A DNA stretch of 64,000 bases from Paracoccaceae bacterium (GTDB taxonomy: Bacteria > Pseudomonadota > Alphaproteobacteria > Rhodobacterales > Rhodobacteraceae), in assembly GCA_028284705.1 (NCBI GenBank), contig JANQRE010000004.1, positions 124,001 to 188,000 on the forward strand. Reading direction: 5' to 3'. Positions within the stretch are counted from its first letter, which is position 1; the number at the start of each line of letters is the position of its first letter. Positions 1 to 64,000 of this stretch are shown in pieces. A program made the translations under genes and the position numbers. The notes below the pieces were generated by a model, which was not told the DNA's origin, did not search any database, and saw only the letters and a program-made list of their open reading frames with translations.

Positions 1-1
1 C

Positions 2-1609
2 GCCGAAACTTCGCTCACCATCGAGGACATACGCGTCGTGGTCGATGCCGGTCGCGCCCGCCGCGCGCGGTTTGATCCCGCCGCGGGCATGACCCGGCTC
101 ATCACCGAGCCGGTCTCCCGTGCCGAGGCCAATCAGCGCCGGGGCCGGGCGGGTCGTGTGGCGCCGGGGGTCTGTTACCGGATGTGGGCCAAGGCACAAG
201 AGGGCGCGCTGCCCGCCTTCCCGCCGACCGAGATCGAGGCGGCGGACCTCACCGGGCTGGCCCTCGAACTCGCGGCCTGGGGCGCGAAACCCGCCGATCT
301 GAGCTTCCTGACACCGCCGCCGGACCAGGCGCTAGCGGAGGCGGAGAACCTCCTGACTGCACTGGGCGCGCTGAAAGATGGGCGGATCACCAATCATGGA
401 AAACGCCTCGCGACCATGCCGACTCACCCACGCTTGGCGCATATGCTCAGCCTTTCTGGGAAGCGAGCGGCCGAGGTTGCCGCAATCCTTGGTGAACGCG
501 ATCCTTTGCCGCGCAGCGCGGGCGCCGACCTAAACTTGCGCCTCAAGGCCCTGAAACACCCGCCAGAGACCGCCAATCGCGGCGTGCTCGCCCGCATCCG
601 GCAGGAGGCCAAACGTCTGCAGCGCTTCTGCGCTGGCCCGACCCGCTCCCTTGGTGAGATGGCGGCGCTGGCCTATCCCGACCGCGTGGGTCTCCGGCGC
701 AAGGGCAGCGAACCGCGCTATGTGCTGTCCGGCGGCAAAGGCGCGGCGCTCACTGCCGACGATCCGCTCGCCGCGCAGCGCCTCATCGTCGCGCTCGATC
801 TCGGCGGTGAGGGGCGGGACGCGCGCTGTCGTCTCGCCGCGCCGCTCACCGAAAGCGAGCTGCGTGGGCTTTACGGCCACCAGATCACATGGGTTGAAAC
901 ATGCCATTGGTCGAAACGCGACCGTAAGGTCGCCGCGCGGCGGCAGGAATGTTTCGGCGCCCTGATCCTCAAGGACGAGATCTGGCGCGACGCGACACCT
1001 GACGCGCTCGCCGCCGCAGCACTTGAGGGCGTGCGTGACCTCGGCATTTCGGCCCTCAATTGGAGCAAAGCCGCCCGGCTCCTGCGCGCCCGCGTCGAAA
1101 CCCTGCGCGCCCAAGGGGTTACGCTGCCCGATTGGTCCGATGACGGCCTGACCGCGCGGCTCGAAGACTGGCTTCTGCCCTTTCTCACCGGGATCAAGGA
1201 CGCCGCCGGGATCAAGGCGCTCGACCCACATGAGGCTCTCAAAGCCGGTCTCGGCTGGAACAAACTGGCCGAGCTGGACCGCCTCGCCCCGCCCAAGATC
1301 ACCACGCCCTTGGGCCGCGATCTGGCGCTCGATTATTCCGGCGACACCCCCGCCATCGCGGTCCGTCTGCAGGAGATGTTCGGCACCACCACGCACCCCA
1401 CCATCGGCCCTGAACGCCTGCCGGTGCAGATCACGCTCCTCTCCCCCGCGCAACGCCCCGTCCAGGTCACCACCGATCTGCCCGGTTTCTGGGCCGGCTC
1501 CTACGCCGATGTGCGCAAGGACATGAAGGCCCGCTACCCCAAACATCCTTGGCCCGAGGACCCCACTCAGGCCGACCCGACCCTGCGCGCCAAACCGCGC
1601 AAACCCTAG
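2..1609 (+). CDS. hrpB: ATP-dependent helicase HrpB, C-terminal part (5' end outside window)
   Basis: The reading frame is already open at base 2, so the N-terminal half with the Walker motifs lies outside the window. About 45 residues in is helicase motif VI (QRRGRAGR), the arginine-finger motif of DEAH-box superfamily 2 helicases. It is followed by an HA2-like helical region and the long C-terminal extension typical of HrpB (LTDDLPGFW-like end, seen here as TTDLPGFWAGSYADVRKDMK). HrpB is a DEAH-box helicase of poorly defined role in proteobacteria. The protein ends at a TAG 59 bases before the next gene. The family assignment is strong and the function is inferred from the family. Confidence 0.92.
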   Translation, partial: AETSLTIEDIRVVVDAGRARRARFDPAAGMTRLITEPVSRAEANQRRGRAGRVAPGVCYRMWAKAQEGALPAFPPTEIEAADLTGLALELAAWGAKPADLSFLTPPPDQALAEAENLLTALGALKDGRITNHGKRLATMPTHPRLAHMLSLSGKRAAEVAAILGERDPLPRSAGADLNLRLKALKHPPETANRGVLARIRQEAKRLQRFCAGPTRSLGEMAALAYPDRVGLRRKGSEPRYVLSGGKGAALTADDPLAAQRLIVALDLGGEGRDARCRLAAPLTESELRGLYGHQITWVETCHWSKRDRKVAARRQECFGALILKDEIWRDATPDALAAAALEGVRDLGISALNWSKAARLLRARVETLRAQGVTLPDWSDDGLTARLEDWLLPFLTGIKDAAGIKALDPHEALKAGLGWNKLAELDRLAPPKITTPLGRDLALDYSGDTPAIAVRLQEMFGTTTHPTIGPERLPVQITLLSPAQRPVQVTTDLPGFWAGSYADVRKDMKARYPKHPWPEDPTQADPTLRAKPRKP

Positions 1610-1668
1610 GCTCTGGACAGTGCGCGTCACGCCGCTAGTGTCACCCCAAGACAGCGCAGGAGCACGCG

Positions 1669-3966
1669 ATGAACACCCAATCGAAATTCGGCACCTCTCA
1701 ACCGGTCCTGCGCAAGGAGGATGACCGTTTCCTCAAAGGCACCGGTGAATATGTCGAGGATGCCACGCCCAAAGGCGCGCTTTTCGGCTATATGTTCCGC
1801 TCATCCGTCGCTCATGGGGAAATCAGCGAACTCGATGTCGATGACGCGCGCGAAATGGACGGCGTGCATCTGATCCTGACCGCCGCTGACCTCGACGAGG
1901 CGGGCGTGAAGAACGCCATGGGCGCCTCGATCATCGACAACCGCGATGGCACGAAGGGTGCAGCTCCCGTCCGCCCGATCCTCGCCACCACCCGGGTTCG
2001 TTTCGTCGGCGAACCCGTCGCCTTCATCGTCGCCGACACCATGGCGCAGGCCAAGGACGCCGCCGAGGCGATCCTGTTCGACACCGACGATCTCGATGTG
2101 CATATGGAGGTCGCCCCCGGCGGTCCCGCACTACATGACGAGGCGCCCGACAATGTCGCCTATGACTGGGGCATCGGCGACGAGGAGGCCACCAACGCAG
2201 CCTTCGAGGCTGCCGCCAAGACCGTCAGCCTCGATATCGTCGACAACCGCATCATCGCCAATTCCATGGAATCGCGCGGCTGCTATGCCGAGATGAAAGA
2301 CGACCGCCTGCATTTCGCCTATTCCGGTCAGGGTGTCTGGGGCACGCGCGACGCCATCGCGTCGACCCTCGGCATGGAGAAGGAGGCCGTGAAGGTCACC
2401 ACCCCCGATGTCGGTGGCGGCTTCGGCATGAAGGCCTTCAACTACCCCGAATATTTTTGCGTCGCCCAGGCCTGTCGTGCGCTTGGCAAGCCCGTGCGTT
2501 GGCAGGCTGAACGCACGGAAAGCATGCTCTCCGACAATTCAGGTCGCGATCTGGTGACCAAGGCGGAACTGGCCTTCGACGAAAACAACAAGATCACCGC
2601 CTACCGCGCCCACGCCACCTCCAACATGGGCGCCTATAATTCCGGTTTCGCGCAATACATCCAGTCCGACCTCGCCAGCCGCGTGCTGATGGGCGTCTAT
2701 GACGTGCAGACCGCCTACTACCGCAACACCGGCATCTACACGAACACCACGCAGGTCGACGCCTATCGCGGCGCCGGGCGGCCCGAGGCGATCTTCACGC
2801 TGGAACGTGTCATCGACTTCGCTGCGCGAGAGCTGGGTGTCGACCCGCTCGAGTTGCGCCGCAAGAACTTCATCCCCGCCGACAGTTTCCCCTACAAGAC
2901 CGTCACAGGTGAGCTTTACGATGTTGGCGATTTCCACAAGGTCCTCGCTCGCGCCGAGGTCGAAGCCGATCTCGCCGGCTTCCCGGCGCGCCGCGACGCA
3001 GCTGAGACGAAGGGTAAGAAACTCGGTCTAGGGGTTTGTTATTACATCGAATCCATTCTCGGCGATCCCGGTGAGACCGCCAAAATCGAATTCACCGATG
3101 CGGGTCGCGTGAACCTCTATGTCGGCACACAATCCAACGGGCAGGGGCATGAGACCGTCTACGCCCAGTTCCTCAACGAATATGCCGGCATCCCGATCGA
3201 GCTGGTCGATATGGTGCAGGGCGACAGCGACCGCATCGCCAAGGGCGGCGGCACCGGCGGCTCTCGTTCGGTCACCACGCAGGGCACTGCTACACGGGCG
3301 ACGGCGCTCTCGGCGGTCGAGAAATTCAAGCCCTTCGTCGCTGAACAACTCGATGTGCCCGAGGTCGCGTTCGAGGAGGGTCAATTCCGCGCCGGGGGCT
3401 CCAACCGGGTGATGACCATGATCGAGGCGGCAGAGCTCGCCCATCAGGAGGGTCGCGTGGACCTACTGATCACCGAGGAAACCACCGAACTTCCCGGTCG
3501 CTCCTTCCCCAATGGCTGCCACATCGCTGAGATGGAGATCGACCCGGAGACCGGCGTCACCCAATGCGTGAAATACACGGTGGTCGACGATTTCGGCAAT
3601 CTGATGAACCCGATGCTGGCCGAGGGCCAGGTCCATGGCGGCGTCGTGCAGGGCATCGGGCAGGCGGTCTCCGAACATGTGGTCTATGACGAGGACGGCC
3701 AGCTTCTGACCGCCACCTTCATGGATTACGGAATGCCACGGGCCGGTGATATGCCGATGATCGCCTTCTATTCCGAGCCGGTGCCCTCGACGGCCAATGT
3801 GCTCGGCATGAAAGGCTGCGGTGAGGCTGGCACGGTCGGCGCTTTGGCCGCTGTCGCCAATGGCGTGCAGGACGCGCTCTGGGATTTGGGTCTCCGCCAG
3901 GTCGATATGCCGTTCACGCCGCACCGCGTCTGGGAGATGCTGAACACGGCCACAGCCGCGGAGTGA
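1669..3966 (+). CDS. Molybdopterin-binding xanthine dehydrogenase family subunit, CoxL-like form II
   Basis: This 765-residue protein has the full length of a molybdenum-hydroxylase large subunit. It carries the molybdopterin motif GGGFGMK near residue 250, AYRGAGR near residue 365 and the catalytic-glutamate motif GCGEAG near residue 716. AYRGAGR marks the form II (CoxL-like) class; true CO dehydrogenase has AYRCSFR in this loop, so CO oxidation is not implied. These enzymes normally work with an FAD subunit and a 2Fe-2S subunit, and neither is next to it here: hrpB is upstream and an opposite-strand channel gene is downstream. The substrate is unknown and is probably an aldehyde or a heterocycle. 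Confidence 0.9.
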   Translation: MNTQSKFGTSQPVLRKEDDRFLKGTGEYVEDATPKGALFGYMFRSSVAHGEISELDVDDAREMDGVHLILTAADLDEAGVKNAMGASIIDNRDGTKGAAPVRPILATTRVRFVGEPVAFIVADTMAQAKDAAEAILFDTDDLDVHMEVAPGGPALHDEAPDNVAYDWGIGDEEATNAAFEAAAKTVSLDIVDNRIIANSMESRGCYAEMKDDRLHFAYSGQGVWGTRDAIASTLGMEKEAVKVTTPDVGGGFGMKAFNYPEYFCVAQACRALGKPVRWQAERTESMLSDNSGRDLVTKAELAFDENNKITAYRAHATSNMGAYNSGFAQYIQSDLASRVLMGVYDVQTAYYRNTGIYTNTTQVDAYRGAGRPEAIFTLERVIDFAARELGVDPLELRRKNFIPADSFPYKTVTGELYDVGDFHKVLARAEVEADLAGFPARRDAAETKGKKLGLGVCYYIESILGDPGETAKIEFTDAGRVNLYVGTQSNGQGHETVYAQFLNEYAGIPIELVDMVQGDSDRIAKGGGTGGSRSVTTQGTATRATALSAVEKFKPFVAEQLDVPEVAFEEGQFRAGGSNRVMTMIEAAELAHQEGRVDLLITEETTELPGRSFPNGCHIAEMEIDPETGVTQCVKYTVVDDFGNLMNPMLAEGQVHGGVVQGIGQAVSEHVVYDEDGQLLTATFMDYGMPRAGDMPMIAFYSEPVPSTANVLGMKGCGEAGTVGALAAVANGVQDALWDLGLRQVDMPFTPHRVWEMLNTATAAE

Positions 3967-3985
3967 CCGGCGAGGTCGCCGTAGG

Positions 3986-4840
3986 TCACTGGCGCTCTGG
4001 TCTGAGATAGACGAACCAATAGACCAGCGCCACAAGCGCCCCGCCGCCCAGCACGTTGCCCACGGTGACCGGCAGAAGTACGCGCAGGAACTCCGCGGGA
4101 GAGACCAGCAGAGGGTCATACTCCACAACCGCCCAGAACTCCGGCGCGGCCAGCAAGCTGATCAGGGTTGCGCAGGGCAGATAGAACATGACGGCAATCG
4201 CGTGTTCCAGGCCGAGCACGTAGAAGGCCGCGACGGGTGGGGTGAGCGCAAGAATGCGATCCACCGTCGAGCGTGCGCTATAGGTCAGCCACACACCAAG
4301 GCAAAGCAGGCTGTTTCCAAGAACGCCCAGCAACAGCGCCTCATGCAGACTGAGCCCATTGATCTGATGCGCCGAGGACAGGATTTTCTCGCCCAGACCG
4401 CCGCCAATCTCTTCATGTCGGCCCGAGAGGATCAGAAGCGTTGCCATGCTGACCGCCCCGATGAGATTGCCGATAAAGACGATGCCCCAGGCCCGGACCA
4501 GGCGCCGCAAGGACAGACGCCCATGCGCCCAGGCCATCACCATGAGGTTGTTCGTCGTGAAAAGCTCCGCTCCGCCGACAATGGCCAGCACATAGGCCAG
4601 TGTGAACGCCAGACCTCCGGCGAGAAGGACGAGCCCGGCAGGCGATGTCTCCGCGCCCGCCGTCACCGCCGCGGCAAAGGTGGCCCCGAAGGCCACGAAG
4701 GCCCCCGCAAGGGTGCTCAGCGCGAGCAGGCGATGCCAATCCTGCTCCGCTTTCTTGACGCCGACGCGCTCGGCCAGTTGCGCCATCTGCTGCGGCATCA
4801 GGGCGTCTACATGGGCAATAGTCTCCCGGCGATCGGACAT
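3986..4840 (-). CDS. Formate/nitrite transporter (FNT) family channel
   Basis: The 284-residue integral membrane protein has about six hydrophobic segments. FNT-type features are visible: GNLIGA in the first half, LGNSLLCLGVWL in the second, and LEHAIAVMFYLP, which holds the conserved pore histidine region of FocA/NirC. Such pentameric channels pass formate, nitrite or hydrosulfide across the inner membrane. The N-terminal 35 residues are charged and cytoplasmic. The start is supported by a GAGAGG ribosome binding site. It converges on the CoxL-like gene with a 19-bp gap. The substrate cannot be told from the sequence. Confidence 0.85.
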   Translation of the reverse strand: MSDRRETIAHVDALMPQQMAQLAERVGVKKAEQDWHRLLALSTLAGAFVAFGATFAAAVTAGAETSPAGLVLLAGGLAFTLAYVLAIVGGAELFTTNNLMVMAWAHGRLSLRRLVRAWGIVFIGNLIGAVSMATLLILSGRHEEIGGGLGEKILSSAHQINGLSLHEALLLGVLGNSLLCLGVWLTYSARSTVDRILALTPPVAAFYVLGLEHAIAVMFYLPCATLISLLAAPEFWAVVEYDPLLVSPAEFLRVLLPVTVGNVLGGGALVALVYWFVYLRPERQ

Positions 4841-5155
4841 GTCGGCCTCTCACTCATGGACGCAGGTTAGGCCGCGTCTTGCCTTGGCCAATCTTCGCGT
4901 CGGTTTTCTGATGAAATTTGTCAGATACTCTAGGTCGAGACCCTGCTGCGATCAAGAAATCTCGGGAGGAGAGAGGGCAATAGCGCCGCGACCGATGACC
5001 TCACCAAATGGCCGTCTCATTGCCCTTCACATGGGGTACGATCGCGCCCGGAAGCCCCATCGGTTAGGATTTCGTTAGGACTCTGAGGGCCGAGGAATTT
5101 CGGCCGCTAAACTTAACATAATATTTCAATTTTTGCACATAAATTGGGCAAACGC
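4841..5155. other. Intergenic region upstream of the FNT gene
   Basis: No credible gene is seen. It should hold the FNT promoter on the minus strand. A hairpin with a GGCCGA/TCGGCC stem lies at 5088-5105, next to an AT-rich stretch at 5107-5150, without a clear U-tract. Confidence 0.5.
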
Positions 5156-5629
5156 CTATAATTTGGACGAGATTACACCGGTCGCAAACCCACCCATTCG
5201 GAGCTCTCCAATGAGCCGTTGATACTCGATTTTCGGGCAGCGGTTTTGGATCACATTGAGACCCGCAGCCTCGGCTTTTGCTGCGGCTTCAGCATGTTCC
5301 ACGCCGATCTGCATCCAGATCGTCTTGAGGTCGGGCAGGGCGGCTATGGCCTCCTCGACGATCCCCGGCACCGCCTCTGAGCGCCGGAAGATGTCGACCA
5401 TATCGACCTTCGCGTCCTTCGGGATATCGCTCAGGGCGCCGTAAATCTGATTTCCAAACAACCTCTTACCGGCATGTCCTGGATTGACGCCGATCACGGT
5501 GAAGCCCTTCAGCGACAGATACCGCGCCACGTAGTAGCTCGGTCGCACCGGGTTCATCGACACACCGACACAGGCCACAACCTTAGTCGAGGTCAGCACG
5601 GATTTCAGATGCTCGTCGGAATAGGCCAT
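5156..5629 (-). CDS. CoA-binding domain protein (YccU type)
   Basis: This 157-residue protein matches the small CoA-binding (Rossmann-like) family. The N-terminal beta strand VVACVGVSMNPVRPS resembles the nucleotide-binding loop of succinyl-CoA synthetase alpha chains. It is followed by VIGVNPGHAGKRLFG and, in the C-terminal half, by IWMQIGVEHAEAAAKAEAAG and the VIQNRCPKIEYQR ending typical of the YccU group. Such proteins bind CoA, but their cellular role is not established. It stands alone on the minus strand, downstream of the rlmB operon terminator. Confidence 0.85.
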   Translation of the reverse strand: MAYSDEHLKSVLTSTKVVACVGVSMNPVRPSYYVARYLSLKGFTVIGVNPGHAGKRLFGNQIYGALSDIPKDAKVDMVDIFRRSEAVPGIVEEAIAALPDLKTIWMQIGVEHAEAAAKAEAAGLNVIQNRCPKIEYQRLIGELRMGGFATGVISSKL

Positions 5630-5665
5630 CGCCGCAGTTAGGCGGATTCACTGTCCCAGTTCCAG

Positions 5666-5693
5666 AAAAAAGCGCCCGCAACGAAGCGGGCGC
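5666..5693 (-). terminator. Rho-independent terminator of the rlmB operon
   Basis: A perfect 8-bp GC-rich stem, GCGCCCGC (5672-5679) with GCGGGCGC (5686-5693), has a 6-nt loop. On the minus strand it is followed by a run of six T (5666-5671). It lies about 120 bp past the end of the zinc-ribbon gene. Confidence 0.88.
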
Positions 5694-5815
5694 CAGTTAC
5701 GGAACGAGGGACAGTGAAGTTGGAGGGGACAGTTCCGGTGTCCGCTCCATGGTTATCCATCTATGTATTTGAGCGACGGCTTCCAGCAAACCCACAAGAT
5801 TGTGATCACAAGGGG

Positions 5816-6121
5816 TCAGTCGAAAATATCCTCGACCTCGTCCCAGACCTCCTCCAACGCCCGCCGCAGGAACCCTTTGCGACGCTTTTTCTTCTTTGGT
5901 TTCTTGTACATAGCCTGCTTTGCGCGAAACGGAGCGTCGGCGAAAAGGTTCTCTTTCTTCGCGGGCGTCTCCGGCGTCGGATCAAGCTTGAGCGCCTTCA
6001 TCTCGTGCAGCGGCGCGCCGCAACTTCCGCAGGCCAGCTCATGCCCCTTGCGCGCGGTCAGCTTCAACGCTGTGCGGGAGCCGCAATAGCAGCAAGTGGC
6101 GATCTTGGTCTGATAGGGCAT
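5816..6121 (-). CDS. Hypothetical zinc-ribbon protein
   Basis: This 101-residue protein begins with a likely zinc ribbon: CCYCGSRTAL near residues 9-18 and CGSCGAPLHEMK near residues 32-43, giving two CxxC pairs. The C-terminal half is very rich in lysine (KKPKKKKRRKG) and ends in an acidic tail (EEVWDEVEDIFD). It starts one base after the rlmB stop, so the two are probably co-transcribed. The function is unknown. A role in RNA or nucleic-acid binding would fit the ribbon, the basic patch and the rlmB neighbour, but this is inference only. Confidence 0.75.
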   Translation of the reverse strand: MPYQTKIATCCYCGSRTALKLTARKGHELACGSCGAPLHEMKALKLDPTPETPAKKENLFADAPFRAKQAMYKKPKKKKRRKGFLRRALEEVWDEVEDIFD

Positions 6122-6122
6122 C

Positions 6123-6908
6123 TCAGCTCTCGGTTTGCGCGCGTTTCACTGCATATAGGGAGACTGCGGCGGCATTCGAGACGTTGAGCGAGCCGAACGC
6201 GCCTGCGGGGTCAATACGGACCAATTCGTCGCAGGTCTCTTTGGTTTTTTCGCGCAGGCCCGGCCCCTCAGCCCCCAGGACCAACCCGGTTGCTTTCGGC
6301 GTGTTTTCAAGGGCTTCCTCAAGGTCTGCGGGCGCTTCGCCATCCATGCCAAAGAGGCGATAGCCGAGCGATTTCAGCTCTTCCATGGCCGCGGCAAGGT
6401 TCTTCACGCGCAAGTACGGTTGACGCTCCAAAGCGCCAGAGGCGGTTTTCGCAAGCGCCCCAGTCTCTGGGGCCGAATGGCGGTGCGGAGCGATCACGGC
6501 CTTGGCGCCGAACACCTCTGCAGAGCGCAGAATGGCTCCGACATTATGCGGATCGGTTACGCGGTCCAGCAGGATCACCCGGGAGGTTTCTCCCCTTGGA
6601 TCACAAATGTCGGGGAGCTTTCCCCAATCGAGCGGTTTCACCTCCAAAGCGGCCCCCTGATGGACCGACTGCGGGTCCAAGGGCGCAGCGAATTTGCGGG
6701 GGTCGGAGATTTCGGGTGTCATGTCGGAGGACGAAATCGCGTCCGCAAGGCGATCAGAGGCGTTCTTCGTCACGACCAGCCGCAACCTCTCCCGCATTGG
6801 GTTCTGCAACGCGTCGCGCACGGCATGAAGACCGAAGAGCCAGACTGTCTCCGCTGTAGCGGCCCGCTTTTCACGCTCTTTCTGGATGACCCATTTGGGC
6901 TTTTTCAT
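6123..6908 (-). CDS. rlmB: 23S rRNA (guanosine-2'-O)-methyltransferase RlmB, TrmH family
   Basis: This 261-residue SPOUT methyltransferase has an N-terminal substrate-binding domain beginning VWLFGLHAVRDALQNP and a C-terminal trefoil-knot domain. The family motifs are visible: motif 1 LDRVTDPHNVGAILRSAEVFGA, with the N and R of the active site, motif 2 LVLGAEGPGLREKT, and motif 3 RIDPAGAFGSLNVSNAAAVSLYA. It would methylate the 2'-O of G2251 of 23S rRNA using S-adenosylmethionine. It is shorter than some homologues at the N terminus but is complete in both domains. Confidence 0.93.
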   Translation of the reverse strand: MKKPKWVIQKEREKRAATAETVWLFGLHAVRDALQNPMRERLRLVVTKNASDRLADAISSSDMTPEISDPRKFAAPLDPQSVHQGAALEVKPLDWGKLPDICDPRGETSRVILLDRVTDPHNVGAILRSAEVFGAKAVIAPHRHSAPETGALAKTASGALERQPYLRVKNLAAAMEELKSLGYRLFGMDGEAPADLEEALENTPKATGLVLGAEGPGLREKTKETCDELVRIDPAGAFGSLNVSNAAAVSLYAVKRAQTES

Positions 6909-6967
6909 CGCGCCGATCCCTCACATCACCTGACACGCTTAGGCCACGGGTCGGGGATTGCCAAGGA

Positions 6968-7801
6968 TCAGGCTTTGTCGATCAGGTAGAAGATGAGGTA
7001 GAGCACCGCCGCCACCAGACCCGTCGTCACAACCATGGCCGTGGCACCCGCGACCCAAAGGGCGGATTTCACTTCACCGGTCGGCGCGCCGTTCTCATCG
7101 ACGCTGTTCACGAGTTTCACCAGGATCGAGGGGTCTTCCGTCCCCTCCATCTGCGCTTTCAGCGACCGCAATGCGTCGCGGGCCGGGTTGAGAAACAGGA
7201 GCGCCAGGAAAGTCGTCGGCCGGATGCGCGACAGCGTGTCGATATAGGTGACTTTCGTGCCATCCTCTTGCCGTTCAAGGATGATTTCCGTCATCAGATG
7301 GTCGCGCCCAAAGGACGGCATCTCGTCTACATTCAGAACCTGATAGGCGAGATATTCGTTCTCCACTTCATCGACGAGCTTTGCATGGGCGAATTTCGGG
7401 CAGCCGATATCCTCGTCTTCGAGCTGTTCGACGAAATGCATCTCGAACTCATCGTCGCTTCCGGGAATGGCGCGGATCTGTCCAATGCCCGGCGTGAAAT
7501 AATTCTCGCGCTCCCGCAGCCGCATCTGATGCCAGACATCTTCGGGCTTTGCCGCGATATGCGCCGTGCCGCGGCATTCGTAGGTTTTGTTCCAGGACAA
7601 CCAGTCTTTCGGCATCATCCAGATGAGCCACAGCAACAGGATACTGCCCCCAAATCCGCCAAGTTTCTCTGTGAGATTGAGGCCGAGGGCCTGGTCGATA
7701 GCGATCAAGAGCAGCGCGACAAGCGCATTCGCCCCGACCAATGCCCCAAGGACAATCAGGAGCGCGATGATCGTGAAGACAATGATCTTTGCCGGACGCA
7801 T
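6968..7801 (-). CDS. Membrane-anchored SRPBCC-like hypothetical protein
   Basis: This protein has about 277 residues. I chose the ATG at 7801, which has a GAGAGG site upstream, over an upstream in-frame ATG at 7897. Two hydrophobic stretches lie at the N terminus (IIVFTIIALLIVLGALV and a GSILLLWLIW segment) and one at the C terminus. The middle (AHIAAKPEDVWHQMRLRERENYFTPGIGQ onwards, with HLMTEIILERQEDGTKVTYIDT) resembles a START/SRPBCC lipid-binding fold. The function is unknown. The likely topology is a soluble SRPBCC-like domain held at the membrane by helices on both sides. Confidence 0.7.
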   Translation of the reverse strand: MRPAKIIVFTIIALLIVLGALVGANALVALLLIAIDQALGLNLTEKLGGFGGSILLLWLIWMMPKDWLSWNKTYECRGTAHIAAKPEDVWHQMRLRERENYFTPGIGQIRAIPGSDDEFEMHFVEQLEDEDIGCPKFAHAKLVDEVENEYLAYQVLNVDEMPSFGRDHLMTEIILERQEDGTKVTYIDTLSRIRPTTFLALLFLNPARDALRSLKAQMEGTEDPSILVKLVNSVDENGAPTGEVKSALWVAGATAMVVTTGLVAAVLYLIFYLIDKA

Positions 7802-7951
7802 TTCTGACCTCTCACACAACAGTTTGCTTGCGCTGATACCGGTATGATCCACCAAAAGCGGGGCAAGAATGCGGTGATAGTTTGTCGCCGCGCTCACGTT
7901 GGAATTTCGTATTGACGCAAGCGAGTGCGGCTTATATCTGAGCGCTCTAGT

Positions 7952-8035
7952 GGGCGACAGGCCGCAAGGTGTGGCAGGGGACTGTAACTCCCTCGCGGAG
8001 ACGCACGCCTGGTTCGATTCCAGGGTCGCCCACCA
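7952..8035 (+). tRNA. tRNA-Tyr (GTA), with encoded CCA
   Basis: This is a class II tRNA. The acceptor stem GGGCGAC (7952-7958) pairs with GTCGCCC (8025-8031), followed by discriminator A and an encoded CCA. The anticodon loop CTGTAAC has GTA at 7984-7986. The variable arm is long, as expected for tRNA-Tyr in bacteria. The T arm is CCTGG-TTCGATT-CCAGG. Confidence 0.95.
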
Positions 8036-8047
8036 CTTCCCAAACGC

Positions 8048-9154
8048 TCAGATTTTTCGGCAGATCAGATAGATATGCACGTAATCCATCGCGTGACCCT
8101 CCGGGGTCGCCGCGACGAGTGCATCGTATCTGCCATAGAAGCTGTCGATAATCTGGGTCTTCTCTTCGGGTGAGCGGTCCTCGGAAAGACCGTTCACGAA
8201 GGTGGGTTCAGACCAAGAGCGCAAGGTCGGGATGTAGGTTTTGGCGAAGTCTGCCGGATCGCCGCCGTTTTCTGTGAAGTCCTTTTCAAACGGGCAGCGC
8301 ACGACGCGGGCTTCGACATGTTCCAGTCTGAGACCTGCTTTGTGAGCGGTACTGGTTTCATCCTTGAGTGGAGCGACGAACTGGGCCTCGGTTCGGTAGC
8401 ATTGCGGGAAGTTCGTATTGGTGAATTCTTCTGCCGTGATGATGCCGTCATCGCGCAGGCCAGCCCAAAGGGCGGCGAAGGTGTCGAACATGTTCACACC
8501 GCCGGTATTGCCGAGATAGCGGCCCTCATTGTCGATGCCGAAATTGAACAGGCATAGCCGCGCACCCGGTTTCATTTCATTGGCGCGCATGGCGAGCATA
8601 TTGGCCCAGTCGGCGGCGCCTTTGGCTTCGAACCTGGCCCGTTCATCAGGCGCTGCGCCGACCATGTGAACGTGATCTGCAATCGTGCAGGGAGCCGCGG
8701 TGATGTAGTGCGATGCGGTCGAGGAAAAGCCCAGATCCAGCGTTTCGGGTGGCAGGATGGCATCGTGAAAAGATGTTGCAGATGCAAGGGGATAGACGCC
8801 CTTGACCTCCTTCATATAGGTGGCCTCACCGGTCAGCCCATGCGCATTCTGAAAGGTCTGGCTGAAATCGTTGCGCGGCAGGTCGGTGTAGATAAGCTCG
8901 ATGGGGCGGGAGGGGCATTTTGCGCGGATATGGGCGAGCACACGCCGCCACATATCCATCGAAGTGCCGCCATCCGCCGCGCCCATATCGGTGCAGCGGA
9001 AGACCTCCGGACCATCCACGGGGGCCATGCGATCAACAGCCGCCAGCACCATTTCGGCAGCATTGTCCATCACATGTTTCGCGCCGAGCGTGGCTTTCGA
9101 ATAATAACCCGCGCCCTTCATCGCCATGAAGCGTTTGGTGTCGTCCCGCGCCAT
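8048..9154 (-). CDS. SABATH-like SAM-dependent carboxyl methyltransferase
   Basis: This 368-residue protein carries the hallmarks of the SABATH (Methyltransf_7) family, best known from plant salicylate and jasmonate methyltransferases. Near residue 12 is MKGAGYYSKAT. FRCTDMGAADGGTSMDM is the SAM-binding strand, YTDLPRNDFSQTFQN corresponds to the plant N-D-L-P-x-N-D-F motif, and LDLGFSSTASHYIT corresponds to the SS-x-S-LHWL segment. The reaction would be methyl esterification of a small-molecule carboxyl group using SAM; the acceptor is unknown. It probably shares an operon with the secreted protein gene upstream, 11 bp away. Confidence 0.82.
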   Translation of the reverse strand: MARDDTKRFMAMKGAGYYSKATLGAKHVMDNAAEMVLAAVDRMAPVDGPEVFRCTDMGAADGGTSMDMWRRVLAHIRAKCPSRPIELIYTDLPRNDFSQTFQNAHGLTGEATYMKEVKGVYPLASATSFHDAILPPETLDLGFSSTASHYITAAPCTIADHVHMVGAAPDERARFEAKGAADWANMLAMRANEMKPGARLCLFNFGIDNEGRYLGNTGGVNMFDTFAALWAGLRDDGIITAEEFTNTNFPQCYRTEAQFVAPLKDETSTAHKAGLRLEHVEARVVRCPFEKDFTENGGDPADFAKTYIPTLRSWSEPTFVNGLSEDRSPEEKTQIIDSFYGRYDALVAATPEGHAMDYVHIYLICRKI

Positions 9155-9165
9155 CGGGCTCTCCG

Positions 9166-9579
9166 TCAGTTGATCTGGATTTGCTTGCGCGTGTAATTCG
9201 CGACACTGAACGTGCCATCGTCGAAAACCAGTTGTACGTCAATGGTTTGCAGAGAGTTCAGAGGCGCGACCGCATAGGGGAAATGGGTCTCGGACTTGAT
9301 CGCATTCGGGGCCGCTTCATCGCGGTAGCAGGGTTCGGCCTCCCACGTCTGGTAGGGGCCGCCATTATAGGCGAAGCGGATTTCCGAGATGCCGCAGCGA
9401 TAGGACAGAATGGTGGTGAAATAGAGCAGGTCCTGGCCGTCAAACTCGCGCACGGCTGCCCATTGGCCTTTGATCAATTCGAGGATTGGTTTCACTTCCG
9501 CCGAGGTCGTGAAGTTTTGCGCGGCCAGTGGTTGAATAAGGCAGGCCGTGGCCAGAATTGCAGTGCAAAAGCGTCGCAT
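9166..9579 (-). CDS. Secreted hypothetical protein
   Basis: This 137-residue protein begins with a clear signal peptide (MRRFCTAILATACLIQPLAAQ, cleavage after AQ likely). The mature part contains two cysteines (SYRCGISE and EPCYRDE) that could form a periplasmic disulfide. No family is recognised. A strong GGGGGAG ribosome binding site precedes the start. It is upstream of the SABATH-like gene on the same strand and probably co-transcribed with it. Confidence 0.7.
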   Translation of the reverse strand: MRRFCTAILATACLIQPLAAQNFTTSAEVKPILELIKGQWAAVREFDGQDLLYFTTILSYRCGISEIRFAYNGGPYQTWEAEPCYRDEAAPNAIKSETHFPYAVAPLNSLQTIDVQLVFDDGTFSVANYTRKQIQIN

Positions 9580-9723
9580 AATTTGTCTCCCCCGAGTTGT
9601 TGAAGGAATTATCGCGCGAGAGCCGCCATTTGTGCAACGAAATCTGTAAATTGCGATGGGAGTGGTTTCGCGCTGGTCGGATTTATCCTAAGTCTGAGCC
9701 GAGAGCAGACAGACGTGAGCCCG

Positions 9724-10842
9724 ATGGCGAAACCGGCGAAAAAAACCACAGCAAAAGCAAAACCCAAGGCGGCGACCAAGCCGAAAAAACCCGCGAAAAC
9801 AGTAGCTAAGCGGAAGCCTCCTGCGCGCGCGAAACCCAAAGCCCCCAAACCGGTCAAGACAGATGTCTTCAACATCATGGCGGTGGTGCAGGGCGGGCGG
9901 CTGTCCTTCGAGGCACTTTTGTTGGCGGCCTCTTTGCGCCACACAAATCCGGGGTTTCAGGGCCGTCTGATCCTTGCAGAACCGCAGCCCAATCACCGCT
10001 GGGATCGTGACCCTCGGATCGGCAACGAGCAGGTGCGCGGTGCTTTGGAGGAGCTGGGCGCTGAGATTATTCCCTTTGAAAATCAGGTGTTTGGCGAAGG
10101 ATACCCTTATGGCAACAAGATCGAGGGCTTACAGGTTCTGCCCGAGGGCGAGCCGTTTTTGTTTCTTGATACCGACACACTGATCCTAGGCGATCTGACT
10201 TCGGTGCCCTTTGATTTTGCGCGACCGACGGCATCGATGAAGCGGGAGAATACCTGGCCGCAACTCGAGCTTTATGGCCCGGGCTACGGGCAGATTTGGA
10301 AGTCGCTTTATGACAAGTTCGGATTGGATTTTGAAAGCTCGCTAGACCTGTCGCAACCGGATGAATATTGGCAGCGATATCTCTATTTCAACGCCGGTTT
10401 CTTCTACTATAAGTGCCCGAAATTGTTTGGGGATTTGTTCCTCAAACACGCGAAAGAAATCCGCGATGACCCTCCCGAAGAGTTGGTGTGCCAGGAGATG
10501 CGCCCTTGGCTCGATCAGGTGGCGTTGCCGCTGACGATCCATGCGTTGGATGGGGGGCGTGTGCCCGAGGTTTCGGATGCGCTGGATCACGAAATTACCT
10601 GCCACTACAGGGTGTTGCCGTTACTTTATGCGCGGGAACGTGACGCCGTTGTGGATCTCCTCGAAGAGGTCGCGGCGCCCAATCGGTTGAAGAAAGTCCT
10701 GAAGCAATACGACCCGATCAAACGAATGGTGTACCAGTCGCGGGGGCATAAGGTCAGGGCGCTGTTTGACCGCGAGAACCTGCCACGCAAAGAGCAAGCG
10801 ATCCGCAACAAGATCAAACGCAACAACCTCTGGATGCGATAG
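9724..10842 (+). CDS. Glycosyltransferase-like protein with Lys/Ala/Pro-rich N-terminal tail
   Basis: The ATG at 9724 is preferred over a GTG at 9715, giving 372 residues. The first 46 or so residues are almost only Lys, Ala, Pro, Thr and Arg, like a histone H1 tail. The rest looks like a GT-A glycosyltransferase or galactosyltransferase-like fold: VFNIMAVVQGGRLSFEALLLAASLR, then YGNKIEGL, and FLFLDTDTLILGDL, whose DxD near residue 149 would bind a metal and nucleotide sugar. It ends with a basic region. No glycan gene cluster surrounds it. The substrate is unknown. Confidence 0.72.
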   Translation: MAKPAKKTTAKAKPKAATKPKKPAKTVAKRKPPARAKPKAPKPVKTDVFNIMAVVQGGRLSFEALLLAASLRHTNPGFQGRLILAEPQPNHRWDRDPRIGNEQVRGALEELGAEIIPFENQVFGEGYPYGNKIEGLQVLPEGEPFLFLDTDTLILGDLTSVPFDFARPTASMKRENTWPQLELYGPGYGQIWKSLYDKFGLDFESSLDLSQPDEYWQRYLYFNAGFFYYKCPKLFGDLFLKHAKEIRDDPPEELVCQEMRPWLDQVALPLTIHALDGGRVPEVSDALDHEITCHYRVLPLLYARERDAVVDLLEEVAAPNRLKKVLKQYDPIKRMVYQSRGHKVRALFDRENLPRKEQAIRNKIKRNNLWMR

Positions 10843-11205
10843 AGAAAGGTAGCGCACCGTTCGTTGGGCTGGACGCATTTTTGCCCGGAGCCGCCGCGAA
10901 CCCCGTATTTTGTGAGAAAACGGACATCTCGTTTCGGGATGCCTTAGTATGGCACCTGTCTGGTGTTCGGTGCGTAAGGTCACGCATTCCGTTGAGAATA
11001 GACTATTCCAAGCGCAGATGCGGAGCGGATTAAGAAAATCTAAACCCAGGTAAATTTCCAGAAATGGGCCTGATCTCGGCAACCGAGTTGGCTACTCTCC
11101 GTAATCTGGCCACATTGTTTCGCGAAACTATGCAGTAAGCTATAAGCGGGCGGTATTGCCTTCGACAGGTGGAGTAAGCCGCTTCAGTTCATCGCGAGGC
11201 ATTCT
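10843..11205. other. Intergenic region without recognisable gene
   Basis: In this stretch of 363 bases between two plus-strand genes I see no convincing coding frame, RNA gene or terminator. It is less GC-rich than its neighbours and should hold the promoter of the next gene. Confidence 0.5.
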
Positions 11206-11895
11206 GTGCTGAGATACGTTTTGATCCTGATGTTGTCCCTGTTGGGAACGGCGGCGTTTGCGAACCGCGAAGATGATGCGGAACTTTACATGTTGCATTT
11301 CATCCACGAGAAACACTGGGACCGGGCTCATCGTGCCAGCCAATACAACGTAGAGCGGCTTTATCGCGAGCCGTTTCGGACGAGGAATATCACCGTCCTA
11401 GATCCTAAGCGATTCAACGAAATGATGCCGGAAATTGCGGCTGATGAGTCCGTTGCACGACTGAAAACCCATATCGCTCAATTTATCATCGACAGCTACG
11501 GGGCTGAGCATCTGTCCGAGATCGCGGATTTCTTTCGCACTCCAACCGGAGAGCAGATGTTGGCCATCGCGAAGAAACACAACCTATTTGCAAGACTGCA
11601 TTCGCAATCTCAGGGGGGCGGCCCGATCGACAGATGGAGAGGCTTTCTATCTCCGCTGGATCTTGCGCGGTTCAGAAGTTTCGCCAACACGGAGGCTGGA
11701 ACGTTTTTCGTGGAACGGACGTGGTTGATCCGGCGATCAGTTTACTACCAGATGTATGATCGTCCCAATTGGCCCGAGCCTCCGCTGAACCGTCCATATA
11801 TTGTGGACATCATGAAAGCGGATGGAGTTCTTAAGTTTCCTAATCGTGTCGCGCGGCAATCGCTGATTAGTGAGATGAGCGCTGATTTTGAGTAG
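11206..11895 (+). CDS. Secreted DUF2059-like hypothetical protein
   Basis: This 229-residue protein starts at GTG with a GCGAGG site upstream and a short signal peptide (VLRYVLILMLSLLGTAAFA). The mature part has the helical pattern of DUF2059 proteins: YGAEHLSEIADFFRTPTGEQMLAIAKKHN resembles the F-F-x-S-P-x-G-x-x-F/M signature of that family. The function of this family is unknown. It converges on hisE with a 25-bp gap. Confidence 0.65.
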   Translation: MLRYVLILMLSLLGTAAFANREDDAELYMLHFIHEKHWDRAHRASQYNVERLYREPFRTRNITVLDPKRFNEMMPEIAADESVARLKTHIAQFIIDSYGAEHLSEIADFFRTPTGEQMLAIAKKHNLFARLHSQSQGGGPIDRWRGFLSPLDLARFRSFANTEAGTFFVERTWLIRRSVYYQMYDRPNWPEPPLNRPYIVDIMKADGVLKFPNRVARQSLISEMSADFE

Positions 11896-11920
11896 ATGAT
11901 CTTTGACGTTTGCGACGTCT

Positions 11921-12229
11921 CTATCGTGCGGCTTTTTCGTCGAGGCCGGAGGTGCCCTCGCGGCGGACGAGTTCGGCTTCCACCTCTTCTAGGCTGATGT
12001 CGCGTGCGGCGAGCATCACGAGGAGGTGGTAGAGGACATCTGCGGCTTCGGCGGTGAGGCGGGCGCGGTCGCCCTTGGTGGCCTCGATGATCGCCTCGAT
12101 GGCCTCTTCGCCGAACTTCTCGGCGCATTTCTCGGGGCCCTTCGCGAGCAGTTTTGCGGTCCAAGAACTTTCTGGATCGGCGGATTTGCGCGCCGCGATG
12201 GTTCTGGCCAGATCGTGAAGCGTGCTCAT
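11921..12229 (-). CDS. hisE: Phosphoribosyl-ATP pyrophosphatase
   Basis: This 102-residue all-helical MazG-type enzyme performs the second step of histidine synthesis, hydrolysing PR-ATP to PR-AMP. The family pattern is complete: [29 protein letters not shown] supplies the metal-binding acidic residues, followed by [15 protein letters not shown]. It starts by a 4-base ATGA overlap with the hisF stop, so the two are translationally coupled. The cyclohydrolase HisI is not fused to it and is not in the window. Confidence 0.96.
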
Positions 12230-12990
12230 GCGCCCATCCTCATGTTGAGACCGGCGGCGGCCATGTGTGCCTTCGCCTCGGCAATGGTGAAATCGCCGAA
12301 ATGGAAGATCGAGGCGGCCAGAACGGCATCGGCACCTCCTTTGGTGACGCCTTCGACGAGATGGTCGAGCGTGCCGACGCCTCCGGACGCGATGACAGGG
12401 ACCGAGACGGCGTCGGAGATCGCGCGGGTGAGCGGCAGGTTGAAACCCGCACGGGTGCCGTCGCGGTCCATGGAGGTGAGCAGAACTTCTCCGGCGCCTT
12501 TCTGGACCACGGTTTCCGCGAATTCCACCGCATCGATTCCGGTGGGCTTGCGCCCGCCATGGGTGAAAATCTCCCACTTACCCGGGGTGACCGTCTTGGC
12601 GTCGATGGCGACCACGATGCATTGCGAGCCGAAGCGGTCGGCGGCTTCGCGCACGACATCGGGGTTGGCCACGGCGGCGGAGTTGAAACTGACCTTATCG
12701 GCCCCGGCAAGGAGCAGGTTGCGCACGTCCTCATGGGTCCGCACGCCGCCGCCGACGGTGAGCGGGATATAGCAGGCCTCCGCCGTACGGGTGACCACAT
12801 CAAACATGGTGCCGCGGTTCTCGTGCGTGGCGTTGATGTCGAGAAAACAAAGCTCATCGGCCCCTTCGGCGTCATAGGCCTTGGCGGCCTCCACCGGGTC
12901 TCCGGCATCGATCAAATCGACGAAATTCACGCCTTTCACAACGCGGCCTTCTTTTACGTCGAGGCAGGGGATGATGCGGGTTTTGAGCAT
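12226..12990 (-). CDS. hisF: Imidazole glycerol phosphate synthase, cyclase subunit
   Basis: This 254-residue (beta/alpha)8 barrel starts at ATG 12990, giving the canonical [20 protein letters not shown] with the catalytic Asp of the CLD motif. The second catalytic Asp lies in the [14 protein letters not shown] segment. Phosphate-binding loops ([23 protein letters not shown] and [12 protein letters not shown]) are intact. It works with HisH, encoded 2.6 kb upstream on the same strand, to form IGP and AICAR. An in-frame extension to 13179 lacks family similarity and was rejected. Confidence 0.97.
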
Positions 12991-13111
12991 GAGCCAAGTC
13001 CTTCCGGGCGGCGGTTTAGCGCCAATTTGCCGATGATGCCAGAGAAGTGATTGGTTGCGGGCCTTGGCATGGATCACCGTGAGGCAAGACGACAAAACCG
13101 GAGGACCCGCC

Positions 13112-13561
13112 ATGATGAAACCTATTCTGGTCGCCAGTGCCCTTGGGGTAGCGGCGATGCCAGCCGCCCTTGAAGCCACGACTCTTTTGACGGTCGAGAC
13201 TGATAAGAGTGTCGATCAGGCGATGAGCGATCTTGAGGCTGCCGTGACCGGGGCCGGGGCGACGGTGTTTGCCCGGATCGACCATCAGAAAGGGGCGGAG
13301 AGTGTCGATCTTGAGATGCCAGCGGCCCAGACGCTGGTTTTCGGCAATCCGAAGTTGGGCACGCCTGCGATGCAAAGCGACATTCGCGCGGCGCTTTATC
13401 TGCCGCTGAAGGTGGCGGTGGTGGAGACCGAGGCTGGCGTGGTGTTCATTTACGAAGACCCGCTCGATACGCTGTCACATCTGGTGATCCCGGAGGATGC
13501 TGAATTTCTTGGAAAAATGCAGGGGGCCTTGGCGAATTTGACAGAGAAGGCTGCGAATTAG
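13112..13561 (+). CDS. DUF302 domain protein, exported
   Basis: The protein has about 149 residues. GGAGG at 13100-13104 supports the ATG at 13112 (or the adjacent 13115), not the upstream frame start. The signal peptide ends at about ALEATT. The DUF302 core is recognisable: [26 protein letters not shown], then [14 protein letters not shown] and [16 protein letters not shown], ending with VIFIYEDP-like [12 protein letters not shown]. The function of DUF302 is not known. It lies on the opposite strand inside the his cluster and overlaps the hisA stop tail-to-tail by 4 bases. Confidence 0.85.
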
Positions 13562-14280
13562 GCTTTCAGGACACCTAGCGCCTCTTTGAGGTCGATCGCG
13601 CCGTCATAGAGCGCGCGACCGGAGATGGCGCCATTGAGCGGGGCACCGGAGGTTTTCAGTGCGCGCAAGTCGTCGAGAGAAGACACGCCACCTGAGGCGA
13701 TGACAGGGATAGAGACGGCGTTGGCGAGGGCCGCGGTGGCCTCGACATTCGGGCCCTGCATCGCGCCGTCGCGGTTGATGTCCGTGTAGATGATTGCGGC
13801 GATGCCGGCGTCTTCGAACTGGCGTGCCAGATCGGTAACCTCGACATCGGTTTCCTCCTCCCAGCCCTTTGTAGCGACCATGCCATTGCGGGCGTCGATG
13901 CCGACGGCGACGTGACCTTCATAGGTGCGGGCGGCCTCGCGCACGAGGTCGGGGTTTTCGACGGCGACGGTGCCGAGGATCACGCGTTGAAGCCCTTTGG
14001 AGAGCCACGTCTCAATCGTGGCCATATCGCGGATGCCGCCGCCGAGCTGAGCGGGCACATCCGTGGCGTTGAGGATGGCTTCGACGGGAGCGGCATTGAC
14101 CGGCTCGCCGGCAAAAGCGCCATTGAGATCAACGAGATGCAGCCATTCACAGCCAGCCTCCACGAAGGCCATGGCCTGGGCCGCCGGGTCGTCATTGAAG
14201 ACGGTGGCCTGATCCATTTCGCCCTTGTAGAGGCGCACGCATTGGCCGTCTTTGAGATCGATGGCAGGGTAGAGGATCAT
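13558..14280 (-). CDS. hisA: ProFAR isomerase
   Basis: This 240-residue barrel starts at ATG 14280 as [17 protein letters not shown], with catalytic Asp9 in the AIDL motif. The second catalytic Asp is in [12 protein letters not shown]. Phosphate loops ([15 protein letters not shown] and [12 protein letters not shown]) are present. It catalyses the Amadori rearrangement of ProFAR to PRFAR, the substrate of HisF/HisH. It lies between the DUF302 and DUF2147 genes, which run in the opposite direction. Confidence 0.97.
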
Positions 14281-14423
14281 CTTCGGAAGGCTCGTCAGTG
14301 GCGTCAATTTTGCGCTCTATTTCATGGAATTCCCCGTGAGGGAAGGGGGATTGGACCCAACGTCAGGCTTGATTGGGGGCGGGCGGTTTTGCCAGAGTGC
14401 CGCCCAATCAGGGAGGAACACGC

Positions 14424-14807
14424 ATGAAACTCGCAACACTCGCAGCGGCTGGGCTGCTGGCTATGACTTCAGCTGCAATGGCTGATCCCATTCTCGGCAC
14501 CTGGCAGTCGCCCGAAGGTGAAAATGGTGGGTTTGTCCACGTCAAGGTTTCGAAATGCGGCGCTGATATCTGCGGTACGATTGTCGAAGTGTTCAACAAC
14601 GACAATAAATCCAGCAAAGGCAAGCGCATGATCTGGGGCATGAAGCCTGCGGGCGGAGGTGCCTATAAGGGTGGCAAAGTCTGGGCGCCAGATCAGGACA
14701 AAGTCTACCGGGGCAAGCTGCAATTGAACGGCAATTCCTTAAAGGTCTCTGGCTGTGTGCTAGGCGGCGCTGTGTGCCGTGGCGGCACGTTCCGGCGTGT
14801 GAACTGA
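14424..14807 (+). CDS. DUF2147 exported protein (copy 1)
   Basis: The protein is 127 residues from ATG 14424, which has a GGGAGGA site 7 bases upstream. The signal peptide ends at AMA. DUF2147 features are present: DPILGTWQSPEGENGGFVHV, paired cysteines in KCGADICGTIVEVF, GKRMIWGMKPAGGGAYKGGKVWAPDQDKVY, and a C-terminal VSGCVLGGAVCRGGTFRRV. These lipocalin-like periplasmic proteins have no firm function. A near neighbour downstream (14960) is a paralogue. A strong terminator follows this gene, so each copy is its own unit. Confidence 0.88.
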   Translation: MKLATLAAAGLLAMTSAAMADPILGTWQSPEGENGGFVHVKVSKCGADICGTIVEVFNNDNKSSKGKRMIWGMKPAGGGAYKGGKVWAPDQDKVYRGKLQLNGNSLKVSGCVLGGAVCRGGTFRRVN

Positions 14808-14820
14808 GGTAAGTTTCCGA

Positions 14821-14854
14821 GGGCTTGGGGAGGCCTCCGAGCCCTTGTTTTCTT
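14821..14854 (+). terminator. Rho-independent terminator after DUF2147 copy 1
   Basis: The stem GGGCTTGGGG (14821-14830) pairs with CTCCGAGCCC (14835-14844) over 10 positions, including G-T pairs, with an AGGC loop. It is followed by TTGTTTTCTT. Confidence 0.85.
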
Positions 14855-14959
14855 GAGCATCACGGAATCATTTCAATCGGCGATTTGAATCGACCGAGCG
14901 ATCATTTCAGCGTATGTTCTTGGACGGACTCAAGGTGAGTCTGTTTTGGACATTGAGCC

Positions 14960-15364
14960 ATGAAAACCTCTCTGAAATCCGGCATCGCAGCTCTTGTTGC
15001 AAGCGTTGTGATGCTGTCAGCCCCGGCTTTTGCTGATCCGATCCTGGGCGTTTGGAAGACTGAACCGGACCGCAAGAACCTCACCTCCCACATCGCGGTT
15101 CAGCAATGCGGCGCGAAGATCTGCGGTAAAGTTCTGCGCGCGTTTGATGCCTCTGGTCGTGAAGTGAAGACCAAGAATGTTGGTCGTACCTTGTTCTGGG
15201 ACATGTCCGCGAAAGGTGGCGGTCTTTACGATGGCGGCACCTTCGACATCCCGTTTCTGAACGTGAAAGTGAGGGCAAAAATGGCGATGAAGGGCAATAC
15301 ACTGACCGTGCGCGGCTGCAAGGCAGGCGTCTGTGACGGCCAGACCTGGAAGCGCGTTTCTTAA
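14960..15364 (+). CDS. DUF2147 exported protein (copy 2)
   Basis: This 134-residue protein has a signal peptide ending at AFA and then the same core as copy 1: DPILGVWKTEPD, QQCGAKICGKVL, GRTLFWDMSAKGGGLYDGGTFD, and a C-terminal VRGCKAGVCDGQTWKRVS. The four cysteines are conserved between copies, suggesting two disulfides. Copies 1 and 2 differ widely between the motifs, so the duplication is old. Function is unknown. Confidence 0.87.
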   Translation: MKTSLKSGIAALVASVVMLSAPAFADPILGVWKTEPDRKNLTSHIAVQQCGAKICGKVLRAFDASGREVKTKNVGRTLFWDMSAKGGGLYDGGTFDIPFLNVKVRAKMAMKGNTLTVRGCKAGVCDGQTWKRVS

Positions 15365-15475
15365 AACTCGAGCGGCTCCCAGGGATCGCGCTTAACCGAA
15401 TTGTAGTGATTGGCCAGGAAGATAGCGACTAGGCCGCTCGGGCATGTGTGCTCGGGCGTGAGGTGGAGAGTTGTT

Positions 15476-15538
15476 ATGAAACTGATGTTGGTTGCAATCG
15501 GAACCTTTCTTCTGATGCTGGAGTCGATGCCGTTTTAG
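15476..15538 (+). CDS. Possible 20-residue hydrophobic small ORF
   Basis: A 20-codon ATG-to-TAG frame encodes a mostly hydrophobic peptide (LVAIGTFLLMLESM core), with GTGGAG about 6 bases upstream of the ATG. Its size and single membrane-like segment would suit a small membrane protein, but a frame this short arises often by chance. On the opposite strand, 15365-15480 stays open and ends in a plausible coding tail (NHYNSVKRDPWEPLEF) but has no start codon. I regard both as unproven. Confidence 0.25.
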   Translation: MKLMLVAIGTFLLMLESMPF

Positions 15539-15544
15539 ACGGGT

Positions 15545-16249
15545 CTAGGGACGCCAGGTCAGGAAATTTGCGATCAGGCGCAGCCCGGTGCTTTGGCTCT
15601 TTTCCGGGTGGAACTGCGTGCCGATCATCGTGTCTTTTGCCACGATGGCCGTGACCTCGCCGCCGTAATCGACATGGGCGAGACGGTGGGCCGGGTCAGC
15701 GACGCGGAAGTGGAACGAATGCACGAAATAGGCGTGATGGCCGGTTTCAACGCCATTGAGGACCGGATGTGAGGCGGAAGACGTAGGGCCGGCATCGACC
15801 GCTTCCGCGTTTCCATCGCTGTAGGTAGGGCCGCTGCCGGAGAGGATCAGATCGTTCCAGCCCATATGCGGGACTTTGAGGCCCGGATCGGAGGGCGTTA
15901 TTGGCACCACGTCGCCCGCAATCCAGTCAAACCCGGGCGTGTCACGATACTCATGTCCCACGCTCGCCATCATCTGCATGCCGATGCAGATGCCCATGAA
16001 GGGTTTTGCCTGGGCCGTGACGCCCTCGACGATGGCCTCGTAGAGTGCCGCGTGGTCGCGGGTCAGCGCCTCCCGACAGGCGGGGAAGGCACCATCGCCG
16101 GGCAACACGATCCGGTCGGCGCGCGCCACATCCTCCGGACGCGACGAGACGATCACCTCACCGCCATCGACCTCTAGCGCCATGCGCTGAAAGGCTTTTT
16201 CGGCGGAGTGCAGATTGCCGCTATCGTAGTCGACCAGAACAGTGAGCAT
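15545..16249 (-). CDS. hisH: Imidazole glycerol phosphate synthase, glutaminase subunit
   Basis: This 234-residue class I glutamine amidotransferase starts at ATG 16249, giving MLTVLVDYDSGNLHSAEKAF. The nucleophile cysteine is in FMGICIGMQMMASVG, and the His-Glu pair is in IGTQFHPEKSQSTGL. It feeds ammonia to HisF. An insertion around residues 150-175, between the IGW-like MGWND motif and HAYFVHSF, is longer than in the E. coli enzyme. The DNA upstream of the start is the five-hairpin region before hisB. Confidence 0.95.
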   Translation of the reverse strand: MLTVLVDYDSGNLHSAEKAFQRMALEVDGGEVIVSSRPEDVARADRIVLPGDGAFPACREALTRDHAALYEAIVEGVTAQAKPFMGICIGMQMMASVGHEYRDTPGFDWIAGDVVPITPSDPGLKVPHMGWNDLILSGSGPTYSDGNAEAVDAGPTSSASHPVLNGVETGHHAYFVHSFHFRVADPAHRLAHVDYGGEVTAIVAKDTMIGTQFHPEKSQSTGLRLIANFLTWRP

Positions 16250-16316
16250 AGAGGCATTCCTCAAAAACGCGCGCTTGGTCTCTAGTCGGCGGGCGAGAGG
16301 GCGTCAATGGAGCGGG

Positions 16317-16463
16317 GCAGGGTTTTCAAAAACCCTGCGAACAAGATTTTTCGAAAAATCTTGGTGCCACGATCTTCCAAAATCGTGTCTGGCCCCAGCC
16401 TGCGCTTTGGGACAACCAGACCCTGTTGGCAGGGTCTGAGGGCAAAGTTTCCGGGAAACTTTG
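16317..16463. repeat. Array of five short hairpins between hisB and hisH
   Basis: Five consecutive inverted repeats fill most of the 220-bp gap. (1) 16317-16338: GCAGGGTTTT with AAAACCCTGC. (2) 16342-16363: CAAGATTTTTC with GAAAAATCTTG, a perfect palindrome. (3) 16368-16387: CACGATCTT with AAAATCGTG, one mismatch. (4) 16417-16438: CAGACCCTG with CAGGGTCTG. (5) 16443-16463: CAAAGTTTC with GAAACTTTG. Spacing is 3-4 bases except for a 29-base gap before the fourth. None has a proper U-tract. The array lies in the his transcription unit, downstream of hisB and upstream of hisH on the minus strand. Confidence 0.85.
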
Positions 16464-16469
16464 TGCCGC

Positions 16470-17057
16470 TCAGAGGCTGCCCTTGGTGGAGGGGATCGCA
16501 TCCGCCTTGCGCGGGTCGGTCTCAAGCGCGTCACGCAACGCCCGTGCAACCGCCTTGAACGCCGCCTCGACAATATGGTGGCTGTTAAAGCCATGCAGCT
16601 TGTCGATATGCAGCGTGATGCCGCCATGGGTGGCGAAGGCCTGGAAGAACTCGCGCACGAGCTCCGTGTCAAACGTTCCGATCTTGGGCGTCGGGATGTC
16701 GAGATTGCAGATCAGGTAAGGACGTCCGGACAGATCAAGCGCGGCGCGCACTTGCGCGTCATCCATTGGCAAATGGCATTCGCCATAGCGGCGGATGCCA
16801 CGCTTGTCGCCGAGCGCTTCGTTGAGCGCCTGACCCAGAGCAATCCCGGTATCCTCCACCGTGTGGTGGTCATCGACATGCAAATCGCCCTGTGCGCGCA
16901 CTCTCATATCCATGAGCGCGTGGCGGGCCAGCTGATCGAGCATGTGATCGAAGAAGCCAACACCCGTCTGATTGTCATAAGTGCCTGATCCGTCGAGATT
17001 AATCTCGACAGCGATATCGGTCTCAGCAGTCTTTCGCGTGATCGTCGCGCTGCGCAT
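16470..17057 (-). CDS. hisB: Imidazoleglycerol-phosphate dehydratase
   Basis: This 195-residue enzyme starts at ATG 17057 ([15 protein letters not shown]); an in-frame ATG 12 bases upstream is also possible. The two metal-binding histidine motifs are intact, [18 protein letters not shown] and [18 protein letters not shown], as is the [17 protein letters not shown] motif. It catalyses dehydration of imidazole glycerol phosphate to imidazole acetol phosphate. It is monofunctional, without the histidinol-phosphatase domain of the enterobacterial fusion. It is probably the first gene of the local his transcription unit. Confidence 0.96.
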
Positions 17058-17151
17058 GTCGTCACCCATCAAATTATTGCCTCGGGTGTATAGGGCGCGA
17101 ATGCAGACCGGCCAAGCCCGACATCCGCTAAATCCTTTGAATGTCACGAAA

Positions 17152-17171
17152 AAGGCGCGGCCCCGCGCCTT
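17152..17171 (-). promoter_or_regulatory. Terminator-like hairpin upstream of hisB
   Basis: A perfect 9-bp stem, AAGGCGCGG with CCGCGCCTT, has a 2-base spacer. On the minus strand it is followed by TTTTT, the form of an intrinsic terminator. It lies about 95 bp upstream of hisB in the leader region, with no minus-strand gene closely upstream, so it could attenuate his transcription or simply insulate it. Confidence 0.55.
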
Positions 17172-17254
17172 GATCTTGCCACTAAACAATCTCGTCTGCG
17201 TCAAAGAATTAACGCGGTGCTGGGAAACAACGGCCCCCGAGGAAGGGATAAGAC

Positions 17255-18925
17255 ATGCCGGCGTTAACCGTCGACAACAGCGCCACCGCCACGCAAATGG
17301 CGAGTGAGATTCTGGGGCTGGGGTTTTCCATCGACTCTGCCTTCTTCTTTGGTGATGCCAATTCCTCGGGCACATATTCGGGCGGGGACACCTCAAATCC
17401 GGGCGTTTTGCCAAGCGATACGGGCGTCATTCTCTCCACCGGCAATACCAGCGATTTTGCCAATGCAACCGGGGCGAACAACCAATCAGGCAGCACATCC
17501 ACCAATACCGGCGGCGTCAATGGCAATGCTGCGTTCGATGCGGCGGCGGGCTCCAGCACGTTTGATGCCAGCTATCTGGTGATCACCTTCACGCCTGAGC
17601 CGGGCCAGACCTCGCTGAATATCGAGTTCCGGTTCTATTCCGAAGAATACAACGAATATGTCTATTCGAACTTCAACGACATTGCGCTGGTGCAGCTGGA
17701 TGGTGTGACGCAACCCATCTCGGTCGGCACGGGCGAGATTTCGGTGAATTCGATCAATGATGCGGCCACGTTCAACCCTGCAAATGGCAGTGAGGCCAAC
17801 GACCCGAACCCGGGCAACGGGCAGTTCGACAGCTCAAACCCGAACCTTTATATCGACAACTCGACCGGCACCCATGCGACCGAGATGGACGGGTTCACGG
17901 TCACACTATCGCTCGACATCCCCGTCACACCTGGCCTGCAGCAAACGCTGATGATCGGCATCGCGGATGTGGGCGACAGTTCCTGGGACAGCTCGCTGGT
18001 GATCGCTTCCAACCAGCAGACGGGCACCGAGGACAACGATCCGATCGCGACCGATGACACCGGCATTCAGACCTTCGGAGCCAATCCGCGCACCGTTGAT
18101 ATCCTTGCCAATGACAGTGACCCGAACGGGCAGCCGCTGACCATTACGCAGATCAACGGGGTTAACGTCGTCGCCGGACAGACCGTGACGCTGAACACCG
18201 GCGAGACGGTAACCCTGAACGCCGATGGCACGATCACCTTGATCAATGTGCCGGAGAATGTCGGGCTCACCTCGTTCAGCTACACGGTGTCAGACACGGA
18301 TGGGAACACCGACAGCGCCTTTGTCACCTTTGATGCGCAACCGATCTGTTTCACACCGGGCGTGCTGATCGACACACCGTTCGGGCCGCGCCCGGTGGAG
18401 CATCTTCGCGCCGGGGATCAGGTCATCACCCGCGACAACGGGGTGCAGGTGGTGCGCTGGGTCGGGCGGCGCGATGTCGATCTGGCCTCACAGACACAGT
18501 CGGAGAAATTCACGCCGATCCGCATCCGCAAAGGTGCGCTTGGCCCGAACTTGCCCGCAGCGGACATGTGGGTGTCGCCACGCCATCAGATCCTGATCAA
18601 ATCGCCTGAGGCCAGCCTGCTCTTCGGCGACAGCGAGGTGTTCTGCGCAGCGGATCATCTTGTGAATCGCCCCGGAATTTCGCGGGACGAGACGCGTGAG
18701 GATGTGGCCTATATTCACCTGCTCTTTGACCGCCATGAGGTGATCCGCGCCAATGGACTCTGCTCCGAGAGCCTTTATCCCGGCCAGATCGCACTGGACG
18801 GCCTGGACGATACCGGTCGTGCGGAAGTCTTTGATCTCTTCCCGGAATTGCGCAGTCAGGCGGGGTTTGGTCCTGCGGCGCGCTATGTGGCCCGGCGGAG
18901 GGAAGCAGCGCTGCTGGTGGCTTAG
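17255..18925 (+). CDS. Choice-of-anchor L / Ig-like / Hint domain protein
   Basis: This 556-residue protein has no N-terminal signal peptide. Residues 1 to about 250 are a choice-of-anchor L domain ([23 protein letters not shown] and [22 protein letters not shown]). An acidic Ig-like or cadherin-like repeat follows ([35 protein letters not shown]). From about residue 364 there is a Hint domain, [27 protein letters not shown], with the start cysteine, and VSPRHQILI, with the histidine block. Rhodobacteraceae carry many such Hint proteins, probably exported without a classical signal. Autoproteolysis is possible but unproven. Confidence 0.85.
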
Positions 18926-19929
18926 GCCGCCCAGTTCGGGATCGGCGGCTGCAGGATTTGCAAATCCTGGGGCGCCTCACCGGAGATGCGTGCGACCAGC
19001 ATGCGGGCAAGCTCCTGACCGGTCTCAAACCAATCCTCCGCAACGGTGTCCATATGCGGATGCAGGGTCGGCAGGATTTCCGTTGTCTGCTTGCAGATCA
19101 GCTCATAGTCCTGCCCCAGTATTTGCCCGCCATCGGTCAGACCCGCGATCACCGCCATGGCCGTCAATTCGTTGTTGCAGACGATGGCGTCAGCGCGGGT
19201 GTCTGAACCGGCAAGCGCCTTGCCATAGGCGCGGGCCTGGGTGGTCGTCGAGAGAAGCTCCGGTTTCGTTTCGATCCGGCCGGCGATGCCATGTTTCGCC
19301 GTGGCCGCATGGAAGCCGCTGAGCGTATTGGCAAAATTCATTGTGCCATTGTCTTCGGCCAGGAACAGAAAGTCGCGGCGACCGTTCTCCAGAAGCCGTG
19401 CGACGGCCATCTCGACAAAGCGTTCGGCGTGGAAATCGTGAAAGGCGTGTGGCGTGTAAAACTCGGTGCGCCCGTGCGAGATGAAGGGGAAATCCGCCTC
19501 CATCAAGAGCTGTATCCGAGGGTCATGCGGGGTGGTGTGGGTCAGGATCAGACCGTCCGAGGTCCGGTTGTTCAGAATGTAGCGGATCGCGGTGGTGGGA
19601 TCGTCACTGTCGAGTTCCGGGATCACGTTTAAATGGTGATGAGAGCCGCGCAGATGCGCGCCGATCCCCTCGATCAGCCGGCGCGTGTAATCCACCGCAT
19701 TGCGCTGGGGCGAGAGCACAAGGGAGAGCACGTTGGTTTTGCCAGTGCGCAACCGCACGCCCGCGCGGTTTGGCACGTAGCCGATCTCCGCCGCGGCCTT
19801 GGCAACCTTCTCGCGGGTCTCCTTCTTCAGGCGGCTGCCGTCACGCAGCGATAGAGAGACGGTGGACAGGCTGAGGCCCGTCATCTCTGCGATGGTTTTC
19901 AGCGTTGGTGGTTTTGCGCCCTGTTGCAC
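18922..19929 (-). CDS. LacI-family transcriptional regulator
   Basis: This 335-residue protein starts at GTG with a GGGGAG site. The helix-turn-helix (TLKTIAEMTGLSLSTVSLSLRDG, residues 9-31) and the hinge (GYVPNRAGVRLRTGKTNVLSLVL) are typical of LacI/AglR-type repressors of sugar uptake. The remainder is a periplasmic-binding-protein-like effector domain. It is divergent from the sugar ABC operon, and palindromes in the shared 289-bp promoter region are likely operators. It overlaps the Hint gene stop by 4 bases tail-to-tail. Confidence 0.92.
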   Translation of the reverse strand: MQQGAKPPTLKTIAEMTGLSLSTVSLSLRDGSRLKKETREKVAKAAAEIGYVPNRAGVRLRTGKTNVLSLVLSPQRNAVDYTRRLIEGIGAHLRGSHHHLNVIPELDSDDPTTAIRYILNNRTSDGLILTHTTPHDPRIQLLMEADFPFISHGRTEFYTPHAFHDFHAERFVEMAVARLLENGRRDFLFLAEDNGTMNFANTLSGFHAATAKHGIAGRIETKPELLSTTTQARAYGKALAGSDTRADAIVCNNELTAMAVIAGLTDGGQILGQDYELICKQTTEILPTLHPHMDTVAEDWFETGQELARMLVARISGEAPQDLQILQPPIPNWAA

Positions 19930-20005
19930 GTTTCTCCCCAGTCAGTTGCTTAGGGGGAGGTTACAAAACGCCTGCGAATCTTCAAGCAGTTTCGGAGTTG
20001 TATCG

Positions 20006-20124
20006 TTGCATTTCTTGCAAAACAGCGACCGTACATCGCTTCGCAAAATCACCAGAAAATTATGAGAAATATCTGAAATCAGTCGAAAATTTCGTGGTGA
20101 AAAGAATTTGTTGCATCGTTGCAA
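20006..20124. promoter_or_regulatory. Two candidate LacI-type operators
   Basis: Two inverted repeats of the same half-site lie between the repressor and the transporter operon: TTGCA-N5-TGCAA at 20006-20020 and TTGCA-N4-TGCAA at 20111-20124. They are about 104 bp apart, roughly ten helical turns, which would allow repressor looping. The assignment to this regulator is inferred from position. Confidence 0.55.
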
Positions 20125-20218
20125 TTTTTTCAGCAGGATATAGCAACATATCCGGGGGCCATGTGTTTCGACCCCCAGTGAATTCGTCATTATGAGCGTC
20201 CATAGGGAGGAGAACCTC

Positions 20219-21577
20219 ATGACATCCACATCCAAACACGCGACCCGACTGATGCTGAGCACGGCGCTTGGCCTGTCGCTTCTGGCAAGTGCCGCGGTCG
20301 CGGATTCGATCCGTTTCTGGACCACTGAAGAGCAGCCGGAACGCCTCGCCAAACAGCAGGAGATGGCAGCGCAGTTTGAAGCGGCAACCGGCAACGAGGT
20401 GGAAGTGATCCCGGTGACCGAAAGCGATCTTGGCACACGTGCAACGGCCGCTTTTGCTGCCGGTGACCTGCCGGATGTGATCTATCACACGCTGCAATAC
20501 GCGTTGCCCTGGGCGGAAGCGGGCATCCTGGATGCGGATGCGGCGACAGAAGTTGTCGAGGATCTGGGTCAGGACACCTTTGCCTCGGGCGCGATCAAGA
20601 TGGCGGCTTTTGAGGATGGTATCGCCTCGGTGCCGGTCGATGGCTGGACGCAAATGGTTGTGTACCGCAAGGACCTCTTTGACGAGGCAGGACTGGAAGC
20701 TCCGAACTCCTACGCAAATGTGCTGGCCGCGATCGAGAAGCTGCACAACCCGCCAGAGATGTATGGCTTTGTGGCCGCCACGAAAGTGGATGAGAACTTC
20801 ATGAGCCAGGTGCTGGAGCATGTGTTCCTCGCCAATGGTGTCTCGCCGGTCGGACCCGATGGGTTCAAGCCGCTCGATGAAGCTGCCACCACGGAAGTGC
20901 TTGATTTCTATAAGGCAATCGCCGAAGCATCGCCTCCGGGGGAGCTGTATTGGAAGCAATCGCGCGAGCTCTATTTTGCAGGTGATGCGGCGATGATCAT
21001 CTGGTCGCCCTTCATCCTCGATGAGCTGGCAGGTTTGCGTGACAGCGCCGCACCGACGATCAATGATGATCCGCAGACCCGTGAGTTGGCCGCGGCCACG
21101 GGCATCGTGACGAATTTCGCCGGCCCGTCGAACCCCGGTGGCGCGGCCTGGGGCGATGTCCGCTATTTCGGGATCACCTCGGATGCGGATACGGACATTG
21201 CACAGGAATTCGTGAAGTTCTCGATGGATGAGGGCTACATGCAGACGCTTTCCATCGCGCCGGAAGGCAAGTTCCCAGTGCGCAATGGCACGAATGATGC
21301 GCCGAGCAAGTTCCAGGATGGCTGGGCGCAGCTTGACGTGGGTGTGGACCGCAAAGCACCGCTGTCTGACCTTTACAGCCAGGAAATGCTGGACGAGATT
21401 GTCGGCGGGTTGAAAGTCGCGCAGCGCTGGGGTGTGACCGAAGGACAGCTGTCGCTGGCCTCCAAGATCATCAACAGCCAGGCGATCAACCGCATCGTGC
21501 GGCAATATATCGATGGTGAGGTCGATGCGGCTGCGGCTGTAGCTGCGATGAACGACGAATTGTCGAAAGTGAACTAA
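20219..21577 (+). CDS. Sugar ABC transporter, substrate-binding protein
   Basis: The protein is 452 residues from ATG 20219, which has a GGGAGGAG site; an upstream in-frame ATG at 20192 is not supported by any site. The signal peptide ends at AVADS. The mature protein is a family 1 extracellular solute-binding protein: IRFWTTEEQPERLAKQQEMAAQFEAATG, FAAGDLPDVIYH, and GWTQMVVYRKDLFDEAGLEAPNSY. It delivers a sugar or glycoside to the two permeases downstream. A strong hairpin after the gene may stabilise its mRNA relative to the permease genes. Confidence 0.9.
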   Translation: MTSTSKHATRLMLSTALGLSLLASAAVADSIRFWTTEEQPERLAKQQEMAAQFEAATGNEVEVIPVTESDLGTRATAAFAAGDLPDVIYHTLQYALPWAEAGILDADAATEVVEDLGQDTFASGAIKMAAFEDGIASVPVDGWTQMVVYRKDLFDEAGLEAPNSYANVLAAIEKLHNPPEMYGFVAATKVDENFMSQVLEHVFLANGVSPVGPDGFKPLDEAATTEVLDFYKAIAEASPPGELYWKQSRELYFAGDAAMIIWSPFILDELAGLRDSAAPTINDDPQTRELAAATGIVTNFAGPSNPGGAAWGDVRYFGITSDADTDIAQEFVKFSMDEGYMQTLSIAPEGKFPVRNGTNDAPSKFQDGWAQLDVGVDRKAPLSDLYSQEMLDEIVGGLKVAQRWGVTEGQLSLASKIINSQAINRIVRQYIDGEVDAAAAVAAMNDELSKVN

Positions 21578-21585
21578 ACTTCACC

Positions 21586-21612
21586 GGTGGCGGCGCAATA
21601 CGTGCCGCCGCC
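21586..21612 (+). promoter_or_regulatory. Intercistronic hairpin after the binding-protein gene
   Basis: An 11-bp stem runs from GGTGGCGGCGC (21586-21596) to GTGCCGCCGCC (21602-21612), including two G-T pairs, with an AATAC loop. No U-tract follows. Such hairpins between a binding-protein gene and permease genes commonly set their relative mRNA levels. Confidence 0.6.
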
Positions 21613-21641
21613 CATTCTCCCCTGATCCCAAGAGGCTCATC

Positions 21642-22874
21642 ATGACGGTGCCAACCCCACCGACCACCCGAGGTGCGCTCGAAAAACGCGAAGCGCGACT
21701 GGCCTGGGGGCTGCTTCTGCCCACCATTTCCATCGTTTCGCTCGTGATCATCCTGCCGCTTCTGGCGATCTTCTGGATCAGCTTCAAGCCCGTGGGCTTA
21801 TCCGATCTGCGGCCGATCACCCCGATTGTGCGAGAGCGTCTGCGGGGCTCCGAGGGGGATTACCAGATCGAGTACCGCGTGCGGAACTCGTCGCAGGACA
21901 AAGAGATCGTCGGCATGGGGTTCAGCGACACGCTGCCCGAAGGTCTGACGCTTCTGGAGGTGCCGGAGGGCTGTGAGCTGTCGGGCCGGACGTTCGCCTG
22001 TGAGTTTGGCGATGTCGAGGGCGGGTTCAACGAACGGTTGCGCATTCCCGTGGAGATCGACGGCGACGCCGATGCCATCGAAGAACTGGCCGAAGAGAGT
22101 GAGCCGGAGGGCAGGGGCTCAGGCGACAATGTTCTGACCAATGCCGAGTTCACCGCAGAGAATTTCGTGCGCATCTTCGACAGCAAGGAGTTCCTGTCAG
22201 TGCTCTGGGCGACAGTGTTCTACACGGTTGTGGGCACCATCGGGGCGCTGGCCGTGGGACTTTTTGCAGCGCTCCTGCTCAACAAGAGCTTCCGCGGCAA
22301 AGGTGTGCTGCGCGGGCTTTATCTCTTCCCTTACGTGGCGCCGGTGATCGCGGTCGCGTTTACATGGGTGACGCTGTTTGATCCGTTTTCTGGCTCGCTC
22401 AATGCGCTTCTGATCCAGATGGGTGTGACCGACAGCCCGATCAATTTCTTCGGACAACGCCCACTGGCCCTGATCATGGTGACGGTCTTTGAAATCTGGC
22501 GCTACTTCCCGCTGAGCTTCCTCTTCATCCTCGCCCGCATGCAATCCATCGACACGGATATGTATGAGGCGGCGGATATGGATGGCGCCTCGCCGTTCCA
22601 GAAGTTCTGGTATCTCAGCCTACCGATGCTGATGGGCATCCTCAGCGTTCTGTTCCTGCTGCGCTTCATTTGGACTTTCAACAAGTTCGACGACATCTTC
22701 TTGCTGACGGGCGGCAATGCGGGCACGCGGACCCTGACGGTGAACGTCTATGAGCAGGCCTTCGCAGTGTCGAATATCGGGGCAGGGGCGGCGGTGGCCG
22801 TGGTGATCTTCGCCTGCCTGATCCTCTTTTCGATCTTCTTCTTCAAATATGTCAGCCGGGAGGAAGGGCTATGA
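21642..22874 (+). CDS. Sugar ABC permease with DUF11-like periplasmic insertion
   Basis: This 410-residue protein is of the MalF/UgpA type. Transmembrane segment 1 is at about residues 28-47. It is followed by a soluble insertion of about 130 residues, in which residues 72-140 (YQIEYRVRNSS, FSDTLPEGLTLLEVPEG, then FACEFGDVEGG) look like a DUF11 / conserved-repeat beta-sandwich with two cysteines. The permease core resumes at about residue 185. The EAA loop is at DMYEAADMDGASPFQKFWYLSLPML. A typical partner has about 300 residues, and the insertion accounts for the excess. E. coli MalF also has a periplasmic Ig-like loop that contacts its binding protein, so a similar role is likely. Confidence 0.88.
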   Translation: MTVPTPPTTRGALEKREARLAWGLLLPTISIVSLVIILPLLAIFWISFKPVGLSDLRPITPIVRERLRGSEGDYQIEYRVRNSSQDKEIVGMGFSDTLPEGLTLLEVPEGCELSGRTFACEFGDVEGGFNERLRIPVEIDGDADAIEELAEESEPEGRGSGDNVLTNAEFTAENFVRIFDSKEFLSVLWATVFYTVVGTIGALAVGLFAALLLNKSFRGKGVLRGLYLFPYVAPVIAVAFTWVTLFDPFSGSLNALLIQMGVTDSPINFFGQRPLALIMVTVFEIWRYFPLSFLFILARMQSIDTDMYEAADMDGASPFQKFWYLSLPMLMGILSVLFLLRFIWTFNKFDDIFLLTGGNAGTRTLTVNVYEQAFAVSNIGAGAAVAVVIFACLILFSIFFFKYVSREEGL

Positions 22875-24085
22875 GCGCGCTTCGCTTCGGATATGTCACG
22901 GGTCCCGTCATCGGGGCACTGTGGATGATCATTCTGGCGGTAACGATCGCAGTGGCGATGAGTTTTGCCACCGGCGATCCGTTCAAGCCGTCGATGCTGT
23001 GGAGCATCCTTTGGGGCGCGATTGTTGGCTACACGATCTCGCAACGTCTGGGGGATTTTGCCGGTACCGTGCTGGGCGCAGTCGCGTTGGCGGGACTGGT
23101 TCTCTTAGGGATCGGACCGATCCTCGTGGGCGAGGGCGCCTCCGTCTGGTCGAGCGCAATTGCGGCGCTGGCCCTTGGGGGCCTGTTCCTCTGGTCATTG
23201 GAGACGATCCTCGCGGGCATGCCGAAAGGCGCGCTGAGCCGGCATGAGTTCGAGGAAGCGGTGATCCGGTTCCTTACCGGCTTCGGCTTCATCTTCTTCA
23301 CCGCCTGCGTGTTGATCCCCTTCTACGTCATGGTGATGACGAGCCTGAAATCGCAGCAGGCGCTTTTGCAGAACCCGCTCGATTTCTCCATCGATCTGGA
23401 TCGTGGCCTGGACCTCTTCCGCAGCTATACCGAGCTGTTCGGCCAGTTCGGGTTCGGCGGCTATCTCTGGACGAGTTTCTATGTCTCCGTCCTGACGGTG
23501 CTGATAACGCTGATCTTCTCTGTGCCCGGGGCCTATGCGGTCGCGCGGCTGCGGTTCAAGGGGCAGAAAGCCTTCTCCCGCTCGATCCTGCTGATCTACA
23601 TGGTGCCGATGATCGTGCTTGCCCTGCCGATCTACATCGTCTTCTCGATGACGGGGCTGAGAAACACCATCCCCGGCCTCGTGCTGATTTACCCTGTGAC
23701 GACCATCCCCGTCGCGCTCTACATGTTGCAAGGCTACTTCCGAGGCCTGCCGGTAGAGGTCGAAGAGGCGGGGCTGATGGATGGTCTGTCGCGGCTCCAG
23801 GTGATCCTGAAGATTACGCTGCCATTGTCCCTCCCTGCGATGGTGTCGGTGTCGTTGTACGTCTTCATGATCGCCTGGAACGAATTCCTGCTCGCCTTCA
23901 TGCTGCTCGATGATCCGTCGATCTTCACGCTGACACGGGGCGTGGCGATGCTGAACTCCTCCGAAATTCCGCGCCAGCACCTGATGGCAGGGGCGGTGAT
24001 CGCAACGGTGCCGATCATGATCCTGTTCCTGGGGCTGGAACGCTTCATGACCAAGGGCCTGACCGCCGGTTCGGTGAAAGGATAA
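22871..24085 (+). CDS. Sugar ABC permease (MalG type) with extra N-terminal membrane segments
   Basis: This 404-residue protein overlaps the previous gene by 4 bases (ATGA). The C-terminal 280 residues are a normal MalG-type permease, with the EAA loop VEVEEAGLMDGLSRLQVILK. The first 115 or so residues are additional and carry about four hydrophobic segments (IGALWMIILAVTIAVAM, LWGAIVGYTI, LGAVALAGLVLLGIGPI, AIAALALGGLFLW), which ordinary partners lack. The pair forms the membrane channel of the importer. Confidence 0.88.
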   Translation: MSALRFGYVTGPVIGALWMIILAVTIAVAMSFATGDPFKPSMLWSILWGAIVGYTISQRLGDFAGTVLGAVALAGLVLLGIGPILVGEGASVWSSAIAALALGGLFLWSLETILAGMPKGALSRHEFEEAVIRFLTGFGFIFFTACVLIPFYVMVMTSLKSQQALLQNPLDFSIDLDRGLDLFRSYTELFGQFGFGGYLWTSFYVSVLTVLITLIFSVPGAYAVARLRFKGQKAFSRSILLIYMVPMIVLALPIYIVFSMTGLRNTIPGLVLIYPVTTIPVALYMLQGYFRGLPVEVEEAGLMDGLSRLQVILKITLPLSLPAMVSVSLYVFMIAWNEFLLAFMLLDDPSIFTLTRGVAMLNSSEIPRQHLMAGAVIATVPIMILFLGLERFMTKGLTAGSVKG

Positions 24086-24090
24086 CCCCG

Positions 24091-25344
24091 ATGACAAATG
24101 TGACAGACCTCGACACCGAGGCACGCCGGATCCTGAAGCTGAACGACCGGGGTGGCTATACGATCCCGACCGCCGGTCTCTATCCCTATCAGTGGAACTG
24201 GGACAGCGCCTTTGCCGCTCTGGGCTTTGCGCAGTTCGATGTGGATCGCGCCTGGTCAGAACTGGAGACGCTTTTCTCCGGCCAATGGGAGAACGGTATG
24301 GTCCCCCATATTATCTTCCACCAGGAGGATGAGGGCTATTTCCCGGGTCCCGATGTGTGGCAGGGCGTTGGGCCGGTGGCTTCCTCCGGCATCAGCCAGC
24401 CGCCCGTGGCAGCGACGATGGTGCGCAAGGTTTATGACCGCGACCCCGAGCAGGGTCGCGCCCGTGTGGCGGCTCTTTATGACAAAATGCTCGCCTGGCA
24501 TGGGTGGTTCATGGATTGGCGGCTGGACCGGGGTGCCGCCTGCATCACCCATCCTTGGGAAGCCGGTCGCGACAATGCGCCAGATTGGGACAACGCGATG
24601 GCGGCGCTCGATCCGGGCGATGTCGGACCTTACACACGGCGCGATATCACCCATGTGGACAGCTCCATGCGGCCCACGAAATACGACTATGACCGCTATC
24701 TGTTCCTCGTACAGCGCGGGGCGCGGCTGAATTGGGACGAAGCGGCGATGCTGAAAGACACGCCCTTCCGCGTGGCCGATCCGACCATGACCTTCACGCT
24801 GCTCCGCGCACATCGCGATCTGGCGGCACTCGGCGCGGTGCTTGGGCATGACACATCACAGATCGAGGCCTGGATTGCGGAACTGGAAGACGGCGCCAAG
24901 ACCCTCTGGAACCCCGACACGCAATGTTTCGACAGTCGCGACACCCGCACGGGCACGTGGTCGAACGCGATCTCTAACGCGTCCTTCCTCTGCTGGTATG
25001 CCGGGCTCGATGTGCCGGAGATGCGCGACCGCCTCGCGGAAGTTCTGGAGGCTGTGCAATATGGCGTTCCATCGCTGGACGCACGCGATCTGCGCTTCGA
25101 CGGGATGCGTTATTGGCGGGGTCCGGTCTGGGGCATCATGAACATGATGATCGGCACCGGCCTGACCGAAATGGGTCACCTCGAGGGCGAGGCCTTGCGC
25201 CAATCGACCGCCGATCTTTTGAGCGAACACGGATTTGCCGAATATTTCGACCCGCGCACCGGCGAACCCGCTGGCGGGAAATCCTTCACCTGGACGGCGG
25301 CCATCTGGCTTGGCTGGGCGTCCCCAAATGCGGAGGCCGCGTAA
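24091..25344 (+). CDS. GH63 / MGH-like glycoside hydrolase
   Basis: This 417-residue (alpha/alpha)6-barrel protein has no signal peptide, so it acts in the cytoplasm. It resembles the mannosylglycerate / glucosylglycerate hydrolase branch of GH63: [19 protein letters not shown] near residue 30, [14 protein letters not shown] with the probable acid near residue 160, and [19 protein letters not shown] with the probable base Glu392. It is embedded between the permeases and the ATPase of an importer, so it should cleave the imported substrate. The compound is inferred to be a glycosylated glycerate or glycerol, which are known osmolytes, but trehalose-like sugars remain possible. Confidence 0.8.
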
Positions 25345-25345
25345 G

Positions 25346-26395
25346 ATGGGCGCGATCAAACTGAACGCCGTCGAGAAATGGTATGGCGAGATTCAGGTCA
25401 TCAAGGGCGTTGATCTGGAGATTGAAAACGGCGAGTTCGTCGTCTTTGTGGGGCCCTCTGGCTGCGGGAAATCGACGCTGCTGCGCATGATCGGCGGGCT
25501 TGAGGATATATCCCGCGGCACGATCGATATCGACGGCAGTGATGTCACCGATCAGCCGCCCTCGAAACGCGGGCTGTCGATGGTGTTCCAGTCCTACGCG
25601 CTCTATCCGCATATGTCGGTCGGTGAGAACATGGGCTTTGCCTTGAAAACCGCCGGTGCGCCAAAAGCCGAGATCGATGAGAAGGTGAAGGCTGCGGCGG
25701 ACACGCTGAAGCTGACAGAATATCTCGAGCGGCGTCCCAAGGACCTCTCGGGCGGGCAGCGTCAGCGTGTGGCCATCGGACGCTCAATCGTGCGCGAACC
25801 GACCGCGTTTCTGTTCGACGAACCGCTCTCCAATCTCGATGCTGCTCTGCGGGTCGAGATGCGCTACGAAATCTCGAAACTCCACCAGGCTCTTGATGCC
25901 ACGATGATTTATGTGACCCACGACCAGGTCGAAGCGATGACGCTTGCGGATCGCATCGTGGTTCTGGAGGCCGGGCGCATCGTGCAGGTGGGCACACCGC
26001 GGGAGCTTTATACCAACCCCGGCAATGTCTTTGTCGCCCAGTTTATCGGCAGCCCCAAGATGAACGTCTTCCCCTGCACGACCGAAGGCGCGACCTACAC
26101 CGTTGCGGGTGGACGGACCGGTCCCTATCCCGGCAGCGCGCCTGCGACCCAGATGGGCATCCGCCCCGAGCACATTTCGGTCGTGAAGGACGGGCAGGGC
26201 GAGTGCGATGGCACTGTGGACGTGATCGAATATCTCGGCGCGGACACGTTTGTGCTTTTCAACTGCGGCGCTGCTGGCCAGATCAATGTGCGGATATCGG
26301 GGGAAAGCGAGTTGAAAGTGGGCGAGACGGTCGGATTGTCGTTCGACGCGGATCGAACCGTTTTCTTCGACTCCGACGGCGAACGGGCCGGTTGA
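25346..26395 (+). CDS. Sugar ABC transporter ATP-binding protein (UgpC/MsmK type)
   Basis: The 349 residues start at ATG 25346, one base after the hydrolase stop, with GGAGG upstream. Walker A is GPSGCGKST (36-44), the signature is LSGGQRQR (134-141), and Walker B with the D-loop is [11 protein letters not shown]. The C-terminal 110 residues form the TOBE/OB regulatory domain of MalK-type ATPases (MGIRPEHI). It energises the importer and completes the operon. Confidence 0.94.
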
Positions 26396-26550
26396 CGACC
26401 CTGTGGGCGGAAAGGTCGCTTCGGCACAGTGGTCCTCTCATAGAACGTTGCCAAGACGCCCTCTTTCAATGTTGCGCGCGCGTCTCTGTTCTGGCATATG
26501 CCCGCTCAGTTTCCGTCTGAGAAACTGACACCTGACCGTTCAGGCCAAGT

Positions 26551-26626
26551 GCCCCTATAGCTCAGCTGGTAGAGCAACTGATTTGTAATCAGTAGGTCCG
26601 CGGTTCGAGTCCGTGTGGGGGCACCA
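26551..26626 (+). tRNA. tRNA-Thr (TGT), island integration site
   Basis: This 76-nt tRNA has the acceptor stem GCCCCTA paired with TGGGGGC, discriminator A and an encoded CCA. The anticodon stem ACTGA/TCAGT encloses the loop TTTGTAA, giving anticodon TGT for ACA codons. Its 3' half is repeated at 58604-58645 and a tyrosine integrase gene follows directly, so this tRNA is the attachment site of the island. Confidence 0.95.
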
Positions 26627-26627
26627 T
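26586..26627 (+). repeat. Left attachment site (attL) in tRNA-Thr
   Basis: This 42-bp segment covers the anticodon-stem 3' strand, variable loop, T arm, acceptor 3' strand, CCA and one more base. It matches 58604-58645 at 41 of 42 positions. The only difference is C at 26601 against A at 58619. Confidence 0.93.
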
Positions 26628-26706
26628 AATAATCTTCATAAAATCAATGTGTTGTCGAGCTCCTGGGATTTCTGCGTGCAACTAATTGCATGGATCTGGT
26701 TCGGAA

Positions 26707-26724
26707 TGGTGCAAATTTGGTGCA
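26707..26724 (+). repeat. Candidate integrase arm site (left copy)
   Basis: TGGTGCAAATTTGGTGCA contains the direct repeat TGGTGCA twice, 11 bases apart. The identical 18-mer is at 58466-58483 near the other island end. The position fits an arm-type integrase binding site. Confidence 0.6.
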
Positions 26725-26793
26725 AAAATCTGCGACATCAACTATATTAGAGCAAAAGGTTTTAACGACACCACGTTCAACGGAGTGAACCGC

Positions 26794-27849
26794 GTGGGAA
26801 CCGTCACGGCAATCAAGGGCGCAAAGGGAACGCGATATCGGGCTCAAGTCAGGCGAAAGGGCCACCCGCAACAGTCGGAGTACTTTGCGCGCCGAAAAGA
26901 CGCGAAAGCTTGGATTAGAAAAATTGAAATGGAATTGGACGCTGGTCGGTTCCTGTTTGACGGAGCCTCAAAGAAAAGAACTGTATCCGATCTGATCGAG
27001 CGCTACGAAGCTGATATTCTGCCCGAAAAAAAATCTCGAAGGGACCAGCGTCAGCAACTTGTGGTTTGGAGGGAGCTAATTGGCCATGAAAAGTTGCTTA
27101 GCCTGTCTTCTGCGACGTTGATGGAAGCCAGGCGAAGGATAGCCGGGCGCACGACGCGATATGGCAAGCCGGTCTCCAATGCTACCGTTAACCGATACTT
27201 AGCGGTGCTGTCGCACGTCCTCAATATCGCTGAAAACCAGTATCAATGGATCTCCGAAAACCCGATGCGGCGTGTTCCGTTGCTCAAGGAAGCTCAAGGT
27301 CGGGATCGAGTGCTCAGTGATGCAGAGATCCAACGGCTCCTAGATGCGTGTGCCGAACTGAAGGATAGCAGGCTTGAAGTGATTGTTTTGATGGCGCTGA
27401 CATCTGCAATGCGTCGAGGTGAGATTATGAACCTCACCTGGGACAGGGTGTTTCTAGACGAAGGAATAGTTAAAATTGAAGAACCCAAAAACGGCGAACG
27501 AAGGACTGCGACTGTCTTACCGGAGGTGGTGAACCGGTTATCAGCACTACAAGATGAAGAAGGACGCATTGGTTACCTGTTTCCCAACAAAACACTGACC
27601 GGGCCTTGGGATTTCAAGAAGACTTGGCAAAAGGTTGTTCAACGCGCCGATTTAAAGGATTTTCGTTTTCATGATCTGAGGCATACGGCAGCGACCATGA
27701 TTGCAAAGAGCGGTGGATCGGTTCCCCAAATCGCTGCGGTTCTGGGGCATAAGTCGTTCAAAATGGCGAGCCGTTACGCACATCTTACCGAAGGTCATAC
27801 ACGTGAGCTTTTGAGTAAAACTATGAAGGGCGTTTTTTCCAATGACTGA
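26794..27849 (+). CDS. int: Tyrosine-type site-specific integrase of the island
   Basis: The GTG at 26794 (with GGAG 8 bases upstream) gives 351 residues with a normal N-terminal arm-binding start (VGTVTAIKGAKGTRYRAQVRRKG); the open frame extends to 26686 without support. A SAM-like core-binding domain follows. The catalytic residues of tyrosine recombinases are present: Arg in SAMRRGEIMNLTW, the HxxR box in HDLRHTAATM, His in LGHKSFKM, and the nucleophile Tyr in SRYAHLTEGH. It lies 170 bp from tRNA-Thr and should catalyse integration and excision at the 42-bp repeats. Confidence 0.93.
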   Translation: MGTVTAIKGAKGTRYRAQVRRKGHPQQSEYFARRKDAKAWIRKIEMELDAGRFLFDGASKKRTVSDLIERYEADILPEKKSRRDQRQQLVVWRELIGHEKLLSLSSATLMEARRRIAGRTTRYGKPVSNATVNRYLAVLSHVLNIAENQYQWISENPMRRVPLLKEAQGRDRVLSDAEIQRLLDACAELKDSRLEVIVLMALTSAMRRGEIMNLTWDRVFLDEGIVKIEEPKNGERRTATVLPEVVNRLSALQDEEGRIGYLFPNKTLTGPWDFKKTWQKVVQRADLKDFRFHDLRHTAATMIAKSGGSVPQIAAVLGHKSFKMASRYAHLTEGHTRELLSKTMKGVFSND

Positions 27850-28510
27850 GCCGGAAGTGTGGGACCGACTCATGTCAGATGTCGACTTTGTGGATATCTC
27901 GCTACCGTATTTCAAGAAGAAGTATTGGAGCCTCCATGAAGGTTGTTGTCTCATTGCCAAGGTCAATCCGCAGACACATCCTGGCGTTGGCGCAGGCTAC
28001 GAGGACTGGAGCGAAGATGATCTGGAAAGCGAAAAAGACTATACAAGAAGGCCCTTTCAGGTTGCTTTGCGTTCGATTTTGGCGAGGTCGGAAGCAGATC
28101 TATTCGAGTTCGAGAAACCCAAGCTGGACGCGCACCGTGTCGATACTCCATTGGTGAATGGAAATTCGGTGCTACTGGATGCTACCGTCTTCGTGGAATG
28201 GGTATTGAAGCGTTGGCCAGAACAGACAATGCATTTCGAGTCAGCTTGGAAGGCGAGGCAAAACAGGAAGGCGAATTCTATATCCGGCCACCTCGGCGCA
28301 ATTGGTCAGACTAAAGGGTCATTGAACGACGCTAAGCGGCGCGAGGCTTTTGTTCAATTGCGAAACGACATGGGATCTAAGTATGACCAGACTTCAGATC
28401 GTGAATTGGCCAAGCTGCTCGCCGACAGAATCAAGACCGAGAAATATAGCGCTAAGCCCGAGACGTTGAGGAAGAGTTTCTCTAAATGGCGTGCGAAGTT
28501 GTTTGAGTAA
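27842..28510 (+). CDS. Hypothetical island protein coupled to the integrase
   Basis: This 222-residue protein overlaps the end of the integrase gene by 8 bases, so it is translated from the same mRNA. The C-terminal third (YDQTSDRELAKLLADRIKTEKYSAKPETLRKSFSKWRAKLF) looks like a small helical, HTH-like DNA-binding region. The N-terminal part has two cysteines in EGCCLIAKVNP. No known family is recognised. Its link with the integrase suggests a role in recombination or its control, perhaps as a directionality factor or repressor, but this is inference. Confidence 0.7.
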   Translation: MTEPEVWDRLMSDVDFVDISLPYFKKKYWSLHEGCCLIAKVNPQTHPGVGAGYEDWSEDDLESEKDYTRRPFQVALRSILARSEADLFEFEKPKLDAHRVDTPLVNGNSVLLDATVFVEWVLKRWPEQTMHFESAWKARQNRKANSISGHLGAIGQTKGSLNDAKRREAFVQLRNDMGSKYDQTSDRELAKLLADRIKTEKYSAKPETLRKSFSKWRAKLFE

Positions 28511-28599
28511 CCCAGTGGCGGACAAAAAAACCCAATCCGGTCCGCATAAGTAATTGAGAAATAAATATTTTAATTCTGCGGGTGGATTTGATCCATGCT

Positions 28600-28759
28600 T
28601 TCCACCCAGGCCGCGAAGAGGGCCATGGGTCTCAAGAGCTTCTGTCGCGTATGCCGAGCAGCTCGGCTGAAAGCGGCAGGAGTGGCCAAGCCAAGGAGAA
28701 AGGATCAGCCGGTAGCCGCGCATCGGCAAGATCAAGATCCATGTCAGGACGGCCCTCAT
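28600..28759 (-). pseudogene. yidD: Truncated yidD-like gene
   Basis: From ATG 28759 the frame reads MRAVLTWILILPMRGYRLIL and then SPWLGHSCRFQPSCSAYATEALETHGPLRGL. This is the N-terminal and central part of YidD, including the conserved cysteines. After about residue 53 the similarity stops: the family continues with an LAxKRxxRCHPW-type segment, whereas here the frame runs into AT-rich DNA. The 3' part is therefore lost. Full-length YidD helps membrane protein insertion and normally lies beside rnpA and yidC, so this is a displaced fragment. The exact breakpoint is approximate. Confidence 0.65.
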
Positions 28760-28889
28760 TAGCGCACTCGCAACCGGCTTGCACTGCCTGCTTGCCAGAC
28801 CTCGACCTCGGCGGCTGAACGGCCGTAGCGGAGCGTGGCAACCGGTGCCGAGACCCGGCACATGTCATGGGTTCCCGGAGAGTTCGTGG

Positions 28890-29282
28890 TTATGGAATCG
28901 TAACTGATGTCTGGCCCGCATAGGTGATCGAAATTACACCCGCCCAGCTACACATCAGGGTCGAAGTGTCGTTGAGAGCTACCGCGTTGTTGATCAATAT
29001 GGTCGGGCTTCCCGGTGTCCAAGGGGCGGGTGTGACCGGGACACAGGGCATAGGGGTCAAAACTCCCGCCGCGGCCGACGTCGCACTCGCAACCGTAGGA
29101 TTTGCCAAGGACGAACACATGCCGAAGGGCGCCACATTCGCAGACGGAATGTGATCCAGTATAGTAGCTGCCACGCAATTTTCCGCCGTCACGAGCGAGC
29201 CTTTGGGAATTGCCGTCAACGGAGAGGGCGTTGTTCCGAATGTGCATTTACACATCGCACCCGTTACGCATTGCATTGCCAT
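28890..29282 (-). CDS. DUF4280 PAAR-like protein
   Basis: This 130-residue protein has the DUF4280 pattern: an N-terminal CVTGAMCKCTFGTTPSPL, then DHIPSANVAPFGMCSSLANP, a central PMPCVPVTPAPWTPGSPTILIN and a C-terminal CSWAGVISITYAGQ. Such PAAR-like proteins cap the spike of type VI secretion systems or related contractile injection machines and often carry effectors. There are no other secretion genes in the window, so it is an orphan tip. AAGGAG precedes the start. The gene looks intact despite decayed neighbours. Confidence 0.82.
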   Translation of the reverse strand: MAMQCVTGAMCKCTFGTTPSPLTAIPKGSLVTAENCVAATILDHIPSANVAPFGMCSSLANPTVASATSAAAGVLTPMPCVPVTPAPWTPGSPTILINNAVALNDTSTLMCSWAGVISITYAGQTSVTIP

Positions 29283-29515
29283 TATGAACTCCTTGTCTCA
29301 AAAAGTGCTATTTCGCGTCGGAAAAGTGGTTCCGGCTCGGCGGAAATGGCCGAGATACGGCGATTGGATAGGCAAATGCACCGACACATCGCAACGCCCC
29401 TCATGCGCGCATCCTCCAACGGCTCTCGCCGCCGGAGTCCTCAACTTCCACACCAAGGGCCAGCAGCTGGTCCCGCCACCTTGCGGCCCATGGAATTGAA
29501 CTGGTGCAGCATTTG
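29283..29515. other. Intergenic stretch in the decayed left part of the island
   Basis: No credible gene is seen. It contains the ribosome binding site of the DUF4280 gene at its left edge and otherwise unassigned GC-rich sequence. Confidence 0.4.
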
Positions 29516-29848
29516 TCAGAACGGCATTTCAGCGGTTTCTGGGATCAAGTCATTCGCGGACACCACAACCTCTTTGGGTTGCAAGAGCAGCATGTTGAGG
29601 TTTTCTTTCAATTCTCCGTTGTACATGTTTCGAGCGATGACCACAACACGGGTCTTCTTGTCTGAATCCGTCCAGTTTTTCAGCGGAACAGGCGCATCAA
29701 AGATGTGCTGCACGCCGTAGAACACGAAAGGCTAAGGCATGTCGTCAACGTGCACTATCCCTTTCATGCGCAAGGTGTCGGGACCATTGAACTTGATTGT
29801 TGGGCCGGTGCATGTCTCGTTTGCGTTGCTTGAGGCGACTACAGCCAT
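29516..29848 (-). pseudogene. ORF of 110 codons interrupted by an in-frame TAG
   Basis: The reading frame starts at ATG 29848 (MAVVASSNANETCTG) and continues through a TAG at 29732-29734 (codon 39) without frameshift to a second stop at 29516. The part after the TAG (VFYGVQHIFDAPVPLKNWTD, KKTRVVVIARNMYNGEL) has a normal amino-acid mix and could start at an internal GTG. No family is recognised. It lies upstream of the DUF4280 gene on the same strand, so it may be a remnant of that gene's partner. Confidence 0.5.
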
Positions 29849-30066
29849 AGCCAGAGTTCGTCATGGCGCGTGATCTTGAGATCGACTGCTGCGGCGGGAG
29901 TCACTTCAGCTTCCTCGCAAGTCAGGTTATTCCGCTGACTTCCAATTCGCAGTTTGCTCGATATCGCGCTTGCGGCGAATGTCTCCTTCGACGGACGCAC
30001 TGCAGCGATGAAGTACTTAGGTCAATGTCTGGAATGGGCCGCCCCCGTGAAAGCGACCCAATTGGA

Positions 30067-30699
30067 CTAGATTTCAATGGCTTCTGCGATGGCCAACGCA
30101 TCCTCAAGCTCAACGCCCAGGTATCTAACGGTGCTGTCCATCTTCGTGTGGCCCAGAAGGAGTTGTACTGCTCGCAGATTGCCGGTCTTCTTATAGATCT
30201 GGGTGACCTTGGTTCGACGCATCGAATGCGTGCCGTAGGCGCTCGCCTCTAGGCCAATCGAAGTCACCCAGTCGCGAACGATCCGCGCGTACTGGCGGGT
30301 CGAGATATGCAGACGCTCATGGAAGCGGCCAGGCCACAGGTACTCTGAGCCGATCATGAGCTCATCCTCCATCCATTTCTCGACGGAGGCACGTGTACCT
30401 TCAGTTATCACGAAGCGTACTGGCTTTTGCGTCTTGCTTTGCAAGATCGACGCTCGCTCCTTGATCTGACCGGATGCCATGATGTCGACGACCTTCATCT
30501 TTACCAAATCACAGCCTCGGAGCTTGCTGTCGATCGCCATGTTGAATAGGGCGAGATCCCGATGGTTTTCGGCCAGTTCGAGGCGGACTCTTATTGCCCA
30601 AACGTGCTTCCGCTTTAGGGGACGCTTCTGGCCGACGATACGTCCTTTGTTCTAGGCGGGGCGTAGCGCGCGAATGGCAGGTAGGTTTGGTGTTTCCAT
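30067..30699 (-). pseudogene. Short tyrosine recombinase with in-frame TAG at codon 16
   Basis: The frame from ATG 30699 reads METPNLPAIRALRPA, meets TAG at 30652-30654, and continues as NKGRIVGQKRPLKRKHVWA to a normal end at 30067, 210 codons in total. The catalytic region is recognisable: LFNMAIDSKLRGCDLVKMKV with the first Arg, HSMRRTKVTQIYKKTG as the HxxR box, LLLGHTKMDSTVRYLGV with the His and the Tyr nucleophile. This is a compact integrase. A TGG (Trp) to TAG change would explain the stop. An internal start at 30540 gives a 157-residue C-terminal piece. Confidence 0.75.
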
Positions 30700-30990
30700 G
30701 ACTGATCCTCCGATCCGCCAAACCCTCCCTAAACGCCAACCTGAAGTTGACGCCACACCGTAACACAGTCGTGTTCGTGAAATGCTTGGCTCACAGCTAC
30801 CAGTTCTCCCGCGTTGTCGGCGCAGCAAGATCTAAACCTTTTGGCCCGGCTGCAAGCAGCTAGGTGGGTTCAGGCACCTTAACGCGCGCGGAACACGCTC
30901 ATGAAGATAATTGCTTGTCGAGCATAATGTTATATCATAACAGAAATGTGCTGCCCTGCCCCAACTGAAGAGTTAGTCCCAAGGAGTTCG

Positions 30991-31269
30991 ATGAAGAAAA
31001 TCAACAACCTTGGTGCCACGAGCATTCGGCGAAAGCGCCGGACTTGCGATCCAATGGCAGCGTATGACGCCCTTCCAGCCCCGCTGAGGCGATGGCTATC
31101 TGATGCAGCATTGCCTTGGTCCCCTTCGTCGGTGCGACGCATCTGGTCGACATCCCTGGCCAATGGTCTGTCGCCGGAAGAGATACTCCTATCGCTGAGC
31201 CAGACCGAAGCACGCACGCTCGCCCGCGACCAGCAATCCACCACTTTCAAACTAAATTCTCAGACTTGA
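30991..31269 (+). CDS. DUF6525 family small protein
   Basis: The 92 residues start at ATG 30991, with AAGGAG 6 bases upstream; an in-frame ATG at 30946 has no site. The core DPMAAYDALPAPLRRWLSDAALPWSPSSVRRIW is a conserved block I associate with the Rhodobacteraceae DUF6525 family. The N terminus is basic (SIRRKRRTC). Function is unknown. It lies 11 bp upstream of the importer binding-protein gene and is probably the first gene of that operon. Confidence 0.75.
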   Translation: MKKINNLGATSIRRKRRTCDPMAAYDALPAPLRRWLSDAALPWSPSSVRRIWSTSLANGLSPEEILLSLSQTEARTLARDQQSTTFKLNSQT

Positions 31270-31280
31270 AGGAAACGCCC

Positions 31281-32804
31281 ATGTCTCTCTTTTCACGGCT
31301 CGCCTTTGCCGCATTCATGGCACTCAACGCAGCCCTCCCTGCGGCGGCTCAAGAGGGTAGCTTGACGATCTCAATCGGGTTCGGCCCGACTGCCGAAGTC
31401 CCTGACCCCCGCGCAAGCTACAACGGCTGGATGTCCAACCAGACCGGTGTAACAGAGACCCTGATGGGCATCGATTATGATCTGAACCTCTACCCCCGTC
31501 TGGCTGAGAGCGTGGAGCAAGCCTCCCCCACAACCTGGCGGGTCAAATTGCGCGATGGTCTGACCTTCCATGACGGCTCGCCTGTTACGGCGCAGGCTGT
31601 TGTTGATGCCATCGCGCCGATCTCGGATGAGACCCACCCGGGCAATAACGCCCGTGTGGCGAAGCTTATGGATCTCGCAAGCATGTCCGCGGATGGCGAA
31701 GACGTGGTTGTGTTCGAGACGAACAGCCCAAACGCTGCCTTCCCATGGACGCTGTCCGAGCCTGGCATCGCGATACTAGGCGAACCGTCAGACGCATTCC
31801 CGATCAACGCGACGGGGCCGTTCGTCTTCAAAGAAGCTGTGCCGGAGCAGCTTTATCGCGTTGAAGCCAATACGAATTATCGCCTTGGCGCGCCCGGCCT
31901 GGAAGAGGTTCGTGTTGTGGTTGCGGGCGATCCAGCTACGGCAGCATTGGCGTTTGAGGCGGGTGAGGTCGATATGGTGATCAACTATCCTGAGACGGAT
32001 TTCGATCGCATCAAGGAAACCGGTGCACTTGGTTTCTCGGCCCCAACAGCGCGGCTCTATTTCTACACTGTGAATGCGGCGAGCGGGCCTATGGCCAATC
32101 CGCTGATCCGTCAGGCTGTCTCCATGGCGATTGACCGTCAGGGCGTGGTGGATGCCGTACTTTCGGGCGTCGGGGGTGTCCCTGCCGAGACTGTTTTCCC
32201 GGAGGGCAAAGGCTGGGCGGCGGATATTTCCGTGCCCTACGATCCCGCAAAAGCCGAGGAGCTTTTGGCCGAGGCTGGTGCTGTCAAGGAAGGTGGTCGC
32301 TGGATGCTTGACGGGGAGCCGCTGGAAATCGACATCGTGACCTATTCGTCTCGCGCGGCATTGCCTCCAACAGCGGAACTGACTCAAGCCTTTCTCGCAG
32401 CCATCGGGGTCACCGCGAATATCAGGGTCGGTGAGTGGGGTGCCAGCAATGATCTGATCGCTGCAGGGGAGGCAGACCTGTTTCTTCAAGCCTGGGTGAC
32501 CACACCGCAGGGTGATCCCGGCGCTGTTCTGGAGACGCTTCTGAAGTCGGATGGTGGCTCGAACTCAGGCAAATATTCCAACCCTGAGTTGGACAAACTC
32601 CTCAACGACGGTCGTCTGACATTTGAACAGGAGAAACGCGAAGCAATTTATGACAAAGTTCAGGAGATCATCGCGGCTGACGCTGCCATGATCCCTGTCT
32701 TTCATGTGGCTCAAACCAATGTCGCCAAGCCCGGGCTGACCGGCTACGCGGTGCATCCGACCGAGACCTATTGGATCACACACGAGACGAAGTTCGCTGA
32801 ATGA
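31281..32804 (+). CDS. Nickel/peptide-type ABC transporter substrate-binding protein (SBP family 5)
   Basis: The 507 residues start at ATG 31281, and the signal peptide ends at PAAAQ. The family 5 pattern is complete: YLP/MGIDYDLNLYPRLAESV, TWRVKLRDGLTFHDGSPVTAQAVVDA, FEAGEVDMVINYPETDFD, NPLIRQAVSMAIDRQGVV, and YDPAKAEELLAEAG. Members bind peptides, nickel, or metal-metallophore complexes. In this iron-rich island a metal or metallophore is attractive, but the sequence does not decide it. It heads a five-gene importer operon in which every junction overlaps or nearly so. Confidence 0.9.
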   Translation: MSLFSRLAFAAFMALNAALPAAAQEGSLTISIGFGPTAEVPDPRASYNGWMSNQTGVTETLMGIDYDLNLYPRLAESVEQASPTTWRVKLRDGLTFHDGSPVTAQAVVDAIAPISDETHPGNNARVAKLMDLASMSADGEDVVVFETNSPNAAFPWTLSEPGIAILGEPSDAFPINATGPFVFKEAVPEQLYRVEANTNYRLGAPGLEEVRVVVAGDPATAALAFEAGEVDMVINYPETDFDRIKETGALGFSAPTARLYFYTVNAASGPMANPLIRQAVSMAIDRQGVVDAVLSGVGGVPAETVFPEGKGWAADISVPYDPAKAEELLAEAGAVKEGGRWMLDGEPLEIDIVTYSSRAALPPTAELTQAFLAAIGVTANIRVGEWGASNDLIAAGEADLFLQAWVTTPQGDPGAVLETLLKSDGGSNSGKYSNPELDKLLNDGRLTFEQEKREAIYDKVQEIIAADAAMIPVFHVAQTNVAKPGLTGYAVHPTETYWITHETKFAE

Positions 32805-33484
32805 CGCTACGAGTTTCCGGCCTAAGTGCGATGCGCTCGGGCCGGACCATCCTTCATCCCACGTCCCTTACGATTGAGCCCCGTGCCCGCATCGGGCTTG
32901 TCGGGACATCGGGGTCTGGCAAATCCACTCTGGGTCACGCCTTGATCGACGACTTGCGGGCACAAGGCCACAGCGTTGCCCATGTGCCGCAAAGCCCTGA
33001 CGAAGCCCTCGACCCGTTGCGTAGCATGGCGTTTCATTGGCGCGAGGCGGAGTGGGCCTTGGGGCTGCAACCCGGTTCAGCGGATCAGAAGACCTTGTTC
33101 ACCGCACTGAAGATCGCAGGCGGCGATCTGCGCAAACGCCCCTGGGGGTGGAGTCGCGGCATGCAGCAAAGGTTCGTGATCGCGATGGCCTTGATCGGAT
33201 CGCCCGACCTCATCGTGTTAGATGAACCGACCTCAGCCCTGGACCCGGTAGTTGCAGCCGCGACCATGGACCTGCTCGACCGACATCTTGAGGGGCGGGC
33301 CACGGCCATGATGCTGATCACCCACGATCTTGGACTTGCCGCCAGGCGTGTCTCAACCCTGATGGTGATGCAAGAGGGGCGGATTGTGGAACAGGCTCCG
33401 ACAGCGGAAATTTTGGAGCGCCCAAAAACGCGTGCTTCCAAATCCTTGACCGCTCATCGGAACTGGATGGCGCTGCCATGCTAA
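32801..33484 (+). CDS. ABC importer ATP-binding protein 1 (NikD type)
   Basis: This 227-residue ATPase overlaps the binding-protein gene by 4 bases. Walker A is GTSGSGKST. Walker B is LIVLDEPTSALD. The signature is unusual, WSRGMQQRFVIAMAL, in place of LSGGQ-QR. The protein lacks the C-terminal oligopeptide-transporter extension, like NikD. It would form a heterodimer with the next gene's product at the cytoplasmic face of the importer. Confidence 0.9.
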   Translation: MTLRVSGLSAMRSGRTILHPTSLTIEPRARIGLVGTSGSGKSTLGHALIDDLRAQGHSVAHVPQSPDEALDPLRSMAFHWREAEWALGLQPGSADQKTLFTALKIAGGDLRKRPWGWSRGMQQRFVIAMALIGSPDLIVLDEPTSALDPVVAAATMDLLDRHLEGRATAMMLITHDLGLAARRVSTLMVMQEGRIVEQAPTAEILERPKTRASKSLTAHRNWMALPC

Positions 33485-34203
33485 AGATCGATCAGGTCTC
33501 GGTCCGACGCGGGTCTTCGGTTGCTCTTGAGGACATTTCACTCTCAATTCCGCATGCGAAAACTCTTGCCGTCGTCGGTGAAAGCGGAGCTGGAAAATCC
33601 ACACTGATTGCCGCGATCCTCGGTCTGATCAAACCGTGGAAAGGAAAGATCACTTGGGCCGGTGCTGCTGTCAGCTCCTGCCGCCCCGCGCTGGTCATGC
33701 AGGAGCCGCGCTCGGCGTTCAACCCGGTACTATCCTTACGCCGATCCGTGCTGGAGCCGATTTCTGCTCAGGGTACGAGTGTTCCGGGTGAGCGGATCAA
33801 GCGTCTCTGCGACGGTCTCGAACTGTCGGCAGAAATTCTCGACAGACGACCGAGCGAGGTCTCCATCGGGCAAGCTCAACGGGTGGGCATTCTTCGGGCT
33901 CTGATTGCCGCGCCGCCACTGGTTTTGTTCGATGAACCTCTTTCGGCACTTGATGCCGTCACGCAGAAACACACGGCAAAGCTCATCACAGATTTGCGGA
34001 GCGAAGAAGGCTTCGCAGCCCTTATTGTTACGCATGATATCGGCTACGCAGTTGCCCATGCCGATGAGATCGCGGTTCTCAAATCCGGTCGCATCGAAGA
34101 GGTTGCCACAGCGCGGTCCTTCGCCGCGTCGCCGCAGTCAAGCTATGGCCAGACACTAAGAGATGCCGCCATCTCGCTTGGCGCCTTGGATACGGCAGCA
34201 TGA
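33478..34203 (+). CDS. ABC importer ATP-binding protein 2 (NikE type)
   Basis: This 241-residue ATPase overlaps the first by 7 bases. Walker A is GESGAGKST, the signature VSIGQAQRVGILRAL is again non-canonical, and Walker B is LVLFDEPLSALD followed by the H-loop IVTHDIGYAV. Both ATPases thus have a modified signature helix while keeping the Q-R pair. It completes the ATPase pair of the nickel/peptide-type importer. Confidence 0.9.
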   Translation: MLKIDQVSVRRGSSVALEDISLSIPHAKTLAVVGESGAGKSTLIAAILGLIKPWKGKITWAGAAVSSCRPALVMQEPRSAFNPVLSLRRSVLEPISAQGTSVPGERIKRLCDGLELSAEILDRRPSEVSIGQAQRVGILRALIAAPPLVLFDEPLSALDAVTQKHTAKLITDLRSEEGFAALIVTHDIGYAVAHADEIAVLKSGRIEEVATARSFAASPQSSYGQTLRDAAISLGALDTAA

Positions 34204-35138
34204 TCGCCACGTTACTCTCCTTGCTGTTGCGCGCGGTGGTGGTTCTTGCAGGGACAGCGGTCTTGACCTTCGCGCTTCTCTGGAACGCTCCGGGCGACCC
34301 AGCCCAGGCCATCGCCATGGCAAGGTTCGACGCACTTCTCACGGAAGACGTCATCGACCAGGTGCGCGAAGAGGTTGGCCTGAACGCCAATTTCTGGGGG
34401 GCTTTCGTGGATTGGGTTGGGCCGCTCCTTGTGCTCGACTTCGGAAACTCCGCCGTCACCGGTCGTCCCGTATGGCCCGATCTTTGGGTTTCAATCACCT
34501 ATACCTTTCCTTTGGCTTTGGCAGGTTTGGCAATCGGCCTCGTCATCTCACTTCCGCTGGCGATCCTCGCCACACAGCACCCCGGGCGGCTTCTGGACCG
34601 TTTCGCCGTTGCCATTGCCTCGCTCGGCACAGCCATCCCAGCCTTTTGGCTTGGCTTACTCCTTATCCTGCTTTTTGCGGTGCAACTGGACTGGCTCCCG
34701 GCCATGGGTGCCCGCACACCGGCTCACGCCATCCTGCCGGCCTTGACCCTGGGTCTCGGTGTTGCAGCATCGCTGACGCGGATCATACGCTCCGGCATCC
34801 TGGAGGCCCGAGGTCAGCAATTCCTTCCTGCGCTCAGTCGCCGAGGTGTGTCTCCAAAGGCGATTGGCCGAGACCACGTCGCACCACATGCTGCTGTTCC
34901 GGTTGTCACGGTGGTCGGATTGGAATTGGCTTTCCTCCTCGAAGGCCTTGTGGTGGTCGAGGTGATCTTCGGGCGACCGGGCCTCGGCACGTTTTTGACA
35001 TCGGCGATCCTGGACAGAGACTTCCCGCATGTGCAGGCCGTCGTCGTTCTCACGGCGCTGGTCTTCGTCTCGGTCAACCTGATCGTTGACGTGATCTACC
35101 GGCAGATTGACCCCCGGATCGGAGAGCGTGATGCGTAG
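34200..35138 (+). CDS. ABC importer permease 1 (DppB/NikB type)
   Basis: This 312-residue inner-membrane protein overlaps the ATPase gene by 4 bases. The N-terminal helix LLRAVVVLAGTAVLTFALLWNAPGDPA carries the PGDP motif of DppB/NikB permeases. A large periplasmic loop follows, then five more helices, with the EAA-like coupling loop RRGVSPKAIGRDHVAPHAAVPVV and the C-terminal FGRPGLGTFLTSAILDRDFPHVQAVV. It pairs with the next permease. Confidence 0.92.
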   Translation: MIATLLSLLLRAVVVLAGTAVLTFALLWNAPGDPAQAIAMARFDALLTEDVIDQVREEVGLNANFWGAFVDWVGPLLVLDFGNSAVTGRPVWPDLWVSITYTFPLALAGLAIGLVISLPLAILATQHPGRLLDRFAVAIASLGTAIPAFWLGLLLILLFAVQLDWLPAMGARTPAHAILPALTLGLGVAASLTRIIRSGILEARGQQFLPALSRRGVSPKAIGRDHVAPHAAVPVVTVVGLELAFLLEGLVVVEVIFGRPGLGTFLTSAILDRDFPHVQAVVVLTALVFVSVNLIVDVIYRQIDPRIGERDA

Positions 35139-35925
35139 CGTTGCTGTTCTTGGCGGAGCCATTTTCCTATTTGTTCTCGTCGGGCCATTTCTCGCGCCTC
35201 ACGATCCAACGGCTATCAATATTCCAGAGCGTCTTTCCCCTCCCGGCGAGGAGTTCTTACTGGGAACTGACGCATTGGGGCGGGACATCCTGTCCCGACT
35301 TCTTCATGGGGCGCGTTGGTCGCTGGGGCTGGCGTTCCTGGTCTCCCTCATCGGGCTGATCATTGGCACGGTGATCGGCCTTGTCGCGGCCCTCGGCGGA
35401 AAATTGGCAGATTGGGCAGTCATGCGGACGACAGATACGTTTCTCGCTTTCCCGGAAATTGTCGCCGCGGTGGTGATCGCCGGACTTATGGGAGCCGGAA
35501 CGTGGAACCTGATCTTCGCTCTGAGCGTCACCGGCTGGATGCGCTACGCCCGCGTGGCCCGCGGCATCGGCCTGTCGTTGCAAAGCCGAGGTTACGTGAT
35601 TCAGGCCAAACTCGCGGGGTTGTCACCGTGGTACATTGCCCGCTGGCACTATCTGCCATCTCTCCTGCCATCTCTCACGGTCGTCTGGACCGGCATGTTC
35701 GCCCGCGCGATCCTTGGCATCTCAACGCTCGGGTTCCTCGGCTTTGGCGTGCAGCCCCCGATGCCGGAATGGGGCACAATGCTGCTCGATGCCCGCATCC
35801 ACATGCGATCAACACCGTTTCAAATGATCTGGCCCGGACTGGCGGTCGTCACCTCTGTTCTGGCGATCAATCTGGCGGGAGATGCTCTGAGGGATGCCCT
35901 TGCGGATGAGGGCAATCATTCGTGA
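35131..35925 (+). CDS. ABC importer permease 2 (DppC/NikC type)
   Basis: The 264 residues start at ATG 35131 inside the end of the previous gene, with GGAG upstream. DppC-type features are visible: FLAPHDPTAINIPERLSPP, FLLGTDALGRDILSRLLHGARWSL, and the coupling loop VIQAKLAGLSPWYIARWHYLP. It has six hydrophobic segments and completes the five-component importer. The next reading frame, a broken EamA gene, overlaps its stop. Confidence 0.92.
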   Translation: MRSVAVLGGAIFLFVLVGPFLAPHDPTAINIPERLSPPGEEFLLGTDALGRDILSRLLHGARWSLGLAFLVSLIGLIIGTVIGLVAALGGKLADWAVMRTTDTFLAFPEIVAAVVIAGLMGAGTWNLIFALSVTGWMRYARVARGIGLSLQSRGYVIQAKLAGLSPWYIARWHYLPSLLPSLTVVWTGMFARAILGISTLGFLGFGVQPPMPEWGTMLLDARIHMRSTPFQMIWPGLAVVTSVLAINLAGDALRDALADEGNHS

Positions 35926-36110
35926 CGGCAGTGGACCGTCCGTCGCTTGGGATCAGCTTGCGCATCCTATCCGGCGTGCTGGGCGCTGGTATGTTCGTCA
36001 GCGTAAAGGCCGTCAGCGATGAGGTGCCGCTGGGTGAGATGGTCTCTTTCGGTAGGGAAGCGGATGTCAGCGCCGAGCCCAAAAACCACAACCGAAATCA
36101 TGCCCCTTGA
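35922..36110 (+). pseudogene. 5' fragment of an EamA (DMT) transporter gene
   Basis: From GTG 35922 about 40 codons (DRPSLGISLRILSGVLGAGM, KAVSDEVPLGEMV) closely match the start of the intact EamA protein encoded at 56473. The similarity then stops abruptly and an unrelated tail follows up to a stop at 36110. The gene is therefore cut after its first membrane segment. It overlaps the permease stop, so an EamA gene was probably once the last gene of the importer operon. The two copies differ at many bases, so this is not a recent duplication. Confidence 0.75.
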
Positions 36111-36166
36111 CCCACCAATAAAGTATCTATCGGTTGTGCTTCTCAACTCCATGGAGGGCTTCGAGC

Positions 36167-36493
36167 GTGGCAAAAGAGAAGAAATCCTATGATCTTAAAT
36201 TGAGCATTACCAAAAAGATCACCAAGGATGAAATGATGGGTGTGGTCGAGCGTGCGGCGGAGGCGACTGGACTGTATATATCACACATTGGGGGGTACTC
36301 GCGTGTAAAATACCCCAATTCTGTCCATTGGCATTTTAAGAGGGACAAGAAAGAACCCGGGTTGATCGACGCCACCTTCTGGAAGGAAGGCACTAGGTTT
36401 TGGCTAATCGTTAGAAACAGCGAACCGCAATGGGTTCATGATACCGCACCGCTGCTTCAAGAGGCGCTCAAGCACGAGTTGGCGTCACTTTAA
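36167..36493 (+). CDS. Hypothetical protein
   Basis: This 108-residue protein starts at GTG 36167, with GGAGG 9 bases upstream; an ATG further up in frame has no site. It is rich in Lys and Trp. Segments such as AAEATGLYISHIGGYSRVKYPNSVHWHFK and LIDATFWKEGTRFWLIVRNSEPQWV suggest a small mixed alpha/beta domain. No family is recognised. It sits alone between the broken EamA gene and tonB, in DNA that is AT-richer than the neighbourhood, so it may have arrived separately. Confidence 0.6.
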   Translation: MAKEKKSYDLKLSITKKITKDEMMGVVERAAEATGLYISHIGGYSRVKYPNSVHWHFKRDKKEPGLIDATFWKEGTRFWLIVRNSEPQWVHDTAPLLQEALKHELASL

Positions 36494-36685
36494 GAGCAGA
36501 GCTGAACGGCGGTTTTTGGTCCTTGAGCAGACAGATTTTCTTGTTTTCGTGGGCACATCTTGGGACGAAGTGCCGACGCTATCTATGTTGAACAGTCATC
36601 ACCTACATCGCATTGGAATGCACATCGATCATGAACCGTGTGCAATTTGCAGATTTGGTTAAAGATGACCCGATGCAAAAAATGT

Positions 36686-37687
36686 CTATTTGCTTCGGAT
36701 GGTGATGTTGAATGTGCGTCGCGCGCCGCTTGGCGGGGGTGGAAAGGGTGCGGCCTTCTTGATCACACCGAGCGCTGCACGGTCAATTCGGCTGGAACCG
36801 GAGCTTCGAGCCACCGAAACGCCACTCAGACCACCGTTAGACGCAATCCGGACCACCACAATTGTCTCGCCGCTGCCAATCCCACGCGGTGGGCGCACAC
36901 GGTCGATGCGGCTGCGCACCTTGCCCCCGTAATTGCTGGCGGCGGCATTGCCGGAGGCCTGCTTCGCGGCCTTTCCGGCACCCTGCCGTGTGACTTTGGC
37001 AGTTTTCGAGCCTGTGGCCGAGCCCGCGGTTGCATTTCGTGGTGCATTGCCTTTGGGCGCCGCATTCTGCGGTTCCTTGGCTCGCGTCTTCGACCTTGGC
37101 GGTGCCTTTGCGGCCACCTCGCTGACGATCACCCGTGTGCGCTTCTTAGGGCGCTTGGACGCGACGGGCGCAGTCACTTCAGGATCTTGAGCCGCGATCA
37201 TCTCGGAGGGTGGAGGTGGGGATGTGATAGTTCGAGCTAAGCTGCGTTGCACAGGTGCAAGGACGATGGCGTCAGGCAAAGGTTCGGGCGCCACGCGCGT
37301 CGGCTCGGGAACTTCCGCGGTCGTTGGTGTCGTGTTGGCATTCAGTTGGGGCACAGTTTCCACCGGCTGCGGCGTTTCTGTCGGTTCGGGGGGCGCGGCC
37401 CTTACGGCTGTGTCCGCATTTGTGAGGGGCCGAACCAAGTCGGGCGTCTCGGCCCTCAAAGGTTCCAAAGTGGGTGGCGCACGTTCGGCCAAATCGGAGG
37501 CCTTTTCGGCGGTCAGCGTGCCAGTGGCCATATCCGCAAACGAGCTGCCCAAGCGGGCCTCAAAGGCCCCGGCCGAACTCTCGATCTCAACGGTCTGATG
37601 CGGCATCAGTGTGATCCCGCCACCGATGTGCAGACCGGCGGCCAATGTCAGGGCAATCAGTTTCGCGCTGCGGGAGGTGGCGATCAT
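36686..37687 (-). CDS. tonB: TonB energy transducer
   Basis: This 333-residue protein has an N-terminal signal anchor (AKLIALTLAAGLHIGGGITL), a long Pro/Glu/Thr and then Lys/Ala-rich periplasmic spacer, and a C-terminal TonB domain (YGGKVRSRIDRVRPPRGIGSGETIVVVRIASNGG, ending FPPPPSGARRTFNITIRSK). It passes proton-motive energy from ExbB/ExbD to the outer-membrane receptor encoded at 44753. It is the last gene of the exbB-exbD-exbD-tonB operon, overlapping exbD by 4 bases. Confidence 0.9.
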   Translation of the reverse strand: MIATSRSAKLIALTLAAGLHIGGGITLMPHQTVEIESSAGAFEARLGSSFADMATGTLTAEKASDLAERAPPTLEPLRAETPDLVRPLTNADTAVRAAPPEPTETPQPVETVPQLNANTTPTTAEVPEPTRVAPEPLPDAIVLAPVQRSLARTITSPPPPSEMIAAQDPEVTAPVASKRPKKRTRVIVSEVAAKAPPRSKTRAKEPQNAAPKGNAPRNATAGSATGSKTAKVTRQGAGKAAKQASGNAAASNYGGKVRSRIDRVRPPRGIGSGETIVVVRIASNGGLSGVSVARSSGSSRIDRAALGVIKKAAPFPPPPSGARRTFNITIRSK

Positions 37688-38073
37688 TTCAGGCCTCGCT
37701 CGGTTACGACCATCACAGATTTTGCCCCGGCCAGGCGCAAGTCACGGGCGATGGCGACAAGCGTTTCTGCCGATAAGGCTCGGTCCGGTACGAGACGAAC
37801 GGTCTCCCTTTGTGCATCTGTTAGCGTTGCAAAGTAGCTCGCGGCGTCGGCTTGAACTTCGCCGCGCAGTGTCAACCGACCATCAGAATGGATTAGCAGT
37901 GCATCGGGCGGCGCGCGGCCTTCGAGCTCTTTCGTCTGAACAAGGGTCATCGTTCGGTCGATCGGCTGGCTGAGCGTGCCCGCCACCATGAAAAACACCA
38001 GCATCAAAAATACAATATTGATCAGCGCAATCGTCGGTTCGCGTTGCCGTTTGAGTTTGGCAAGCCTGCGCAT
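37684..38073 (-). CDS. exbD: ExbD-type biopolymer transport protein (second)
   Basis: This 129-residue protein has the ExbD plan: a short basic N terminus, one membrane helix (PTIALINIVFLMLVFFMVAGTL) and a periplasmic domain (DALLIHSDGRLTLRGEVQADA, LVPDRALSAETLVAIARDLRLAGAKSVMVVTE). Where classical ExbD has the protonatable Asp of the helix (P-L-x-D), this copy has Asn (ALINIVF), so it may be structural rather than proton-conducting. It overlaps its neighbours on both sides. Confidence 0.85.
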   Translation of the reverse strand: MRRLAKLKRQREPTIALINIVFLMLVFFMVAGTLSQPIDRTMTLVQTKELEGRAPPDALLIHSDGRLTLRGEVQADAASYFATLTDAQRETVRLVPDRALSAETLVAIARDLRLAGAKSVMVVTERGLK

Positions 38074-38453
38074 CAGGAGGCTCCCAGCACTGTGATTTTC
38101 AAACCCTCAAGCTGGCGTAGGGCGACCAGCAAATCGGTCAGTCGTTGCGCATCGACGTAATCGCCTAGGCTGATCAGAACGGGTGTACCGATTTCGGCAG
38201 TTGAGAGGTCGGAGACCGGCAAGGCGCTCAGCGGCAGGCTATTGCCGTTCAGGCGCAGATCTTCTGACATCAGTTGAAGGAAAATCGGTGGCACATCTGG
38301 TGGCGTGGTGCCGCCAGCGCCTGAAGCAGAGAGTTCAACCTCGGAGAATTTCGAAAAGGTCGAGGTCAGCATGAAGAACAACAGCAGCAGAAAGATGACA
38401 TCGATTAGCGGCGTCATTGACAATCTGCGTCTGGACACCCGCACCTTAGCCAT
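38073..38453 (-). CDS. exbD: ExbD-type biopolymer transport protein (first)
   Basis: The 126 residues start at ATG 38453, inside the end of exbB. The membrane helix SMTPLIDVIFLLLLFFMLTSTF carries the conserved proton-relay Asp that the second copy lacks. The periplasmic part includes PPIFLQLMSEDLRLNGNSLPL and VDAQRLTDLLVALRQLEGLKITVLG. Two unequal ExbD proteins with one ExbB suggest a hetero-oligomeric stator. An in-frame upstream start at 38543 falls inside exbB and is rejected. Confidence 0.88.
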   Translation of the reverse strand: MAKVRVSRRRLSMTPLIDVIFLLLLFFMLTSTFSKFSEVELSASGAGGTTPPDVPPIFLQLMSEDLRLNGNSLPLSALPVSDLSTAEIGTPVLISLGDYVDAQRLTDLLVALRQLEGLKITVLGAS

Positions 38454-39120
38454 GGGCGGGCCGCAATCCGGCAACCGGGCGGGCGTCGGGCTCCAGTGCC
38501 CGTCCGGCGGGCGAGAGGACGGTGAGAAGCGCTTGATCGGCAATGACGCGCTCCGCTTGCATCCGGCCTTCGAACCAACTGTGGACCAGCGATGTGGGCA
38601 TGGCGACGACCAGCCCCACGGCTGTGGTCAAAAGGGCCACCCATATGCCACCGGCGAGCACCGACGGATCGACCTGCGCGCCGGCATCTTGCAGCGCCTG
38701 AAACGCCTCGATCATGCCCAGAACCGTGCCGAAAAGACCCAGAAGCGGGGCGAGTTGGGCGACTGAGTCAAGGAACCTCAAGCCGCGTTCTAGAGCCGCA
38801 AAGCGCATCTCTGCCTCGGCCTGCAAACGCTCCGTGGCCTCTGGCTTGGCGTCAAAGGCCAGGGCGATGACTGGTGCAAGGTAGCTCTTGGAGCTTCGCA
38901 ACGTCTTGCGCGCGACGGCTTCGTCCTTGCGATCCCAGGCCGCAACGGCTTGCGATAGGGCCTTGTGACGCCCCACGCCCGCGACGGAAAACTGCCAGAG
39001 CTTGTAGAGCACAACGGCGAGTGTCAGCACCGAGACGCCCAGCAGGATCATCACCACCGGACCGCCGATCTCGGTGATCTGGCGGAGCGGCTCGATGATG
39101 CTTGCGATTGTTTTATCCAT
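38446..39120 (-). CDS. exbB: ExbB / TolQ family proton channel protein
   Basis: This 224-residue protein has an N-terminal membrane helix (PVVMILLGVSVLTLAVVLYKLWQ) and a pair of C-terminal helices around LRFLDSVAQLAPLLGLFGTVLGMIEAF and GGIWVALLTTAVGLVVAMPTSLVHSWF, the MotA/TolQ/ExbB signature. It forms the pentameric proton channel around ExbD and drives TonB. It starts one base into the stop of the small secreted protein gene upstream, so the two are coupled. Confidence 0.9.
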   Translation of the reverse strand: MDKTIASIIEPLRQITEIGGPVVMILLGVSVLTLAVVLYKLWQFSVAGVGRHKALSQAVAAWDRKDEAVARKTLRSSKSYLAPVIALAFDAKPEATERLQAEAEMRFAALERGLRFLDSVAQLAPLLGLFGTVLGMIEAFQALQDAGAQVDPSVLAGGIWVALLTTAVGLVVAMPTSLVHSWFEGRMQAERVIADQALLTVLSPAGRALEPDARPVAGLRPAHG

Positions 39121-39551
39121 CAGCCCAGAGCCTCGATCTCGGTGCGTGTGGTCAACACGAGCCCCTTCTCACACGCGTCTGATGCCAGCCCGTCACCGGT
39201 GCAGGTGCTGGCGCCATTGAACAGGATGCGCCCAAGCCCCTCGCACGCGGTGGCGGGCACGACGAATTGGCGCACGCGCGGGCGACCGACCGGCAATTGG
39301 CCGAAATCAAACAATGTCAGGCGGTCGACCTGTCCGGCCTTGGTGAAGAGCACGGTCTCGTAAACCAGCTTTTCGATGTCTGACTTGGTGCCATTCGTGA
39401 CCAGAAAACTGAGCGTGCATTTGCCTTGAGCTGTCTGCGCGGCGTTGAGTTCGACGCCGATCTTGCCGGTCAGGTCTTGCTCATCGGCGTGAGCGAACGC
39501 CGCGACAAGCAGCACTGCCGCGCTAGCTGTGAGGCGGGTCAATCCGTGCAT
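39120..39551 (-). CDS. Secreted hypothetical protein, first gene of the exbB-tonB operon
   Basis: This 143-residue protein has a signal peptide ending at AFAHA. The mature domain, from about residue 30, has a beta-sandwich look (IGVELNAAQTAQGKCTLSFLVTNGT, IEKLVYETVLFTKAGQVDRLTLFDFG) and four cysteines (GKCTL, ATACEG, STCTG, DACEKG), probably two disulfides. It is coupled to exbB, so it is likely a periplasmic partner of the TonB system. No family name is recognised. Confidence 0.72.
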   Translation of the reverse strand: MHGLTRLTASAAVLLVAAFAHADEQDLTGKIGVELNAAQTAQGKCTLSFLVTNGTKSDIEKLVYETVLFTKAGQVDRLTLFDFGQLPVGRPRVRQFVVPATACEGLGRILFNGASTCTGDGLASDACEKGLVLTTRTEIEALG

Positions 39552-39916
39552 CGTGTCACCTCCGGTCGGCGGACATGCTGGAAAAGCGTCGGACCATCTG
39601 GACCGATCGATCCGGGATTTGAGCCTAATTCCGTTGGCTCCAGAGCGCTTCGGAGTGGTCTATTGGAACCCATGTGCCATTCGATCCTCGTGAAAATGCG
39701 AGCTGGGATCCTGGCAGTGGCAAAAGGCACCGGCTGGGTGACGTCATAATTGATTAAATTGCTCGGGAAATGCAAGCGAATGTGATGTGGGCTCGTCGCT
39801 GAGGTGTTCAAAGAATGCCTCTTGCGGCAAGCCGACACCGAAAGACGATTGCTCAAAAGTGAAAAGCCCCCGCCGAAATCGGCGAGGGCTAGTCTGGGGC
39901 TGGAATTGTCTGGAAA
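39552..39916. other. Intergenic region between the exbB operon and dps
   Basis: Besides the dps terminator at 39857-39890, it should contain the minus-strand promoter of the exbB operon. TTGCAT with AATTAT 18 bases further, read on the minus strand within 39740-39780, is a weak candidate. No gene is supported. Confidence 0.45.
39857..39890 (-). terminator. Rho-independent terminator of dps
   Basis: On the minus strand AGCCCTCGCCGA pairs with TCGGCGGGGGCT (one mismatch, AT loop) at 39865-39890. It is followed by TTTTCACTTTT, 27 bp past the dps stop. Confidence 0.8.
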
Positions 39917-40387
39917 TTACTTCAGGTGGGAGGCCAGGAACCAAGCAAATTTCTCGTGTGCCTGACCGCGTTCAATGCAGAGATCTTCAGTCAGTGTATC
40001 GCCATGGCCTGCCGCCAATTCACCAGCACCGGCCAAAGTCGAGGCAAGTGTGCGCTGCGCATCAAGCATCGCCTTGATCATCACTTTGTCCGACCCGTGG
40101 CCGTCATGTTCATTCACCTTGGAGCGTTTCAGCATACCCGCAAGCGTGCCCTCGGCATGGGCGTCCAGTGCCTTAATGCGCTCGGCCAGATCGTCTTGTG
40201 CGATGAAATGGTCTTCGTAAATCTTCTGGAACAGGTCATGCAGAGGCCCAAAGGCCATGCCAGTGACGTTCCAGTGGAAATTCTGTGCGAGCATTGTGGT
40301 CACAGCGGTTTCTGCGACGGCTTGGTTCAGGGCATCGGCAATAGCTGACTGTGCATCCGTCGAAAGCGCGGCGGCTGTCTGGGTCAT
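39917..40387 (-). CDS. dps: Dps ferritin-like DNA protection protein
   Basis: The 156 residues start at ATG 40387 (MTQTAAALS); the open frame upstream lacks similarity. The Dps ferroxidase signature is complete: LAQNFHWNVTGMAFGPLHDLFQKIYEDHFIAQDDLAERIKAL, with the inter-subunit His, Asp and Glu ligands. Dps dodecamers oxidise Fe(II) with peroxide and store the mineral, protecting DNA. A palindromic Irr-type box lies 100 bp upstream, so it is probably controlled by iron through heme status. It is transcribed alone and ends at a terminator. Confidence 0.93.
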   Translation of the reverse strand: MTQTAAALSTDAQSAIADALNQAVAETAVTTMLAQNFHWNVTGMAFGPLHDLFQKIYEDHFIAQDDLAERIKALDAHAEGTLAGMLKRSKVNEHDGHGSDKVMIKAMLDAQRTLASTLAGAGELAAGHGDTLTEDLCIERGQAHEKFAWFLASHLK

Positions 40388-40486
40388 TTTGGACTCCGTT
40401 AATCTGCGTTCGGGAATGGCTGGCTGGCGGCATGCTGGCTTGCTATGCACCATACATAAGGCCATCGCTCCCAAAGCCAAGAACTT

Positions 40487-40503
40487 TTTAGAATAATTCT
40501 AAA
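40487..40503. promoter_or_regulatory. Irr-type iron control box upstream of dps
   Basis: TTTAGAATAATTCTAAA is a 17-bp perfect palindrome. It matches the Irr box / iron control element pattern known from alphaproteobacteria (TTTAGAA-N3-TTCTAAA). It lies 100 bp upstream of the dps start and overlaps the stop codon of the next minus-strand gene. Confidence 0.8.
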
Positions 40504-40933
40504 TCTGACGGAAATGCTCGGAAACGGAGCGGATCAGAAAGCCAACGTTTCGACATGCTTCCCGCGGCAAGCGAGAGCGCAGCAGGAACGTCAGACTGTC
40601 GATATCATCTCGCTCGATTGCCTCGACCATGCTCATCAGCCAAACCTCGTCGAAGGAGGTCTCCTGCTCGCCGGGGCGGTATAGCACCGGTTGACGGCCC
40701 AGAAGCGTACTGAGGCACTTCATCAGAACATCGGCGCTGGCCTGCCGTGCAGTGGAGCCGTCACTTGCAAGAACGGCGCAAGCCTCAAATACATCTGTCC
40801 GCGCCGCTGATCGACAGGAGAGGCCGGACATCCGCAAGTGATTGAGAAAGGCTGTCCCGTTTTCGCTTAAGTCCGCTCGCAAGTGAGGGCGGGCCTCAGT
40901 GGGGCGGGATTCGGCGTAAACAGCGTTAAACAT
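40499..40933 (-). CDS. Uncharacterised helical protein, family A member 1
   Basis: This 144-residue, predicted mostly helical protein has no signal peptide and no recognised domain. Its C-terminal half (SFDEVWLMSMVEAIERDDIDSLTFLLRSRLPREACRNVGFLIRSVSEHFRQI) aligns by eye without gaps over about 50 positions with the protein at 54124. The spacing from the N-terminal helix to the shared Asp-Glu pair is also nearly equal (about 70 residues). It is upstream of dps on the same strand. An iron-linked role is inferred from this placement only. Confidence 0.6.
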   Translation of the reverse strand: MFNAVYAESRPTEARPHLRADLSENGTAFLNHLRMSGLSCRSAARTDVFEACAVLASDGSTARQASADVLMKCLSTLLGRQPVLYRPGEQETSFDEVWLMSMVEAIERDDIDSLTFLLRSRLPREACRNVGFLIRSVSEHFRQI

Positions 40934-41031
40934 GCGACTTTTCGTTTCAGGTAACGTGGACAGAAGCCACTATTCAATTCCTGAGTATAGTTATAAGGTA
41001 TTAAATGCAATACACAGGATGTCGCGCTCCG

Positions 41032-42540
41032 ATGACCCGTCTTTCTCGATCCGCACTGCTCTATCTGATCTTTACATCGCCGACATTTGCATTGGACGAC
41101 TTGCACCTGCCAATAGTGCCGCGAACCGATGCAGAGGCAAACAGGATCGCAGCGGTCACCCAGCCCACGACGGATTTCACCAAGGCCGAACAGTTCGAGC
41201 AGAACCAGGCTGGAGCGACCACTGTACGCGTCATCGAAAACTCCAATGCGTTCAGCCAATTCTCGGACAATCTCGGTTTCGACAAAGAGTTGGACTTCAA
41301 GGTCGGCAACGGTCTCTTTCGCAAACTTTGGGTCTCCTCGCCGTCCTCAACGTTGGCCTCCGACGGGCTCGGACCGCTTTTTAACGCGCGCTCCTGTCAG
41401 CGCTGCCACCTGAAAGATGGGCGCGGACATCCGCCCGAAGGACCGGATGACACTGCGGTCTCGATGCTGATGCGCGTCTCCATTCCGGGCGGCGACCCGA
41501 TTGCCGAGATCGAAGGATATTTGGCCGACCAACCACATCCTGTATACGGCCGCCAAATCCAGGATTTGTCGGTGCAGGGACACCCGGCAGAAGCGCAGAT
41601 CAAGATCATTTATAGCGAGGAATTGGTGGAGCTGAGCGAGGGCGAAACGGTCTCACTGCGCACCCCCAAATATGAGCTCGTTGAACTTGGCTACGGACCG
41701 CTCCACCCCGAGGTCATGATGAGCCCGCGTGTCGCCCCTCAGATGATCGGGCTGGGGCTTTTGGAGGCGATCCCAGCAGCGGATATTTTAGCAAAGGCCG
41801 ATCCGGACGATTTGGACGGTGATGGCATCTCGGGTCGCGCCAATATCGTCTGGTCGAAGGCCTATAACCAGCCCGCGCTCGGGCGGTTCGGGCTAAAGGC
41901 CGGCGCGCCGTCGATCTGGGAGCAATCGGCCAACGCGTTTCTCGGGGATATTGGTATCTCGACAACGGTGAACCCGTTTGGCTTTGGCGAATGCACCGAG
42001 GCCCAGGAAGCCTGCCGCACGGCGCCCGATGGCAACACGGATGTGCATGACGGGGTCGAGATTTCTGCTGAAGGTCTGGAGCTTGTGACCTTCTACTCGT
42101 CCAATCTCGCCGTCCCGAAACGCCGCAATGTCAGTGATCCGACCGTACTGCGTGGCAAGCAGGTCTTCTATGAGACCGGCTGCATCGCCTGTCACACCCC
42201 GAAATTCGTCACCCACCGACTCGAGGACGATCGCGCGCAATCCTTCCAGCTGATCTGGCCCTACACCGACATGCTCCTGCACGATATGGGCCCCGGTCTG
42301 GCCGACAATCGGCCCGAGGCGCGGGCCAACGGACAGGAATGGCGCACGCCGCCGCTCTGGGGCATCGGGCTGACCGAGCAGGTCTCGGGCCACACTTACT
42401 TTCTGCATGACGGCCGCGCCCGCTCGCTGCTGGAGGCCATCCTCTGGCATGGCGGTGAGGCTGCAACGCACCGCCAGCGGGTCATCGACATGGCGAAAGC
42501 CGACCGCGACGCCCTCATCTCATTTCTGGAAAGCCTCTGA
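41032..42540 (+). CDS. Di-heme oxidoreductase (putative thiol oxidoreductase family)
   Basis: The protein has about 502 residues. ATG 41032 gives a clean signal peptide (MTRLSRSALLYLIFTSPTFA); ATG 41005 is an alternative. Two c-type heme sites are visible: SCQRCHLKDGRGHPP near residue 125 and GCIACHTPKF near residue 390. The region around GLADNRPEARANGQEWRTPPLWGIGL and YFLHDGRARSLLEAILWHGGEA is characteristic of the family. In other bacteria it forms an iron-regulated cluster with imelysin and DUF1513 genes, exactly the order seen here. It acts in the periplasm; the reaction is not established. Confidence 0.88.
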   Translation: MTRLSRSALLYLIFTSPTFALDDLHLPIVPRTDAEANRIAAVTQPTTDFTKAEQFEQNQAGATTVRVIENSNAFSQFSDNLGFDKELDFKVGNGLFRKLWVSSPSSTLASDGLGPLFNARSCQRCHLKDGRGHPPEGPDDTAVSMLMRVSIPGGDPIAEIEGYLADQPHPVYGRQIQDLSVQGHPAEAQIKIIYSEELVELSEGETVSLRTPKYELVELGYGPLHPEVMMSPRVAPQMIGLGLLEAIPAADILAKADPDDLDGDGISGRANIVWSKAYNQPALGRFGLKAGAPSIWEQSANAFLGDIGISTTVNPFGFGECTEAQEACRTAPDGNTDVHDGVEISAEGLELVTFYSSNLAVPKRRNVSDPTVLRGKQVFYETGCIACHTPKFVTHRLEDDRAQSFQLIWPYTDMLLHDMGPGLADNRPEARANGQEWRTPPLWGIGLTEQVSGHTYFLHDGRARSLLEAILWHGGEAATHRQRVIDMAKADRDALISFLESL

Positions 42541-42541
42541 C

Positions 42542-43516
42542 ATGATCCGACCCTGTTTGATTTCAATTGCCCTGTTGGCGACACCGGTCAGTGCCGATGT
42601 GACCGAGGCAGTTGAGGCTCATGTCCTGCCCGGTTACGCCACATTGGTCGAGGCGACCGCGCGGCTGAGCGAAACGCTCGAAAGCACCTGCAGCGGACCG
42701 GAGGTCACGCAGGCCTATCATACCGCCTACGACGCGTGGCTGGGCATTTCCCACATCCAATTCGGCCCGATCGAGGCGCGTGGATTGACCTTGAGTTTCG
42801 CCTTCTGGCCGGACCCCAAGAACCAGACAGACAAGGCGCTGCGCAAACTCGCCGCCGCGGAAGACCCGGTGGTGAATGACAGTGACGCCTACGCGGCGGT
42901 CTCGGTGGCGGCGCAGGGATTTCTCGCGCTGGAACGATTGCTCTACGCGCCGCCAGTGGAGGGCGACTATGCGTGCCAACTGACCCGCGCGATTGCCAAG
43001 CGCGCGGCGCTGAACGCAGCAGATCTGAGCGCCGATTGGAACGCCGGTTTTGTCGAGGAGTTGCGCAGCCCAAACGCTCAGAACGCGTCCATCCGCAGTG
43101 ACGACGAGGCCAAACGCGCGCTCTATACCAGCCTCGCAACCGCGTTGCAGTTTCTCTACGATCAACGCCTGGGGCGTCCATTGGGCAGTTTTGAGAAGCC
43201 ACGACCCAAACGGGCGGAAGCCCGGCGATCCGAGCGCAGCCAGCGCAACATCGAGCTGAGCCTACGCGCCTTGAGGGATTTGAGCGCCAGATTGGCCGAT
43301 GCACCAACGCCGCGTACCGATCGCGCATTCGACGTCGCGTTTTCGCGCCTGGAGGGCATTGACGATCCGGCACTGGCTGGCGTGGTGGACCCGGGCAAGC
43401 GCTTCAAGATTGAGGCCTTGCGGCAGGATATCCGGATCATCCAACAAACCGTGGCCGCCGAGATCGGCGCGGAACTGGGTGTGGGCACCGGCTTCAATTC
43501 GCTCGACGGGGATTGA
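42542..43516 (+). CDS. Imelysin family protein
   Basis: The 324 residues start at ATG 42542, one base after the previous stop. The signal peptide ends at VSA. The four-helix imelysin architecture is recognisable: AYDAWLGISHIQFGPIEARGLTLSFAFWPD, then AAQGFLALERLLYAPPV and the C-terminal LGVGTGFNSLDGD. The GxHxxE motif of the iron-binding imelysins is replaced here by GFLALE, so the histidine is missing and metal binding may differ from the second imelysin at 54648. Imelysins are periplasmic or surface proteins induced by iron limitation. Confidence 0.85.
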   Translation: MIRPCLISIALLATPVSADVTEAVEAHVLPGYATLVEATARLSETLESTCSGPEVTQAYHTAYDAWLGISHIQFGPIEARGLTLSFAFWPDPKNQTDKALRKLAAAEDPVVNDSDAYAAVSVAAQGFLALERLLYAPPVEGDYACQLTRAIAKRAALNAADLSADWNAGFVEELRSPNAQNASIRSDDEAKRALYTSLATALQFLYDQRLGRPLGSFEKPRPKRAEARRSERSQRNIELSLRALRDLSARLADAPTPRTDRAFDVAFSRLEGIDDPALAGVVDPGKRFKIEALRQDIRIIQQTVAAEIGAELGVGTGFNSLDGD

Positions 43517-44586
43517 TGCCCTCGCGGCGCGGATTTCTGGCAGGCCTTCTGGCCAGCGGTCTCACACCGCGGCTGAGTTGGGCCGATGCCGGACATCCGA
43601 CCCATCTGAGCGCGGCGATGGACCCAAATGGCGCTTATGCGCTCTACGGGCTGCGGGCGGATGGCGCACGCGCGTTCCGCATCCCGTTGCCCGGACGTGG
43701 CCACGCCGCAGCGGCCCACCCGACGTATCCCGAGGCCGTGGCCTTCGCCCGCCGCCCGGGGCGGTTCGCCCTGGTGCTCGATTGTGTCAGCGGGGCGGTG
43801 CGGCACCGGCTCGACGCGCCCGCGGGGCGGCATTTCTATGGGCACGGCGCCTATGCGCAGGATGGTACGCGGCTCTACACCACGGAAAACCAGATCGACA
43901 CCGGGCAGGGCCGGATCGGCATCTGGGCCCGGGACGAAGGTTTTGAGCGCATCGGCGAGATCGCGTCGGGCGGGATCGGGCCGCATGAGGTGCTGCGCCT
44001 GCCCGGCACCGATACGCTGGCGGTTGCCAATGGCGGCATCCACACCCATCCCGACACCGGTCGCGAGAAGCTGAACCTCGACACCATGCGCCCCAATCTG
44101 ACGCTGATGGCCTCCGACGGATCAATACTCGATCACGTGGCGCTCAACCCCGCATTGCACCAGAACTCGCTCCGCCATATCGCCGCCCGCGCCGATGGCA
44201 CCGTGGCCTGTGCCTTCCAATGGCAGGGTGACCCGTTCGACGCCCCGCCCTTGCTCGCGCTCTACAGACCGGGGCAGGGGCTTCGCCTTGCGACCCCGGA
44301 CGAGATCACCCGCCGCGCAATGAACGCCTATGCCGGAAGTGTCGGGTTTCTGGCCACAGGAGAGGTTGCCATAACCTCTCCCCGCGGCGGGACATTGCAG
44401 GTGTTCGATGCCCAAGGGCAGTTCATCACGCAATACCGCCAGCCCGATATCTGCGGCGTGGCCGAGACGCCCTCGGGCGGCCTCGCCAGCGATGGCACCG
44501 GGCGCATCTACCGCCTCGGGCGTCGCTCCCTGACAGAACTGGCCTCGCACCGATTGGCTTTCGACAATCACCTCATCGCGATCTAA
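43516..44586 (+). CDS. DUF1513 protein, Tat-exported
   Basis: The 356 residues start at ATG 43516, which shares one base with the imelysin stop. The N terminus SRRGFLAGLLASGLTPRLSWA is a twin-arginine signal. The mature part is beta-propeller-like, with ETENQIDTGQGRIGIWA-type blades (here TTENQIDTGQGRIGIWARDEG), GPHEVLRLPGTDTLAVANGGIHTHPDTGREKLNLDTM and CAFQWQGD. DUF1513 proteins accompany imelysins and di-heme proteins in iron-regulated operons; the function is unknown. It is the last gene of this three-gene operon. Confidence 0.87.
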   Translation: MPSRRGFLAGLLASGLTPRLSWADAGHPTHLSAAMDPNGAYALYGLRADGARAFRIPLPGRGHAAAAHPTYPEAVAFARRPGRFALVLDCVSGAVRHRLDAPAGRHFYGHGAYAQDGTRLYTTENQIDTGQGRIGIWARDEGFERIGEIASGGIGPHEVLRLPGTDTLAVANGGIHTHPDTGREKLNLDTMRPNLTLMASDGSILDHVALNPALHQNSLRHIAARADGTVACAFQWQGDPFDAPPLLALYRPGQGLRLATPDEITRRAMNAYAGSVGFLATGEVAITSPRGGTLQVFDAQGQFITQYRQPDICGVAETPSGGLASDGTGRIYRLGRRSLTELASHRLAFDNHLIAI

Positions 44587-44752
44587 GCCCCTTGGCATCC
44601 GAACGATTTCGTCGCGACCGCCCATCACCTACATCTCACTCGAAGTGCACCAAGACACAGCGGCAGTGATGGGCGGTCGCTCATCCGACCCGGTGATCTT
44701 GCGACGGAGAGAGTTGGGAAGTCGCAGATCAGAGACGAGGGGTCGGGATGTT

Positions 44753-46795
44753 TCAGAATGTGCGCGCCACCGACAGTTTGAAGTTTCGACCCGTGCCCTG
44801 GCGCGACGAGCCGAACTGGCGGTAATCCTTGTCGAAGATGTTTTCGATGGAGGCCCTGAACTCCAGCCCTTCGAGATTGCCGGTTTTCGGCACATATCCG
44901 ACACTCAGATCGTAGAGCGTGTAGCTTTGCGAGGGGCGCAGCGGACCGGTGGTCGCCGTCGTGCGATCATTGGAGAAATTGTGGTCGATGGACAGGCTCA
45001 CATCGAGCTGTTCATCCATGAATTTCTTGCCGATCGTAAGCTCCACATTGTCGGCTGTGGTGAAATTGAAGTCCTGGGTCACGACCGTTCCATCGGACAA
45101 ACCACGTATCTTGCCCCGGTTTAGCCCTGCCGCCAGATCGACGTAGAATTGCGGGTGCACGTAGGAGGCCTCGAACTCTGCGCCATAAAGCTCGATCTCC
45201 GAGGCGAAGGGTCCACCTGCACCCAGTGAGTAAGTCCGACCATTGCTGATTTCGGTGTGATAGAGCGTCAGTTTGGCGGACAATTGGTCATTCTGGGTGA
45301 GCACGTCGAGCGCGTCGTAGGACGCACCGATTTCAAAGGTTTTGGCGCGTTCGGTCTCGGTGATGTTGGCATTCGTCAGGTTGTCGAGAATGGGCATGTT
45401 CTCGTTATAGGCAACGGTTCCGAAGACCGAGAACGCATCGGTGATATCGTAGAGCACACTGATCCCACCGGTCAGGCTGGTATCGGAAAAGGAGGTGCCA
45501 TCGGCCAGAGCGGGGTTGTTGATCGAGGTCAGTTTCTGACGCTCAATGCGCAGCGCCGGGGTGATCGTCAACCGCTCGCCGATCTCGATCTCATCGACCA
45601 CATAGAAGGCGATGAATTCATCGGTTCCGCCGGGTGCGGCGGTGTCGTTGATGCCGGCATTGGTGAGCGCGGTGCGCTCGCGTTCGCCGATCTCCAGGCC
45701 GACGGTCAGTTCGTGACTGGCATTGCCGGACTGAAAGCGTGAGACGTTGGTGAGCAGGAATGACGTGGTTTCCGTCACATGATCAGCTTCCAGCAGATCG
45801 GTGGCAAACGGGTTGAACACCGGGCTCAGCGCGATCTCTTCACGTTTGAACTGGACACGTGCGGTAACGTCGATCAACGAATTGTCAGCCGGCGCATGGT
45901 TGAACTCGAGATAGGCGGTGGTGTCCTCGATATCGCGATCGACGCGCCCGAAGAAGCTGTCGATATTGGGATCGAAAACGTTATAGAACACATCCCGCTC
46001 GGGGATTTCGTTGGTGATGTAGGAGAACGTCAGAGTGCTGGCCGCATTGAAGCGGTAGGTCACTTTCGCCAGAGCCGATTTCTGCCGGAAGGCCGTGCCG
46101 TCGAGCCGATTGCCGGCGCCATCTGTGCGGTCATTCGATTCGCGATATCCGTAGAACAACAGCGCTTCGAACTGGTCATTTGGGGCGAAGGCCAGAATTG
46201 AGGTCGAAAGTGGTCCATCGCCATTGCTCTCCCAGCCCAGCTTCTGCCGGAAGGCGAACCGGTCGCCGTCCTTCAGGAAGTCGCGCGCGTCTTTGGTCGT
46301 GGCCTCAATGGTGCCGCCTGAGGCGGAGCTTGAATAGCGGAACCCGCCAGCGGGGCCGCGCGTGACACGCAATTCCTTGAACAGTTCAGGTTCAAGCGCC
46401 AGCACCGAGCCGTTGCGGTAAATCTCCTCCGCGCCGCTGACCACGCCATCCACCACGACCGACACCGTGCCGTCCGTTGAGTATAGGCCCGCCTGACTGC
46501 CGAGACCGCGGATCGACACGCCGCCACCCTGCGGGGTGTTGCCGTTCAGAAGTGTCACATTGGGAATCGAATCGAGCAGTTCCCCGGTTGTGCTGGCTTG
46601 GCGGCTGTCAATCTCGTCCTGGTCGAGGATCGTTTCCGGCGCGGCGGTGTCGGTTTGAACGTCCCGGCGGCTTTCACCGAGAATCAGGACGCCTAACGAT
46701 TCCCCCTCGATGGCTTGTGCAGATGCCGGTTGTGCAAGTGCACAAATGGCAGCGCTGGCGCACAAAGCTGCGCGCCTTCCCGTAATATTGAGCAT
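44753..46795 (-). CDS. TonB-dependent heme/iron receptor
   Basis: This 680-residue outer-membrane protein has a signal peptide of about 26 residues and a TonB-box candidate (LGVLIL). The plug domain follows (TTGELLDSIPNVTLLNGNTPQGGGVSIRGLG), and then a 22-strand barrel ending in the conserved aromatic Phe (KLSVARTF). The end of the barrel carries LEFRASIENIFDKDYRQFGS, the usual TBDR block. Its divergent neighbours encode HmuS-like and HmuTUV proteins, so heme is the most likely ligand, although the classical FRAP/NPNL histidine motif is not obvious. It would be energised by the island's own TonB system. Confidence 0.9.
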   Translation of the reverse strand: MLNITGRRAALCASAAICALAQPASAQAIEGESLGVLILGESRRDVQTDTAAPETILDQDEIDSRQASTTGELLDSIPNVTLLNGNTPQGGGVSIRGLGSQAGLYSTDGTVSVVVDGVVSGAEEIYRNGSVLALEPELFKELRVTRGPAGGFRYSSSASGGTIEATTKDARDFLKDGDRFAFRQKLGWESNGDGPLSTSILAFAPNDQFEALLFYGYRESNDRTDGAGNRLDGTAFRQKSALAKVTYRFNAASTLTFSYITNEIPERDVFYNVFDPNIDSFFGRVDRDIEDTTAYLEFNHAPADNSLIDVTARVQFKREEIALSPVFNPFATDLLEADHVTETTSFLLTNVSRFQSGNASHELTVGLEIGERERTALTNAGINDTAAPGGTDEFIAFYVVDEIEIGERLTITPALRIERQKLTSINNPALADGTSFSDTSLTGGISVLYDITDAFSVFGTVAYNENMPILDNLTNANITETERAKTFEIGASYDALDVLTQNDQLSAKLTLYHTEISNGRTYSLGAGGPFASEIELYGAEFEASYVHPQFYVDLAAGLNRGKIRGLSDGTVVTQDFNFTTADNVELTIGKKFMDEQLDVSLSIDHNFSNDRTTATTGPLRPSQSYTLYDLSVGYVPKTGNLEGLEFRASIENIFDKDYRQFGSSRQGTGRNFKLSVARTF

Positions 46796-46901
46796 GGTTC
46801 CCTCGCATGCAGATATGTGTTCGCTGCTTGCAAAGGGCTGGCCGGCGCTTCTTCGGAATTTTCGCGCTTTTTGGTAAGGCGCGTGTTGAATGCCTACTTA
46901 A

Positions 46902-46932
46902 ACTCGACTAAAAGTGTCAAGTATATTCGAGT
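46902..46932. promoter_or_regulatory. Candidate iron-responsive operator between receptor and heme operon
   Basis: Inverted ACTCGA (46902-46907) and TCGAGT (46927-46932) flank GTCAAGTA (46916-46923). On the minus strand the centre reads ACTTGACAC and could be the -35 element of the receptor promoter. GTCAAGTA recurs at 52513-52520 before the Fe(III)-binding protein gene. Confidence 0.4.
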
Positions 46933-47008
46933 GAGACCAAAGTCTCGCAGCCAGAAGCGTGTCATTTCACGCTCAGCCAGCACGCACACTGACAGAAAGC
47001 TGGTAGAC

Positions 47009-48064
47009 ATGCTGCAAGACAAAACCCTATCGCCTGACGAGATTCGCGCTCTCAGGGTAGATGATCCAAAACTCCGAGATCGCGATTTTGCCGATAAGCA
47101 CGGCATCTCGGAAGCGCAACTGGTCGCTGCCTACTGCGGCAGCGATGCCGTGCGCATTGACGCCCATCCCGATGTCGTCATGCAGGCGGCGCAAAACCTG
47201 GGCGAGGTGATGGCCCTGACGCGCAACCCGTCCTGTGTCAACGAGAAGGTCGGCGTCTATGACAATTACCATCCGGGCACCCATGCGGCGATGGTGCTGA
47301 CCGAAGAGATCGATCTGCGGATTTTCCCGTCCCACTGGAGACATGCTTTCGTGGTGGACCGGGAGACCGAAAACGGCCCGCGGCGCAGCATTCAGGTCTT
47401 CGATGCGGCCGGCGATGCGGTGCACAAGATTTTCCTGCGAGACGGCTCCCTGCACGAGACCTTCGATCTGATGAAGGCCGACCTGGCGCTGCCAGATCAG
47501 AGCCCAGGCCTGGAGGTCAGCCCACGCCAACCGGTGGAAGGCGCCAAAAGCAATCCGGACAAGATCGATATCCTGCGCAAGGAATGGGCCCGGATGACCG
47601 ATACGCATCAGTTCCTGCGCCTCACCTCAAAGCTGAAAATGAACCGGCTCGGCGCCTATCGCATTGCCGGCGACCCGTTTGTGCGCGCGTTGCGGGTGGA
47701 GGCCGTGGATGCCGCTTTGCACGCCATTCGCGATGCCGGGATCGGCATCATGATCTTCACCGGCAATCGCGGCTGCATTCAGATCCATTCCGGGCCGATC
47801 CAATCGCTGAAAGCCGTGGGCCCCTGGCAGAACGTGATGGACCCGCGTTTCAACCTGCATCTGCGTCTCGACCACATTGCCGAGGTCTGGGCGGTGGAAA
47901 AACCGACCCAACGTGGCATGGCGACCTCGCTTGAGGCCTTTGATGCCGATGGCGGATTGATCCTGCAATTCTTCGGGCTCGGCAAAGAAGGTCGCGACGA
48001 TCGCGCCGCCTGGGCGGAGATTGTGCACGGCCTAGAGCCCCTCGACTTGGAGCCGGCGCAATGA
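47009..48064 (+). CDS. hmuS: HmuS/HemS-like heme-handling protein
   Basis: The 351 residues start at ATG 47009; the frame is open further upstream but without similarity. The protein is built of two homologous halves, as in HemS/ChuS. The heme-ligand histidine of HemS is matched by His200 in the ARMTDTHQFLRL segment. The HIAEVWAVEKPT and FTGNRGCIQIHSGPIQSLKAVGPWQNVMDPRFNLHL motifs are typical. It receives heme in the cytoplasm from HmuUV and carries or degrades it. It heads the operon hmuSTUV, monooxygenase, rrf2. Confidence 0.93.
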   Translation: MLQDKTLSPDEIRALRVDDPKLRDRDFADKHGISEAQLVAAYCGSDAVRIDAHPDVVMQAAQNLGEVMALTRNPSCVNEKVGVYDNYHPGTHAAMVLTEEIDLRIFPSHWRHAFVVDRETENGPRRSIQVFDAAGDAVHKIFLRDGSLHETFDLMKADLALPDQSPGLEVSPRQPVEGAKSNPDKIDILRKEWARMTDTHQFLRLTSKLKMNRLGAYRIAGDPFVRALRVEAVDAALHAIRDAGIGIMIFTGNRGCIQIHSGPIQSLKAVGPWQNVMDPRFNLHLRLDHIAEVWAVEKPTQRGMATSLEAFDADGGLILQFFGLGKEGRDDRAAWAEIVHGLEPLDLEPAQ

Positions 48065-48963
48065 AGTGGCTGCGCGCCTGCAGGTCGAAATCACTGGCAC
48101 TGCCAAATGCGGTGCTGACCAGTTTCTGGGTCGCCGCGGTTGCGATCTTTGTTGCAACAGGGTCAAACGGACGTGCCGAGAACCCGCATGCGGATGTGCT
48201 CGCCATCGGGGGCACTGTGACAGAGATCATCTACGCGCTGGGTCAGGAGCACCGGCTCGTGGCCCGGGACACCACATCAACCTATCCGCCCGAAGCCCAG
48301 GCCTTGCCCGATATCGGATACATGCGTGCGCTCTCGCCAGAGGGCGTCTTGTCGGTGGAACCCGAGCTCATCATTTCTGAGGAGGGAGCAGGACCTCCGG
48401 AAGCCATCGACGTTCTCAAGGAGGCCAAGATTGCCTTCGTGACGGTGCCCGACGAATATACGGCGGACGGGATCGTCGAAAAGATCAGGCGCGTCGGAGA
48501 TGCGCTTGCGGTGCCCGAGAAAGCCGATGCGCTGGCCGCGGATGTCCGCAAATCGCTCGAAGCCGCCAAATCCAGCGCCCGCGCCGCAGCGGTCGAACCC
48601 AAACGCGTGATGTTCATCCTCTCGACCCAAAGCGGACGGATCATGAGCGCGGGTGAGGACACCTCGGCAGAGGCGATCATCCGGATGAGCGGCGGCGTGA
48701 ATGCTGTGACCGGGTTTCAGGGCTTCAAGCCGCTCATCGATGAAGCGGTGACCGCCGCCGCGCCGGACGTCATCCTGATGATGGATCGGGGTGGTTCGCA
48801 TGGTGCTCAGAATGATGAGCTTTTTGCCATGCCCGCCCTGCGCACCACACCCGCCGCTGACAGCGAGGCCGTGGTGCGGATCGATGGTCTTCTGCTTCTG
48901 GGATTTGGTCCGCGCACGGCCCAGGCGGTCTCCGAACTCAGCGCGGCGCTCTACGGCGGGTAG
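48061..48963 (+). CDS. hmuT: Heme ABC transporter, periplasmic binding protein
   Basis: This 300-residue protein overlaps hmuS by 4 bases. A long signal peptide (to about NGRAEN) precedes a class III periplasmic binding fold of the HmuT/BtuF type: DVLAIGGTVTEIIYALGQEHRLVARDTTSTYPPEAQALPDIGY, SPEGVLSVEPELIISEEGAGPPEAIDVL, and GVNAVTGFQGFKPLIDEAVTAAAPDVILMM. The tyrosine in the TYPPEA segment corresponds to the heme-binding tyrosine of ShuT-like proteins. It passes heme to HmuU. Confidence 0.92.
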   Translation: MKWLRACRSKSLALPNAVLTSFWVAAVAIFVATGSNGRAENPHADVLAIGGTVTEIIYALGQEHRLVARDTTSTYPPEAQALPDIGYMRALSPEGVLSVEPELIISEEGAGPPEAIDVLKEAKIAFVTVPDEYTADGIVEKIRRVGDALAVPEKADALAADVRKSLEAAKSSARAAAVEPKRVMFILSTQSGRIMSAGEDTSAEAIIRMSGGVNAVTGFQGFKPLIDEAVTAAAPDVILMMDRGGSHGAQNDELFAMPALRTTPAADSEAVVRIDGLLLLGFGPRTAQAVSELSAALYGG

Positions 48964-48966
48964 GGG

Positions 48967-50040
48967 ATGGTCGCGGGCGCGGATCATATCGACTATCAGG
49001 CGCCTGTCGACCGCATGCAACATGCGCGGCGGCTACATGTCTGGCTGTTGCTCCTGCTTGTCGCAGTCAGTCTGGCTAGCCTCACCTATGGCGCCACGGG
49101 TGTGACGCTCTGGGGCACATTGGCCAAGCTCTGGGCGGGCGAAGAGCTGACGCGGACCGAGGCGGTCGTGCTGTTCGACATTCGCCTACCGCGCCTCTTT
49201 CTGGGGATTTGCGTCGGCGCCGCTTTGGCGGTCTCCGGCGCGGTGATGCAGGGCCTCTTCCGCAATCCTCTGGCCGACCCTGGCATCGTCGGCATCAGCG
49301 CCGGCGCAGGATTTGGTGCAATCGTGGCGATTGTCCTGGGTGCTCTGTTGCCGGTCTGGATCAGTGATCTGGTCGGCAACCAACTGATCCCGCTTGCGGC
49401 TTTTTTCGGAGGTTGGGGCACGACATTGATCCTCTACCGCGTGTCCACCCGACGTGGGCGGACGTCCGTTGCGACGATGCTCTTGGCCGGGATCGCCCTG
49501 GCGGCTCTAGCGGCGGCATTTTCCGGCGTGCTGATCTATATGGCCGATGATCAGCAGCTGCGTGATCTGACCTTCTGGGCGCTGGGCTCCCTCGCCGGAT
49601 CGAGCTGGACAAAATTCGTCGCCGCCGCCCCGATCATTGTCACCGCACTCATCGCCTCGTTCTTTCTGGGCCGCGGTCTCAACGGGCTGGCGCTCGGAGA
49701 GGCCACGGCTGCACATATCGGCATCTCGGTACAACGCATGAAGAACCTCGCGATCCTCTGCGTTGCTGCAGCGACGGGTGCCGCAGTTGCGGTGTCGGGC
49801 GGCATCGGGTTCATCGGCATCGTGGTGCCGCATCTGCTGCGGCTGGCCTCAGGGCCGGATCACCGCACGCTCCTGATCAATTCAGCGCTACTGGGCGCCA
49901 GCCTGTTGCTTGCCGCGGATGTGATCGGTCGCGCAATCATCTCTCCCGCGGAGCTTCCCATTGGCATTGTCACAGCGATCATCGGCGCGCCGGTGTTCCT
50001 TTGGATTTTGCTGCGCCGGCGCGGCATCGTGGACATGTAG
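48967..50040 (+). CDS. hmuU: Heme ABC transporter permease
   Basis: This 357-residue FecCD/BtuC-type permease has about ten helices: DIRLPRLFLGICVGAALAVSGAVMQGLFRNPLADPGIVGISAGAGFGAI, then TFWALGSLAGSSW and SGGIGFIGIVVPHLLRLASGPDHRTLL, ending in RAIISPAELPIGIVTAIIGAPVFLWILLRRR. These are the canonical family blocks. It starts 3 bases after the hmuT stop. It forms the inner-membrane heme channel with HmuV. Confidence 0.95.
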   Translation: MVAGADHIDYQAPVDRMQHARRLHVWLLLLLVAVSLASLTYGATGVTLWGTLAKLWAGEELTRTEAVVLFDIRLPRLFLGICVGAALAVSGAVMQGLFRNPLADPGIVGISAGAGFGAIVAIVLGALLPVWISDLVGNQLIPLAAFFGGWGTTLILYRVSTRRGRTSVATMLLAGIALAALAAAFSGVLIYMADDQQLRDLTFWALGSLAGSSWTKFVAAAPIIVTALIASFFLGRGLNGLALGEATAAHIGISVQRMKNLAILCVAAATGAAVAVSGGIGFIGIVVPHLLRLASGPDHRTLLINSALLGASLLLAADVIGRAIISPAELPIGIVTAIIGAPVFLWILLRRRGIVDM

Positions 50041-50043
50041 CCG

Positions 50044-50853
50044 ATGCTGAGCGCCGAGAATGTCAAAGTCACAATCGGGTCGACGCAAATCCTGCACGGG
50101 CTGGATTTCAGCGCCCAACATTCGGCGGTTACAGCGATTGTGGGCCCCAACGGGTCGGGCAAGACGACACTTCTGAAGGCGCTGACCGGAGATATCGAGG
50201 CGTCCGGCACCTATCGACTGAACGGCTGTGATCCTGCGCAACTAAAACCTTGGGAACTGGCGGCCATGCGGGGCGTCCTGCCGCAGGCTTCGGTGCTAGC
50301 CTTCCCGTTCACGGTGGTGGAGGTGGTGCGCATCGGTCTGCGGTCCGGGACCTCCGGAGATCATGCGCAGGTCGTGATGGCGGCCCTCGCCAAGGTGGGG
50401 CTCGCCAGCTATGCCAACCGGTTCTACCAAGAACTTTCCGGCGGTGAGCAGCAGCGCGTTCAACTCGCGCGTGTGCTGGCACAGGTCTGGCATCCGGTTG
50501 AGCGAGGCGAGCCGCGGTGGCTCTTTCTCGACGAACCCGTGGCCAGCCTCGACATCGCCCATCAACTCGAAGTGATGAATATCGCGCGGGATTTCGCAAC
50601 CGCTGGTGGCGGGGTCGTGGCCGTAATGCATGATCTCAACCTCACAGCTATGTTTGCCGACAGTGTTGCGATCCTGAGCCAAGGGCGTCTTTTGCAGCAA
50701 GGCCCACCAGCCAAAGTGATGACCAATGAGACATTGTCACTAGCCTATGGCTGCACCTTGCAAGTGAACACGGAACCATCAGAGACCGATGCCCGATTCC
50801 TGCTGCCGCATGCAGCATCCCTCAATGACATCGTACCGGCCAAATCGGCCTGA
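50044..50853 (+). CDS. hmuV: Heme ABC transporter ATP-binding protein
   Basis: This 269-residue ATPase starts 3 bases after hmuU. Walker A is GPNGSGKTT (residues 37-45), the signature is LSGGEQQRVQLARVLAQV and Walker B is WLFLDEPVASLD. The insertion HPVERGEPRW between the signature and Walker B is typical of HmuV heme importers and distinguishes it from BtuD or FecE. The C-terminal tail is slightly longer than usual. Confidence 0.95.
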   Translation: MLSAENVKVTIGSTQILHGLDFSAQHSAVTAIVGPNGSGKTTLLKALTGDIEASGTYRLNGCDPAQLKPWELAAMRGVLPQASVLAFPFTVVEVVRIGLRSGTSGDHAQVVMAALAKVGLASYANRFYQELSGGEQQRVQLARVLAQVWHPVERGEPRWLFLDEPVASLDIAHQLEVMNIARDFATAGGGVVAVMHDLNLTAMFADSVAILSQGRLLQQGPPAKVMTNETLSLAYGCTLQVNTEPSETDARFLLPHAASLNDIVPAKSA

Positions 50854-50871
50854 CCCTGAAAGGACCTCGCC

Positions 50872-51195
50872 ATGTATCTCGCCATGAATCGTTTCACCGT
50901 CCGAACCGAGAATGCTGCCGCGTTCGAGGCGCTTTGGCTGGGACGTGATAGTCATCTCAAAGAGATGGATGGTTTCGTGGAGTTTCATATGCTCAAAGGC
51001 CCCGAAGAGGACGGCGTGAGGCTTTACGCCTCACACACGGTCTGGGCAACAGAGGCTTCCTTTTTGGCCTGGACCCGTAGCGAGGCGTTCCGCGAGGCGC
51101 ACAAGAACGCTGGCAATACGAAAAAGCTGCACGAGGGTGCGCCAAAATTCGAAGGGTTTTCGTCGATCCAGACCATCGCACAGGCCGCGGAATGA
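50872..51195 (+). CDS. IsdG-like heme-degrading monooxygenase (ABM domain)
   Basis: This 107-residue ferredoxin-like ABM-domain protein has an Asn-Trp-His triad at residues 6, 67 and 77 (AMNRF, LAWTRSEAF, REAHKN), within one residue of the catalytic N7-W67-H77 of Staphylococcus IsdG. It would oxidatively open cytoplasmic heme and release iron. It follows hmuV by 18 bp with AAAGGA upstream and overlaps the regulator gene by 4 bases. Together with HmuS it gives the operon two candidate heme-processing proteins. Confidence 0.85.
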   Translation: MYLAMNRFTVRTENAAAFEALWLGRDSHLKEMDGFVEFHMLKGPEEDGVRLYASHTVWATEASFLAWTRSEAFREAHKNAGNTKKLHEGAPKFEGFSSIQTIAQAAE

Positions 51196-51647
51196 AGGTC
51201 AGCACCCGCGGCAAATATGCAATGATCGCCATGGTCAATCTGGCGCTCGCTCGCGGGGGGAATATGGTCACAGTGAAGGAGTTGGCAGCGCGAGAAGGCA
51301 TGTCACTCACCTATCTTGAGCAGCTCTTCGTCGGGTTGCGCAAGGCCGGAATCCTGACATCCATCCGCGGGCCAAATGGTGGGTTTCAGCTTGCCCTCGC
51401 GCCGGAGGAAATTCGGGTCATCGACATTCTGAAGGCTGTTGGCGAGACGGTGGATTCGCTGAAGGATGGGGCCGGCGCCAGACGCCCGGAAAGCGGATCC
51501 GAGGCAGAGGTCCTGGCCGGTCTAATGTGGGAGGGTCTCAGTGCACATGTCCACGTTTACTTGCATCAGATGACTCTGAAAGACGTCATCCAACGCGCAC
51601 AATCACCTTGCCCTGCCTTCTCAAGCTTGGAGGAATTGGCGACTTAA
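51192..51647 (+). CDS. Rrf2-family regulator without Fe-S cysteine cluster
   Basis: This 151-residue protein has the Rrf2/IscR winged helix: MKVSTRGKYAMIAMVNLALA, VTVKELAAREGMSLTYLEQLFVGLRKAGILTSIRGPNGGFQLA. IscR binds its 2Fe-2S cluster through three cysteines after residue 90; here that stretch (DSLKDGAGARRPESGSEAEV) has none, and the only cysteine is Cys140. It is the last gene of the heme operon, overlapping the monooxygenase stop by 4 bases, so it probably regulates the island's heme genes in response to iron or heme. Confidence 0.9.
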   Translation: MKVSTRGKYAMIAMVNLALARGGNMVTVKELAAREGMSLTYLEQLFVGLRKAGILTSIRGPNGGFQLALAPEEIRVIDILKAVGETVDSLKDGAGARRPESGSEAEVLAGLMWEGLSAHVHVYLHQMTLKDVIQRAQSPCPAFSSLEELAT

Positions 51648-52147
51648 GAAGGGACGCCAGCAGGTTTTTGGATCGGCAAATCAGCAGGCGCGGGTAGCAT
51701 CTCACAAAGCTCGCGGGTCGCTTGCATCAGTCCCTCAATCGGGTTTCCTTCGCATAGAAGCATCGCACTCGATGCCATGCGGGAGTTTTGGCCACGGCGA
51801 GCATGCTTCAGGAGCTGCATCATATGGCGTTCAGGCTCAGTAATCACTCGCGAGCAGCCCTGACACCTCGGATTGGAAAACCGCAACATCGATCTGCGCG
51901 AAATACGCATCTCGTGCACCATCTTGACGGCGCGGCGCATCGCCTCAGCATGGTTTGGGCCATAAAAGAAGCAATTCGATGAGATGATTGTCGAGAGCCA
52001 AACGGAACTGTTTGGCTCGGCGAAGGACACGAAAAAAAACCGCGCAGCCGTCAGAAATCCATACTCGGTGGCATCAAGGTCAAGCTCTTCCAATGAGCTG
52101 TCGCCCGGGCCGCGGGGTCCATGACATGGTGGGCGACTATCCGGCAT
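51644..52147 (-). CDS. Uncharacterised helical protein, family A member 2
   Basis: The 167 residues start at ATG 52147; an upstream in-frame start is unlikely because another small gene lies there. No known domain is recognised. After a Pro-rich start, the region HAEAMRRAVKMVHEMRISRR, SNPRCQGCSRVITEPERHMMQLLKHARRG and ASSAMLLCEGNPIEGLMQATRELCEML resembles in layout the proteins at 40499 and 54124 (helix pair, Cys-containing turn, C-terminal helices). CQGC may bind a metal. It converges with rrf2 and overlaps its stop by 4 bases. Confidence 0.55.
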   Translation of the reverse strand: MPDSRPPCHGPRGPGDSSLEELDLDATEYGFLTAARFFFVSFAEPNSSVWLSTIISSNCFFYGPNHAEAMRRAVKMVHEMRISRRSMLRFSNPRCQGCSRVITEPERHMMQLLKHARRGQNSRMASSAMLLCEGNPIEGLMQATRELCEMLPAPADLPIQKPAGVPS

Positions 52148-52400
52148 GGGGTTTTGCCCTTGCGCCTTGGGGAACTGAGTGCCGAGGCAGGGTGGGAATG
52201 TCAGCTTCGGCCAACTGTTCTGGCGTTGAAAACTGATGTTTCGGACCGGATGAACGCTGCGTCGCTCCGATCGCATGCAGGCGATGTGCATACCCATCCC
52301 ATGGGACCGTCATCACCCGGACCAAATCAGGTTTCAGGCCATCGCCAAATCGCGCCGCAATCCGGTGCATAGCCAACATCCATGGGAAATCTTCAGCCAT
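52137..52400 (-). CDS. Small hypothetical protein
   Basis: This 87-residue protein starts at ATG 52400 with a good GAGGAA site. MAEDFPWMLAMHRIAARFGDGLKPDLVRV forms its more ordered N-terminal part; the C-terminal third is His/Pro-rich and probably flexible. It overlaps the start of the next minus-strand gene by 11 bases, which suggests a two-gene operon divergent from the Fe(III)-binding protein gene. No family is recognised. Confidence 0.5.
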   Translation of the reverse strand: MAEDFPWMLAMHRIAARFGDGLKPDLVRVMTVPWDGYAHRLHAIGATQRSSGPKHQFSTPEQLAEADIPTLPRHSVPQGARAKPHAG

Positions 52401-52587
52401 TCTACAGTTCCTCGATCATCGAAATATTGACGCCGGGCATGCAGAGATTGCGGCTTGGTCCGCTATTCTGATCAAAAAAATCAGGAAAATGCAAGATAAA
52501 CCAACAAAATTAGTCAAGTACTCTTGTCTTGAGGCGAAAATTTGGTAACTGAGTATTTCTGTAAGGATATTCAACTGGGAGTGAATT

Positions 52588-53616
52588 ATGATCCGGACCT
52601 GCAAAACATCTTTCCTTGCCATGACGGCTGTCGCCACATTCGGCACAACCGTCGCGGCATTCGCGGAAGGTGAACTGAACCTCTATTCCTCGCGCCACTA
52701 CGACACGGATGAGCGCCTCTATTCTGATTTTACTGACGCCACCGGCATCACCATCAACCGCATCGAAGGCAAAGCAGACGAGCTGATCGAGCGGATGAAG
52801 GCGGAAGGTGTGAACTCGCCTGCCGACATCCTTCTGACGGTTGACACCTCGCGTCTCGAACGTGCGAAGGATGCGGGCGTGCTGCAATCCATCGACAGCG
52901 CGCTGCTGGAAGAGAAAATCCCGGCCAATTTGCAGGACAGCGACAACCAATGGTTCGGCTTCTCGCAACGCGCCCGGATCATCTTCTACGATAAGGCGGA
53001 TGTGACCGAGCCACCGATGGATTACGTCGCGCTGGCGGATCCCAAATTCAAAGGTCAGGTCTGCCACCGTTCGTCCAGCAATGTTTATTCTCAGACGCTG
53101 CTATCGGCTGTTATCGAGAACCATGGCGAAGAGGCGGCTAAGGATTGGGCGGCAGGTGTTGTCGCCAATTTCGCTCGCCCTCCTGAAGGCGGTGACACGG
53201 ATCAGCTGCGCGGCCTCGTCTCCGGTGAGTGCGACGTGTCGATCTCAAACACTTACTACTTCGCCCGCGCTCTGCGTAAAGATGTCGATGGCTTGTCTTC
53301 CGATACGGATAAAATCGGTTGGGTGTTCCCAGCACAAGAGGCAGAGGGTGCCCACATGAATCTCTCTGGCGGTGGCGTTGCGGCCAATGCGCCGAACAAG
53401 GAGAACGCGATAAAGTTCCTGGAATATCTTGCCTCAGATCAGGCGCAGCAGTATTTTTCTGCTGGCAATGACGAGTTCCCGGTCGTGGCGGGCGTGCCGG
53501 TGAGCCCGAGTGTCGAGCGCCTTGGTGACTTCAAAGCGGATGAGGTCGATCTGTCGAAAGTTGCCAAGAACGTGGCGACCGCTCAGAAAATCTTCAACGA
53601 GGTTGGTTGGGAGTAA
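52588..53616 (+). CDS. Fe(III) ABC transporter substrate-binding protein (FutA/AfuA type)
   Basis: This 342-residue protein has a signal peptide ending at AFAEG. The ferric-binding pattern is visible: LNLYSSRHYDTDERLYSDFTDATGI, VNSPADILLTVDTSRLERAKDAGVLQ, KGQVCHRSSSNVYSQTLLSAV, and the iron-coordinating double tyrosine region CDVSISNTYYFARAL. It carries ferric iron in the periplasm. The matching permease and ATPase genes are not adjacent or elsewhere in the window, so it must use a transporter encoded elsewhere. A strong terminator follows. Confidence 0.92.
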   Translation: MIRTCKTSFLAMTAVATFGTTVAAFAEGELNLYSSRHYDTDERLYSDFTDATGITINRIEGKADELIERMKAEGVNSPADILLTVDTSRLERAKDAGVLQSIDSALLEEKIPANLQDSDNQWFGFSQRARIIFYDKADVTEPPMDYVALADPKFKGQVCHRSSSNVYSQTLLSAVIENHGEEAAKDWAAGVVANFARPPEGGDTDQLRGLVSGECDVSISNTYYFARALRKDVDGLSSDTDKIGWVFPAQEAEGAHMNLSGGGVAANAPNKENAIKFLEYLASDQAQQYFSAGNDEFPVVAGVPVSPSVERLGDFKADEVDLSKVAKNVATAQKIFNEVGWE

Positions 53617-53637
53617 AGTCCTTCAACCGTGAGTGGA

Positions 53638-53672
53638 GGGGGGTGCTGCGGCAATGCGGCACCCCCTTTTTT
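53638..53672 (+). terminator. Rho-independent terminator after the Fe(III)-binding protein gene
   Basis: GGGGGTGCTGC (53639-53649) pairs with GCGGCACCCCC (with one G-T pair), with a short GCAAT loop, and is followed by TTTTTT. It lies 22 bp past the stop. Confidence 0.92.
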
Positions 53673-53795
53673 GAGAAAAGTAGTCGATTGAATTTGTCAG
53701 GATTGATTTATCCTACTATTCTTGTCAACAATTAGACGATTCCCAGCCACGTCCGCGCAGCCCGGAACCTCAGATGAACTCTTTGGAGGTCTGCA

Positions 53796-53954
53796 ATGGA
53801 ATTTGAACCTGAAACTGAACCAGAACTTGGCGTCGCCTTGCCTGAGAAAGAACCCTCACAGCTCTATGAGTTGCTGCAGTCAGCCATGGATGGGCTTTTC
53901 CCAAGCGATCAGAAACTCGAAGAGCTGATTGACCGTTGGGAGAGCATGCCATGA
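53796..53954 (+). CDS. 52-residue acidic small protein upstream of hemP
   Basis: This small gene runs from ATG 53796 to TGA 53954 and has a perfect GGAGGT site. The N terminus is strongly acidic with a Glu-Pro pattern (MEFEPETEPELG), followed by an amphipathic helical part (SQLYELLQSAMDGLFPSDQKLEELIDRWESM). It overlaps hemP by the bases ATGA, so it is translated as part of the same operon. No family is recognised. Its acidic charge and position suggest a partner or regulator of HemP, which is inference. Confidence 0.72.
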   Translation: MEFEPETEPELGVALPEKEPSQLYELLQSAMDGLFPSDQKLEELIDRWESMP

Positions 53955-54127
53955 CCGCGATTTCGTCCTCCGCAACACTTGACTCGACGTCGCGCGGCGA
54001 AGACTTGCCGACTTACGACGCCCGCGAAATGGTGGGCAAAAACGGGGTGCAAGCTTGCCTGGTTCTCGACGGGACCACCTACTTCCTGCGCATTACCCGC
54101 GCCGGCAAACTGATTTTGACCAAATGA
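53951..54127 (+). CDS. hemP: Hemin uptake protein HemP
   Basis: This 58-residue protein starts at ATG 53951. The C-terminal core is diagnostic: YDAREMVGKNGVQACLVLDG and then YFLRITRAGKLILTK, the ending found in nearly all HemP proteins. HemP is needed for full heme uptake in several alpha- and betaproteobacteria and may act as a regulator of heme receptor expression. It lies in a four-gene operon with the acidic small protein upstream and a family A protein downstream, joined by 4-base overlaps. Confidence 0.93.
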   Translation: MTAISSSATLDSTSRGEDLPTYDAREMVGKNGVQACLVLDGTTYFLRITRAGKLILTK

Positions 54128-54609
54128 ATGGCGCTGCGGTAAAACGCGGTGCAACGCCGCTAGCTCATCTGTCGGCTATGGAGCCCTGGGAGGCTGCACT
54201 GATCCGGCGTATTCGAAATTGGTGCCACAGCCCGGCCGGGCAGGCGCGCGTCATCGAAGATTTTGCAAAACACTTGCCACTCGACACGCTGTCGGACGAG
54301 GTGTCCCACCTCAACGAATTGCTCACTGTGATCAACGAGAACGCCAACCGTCCGCTTACGTGTCACCCTGTCCAGTGCAACTGCGCAGGCGCTGATGAAT
54401 GCGTCTTAGCTCATCTCGTCAGTACAGCGAGCGCCGGCGAGTTGCATGACGCCGCACTGGTTGCCGCGCTTCTGGTGCGCCCGGCGCAGGCCGAACGCGT
54501 CGCCATGCTGGCCGCCCATGTCGGCGAAAATGCCCGCAAGATGACACATCCGAATTCCGGCGAGCGCCGGAAAAATCCGACCCACGACAATGTCGTGCGT
54601 CTTCACTGA
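54124..54609 (+). CDS. Uncharacterised Cys-containing helical protein, family A member 3
   Basis: The 161 residues start at ATG 54124, overlapping hemP by 4 bases. The middle holds a cysteine-rich turn, TCHPVQCNCAGADECVLAHLV, that could bind a metal or cluster. It is followed by a helical part (STASAGELHDAALVAALLVRP, QAERVAMLAAHVGENARKM) that aligns by eye, without gaps, with the end of the protein at 40499. The last 20 residues are basic and disordered-looking. Co-translation with hemP makes a role in heme uptake or its regulation plausible. No named family is recognised. Confidence 0.68.
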   Translation: MNGAAVKRGATPLAHLSAMEPWEAALIRRIRNWCHSPAGQARVIEDFAKHLPLDTLSDEVSHLNELLTVINENANRPLTCHPVQCNCAGADECVLAHLVSTASAGELHDAALVAALLVRPAQAERVAMLAAHVGENARKMTHPNSGERRKNPTHDNVVRLH

Positions 54610-54647
54610 CCAAAAACACATGAGTGAACTTGAGAGGACTGCAACCC

Positions 54648-55907
54648 ATGACACCCAAATTTGCGACAGCGCTCGGAACGACGCTTTTGTTTGCGCTTCC
54701 GGCCTATGCGGATAAGGCAGCCGTTCTGGAAAACTATGCCAATATCGCGGCGGCGAAATACGAAGACAGCCTGATGACGGCAAAAACATTGCAGACTGCG
54801 GTGAATGATCTGACTGCAAATCCCTCCGCCGAAGCGCTGCAACGGGCCAAGGACGCTTGGCTTGCGTCCCGCGTACCCTACCAACAATCCGAGGTATATC
54901 GCTTCGGCAACGCCATCGTTGATGATTGGGAGGGCAAGGTGAACGCCTGGCCGCTCGATGAGGGCCTGATCGATTATGTCGATCCCAGCTATGGCGGCGC
55001 GACCGATGAGAACGAATATGCCGTTCTGAACGTTGTTGCGAATTCGAGCTTCACCCTGTCAGGTCAGGAGGTGGATGCCACCTCTATCACGCCGGCACTT
55101 CTGGAAGGCCAGTTGCATGAGGCCGACGAGGTCGAGAGCAATGTCGCCACCGGCTATCACGCCATCGAGTTCCTATTGTGGGGGCAAGACCTGAATGGCC
55201 ATGCATTCGGCGCGGGCAACCGTCCTTGGACCGATTTTGCGCAAGGCGACGCGTGCACGAATGGGAATTGCGACCGTCGTGGCGATTACCTCAAAGCTGC
55301 CACCGATCTTCTGGTGTCCAATCTGGAATGGATGACCGCGCAATGGCAGTCGGGCGGCGAGGCCCGCACGACGCTCATGAGCGATGAGAATGCCGGGATT
55401 GCAGCGATCCTTACCGGCATGGGATCGCTGTCTTACGGCGAACAGGCTGGCGAACGCATGAAACTCGGCGTGATGTTGAACGACCCTGAAGAGGAGCATT
55501 CCTGTTTCGCCGACAACACCCATAACGACCATTTCTATGACGCTAAAGGCATCCGGAATGTTTATTTGGGTAGCTACACACGCGTCGATGGCACGGTGGT
55601 GTCCGGTGCCTCGCTGTCCTCGCTTGTCGCTGAGGCAGATGCGGCTGTTGACGCTGAGCTTGCGGCGAAGCTCGACGCCACCATGTTTGAGATGTCGGAG
55701 ATGAAAACCGCCGCCGAAGCCGGGTTCAGCTATGACATGATGCTTCAGCGCGGCAATGCCGAAGGCGAGGCGCTGATCATGGGGGCTGTGAATGCGCTTA
55801 TCGATCAGACGAAGTCCATCGAGCGGGCAGTCGCAGCGCTTGGCGTCGATCAAATCGAGTTTGAAGGCTCCGACAGCCTGGATAATCCCGACGCTGTATT
55901 CCAATAA
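54648..55907 (+). CDS. Imelysin family iron-regulated protein (ICMP/IrpA type)
   Basis: The 419 residues start at ATG 54648, with GAGAGG upstream. The signal peptide ends at AYA. The imelysin GxHxxE motif is intact (GYHAIEFLLWGQDLNGHAFG, His171 and Glu174). Other family blocks are PYQQSEVYRFGNAIVDDWEGKVNAWPLDEGLIDYVD and EEEHSCFADNTHNDHFYDAKGIRNVYLG. This is the long, double-domain imelysin (IrpA/ICMP) group, iron-regulated and periplasmic or surface-exposed. It follows the hemP operon by 38 bp and probably belongs to it. Confidence 0.9.
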   Translation: MTPKFATALGTTLLFALPAYADKAAVLENYANIAAAKYEDSLMTAKTLQTAVNDLTANPSAEALQRAKDAWLASRVPYQQSEVYRFGNAIVDDWEGKVNAWPLDEGLIDYVDPSYGGATDENEYAVLNVVANSSFTLSGQEVDATSITPALLEGQLHEADEVESNVATGYHAIEFLLWGQDLNGHAFGAGNRPWTDFAQGDACTNGNCDRRGDYLKAATDLLVSNLEWMTAQWQSGGEARTTLMSDENAGIAAILTGMGSLSYGEQAGERMKLGVMLNDPEEEHSCFADNTHNDHFYDAKGIRNVYLGSYTRVDGTVVSGASLSSLVAEADAAVDAELAAKLDATMFEMSEMKTAAEAGFSYDMMLQRGNAEGEALIMGAVNALIDQTKSIERAVAALGVDQIEFEGSDSLDNPDAVFQ

Positions 55908-56017
55908 TATGGAGTGCTAAACAAATTCTCCGGGACGCGCGCCGCATGTGTCCCGGATCTTCCGGGCCCGCCTCATGGCCCCACCGATGTCAGCCCCTGA
56001 TCAGGTACACCAAAGCG

Positions 56018-56278
56018 ATGGCAAAAATCCCCAGTCCTTGCATCGACGTTTGCAAATACAAACGCCAAGGCCATTGCATCGGCTGTTCGATGACGAAGGC
56101 TCAGAAGTCGCTTTTCAAATCGTTGAAGAAGGACAAGCACCGCGAAGCGTTCGTACTGATGTTACTTGAGCAGCAAGCGCAACATGGCTCGTACACTCAT
56201 TGGGAGAAGGCCTACGCAAAGAAGTGCAAAAAGAAAAAGGCAAAATGCGTGATTGGCAGCCGACAAGACGCCGCTTAG
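56018..56278 (+). CDS. DUF1289 protein
   Basis: The 86 residues start at ATG 56018 (MAKIPSPCIDVCKYKRQGHCIGCSMTKAQ). The four spaced cysteines (PCIDVC, HCIGC) define DUF1289 and may bind a metal or Fe-S cluster. In most family members a Trp-rich segment follows; here it is replaced by a Lys-rich part (KKCKKKKAKC). Longer in-frame extension to 55946 has no site. It lies alone, 110 bp past the imelysin gene. Confidence 0.8.
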   Translation: MAKIPSPCIDVCKYKRQGHCIGCSMTKAQKSLFKSLKKDKHREAFVLMLLEQQAQHGSYTHWEKAYAKKCKKKKAKCVIGSRQDAA

Positions 56279-56472
56279 GCCAGATGGTTCAGAGCTGCTG
56301 TCTTCAGCACGTCCAACGTTCTCAGAATGACTTTGGGTACATTACTCATGTATCGAAACAGATTTCAAAAAAGTGAGGGTCACTTCGGTGGCAATTATCG
56401 CGTCAAGTAGTCGAGATTTCGTCAGTTGAAATCTGAGCATAAGCGAGAAATCTCACGTGGAGCCAGGTACTG

Positions 56473-57369
56473 ATGGACCGCCCATCACTTGGGATTAGCC
56501 TGCGTATCTTGTCCGGCATTCTCGGAGCAGGCATGTTTATTTGCGTTAAGGCGGTGAGCGACGCTGTGCCTCTAGGCGAGATTGTCTTTTTTCGTTCCTT
56601 CTTCGCTCTAATTCCCTTGATTATTTTCCTTTGGATCAGGAATGAGTTTCCGAGCGGGCTTGCAACCAAAAGGCCAGGAGCCCACTTCATAAGGTCCGCT
56701 TTTGGGGCCCTGGCGCTGTTTTCGTCATTTGCCGCTATCGCTCGACTAAACGTGGCGGAGGCGATCCTCATTGCACAACTTTCGCCTGTGCTGATGGCCG
56801 TTGCTGCCGCTCTTTTGCTTTCCGAGCAGTTGACGGTTTGGCGTGTAGGCGGACTAGCACTGGGATTTTTCGGCGTTGTTGTTTTGGTTTGGCCGGAACT
56901 TGATGGCAGCTCGACTGACAGTGACCGACTATTTGGTTACGTCATCGGCTTGGTTTCCGCCGCGCTCTCCGCACTGGCACTAATCATGGTGCGAAGTCTC
57001 AACAGGACCGAGAGTCCGGGCGCAATCGCCCTCTACTTCGTGTTGGCTTCCATGATCGGTGCATTGCTTACGCTTCCCTGGGGTTGGGTAATGCCGGAAG
57101 ATTGGACCTTGGTTTTGTTGATGTCCGCTGGTCTATTTGGCGGTTTTGCCCATATCGCGATGACGATGGCGTTCCGCTACACTGAAGCTTCTCAACTTGC
57201 TCCTTTCGAATATCTGGCTCTGCTTTGGCCGCTTCTGGCCGACGTGTTCATATTCAAGTTAGAGCTCTCGACGGCATTCCTAGTTGCGACACCCCTGATA
57301 TTGGCAGGGGCTGCCGTCGCGGCGGCTGAAAAGCCACGGACAAGCGGAGGTTTCAGTCCCAAGCAGTGA
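56473..57369 (+). CDS. EamA (DMT) family transporter, intact copy
   Basis: This 298-residue protein has ten predicted membrane helices in two EamA repeats: SLRILSGILGAGMFICVKAVSDAVPLGEIVFFRSFFALIPL in the first and GYVIGLVSAALSALALIMVRSLN, FEYLALLWPLLADVFIFKLE in the second. Members export metabolites or amino acids; the substrate is unknown. A 5' fragment of a related gene lies 20 kb away at 35922. The coding sequence is AT-richer than the flanking core genes, which fits island DNA. Confidence 0.9.
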   Translation: MDRPSLGISLRILSGILGAGMFICVKAVSDAVPLGEIVFFRSFFALIPLIIFLWIRNEFPSGLATKRPGAHFIRSAFGALALFSSFAAIARLNVAEAILIAQLSPVLMAVAAALLLSEQLTVWRVGGLALGFFGVVVLVWPELDGSSTDSDRLFGYVIGLVSAALSALALIMVRSLNRTESPGAIALYFVLASMIGALLTLPWGWVMPEDWTLVLLMSAGLFGGFAHIAMTMAFRYTEASQLAPFEYLALLWPLLADVFIFKLELSTAFLVATPLILAGAAVAAAEKPRTSGGFSPKQ

Positions 57370-57567
57370 CGCTATCCTGACAAGTTATCGGCGGACTATC
57401 CCGGACCCACCAAGGCGAGTTGGCTTCGTCAGAGCCAGAGATCGAATGTACCGCCTTTGTACCCTCTATTCTGTGTTCGATTGGAGCAATATCTTACAAT
57501 TTTGATCAGGATCAAAGATCGACGAGCGGACTCAGGTATATCCCATCAATCGAAAGAAGGTGCGACT

Positions 57568-57960
57568 GTGTTGTCTAACGTGAAATCCAGCATCTGGTTT
57601 GCTTTGGGCCTTTTCGCGCTCACCCTGGGATCGATCGGGATCGTATTGCCGGTCTTGCCCACAACACCTTTCGTTATCCTGGCGGCCTTTGCCTTTGGTA
57701 AGAGTTCCAGACGACTGCAGTTTCTATTGGAGGAAAGCGCCACGTTCGGGCCGATCATCGCTGATTGGCGGACCAATGGTGCAATCGCTCCGCGCTACAA
57801 AACGCTCGCGCTGATGATGATGGTCGCAGCCATCGTTGCCAGTGTTGTTGTGTCCGTTCCGAACTACGCGCTGGTGGCACAGCTAATCTGCATCCTCGCC
57901 GCCGCCGTCTTCATTCTCTCCCGACCCAACCGGGCGGATAAACCGAAACAGCAAGCATGA
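57568..57960 (+). CDS. DUF454 (YbaN-like) inner membrane protein
   Basis: The 130 residues start at GTG 57568, with AAGAAGG 7 bases upstream; the frame upstream to 57457 is rejected. The DUF454 block is clear: WFALGLFALTLGSIGIVLPVLPTTPFVILAAFAFGKSSRRLQFLLEESATFGPIIADWRTNGAI, then two hydrophobic segments. YbaN-like genes are often found near heme-uptake genes, consistent with this island, but the function is unknown. The cupin gene follows at 31 bp on the same strand. Confidence 0.82.
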   Translation: MLSNVKSSIWFALGLFALTLGSIGIVLPVLPTTPFVILAAFAFGKSSRRLQFLLEESATFGPIIADWRTNGAIAPRYKTLALMMMVAAIVASVVVSVPNYALVAQLICILAAAVFILSRPNRADKPKQQA

Positions 57961-57991
57961 TGGCCAGCAAGAAACGCATGGAGAACGTTCG

Positions 57992-58414
57992 ATGCTACGA
58001 CGAATTACGTTACTTGCTGCGCTGGCCATCCCAAGCACAGTATTCGCAGAGTCTCGACTGATCGACACCTCGGTCCTCGCCTCAAAGGAGGTGCATGGTG
58101 CCGTGCAACTAACGCCGCTCGCGGTCACTGGCAAGGGGACGCCGGCGGTTGTCTTTCTCGATCTCGAAAGCGGCGCAGTCGTGCCACCGCATTCTGCCAA
58201 GAGTGGAGTGCGTTTGCTGACCGTCGTGTCCGGTGACATGTCCTGGGGCGATGGCGACACCATCGATGAAGCCAAAGAGCATCTCTATCCGGCGGGCAGC
58301 TTGGTCACAATCCCTGCTGACGATCCGCATTTCAGTCACTTAGCTTCTTCGCCGGGTCTCGCGGCCAACGTCCGCTATGCGGGCTGCAACCGCAGCACCC
58401 TGACCACTCCATGA
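57992..58414 (+). CDS. Exported cupin-domain protein
   Basis: This 140-residue protein has a signal peptide ending at VFAES and one cupin barrel: GAVVPPHSAKSGVRLLTVVSGDMSWGDGDTI and YPAGSLVTIPADDPHFSHLAS, where the His of PPHS and the HFSH histidines are likely metal ligands. The role is unknown; it may be a metal-binding periplasmic sensor or isomerase. It is the last gene of the island before the right attachment site. Confidence 0.75.
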   Translation: MLRRITLLAALAIPSTVFAESRLIDTSVLASKEVHGAVQLTPLAVTGKGTPAVVFLDLESGAVVPPHSAKSGVRLLTVVSGDMSWGDGDTIDEAKEHLYPAGSLVTIPADDPHFSHLASSPGLAANVRYAGCNRSTLTTP

Positions 58415-58465
58415 AAGGCAGGTTTGGGCCGTACTTTCTAGCGTAACGGTTTGTCAGGCGGAATT

Positions 58466-58483
58466 TGGTGCAAATTTGGTGCA
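58466..58483 (+). repeat. Candidate integrase arm site (right copy)
   Basis: This is the same 18-mer as at 26707-26724, TGGTGCAAATTTGGTGCA, 121 bp inside the right attachment site and in the same orientation. Confidence 0.6.
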
Positions 58484-58603
58484 GTAACCTTGCGCAGTTC
58501 TCGTAACCTGACGAAACGAACAGAAGTATCTGGGCAATGGTGTCCTGAGAAAATTATAGGAATTCTTCATGGTGTTGGGTGTTATGTGTCACCGTCTTCT
58601 TTT

Positions 58604-58645
58604 TAATCAGTAGGTCCGAGGTTCGAGTCCGTGTGGGGGCACCAT
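58604..58645 (+). repeat. Right attachment site (attR), partial tRNA-Thr copy
   Basis: This 42-bp copy of the 3' half of tRNA-Thr is identical to 26586-26627 except A at 58619 for C. The substitution would break a T-stem pair, and the 5' half of a tRNA is absent, so this is not a functional tRNA gene. Confidence 0.93.
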
Positions 58646-58736
58646 TAATTGCCGACCGAATTCGACCGAAGATTTGATACCGCGAGAAATGCGGTTGGCG
58701 CTGGTGGTTCTGTGGCGATTTTGGCCCCTGCGAACG

Positions 58737-60716
58737 TCAAACCAGCTCCGCGTCGGTCATGATTTCGACAAGCGCGGGGCCATTGTGGGCCAGAGCCTCA
58801 GTCAGTGCATCCGGTAGCTCAGCGCTGTCTGTCACCTTGTGACCATGCGCGCGGCAGAGGCGGGCGAAGGCGGCGAAACTGGGGTTCACTAGATCGGTCT
58901 CCCAGACGGGCCATTCGCCGGAGCGCTGCTCCTTGGAAATTTTCCCAAGCTCGCCGTTGTGGAGCAGGATATGGGTGATATCCATGCCGTATTTGACCGC
59001 CGTGGTGAGGTCCATGGGGTATTGGCCAAACCCGCCATCGCCGGAGATCGAGACCACTTTGCGACCTTTCAGATGCGCTTTGTCCTGGGTCGCGGCCCAG
59101 GCGCCGATGGCCGCCGGGAAGCCGTAGCCGATGGAGCCCAGATAGCCGGACATGAGCACGCGCTGGCTGCCTTTTGTCTCGAGATAGCGCCCGAAGGAAT
59201 AGGTATTGTTGCCGACATCCACCGCGAAGATCGTGTCGTCAGGCACGAGTTGGCCGAGCAGGTCGAAAATCGCGAAGGAGTGGATGCCGCGGCCCGCTTC
59301 TTCGGCAAGTCGACGGGACTTCTCGGCGCGCCAGATCGACCAGCGGTCGGCCATTTCCGCCTTTTGGTCCACCGCGTCGGGGTTCTTTTTGATCTGACCG
59401 CCAGCGGCGTCGCAGAAGGCCCCGATTTCACCCCAGATCGGCAGATCGACCGCGTGGAATTTGCCAAGCTGCATGCGGTCGTAGTCGACCTGGATGATCT
59501 TCTCGTGGCTCGCGATGCCGGTGTGGTTCGAAAAGCTCGCGCCGAGCACAAGGATCAGGTCGGCTTCGTTCATGAACCAGGATGCAATGGGCGTGCCGGA
59601 ACGGCCCAGAACGCCGCCTCCGAGCGGGTGGCTGTCGGGGACAAGGCCCTTGGCTTTGAAAGTGGTCAGAACTGGCGAGCCGATCTTTTCAGCGAGCGAA
59701 ATGATCTGATCGCGTGCGCCATAAGCGCCATGGCCGACAATGATCACCGGGCGTTTTGCGCTGTTGAGTAGATCGACCGCGGCGGCGACATCCTCCGCCG
59801 AGGGCGTCACGCGGGTGCCGCCCATGCGGCCCTCGGGCGATCCGGCCTCTTGGTCTGATGGCAAGGTTTGCGTGTCGTCGGGGAAGATCAGATGCGCCAC
59901 ATTCTGTTCGACCAGCGCATTCTTGCAGGCCAGTGACATGAGCTCGGCGTGGTTCGAGGACGACAGCACGGTCTGCGAGAAGGTCGAGACCGCATCGAAG
60001 GCCGACGAGAGGTCGATGTCCTGAAACGCGCCGGGACCGAACACTTGGGTTTGCACTTGGCCCGTCAGCGCAAGCACTGGCGCGCGGTCGACTTTTGCGT
60101 CCCACATGCCGGTCAGCAGGTTCGTCGCACCCGGGCCCGCGATGGTCAGGCACGCCGCGGGCTCGGCGGTGAGTTTGCCATAGGCCGAGGCGGCGAAGGC
60201 GGCGACGCCCTCATGGCGGATGCCGTAATATTTCAGCTTCTTGTCGGCGACGGCGAGGCGGATGGCATCTGCAAGACCGAGGTTCGAGTGACCGACCATC
60301 CCGAAAACGGACTGCACGCCCCAATTGCTCATCGTCTCGACCATGACATCCGTCGTTGTGCGCTCATGGGGCGGTTCCGGTTCAATGCCGACGAAGATTT
60401 CGCCGTCGCGGATATCGAGCGGGAAGAGCTTCTGGCCGGTATCCTCATGTCCGCCCGGAGGGGCCCCGGTCAGCGGATCGAAATCCCAGCCATGCCAGGG
60501 GCAACGCAGCCAGCATTTGCCCTCGACGCCTTTCTCGATGGAACCTTCGCCCAAGGGGCCACGTTGGTGCGGACAGTGGTTGTCCATCGCGGTCCATTGG
60601 CCGTCGAAATGGACAAGGCAGATCGAGGTGGTGCGTGCGGTGACGGTTTTGACCCGACCCTCGGGCAGATCATCCACATGGCCCACGGAAATCCAGTCGA
60701 GCGTCTCGTCAATCAT
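58737..60716 (-). CDS. Rieske 2Fe-2S / thiamine pyrophosphate enzyme fusion
   Basis: This 659-residue protein is a fusion. Residues 1-115 are a Rieske domain with NHCPHQRGPLGEG (Cys48, His50) and RCPWHGWDFD (Cys72, His75). Residues 120-659 form an acetolactate-synthase / pyruvate-oxidase-type TPP enzyme: GIRHEGVAAFAASAYGKLT with the cofactor-activating Glu, AGPGATNLLTGMWDA, and the TPP-binding SGDGGFGQYPMDLTTAVKYGMDITHILLHN. The TPP part would decarboxylate a 2-keto acid, and the Rieske part could take the electrons. It is the last gene of a six-gene operon. The substrate is unknown. Confidence 0.88.
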   Translation of the reverse strand: MIDETLDWISVGHVDDLPEGRVKTVTARTTSICLVHFDGQWTAMDNHCPHQRGPLGEGSIEKGVEGKCWLRCPWHGWDFDPLTGAPPGGHEDTGQKLFPLDIRDGEIFVGIEPEPPHERTTTDVMVETMSNWGVQSVFGMVGHSNLGLADAIRLAVADKKLKYYGIRHEGVAAFAASAYGKLTAEPAACLTIAGPGATNLLTGMWDAKVDRAPVLALTGQVQTQVFGPGAFQDIDLSSAFDAVSTFSQTVLSSSNHAELMSLACKNALVEQNVAHLIFPDDTQTLPSDQEAGSPEGRMGGTRVTPSAEDVAAAVDLLNSAKRPVIIVGHGAYGARDQIISLAEKIGSPVLTTFKAKGLVPDSHPLGGGVLGRSGTPIASWFMNEADLILVLGASFSNHTGIASHEKIIQVDYDRMQLGKFHAVDLPIWGEIGAFCDAAGGQIKKNPDAVDQKAEMADRWSIWRAEKSRRLAEEAGRGIHSFAIFDLLGQLVPDDTIFAVDVGNNTYSFGRYLETKGSQRVLMSGYLGSIGYGFPAAIGAWAATQDKAHLKGRKVVSISGDGGFGQYPMDLTTAVKYGMDITHILLHNGELGKISKEQRSGEWPVWETDLVNPSFAAFARLCRAHGHKVTDSAELPDALTEALAHNGPALVEIMTDAELV

Positions 60717-60990
60717 GGGTGTCGTCCTCCTCAGGAGCCTTTGTCAGGCGGTCGATGATGTTTTGCACGAAGGTCAGGATCAGAAAGCCGCCGCAGGCCC
60801 AGATCAGCAGTTCAAATGGCGCGAATTGTGTGCCGCGCAGCCATCGGCCCAACAGCCCTCCGCCGGGGCGCAATTCCTCAATGCCGAATAGGCCGGAACG
60901 CGGCCAGAGATCAAAGAGCCAGAAGCGCGACAGGTAAAGCAGGATTACGGCGATCAACGCGACAATGAGGAGAATGAGGACCCGTTTCAT
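60709..60990 (-). CDS. Small membrane protein of the Rieske operon
   Basis: This 93-residue protein has two hydrophobic segments (VLILLIVALIAVILLYLSRFWLF and FELLIWACGGFLILTFVQNII), separated by a Gly/Arg-rich loop (GIEELRPGGGLLGRWLRGTQ), and ends with an acidic tail. It overlaps both neighbours by 4-8 bases, so it is translationally coupled. No family is recognised. It may anchor the Rieske-TPP protein to the membrane. Confidence 0.75.
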   Translation of the reverse strand: MKRVLILLIVALIAVILLYLSRFWLFDLWPRSGLFGIEELRPGGGLLGRWLRGTQFAPFELLIWACGGFLILTFVQNIIDRLTKAPEEDDTHD

Positions 60991-61751
60991 TCGTCCACCA
61001 AAGCGATTGTGGCCGGATCGATTTGGAGAACAAGCAGATCACCGCGGCGTTCGATGTCGCCCTCCAATGTCACAAATTGACCGACAAAGTCGTAGGCCTC
61101 TTGCGGCATCCGCGTGGCCTCCGGTCCGGTGATCAGCATGAATTCCTGCCCTTCCACGGGTTGCGTGGAGACAAAGACAGGAGGCACGTCGCCGGTGATG
61201 CAGAGATTGGCACAGGCCTTATGCGCGAGGCCACGTCCGGGGCGCATAGCGCCATAGAGGCATTTGCCGTCGCAAATCTCCCCGGCCAATTTCCAGCGCC
61301 CGAGCGGTTCTATTTCCATCGCCGGGGCGTTGCCCTCGACCGGGGAAATCCCGTTCCGCCCGCCACGCAATTGCATCATGTCGATCGTGCCGCGCTCCAG
61401 CACGATGCCCGAGATTTGCGCGAGTTGCCCCTCCAGACCCATCGCGCGCATATCGACGCCGGATTTCCCAGCGGCGGTGAGCATCATGGTCTTGCCAGGG
61501 GCGATCCGGTCATTGCCTTCGGTGACCCGCAGTATCGGGTAGGGGGTCAGCTCGACCACACCGGTGACCGTCTGACGCCCGAAATCGAAGCGGAAGCCGG
61601 TGTCTTCCGGCGCATCTTGCGTCGCGCCGATCAAAAGCCCCGCGCCGAAGAAGAGCACGAAGACGGCCAGCGAGATGAAGAGGGTGAAGCCTTTGAGGCC
61701 AGCCGGCAGGGGCAGATAACCCACGAAGAACGGTTCGTCTTTCCGGCTCAT
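60987..61751 (-). CDS. Membrane-anchored protein with four clustered cysteines
   Basis: This 254-residue protein has one N-terminal helix (GFTLFISLAVFVLFFGAGLLIG) and a periplasmic domain. Near residue 160 is a cysteine cluster, GEICDGKCLYGAMRPGRGLAHKACANLC, that could hold a metal or two disulfides, followed by an OB-fold-like end (DFVGQFVTLEGDIERRGDLLVLQIDP). It overlaps both neighbouring genes by 4 bases. No named family is recognised. It probably is a periplasmic subunit of the redox complex proposed for this operon. Confidence 0.78.
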   Translation of the reverse strand: MSRKDEPFFVGYLPLPAGLKGFTLFISLAVFVLFFGAGLLIGATQDAPEDTGFRFDFGRQTVTGVVELTPYPILRVTEGNDRIAPGKTMMLTAAGKSGVDMRAMGLEGQLAQISGIVLERGTIDMMQLRGGRNGISPVEGNAPAMEIEPLGRWKLAGEICDGKCLYGAMRPGRGLAHKACANLCITGDVPPVFVSTQPVEGQEFMLITGPEATRMPQEAYDFVGQFVTLEGDIERRGDLLVLQIDPATIALVDE

Positions 61752-62794
61752 GCGGGCACCTCCACAGGCTCAACCGGCGTGCCCGGCGGGTTCGCATCTC
61801 GGTGGACCTGCACATGGCCGTTTTCAATCCGCAGATTGTAGGTCGGGATCTTCTCGGTAAACGGGGCGGGCGAGCGCCCGTTGCGCACGTCATACTGGAA
61901 GCCATGCCAGGGGCAGGTGACGAGGCAGTCGATGATGCGCCCCTCGCCCAGCGGACCGTTCTGATGGGCGCAAGCATTTGATATTGCATTCAGTTTGCCC
62001 TCATGGCGGAACACGGCCACACGCTCGCCATTGGGCAGGATTTTAATCTTTGCGAGGCCCTCCTCGATCTCGGAAGCGTCACAAATGTCGATCCAGCCGT
62101 CTTGATCCGCGCCAAGCTCATCGCCGCGCCGATCCTCTTGCCAAGCGGCATAGGCGTGCAGTCCCGCCACCGTCAAAGCGCCGCCGATGAAGATGACAGT
62201 GAAGACGTGGTTCTGCTGATCCTGCAGGATGCCCAGAGACACGTGCGCCACCACGGCGACGTAAGCCAGGTAGATCGAGGCGTGGATCCGTTTCCAGACC
62301 GGTGGCGTAAGGAACTTCATCCAGAAATCATGGCTCGTGGCGGCGAGGATCAGAAGGCAGATCAGGGCGAAGATGCCGAAGGCCTCGAAGGGGAAACCGG
62401 CCAACTGGCCGTAGCTCGTGTTGGCAAATAGCAGGGCTTCGTATTTGTCCGAGTTTGAGAAAGCGAAGTACCAGTTCAGGATGTAACCCGCATGGGTGAT
62501 CGCCACGAAAGCCGTCATCACGCCGAAATGGCGGCGGTTATAGAGGAGCGGTAGGAAGCGGCGGTCGATCCGGGCGAGGGGGCCGATGCAGAGAATGACG
62601 GTCAGCATCAAAAACGCACAGGCCCCGAAGGCGCGGGCGTTATGGACTTGTGGGTTGATTGGCGCTTCGTGGCTGAGGACTTCCGGCGAGACGAAGAGGA
62701 AGACATAGAGAAACAGCGTCACCGCGATCAGCATCAACGCGTCATAGACCCATTTCGAGCGGTTCCATTGAACGGGGATGTACTTCACGCTCAT
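61748..62794 (-). CDS. Ferric-reductase-like membrane protein with C-terminal Rieske domain
   Basis: The 348 residues start at ATG 62794 (MSVKYIPVQWNR); the frame above it overlaps the next gene and is rejected. Residues 15-225 have about six helices of the ferric reductase-like / MsrQ type, with histidines in RRHFGVMTAFVAITHAGYILNWY and KRIHASIYLAYVAVVAHVSLG that could ligate heme b. The C-terminal 100 residues are a Rieske domain (SNACAHQNGPLGEG and TCPWHGFQYDVRNG). It can pass electrons between the membrane and a Rieske centre. It overlaps neighbours by 4 bases. Confidence 0.88.
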   Translation of the reverse strand: MSVKYIPVQWNRSKWVYDALMLIAVTLFLYVFLFVSPEVLSHEAPINPQVHNARAFGACAFLMLTVILCIGPLARIDRRFLPLLYNRRHFGVMTAFVAITHAGYILNWYFAFSNSDKYEALLFANTSYGQLAGFPFEAFGIFALICLLILAATSHDFWMKFLTPPVWKRIHASIYLAYVAVVAHVSLGILQDQQNHVFTVIFIGGALTVAGLHAYAAWQEDRRGDELGADQDGWIDICDASEIEEGLAKIKILPNGERVAVFRHEGKLNAISNACAHQNGPLGEGRIIDCLVTCPWHGFQYDVRNGRSPAPFTEKIPTYNLRIENGHVQVHRDANPPGTPVEPVEVPA

Positions 62795-63165
62795 TGGCTG
62801 GCCTCCGGGGCGGAGAGCTGCTCGGGCGCAATATGGGCAGGCCATTGCTGTCGGACCGACAGACCCGCGGCGATGACAAGCACGATTGCAATCGGCATCA
62901 CATAGGCGAAAATCCTGTGATTGTGACGGCGCGGTTTGTAGCGATGCGCCCAGTGATCGGTCTCGAATGCGAGGCAGTACCAGCGCCAAAGCACCAGCGG
63001 CCAGATCAACAGGATGCCGGGGATCAGAAGCGGACGGAAGACATAAGCGCCATCGGCATCCTCATCAATGCGGTCCATGCCGACGGTCAGGAAAACAAGG
63101 GCCACAAGCGCACCGATCGCGCCCCACCATTTCACCACCATCAGAAGGAATTCTGCTGTGTTCAT
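62791..63165 (-). CDS. Small membrane protein of the Rieske operon
   Basis: This 124-residue protein has three hydrophobic segments (EFLLMVVKWWGAIGALVALVFL, LLIPGILLIWPLVLWRWYCLAF and FAYVMPIAIVLVIAAGLSV) and a His-rich loop (WAHRYKPRRHNHRIF). It overlaps the glutamate-synthase-like gene by 4 bases upstream and the ferric-reductase-like gene by 4 bases downstream. No family is recognised; a membrane subunit is likely. Confidence 0.78.
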   Translation of the reverse strand: MNTAEFLLMVVKWWGAIGALVALVFLTVGMDRIDEDADGAYVFRPLLIPGILLIWPLVLWRWYCLAFETDHWAHRYKPRRHNHRIFAYVMPIAIVLVIAAGLSVRQQWPAHIAPEQLSAPEASQ

Positions 63166-64000
63166 GCGACCCCGCCATAGGCGACGCCCGACAGTTCAGC
63201 CATGTCCTTTTTCCAGGTCGTCAGATCGTTCTGATTGAACTTTGACAAGTGGTCGTGACCACAAGCCCGCGCCATGACCTGCATGAGTTCGACGGACGCG
63301 TTGAAGAAGTTCTCCAACCGCTTCGCCGATTTCTCCACCACGAGGCGGCTGACCAGATGCGGTTTCTGCGTCGCGATCCCGACCGGGCAATTGTTGGTGT
63401 GGCAGGCGCGCATGGCGAGGCACCCAATGGCCTGCATCGCCGAGTTCGACACCGCAACCGCATCCGCCCCAAGCGCCATGGCCTTGATGAAATCTGCCGG
63501 TTTTCTGAGGCCGCCGGTGATGACCAGCGTGACGTCACTGCGTCCCGAGACGTCGAGATGACGTCGCGCACGGGCGAGGGCAGGGATCGTCGGGACGGAG
63601 ATATTGTCGCGGAAAATGATCGGAGCGGCCCCGGTTCCGCCGCCACGCCCGTCGAGAATGACGTAATCGACCCCGACTTCGAGCGCGGCGTCGATGTCCT
63701 TCTCGATATGCTGCGCGGAGAGCTTATAACCTATTGGTATACCGCCGGTTTTGTCCCGTACTTCGTCGGCGAACTCCTTGATCTGGGCAACCTCTGTCCA
63801 GTCGGGGAAACGGGGAGGAGAGATCGCCGCCTCGCCTTCATCCAGTCCACGCACCGCAGCGATTTTGCCTTTCACCTTGTTGCCGGGCAGGTGACCGCCG
63901 GTGCCGGTTTTGGCGCCTTGGCCGCCCTTGAAATGGAAGGCTTGAACCTTGTCGAGCTTGTCCCATGAGAAGCCAAACCGCCCAGAGGCGAGTTCGTAGA
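63162..64000 (-). CDS. FMN-binding glutamate-synthase-like protein (5' end outside window)
   Basis: The frame is open to the window edge, so the N-terminal part is missing; about 279 residues are visible. The protein matches the FMN-barrel of glutamate synthase: FKGGQGAKTGTGGHLPGNKV, ISPPRFPDWTEVAQIKEF, YVILDGRGGGTGAAPIIF, VITGGLRKPADFIKAMALGADAVAVS, and MRACHTNNCPVGIATQ, where two of the three 3Fe-4S cysteines of GltS are seen. No amidotransferase domain is visible. Stand-alone proteins of this type occur as FMN oxidoreductases of unknown substrate. It is the first visible gene of the operon. Confidence 0.9.
   Translation of the reverse strand, partial: YELASGRFGFSWDKLDKVQAFHFKGGQGAKTGTGGHLPGNKVKGKIAAVRGLDEGEAAISPPRFPDWTEVAQIKEFADEVRDKTGGIPIGYKLSAQHIEKDIDAALEVGVDYVILDGRGGGTGAAPIIFRDNISVPTIPALARARRHLDVSGRSDVTLVITGGLRKPADFIKAMALGADAVAVSNSAMQAIGCLAMRACHTNNCPVGIATQKPHLVSRLVVEKSAKRLENFFNASVELMQVMARACGHDHLSKFNQNDLTTWKKDMAELSGVAYGGVA

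Follow-up and report, generated by a model that had tools for sequence, protein, structure and literature searches.

A modular redox gene cluster, possibly wired by Rieske domains, in a Paracoccaceae bacterium

The six overlapping genes, here called A to F, which close the window (the whole 64,000-nucleotide stretch of contig JANQRE010000004.1 that was analysed) form a modular set made up of a membrane core, B-C-D-E, and two soluble enzymes, A and F, rather than one indivisible six-gene unit. The reading favoured here, held tentatively and as falling a little short of probable, is that the set is a modular Rieske-wired redox system in which the oxidation of a 2-oxo acid by F would feed electrons into the membrane core by way of Rieske domains.

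The original prediction of six minus-strand genes joined by overlaps is borne out: neighbouring genes share 4 bases at A/B, B/C, C/D and D/E, and 8 bases at E/F. All are on the minus strand of the window. B (62791-63165) encodes 124 aa with three predicted transmembrane segments; C (61748-62794) encodes a 348-aa ferric-reductase-type membrane haem protein (MsrQ/YedZ/STEAP-like) with a C-terminal Rieske domain of the soluble type, its length being counted from the ATG that overlaps B (the list of open reading frames starts C at a TTG at 62989); D (60987-61751) encodes a 254-aa membrane-anchored protein with two OB-like barrels and a Cys/His motif; E (60709-60990) encodes 93 aa with two predicted transmembrane segments; and F (58737-60716) encodes a 659-aa fusion of a Rieske domain to a pyruvate-oxidase-type thiamine-pyrophosphate (TPP) enzyme. 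The stretch at 63162-64000 is the 3' part of A, a Rieske-glutamate-synthase (FMN, 3Fe-4S) protein which continues past the window edge; its whole frame is G000:C43:187162-188844 (L003:7162-8844), and its Rieske domain is encoded beyond the window, hidden from the earlier reader, who counted two Rieske centres. Three are present, those of A, C and F, all assigned by Pfam and of the soluble type. The cluster is preceded by an apparent Mrp antiporter operon.

Pfam places a Rieske domain at residues 29-101 of A (1.9e-11) and a Glu_synthase domain (PF01645) at 223-529 (2.9e-90). Many relatives have an ATG of their own (MNKT or similar) at residue 25, as judged by eye, so the start of A is likely to lie near C43:188772. 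The CX5CX4C motif of A was found in 38/38 relatives long enough for scoring, and the Rieske ligand motif in 38/38 scored sequences, which are near-complete matches with a few contigs counted twice. Among relatives that are 68-71% identical to A over about residues 150-559, four were seen with CDGSH motifs and one was profiled; in A itself Pfam finds no zf-CDGSH match, and the Rieske domain stands there instead. No description of such a Rieske form of the glutamate-synthase FMN protein was found in searches of the open-licence literature.

In F, Pfam identifies a Rieske domain and three TPP-enzyme domains (TPP_enzyme_N/M/C), and the best match in the PDB is E. coli pyruvate dehydrogenase [cytochrome] (E 4e-62), followed by pyruvate oxidases and other TPP enzymes. 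The Rieske motif and the RHE that contains the catalytic Glu are present in 52/52 scored F sequences (near-complete, a few contigs counted twice), as is the DGG of the TPP motif. In an ungapped stretch of F aligned with PoxB, an Asp and one Gly are kept at positions which we take to be FAD contacts, and most of the others are changed; like PoxB, F may alternatively release its electrons to quinone by way of FAD.

Within the membrane core, B, D and E all lack matches in both Pfam and NCBIfam at E 0.1, and the transmembrane segments of B (three), D (one, N-terminal) and E (two) are predictions of a simple hydropathy scan. C matches Ferric_reduct (PF01794; 2e-11, 44.5 bits against a cut-off of 28) and Rieske (9.6e-16). 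Six histidines (H89, H101, H155, H171, H184, H213), the Rieske ligands C275, H277, C294 and H297, and the arginines R87 and R88 are invariant in 43 aligned sequences of C, and the Rieske ligand motif was found in 79/79 sequences scored (near-complete, a few contigs counted twice). PMC3591440 describes a YedZ/STEAP pattern in which an Arg takes the place of the first canonical haem His, and already lists a model of the ferric reductase domain (FRD) with Rieske. C appears to keep this pattern through R87/R88, H101, H171 and H184, the canonical places being assigned by spacing. A structural model of C, of middling confidence (pLDDT 77.9), finds dioxygenase Rieske ferredoxins by Foldseek, among them carbazole dioxygenase ferredoxin (E 3e-8), with STEAP1 at rank 39; the ferredoxin-type fold was modelled for the Rieske domain of C, and the Rieske domains of A, C and F all carry the motif C-X-H...C-X2-H.

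D carries the motif C160-X3-C164 and H177-X2-C180-X3-C184 in 84/84 sequences scored, a Cys/His pattern which could be metal-binding. The top 50 Foldseek matches of its model (pLDDT 84.7) are mostly OB-fold proteins, the best at E 0.002 and none below 0.001, and among solved structures its sequence profile matches none better than E 0.014; neither kind of match was taken as a functional clue.

The recurrence of the set was assessed in 80 named loci, the best 80 of 280 and for that reason biased to close relatives; seven of the locus stretches repeat stretches that had also come from the genomes surveyed. The core B-C-D-E is kept in 77/80 of these loci, all six orthologues occur in the fixed order A-B-C-D-E-F in 24/80, the core is joined by F in 10, and in 32/80 it stands locally with neither A nor F, either of which may lie elsewhere in those genomes. 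The F-like matches at loci L164 and L168 (28-29% identity) are not orthologues of F and were left out of its counts; L168, whose match is a TPP enzyme, is included in the 32. Among 197 genomes of the family, with the window's own genome excluded, D is present in 11/12 of those with F and in 20 overall (p 6e-12), and the Rieske form of A likewise in 11/12 of those with F and in 21 overall (p 1e-11); at class level D is present in 6/14 F genomes among 384 (p 3e-6), all of these Fisher values overstating independence because the loci and genomes are related. Nine family genomes have the Rieske form of A without D, and F is present in only one of them (G126). A and F are sometimes found away from the core, at times as an A-F pair. 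The proposal of one six-gene system consequently stands as regards a recurrent redox set, whose full order is seen in 24/80 loci, and falls as regards obligate unity; scattering of the genes in relatives, which had been named as the observation that would count against a new system, is partly what is seen, and F nevertheless accompanies both the core and A far above chance. The further claim that no described pathway has this gene set agrees with searches of the open-licence literature, which found none.

Relatives of A and F also occur on haloarchaeal plasmids, where the search, confined to the plasmids, found no core gene beside them, and F occurs on a Mycobacteroides plasmid as well. Five plasmid orthologues of F have 53-60% identity to it; among the 40 matches listed of 157, the next records have at most 35%, and these align to F only from residue 112-126, apart from two which start at 38 and 67. 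Five genomes of the class have an F with extra CDGSH domains, and D is present in 0/5 of them against 6/8 genomes in which F has the Rieske domain only (p 0.02; the eight leave out G541, whose F is cut at the N-terminus by a contig end), so that two of the eight Rieske-only genomes have no D.

In the favoured Rieske-wired scheme, F would decarboxylate a 2-oxo acid with its TPP, and the electrons would go first to the Rieske cluster of F itself, which would dock on the core, where the putatively cytosolic Rieske domain of C would accept them. Haem in the ferric-reductase-type domain of C would carry them across the bilayer, to leave either for a presumed periplasmic Cys/His site on D or for the quinone pool. 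A, as a Rieske-fused glutamate-synthase-type FMN/3Fe-4S enzyme, would lie on the same wire, and would either supply F with its keto acid by oxidizing an amino acid or make glutamate with electrons from F. In the lineages with CDGSH domains (at times Fer4_19) on F, in which the core was not found, these domains may substitute for it. The original suggestion that electrons pass from the decarboxylation of a keto acid to the membrane fits the domains of the set. The scheme is favoured by the three Rieske proteins with their conserved ligands, the co-occurrence of F, D and A, the fixed order, the YedZ/STEAP pattern of C, the likeness of F to pyruvate dehydrogenase [cytochrome], and the split between D and the CDGSH forms of F. 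It is weakened by the loci in which the core lacks F and A, the plasmid A and F genes without a core, the Rieske-A genomes without D, the two Rieske-only F genomes without D, the middling model of C, the possible FAD route of F, and the lack of a catabolic neighbour: no recurrent catabolic pathway that might point to the substrate was found near lone A, lone F, A-F pairs or core-only loci, by inspection of reading frames at part of the 80 named loci and by clustering of reading frames over 94 loci. Nine loci, all labelled Roseobacter, have a tungstate-transporter-like gene set on the downstream side; it looks like local synteny and was rejected as a clue to the substrate. Weakly recurring neighbours are a patatin-like protein (7 loci), an esterase (4), OpgC (3), YHS (2) and rhodanese (2); those of lone A or lone F look unrelated by eye.

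As the core is present at loci that have neither F nor A, it must serve other donors too, and the many loci of this kind are also what would be expected if B-C-D-E were an exporter like MsrQ/MsrP or DsbD, keeping the Cys pairs of D or of a client reduced in the periplasm, with F and A as two of several cytosolic donors. This is a serious possibility, if still a doubtful one: C resembles MsrQ both by a match to its model and by the Arg that replaces the first haem His, and in D the cysteine pairs follow a lone transmembrane segment, but the match (39 bits) misses the MsrQ cut-off of 130, Pfam finds neither a molybdoenzyme domain nor an MsrP-like gene among the six cluster genes, the topology of D is a prediction, and its Cys/His pattern may bind metal instead.

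The surroundings of A and F suggest a different kind of explanation, in which a stress or osmotic module uses A to make glutamate as the counter-ion of potassium and the decarboxylation by F to consume protons. This would take place next to Na+ or K+/H+ antiporters, and the role of the Rieske domains would be to sense or buffer redox state, not to form a respiratory chain. In 23/88 loci with A or F, a cation/proton antiporter is found no more than 3 kb away from one of them, against 0/48 core-only loci (20/81 against 0/47 with repeat contigs removed), a count made with BLAST queries taken from the A/F loci and unchanged with a broader profile. F, an antiporter, a potassium channel and A lie on a single stretch in Halorarius; one alphaproteobacterium groups F with an FMN reductase and an antiporter, and the same three lie within 4 kb on the Mycobacteroides plasmid; and the window's cluster itself follows the apparent Mrp operon. 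Nevertheless, 65/88 A/F loci have no antiporter within 3 kb, and the contrast, drawn from loci which are not independent, is absent over whole 20-kb stretches (25/88 against 15/48), a loss due to 15 core-only loci, mostly of Tateyamaria, whose KefB-like gene lies 6-9 kb away from the core. The membrane haem core is also left unexplained, and this account is considered unlikely. Far less credible still is the idea that redox genes with no shared function have come together in one operon by chance: A and F are indeed scattered in some genomes, with the unrelated-looking neighbours noted above, but the co-occurrence statistics and the presence of three Rieske fusions in one operon speak against it, and the recurrence of the gene order in other genomes indicates that the cluster is not due to chance.

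A bolder extension of the Rieske-wired reading, which we regard as rather doubtful, is that F would found a class of 2-oxo-acid oxidases whose TPP electrons leave via Rieske clusters (in some lineages via CDGSH and Fer4_19 clusters as well) and not from FAD to quinone or through a 4Fe-4S ferredoxin. Its spread would take in alphaproteobacteria, plasmids of haloarchaea and one of a mycobacterium. It would often be accompanied by a Rieske-glutamate-synthase partner, sometimes also by a cation/proton antiporter, and in alphaproteobacteria would drive a new transmembrane haem conduit, B-C-D-E, exporting electrons to a periplasmic Cys/His centre. To our knowledge, few electron outlets exist for TPP enzymes, namely lipoamide, FAD and 4Fe-4S ferredoxin; if the proposal is true, the Rieske/CDGSH-fused TPP family, joined in alphaproteobacteria to a ferric-reductase-type core, would be a further one, and a concrete function would be gained for two orphan groups, of which one is the FRD-Rieske proteins and the other the glutamate-synthase FMN domains that are fused to a 2Fe-2S module. 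The Rieske-TPP family is present in bacteria and archaea alongside the Rieske-fused glutamate-synthase enzyme, and the system is directly testable, since Haloferax and marine isolates of the Roseobacter group can serve as hosts.

Each part of the set resembles a known system and departs from it. A shares with GltB the FMN domain and CX5CX4C, but has no Pfam match to a glutaminase domain, and the full-length GltB model covers only its residues 238-525 at 136 bits, far below the cut-off of 1047. PMC3174974 describes Type 5 CISD proteins as CDGSH fused to the glutamate synthase FMN domain; A has this FMN domain in common with them, and has a Rieske domain where they have the CDGSH pair. F shares with the PoxB/SpxB/PRK08611 family the three TPP domains, the catalytic RHE and its best NCBIfam and PDB matches, but its scores reach no more than about half of the cut-offs for pyruvate oxidase (378 against 742 for PRK08611, 299 against 792 for PRK09124) and adds an N-terminal Rieske domain, preceded in some lineages by CDGSH domains. 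C, finally, has in common with MsrQ/YedZ and STEAP the Ferric_reduct domain, an apparent Arg for the first haem His, and H101, H171 and H184 at what spacing suggests are the canonical places, and differs from them in adding a C-terminal Rieske domain, the invariant H89, H155 and H213, and the partners B, D and E.

Six open reading frames, all on the minus strand and joined by consecutive overlaps of 4, 4, 4, 4 and 8 bases as originally predicted, occupy the right end of the window: A (63162 to beyond 64000, crossing the window edge), B (62791-63165), C (61748-62794), D (60987-61751), E (60709-60990) and F (58737-60716). On its contig the window spans C43:124001-188000. The complete frame of A, which takes in contig DNA past the window edge, is C43:187162-188844, and because many relatives have their own start at residue 25 (by eye), the likely point of initiation is near 188772. 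The domains of A (in the full-length protein, Rieske at residues 29-101 and glutamate-synthase FMN at residues 223-529) and of F (Rieske with TPP_enzyme N, M and C) agree with the FMN glutamate-synthase-like protein and the Rieske-TPP fusion that had been claimed. C has both of its expected domains, being a ferric-reductase-type membrane protein with a Rieske domain at its C-terminal end, and B and E are indeed small membrane proteins, which belong to no family. The count of two Rieske centres has to be corrected, because the Rieske domain of A brings the number of Rieske proteins to three (A, C and F). Beyond the window end lie genes that, by eye, look like an operon for an Mrp/mnh-type multisubunit cation/proton antiporter (L003:9016-14963, a stretch of the same contig). 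The operon shares the strand of A and ends approximately 170-240 bases upstream of it; none was seen next to A in its closest relative (L026/L105).

Extra loop cysteines are the mark of bc1-type Rieske domains, and their absence, by eye, from all three Rieske domains of the window's cluster suggests that the clusters of A, C and F are low-potential and ferredoxin-type. The best PDB match of F is E. coli pyruvate dehydrogenase [cytochrome], followed by other TPP enzymes that include pyruvate oxidases and acetolactate synthases. Right behind its TPP motif F carries a GK[IV][ST]KEQ motif, kept in 51 of 52 sequences, which might, speculatively, indicate that the substrate bears a second acidic group.

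In C, six histidines (H89, H101, H155, H171, H184 and H213), the four Rieske ligands, and R87 and R88 are invariant among 43 aligned sequences. PMC3591440 describes YedZ/STEAP proteins as having the first canonical haem histidine replaced by arginine, the remaining three being retained in YedZ and STEAP1, and C would agree with this arrangement through R87, H101, H171 and H184, as assigned by spacing. Modelled with AlphaFold (pLDDT 77.9), C matches dioxygenase Rieske ferredoxins and, less strongly, STEAP1; by the positive-inside rule, its Rieske domain would be cytosolic. D consists of one transmembrane segment followed by two barrels, for which the top 50 Foldseek matches are mostly OB-fold proteins, none convincing; its CX3C-X12-HX2CX3C pattern is present in all 84 sequences scored.

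Conservation of the six-gene order in relatives holds in part. A scan of named genomes gave 280 relatives of D, of which the best 80 were taken (titled as Rhodobacteraceae, Rhizobiaceae and other Hyphomicrobiales, Neomegalonema, Geminicoccaceae and one unplaced alphaproteobacterium). Among these 80 loci, counted with those that end at contig edges, ordered orthologues A-B-C-D-E-F occur in 24, but the core B-C-D-E stands alone in 32; ten have the core with F, 11 the core with A, and three D and E only. L164 and L168, whose TPP enzyme is 28-29% identical, were not counted as bearing F, and L183 has its F gene upstream and in the opposite orientation. The core is complete in 77 of the 80, the exceptions being two loci that begin within 402 bases of D, and L155, which holds C in broken pieces. 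Behind the core in Rhizobium leguminosarum (L230:9070-12264) lie genes for a TetR regulator, a sigma factor, DUF1109 and NrsF proteins and a chlorite-dismutase-family protein, which may hint at redox-stress control.

The phyletic profiles are likewise divided. Among 198 Rhodobacteraceae genomes D was found in 21, F in 13, and A or its glutamate-synthase relatives in 36; as read from match limits, the Rieske part is covered in 22 of the 36 (one of them split). In one genome, G184, A is broken into two frames near genes that look by eye like transposases (L104:8808-10838). With the window's own genome excluded, D and Rieske-bearing A are each present in 11 of 12 F genomes, but D is present in only 12 of 21 A genomes, leaving nine Rieske-A genomes without it. 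F adjoins the core in 7 of the 13 F genomes, forms a pair with A apart from or without the core in four (G001, G171, G125 and G126), and stands alone in two (G194 and G029). In the wider alphaproteobacterial sample of 385 genomes, F occurs in 15, D in 16 and A or its relatives in 14; without the window's genome, D accompanies F in 6 of 14 genomes and A does so in 7 of 14.

Full-length orthologues of F (53-60%) were found on plasmids of Halorarius, Haloferax, Halorubrum, Salinirubellus and Mycobacteroides abscessus, the next records reaching at most 35% (best 40 of 157 plasmid records), and three of the F-bearing haloarchaeal plasmids also carry A with its Rieske part. Because D matches only five Rhizobium plasmid records (42-45%), and C matches the F-bearing stretches by its Rieske part alone, the soluble pair A and F, judged from the plasmid records searched, travels without a detectable core on those plasmids. 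The haloarchaeal copies (L185, L187, L189, L190, L231) lie near varying sets of genes annotated as TauE/SafE, YeeE/YedE, DsrE, rhodanese or merA.

A gene resembling sodium/hydrogen exchangers accompanies A or F at a distance of up to 3 kb in 23 of 88 loci, as against none of 48 core-only loci (20 of 81 against none of 47 once repeated contigs are left out), and a broader antiporter profile leaves the counts within 3 kb unchanged. Nineteen of the 23 loci have the gene no more than 75 bases from A, and two have it that close to F; in Halorarius an antiporter gene stands directly behind F, and the Mycobacteroides plasmid has one 3-3.5 kb off, outside the 3-kb count. The contrast is lost over whole 20-kb stretches (25 of 88 against 15 of 48) because 15 core-only loci have a KefB-like gene at a distance of 6-9 kb from the core. 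This gene (L029:47-1927 and 14 further loci, mostly Tateyamaria) has a conserved neighbourhood and is probably shared synteny. An FMN reductase gene accompanies F and the antiporter in L214 and on the Mycobacteroides plasmid. Seven loci from different lineages (L039, L041, L145, L165, L181, L182, L214) have a patatin-like gene inside the 20-kb stretch around the core or F, and downstream of the cluster in nine Roseobacter-titled loci (L116:13485-20666 and eight others) are what we take to be tungstate ABC transporter-like and Mrp/ApbC-type carrier-like genes.

In the mechanism that fits best, F would catalyse the oxidative decarboxylation of a keto acid and pass electrons to C by Rieske-to-Rieske contact, C would take them across the membrane, to D or to quinone, and A would sit on the same Rieske wire. 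An outward flow of electrons is the likelier direction, since the oxidation of keto acids is strongly reducing and the potentials of ferredoxin-type Rieske clusters fall between it and quinone. In five genomes of the wider alphaproteobacterial sample CDGSH motifs precede the Rieske domain of F; three such proteins were profiled, each with two CDGSH stretches, two of them reading CDGSH, Fer4_19, Rieske, TPP and one CDGSH, Rieske, TPP. L213:8991-11648 and L214:9093-11705 encode giant single-chain fusions of two CDGSH stretches, Fer4_19, Rieske and TPP enzyme. D was detected in none of the five CDGSH-F genomes and in 6 of 8 Rieske-only F genomes (p 0.02, a small sample; G541, whose F is cut, was excluded), a hint that electrons may leave either through the core or, alternatively, through the extra clusters of F.

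In relatives of A elsewhere, CDGSH motifs replace the Rieske domain (four seen, one profiled). Such CDGSH-glutamate-synthase fusions are named type 5 CISDs in PMC3174974, and bacterial CDGSH proteins with Glu_synthase domains are mentioned in PMC5859297; A itself differs in having a Rieske domain. Consistent with the original prediction, in which no described pathway was known to have this set of genes, searches of the open-licence literature brought up no paper recognised as dealing with a Rieske-TPP enzyme, with a Rieske-glutamate-synthase protein or with the six-gene cluster. The fusions, the four-gene core (B, D and E belong to no known family) and the linkage between them appear to be undescribed. 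A, C and F are members of known superfamilies. F, despite its PDB matches, reaches 378 bits against a cut-off of 742 for the pyruvate oxidase family, and a ferric reductase domain model with Rieske is already listed in PMC3591440.
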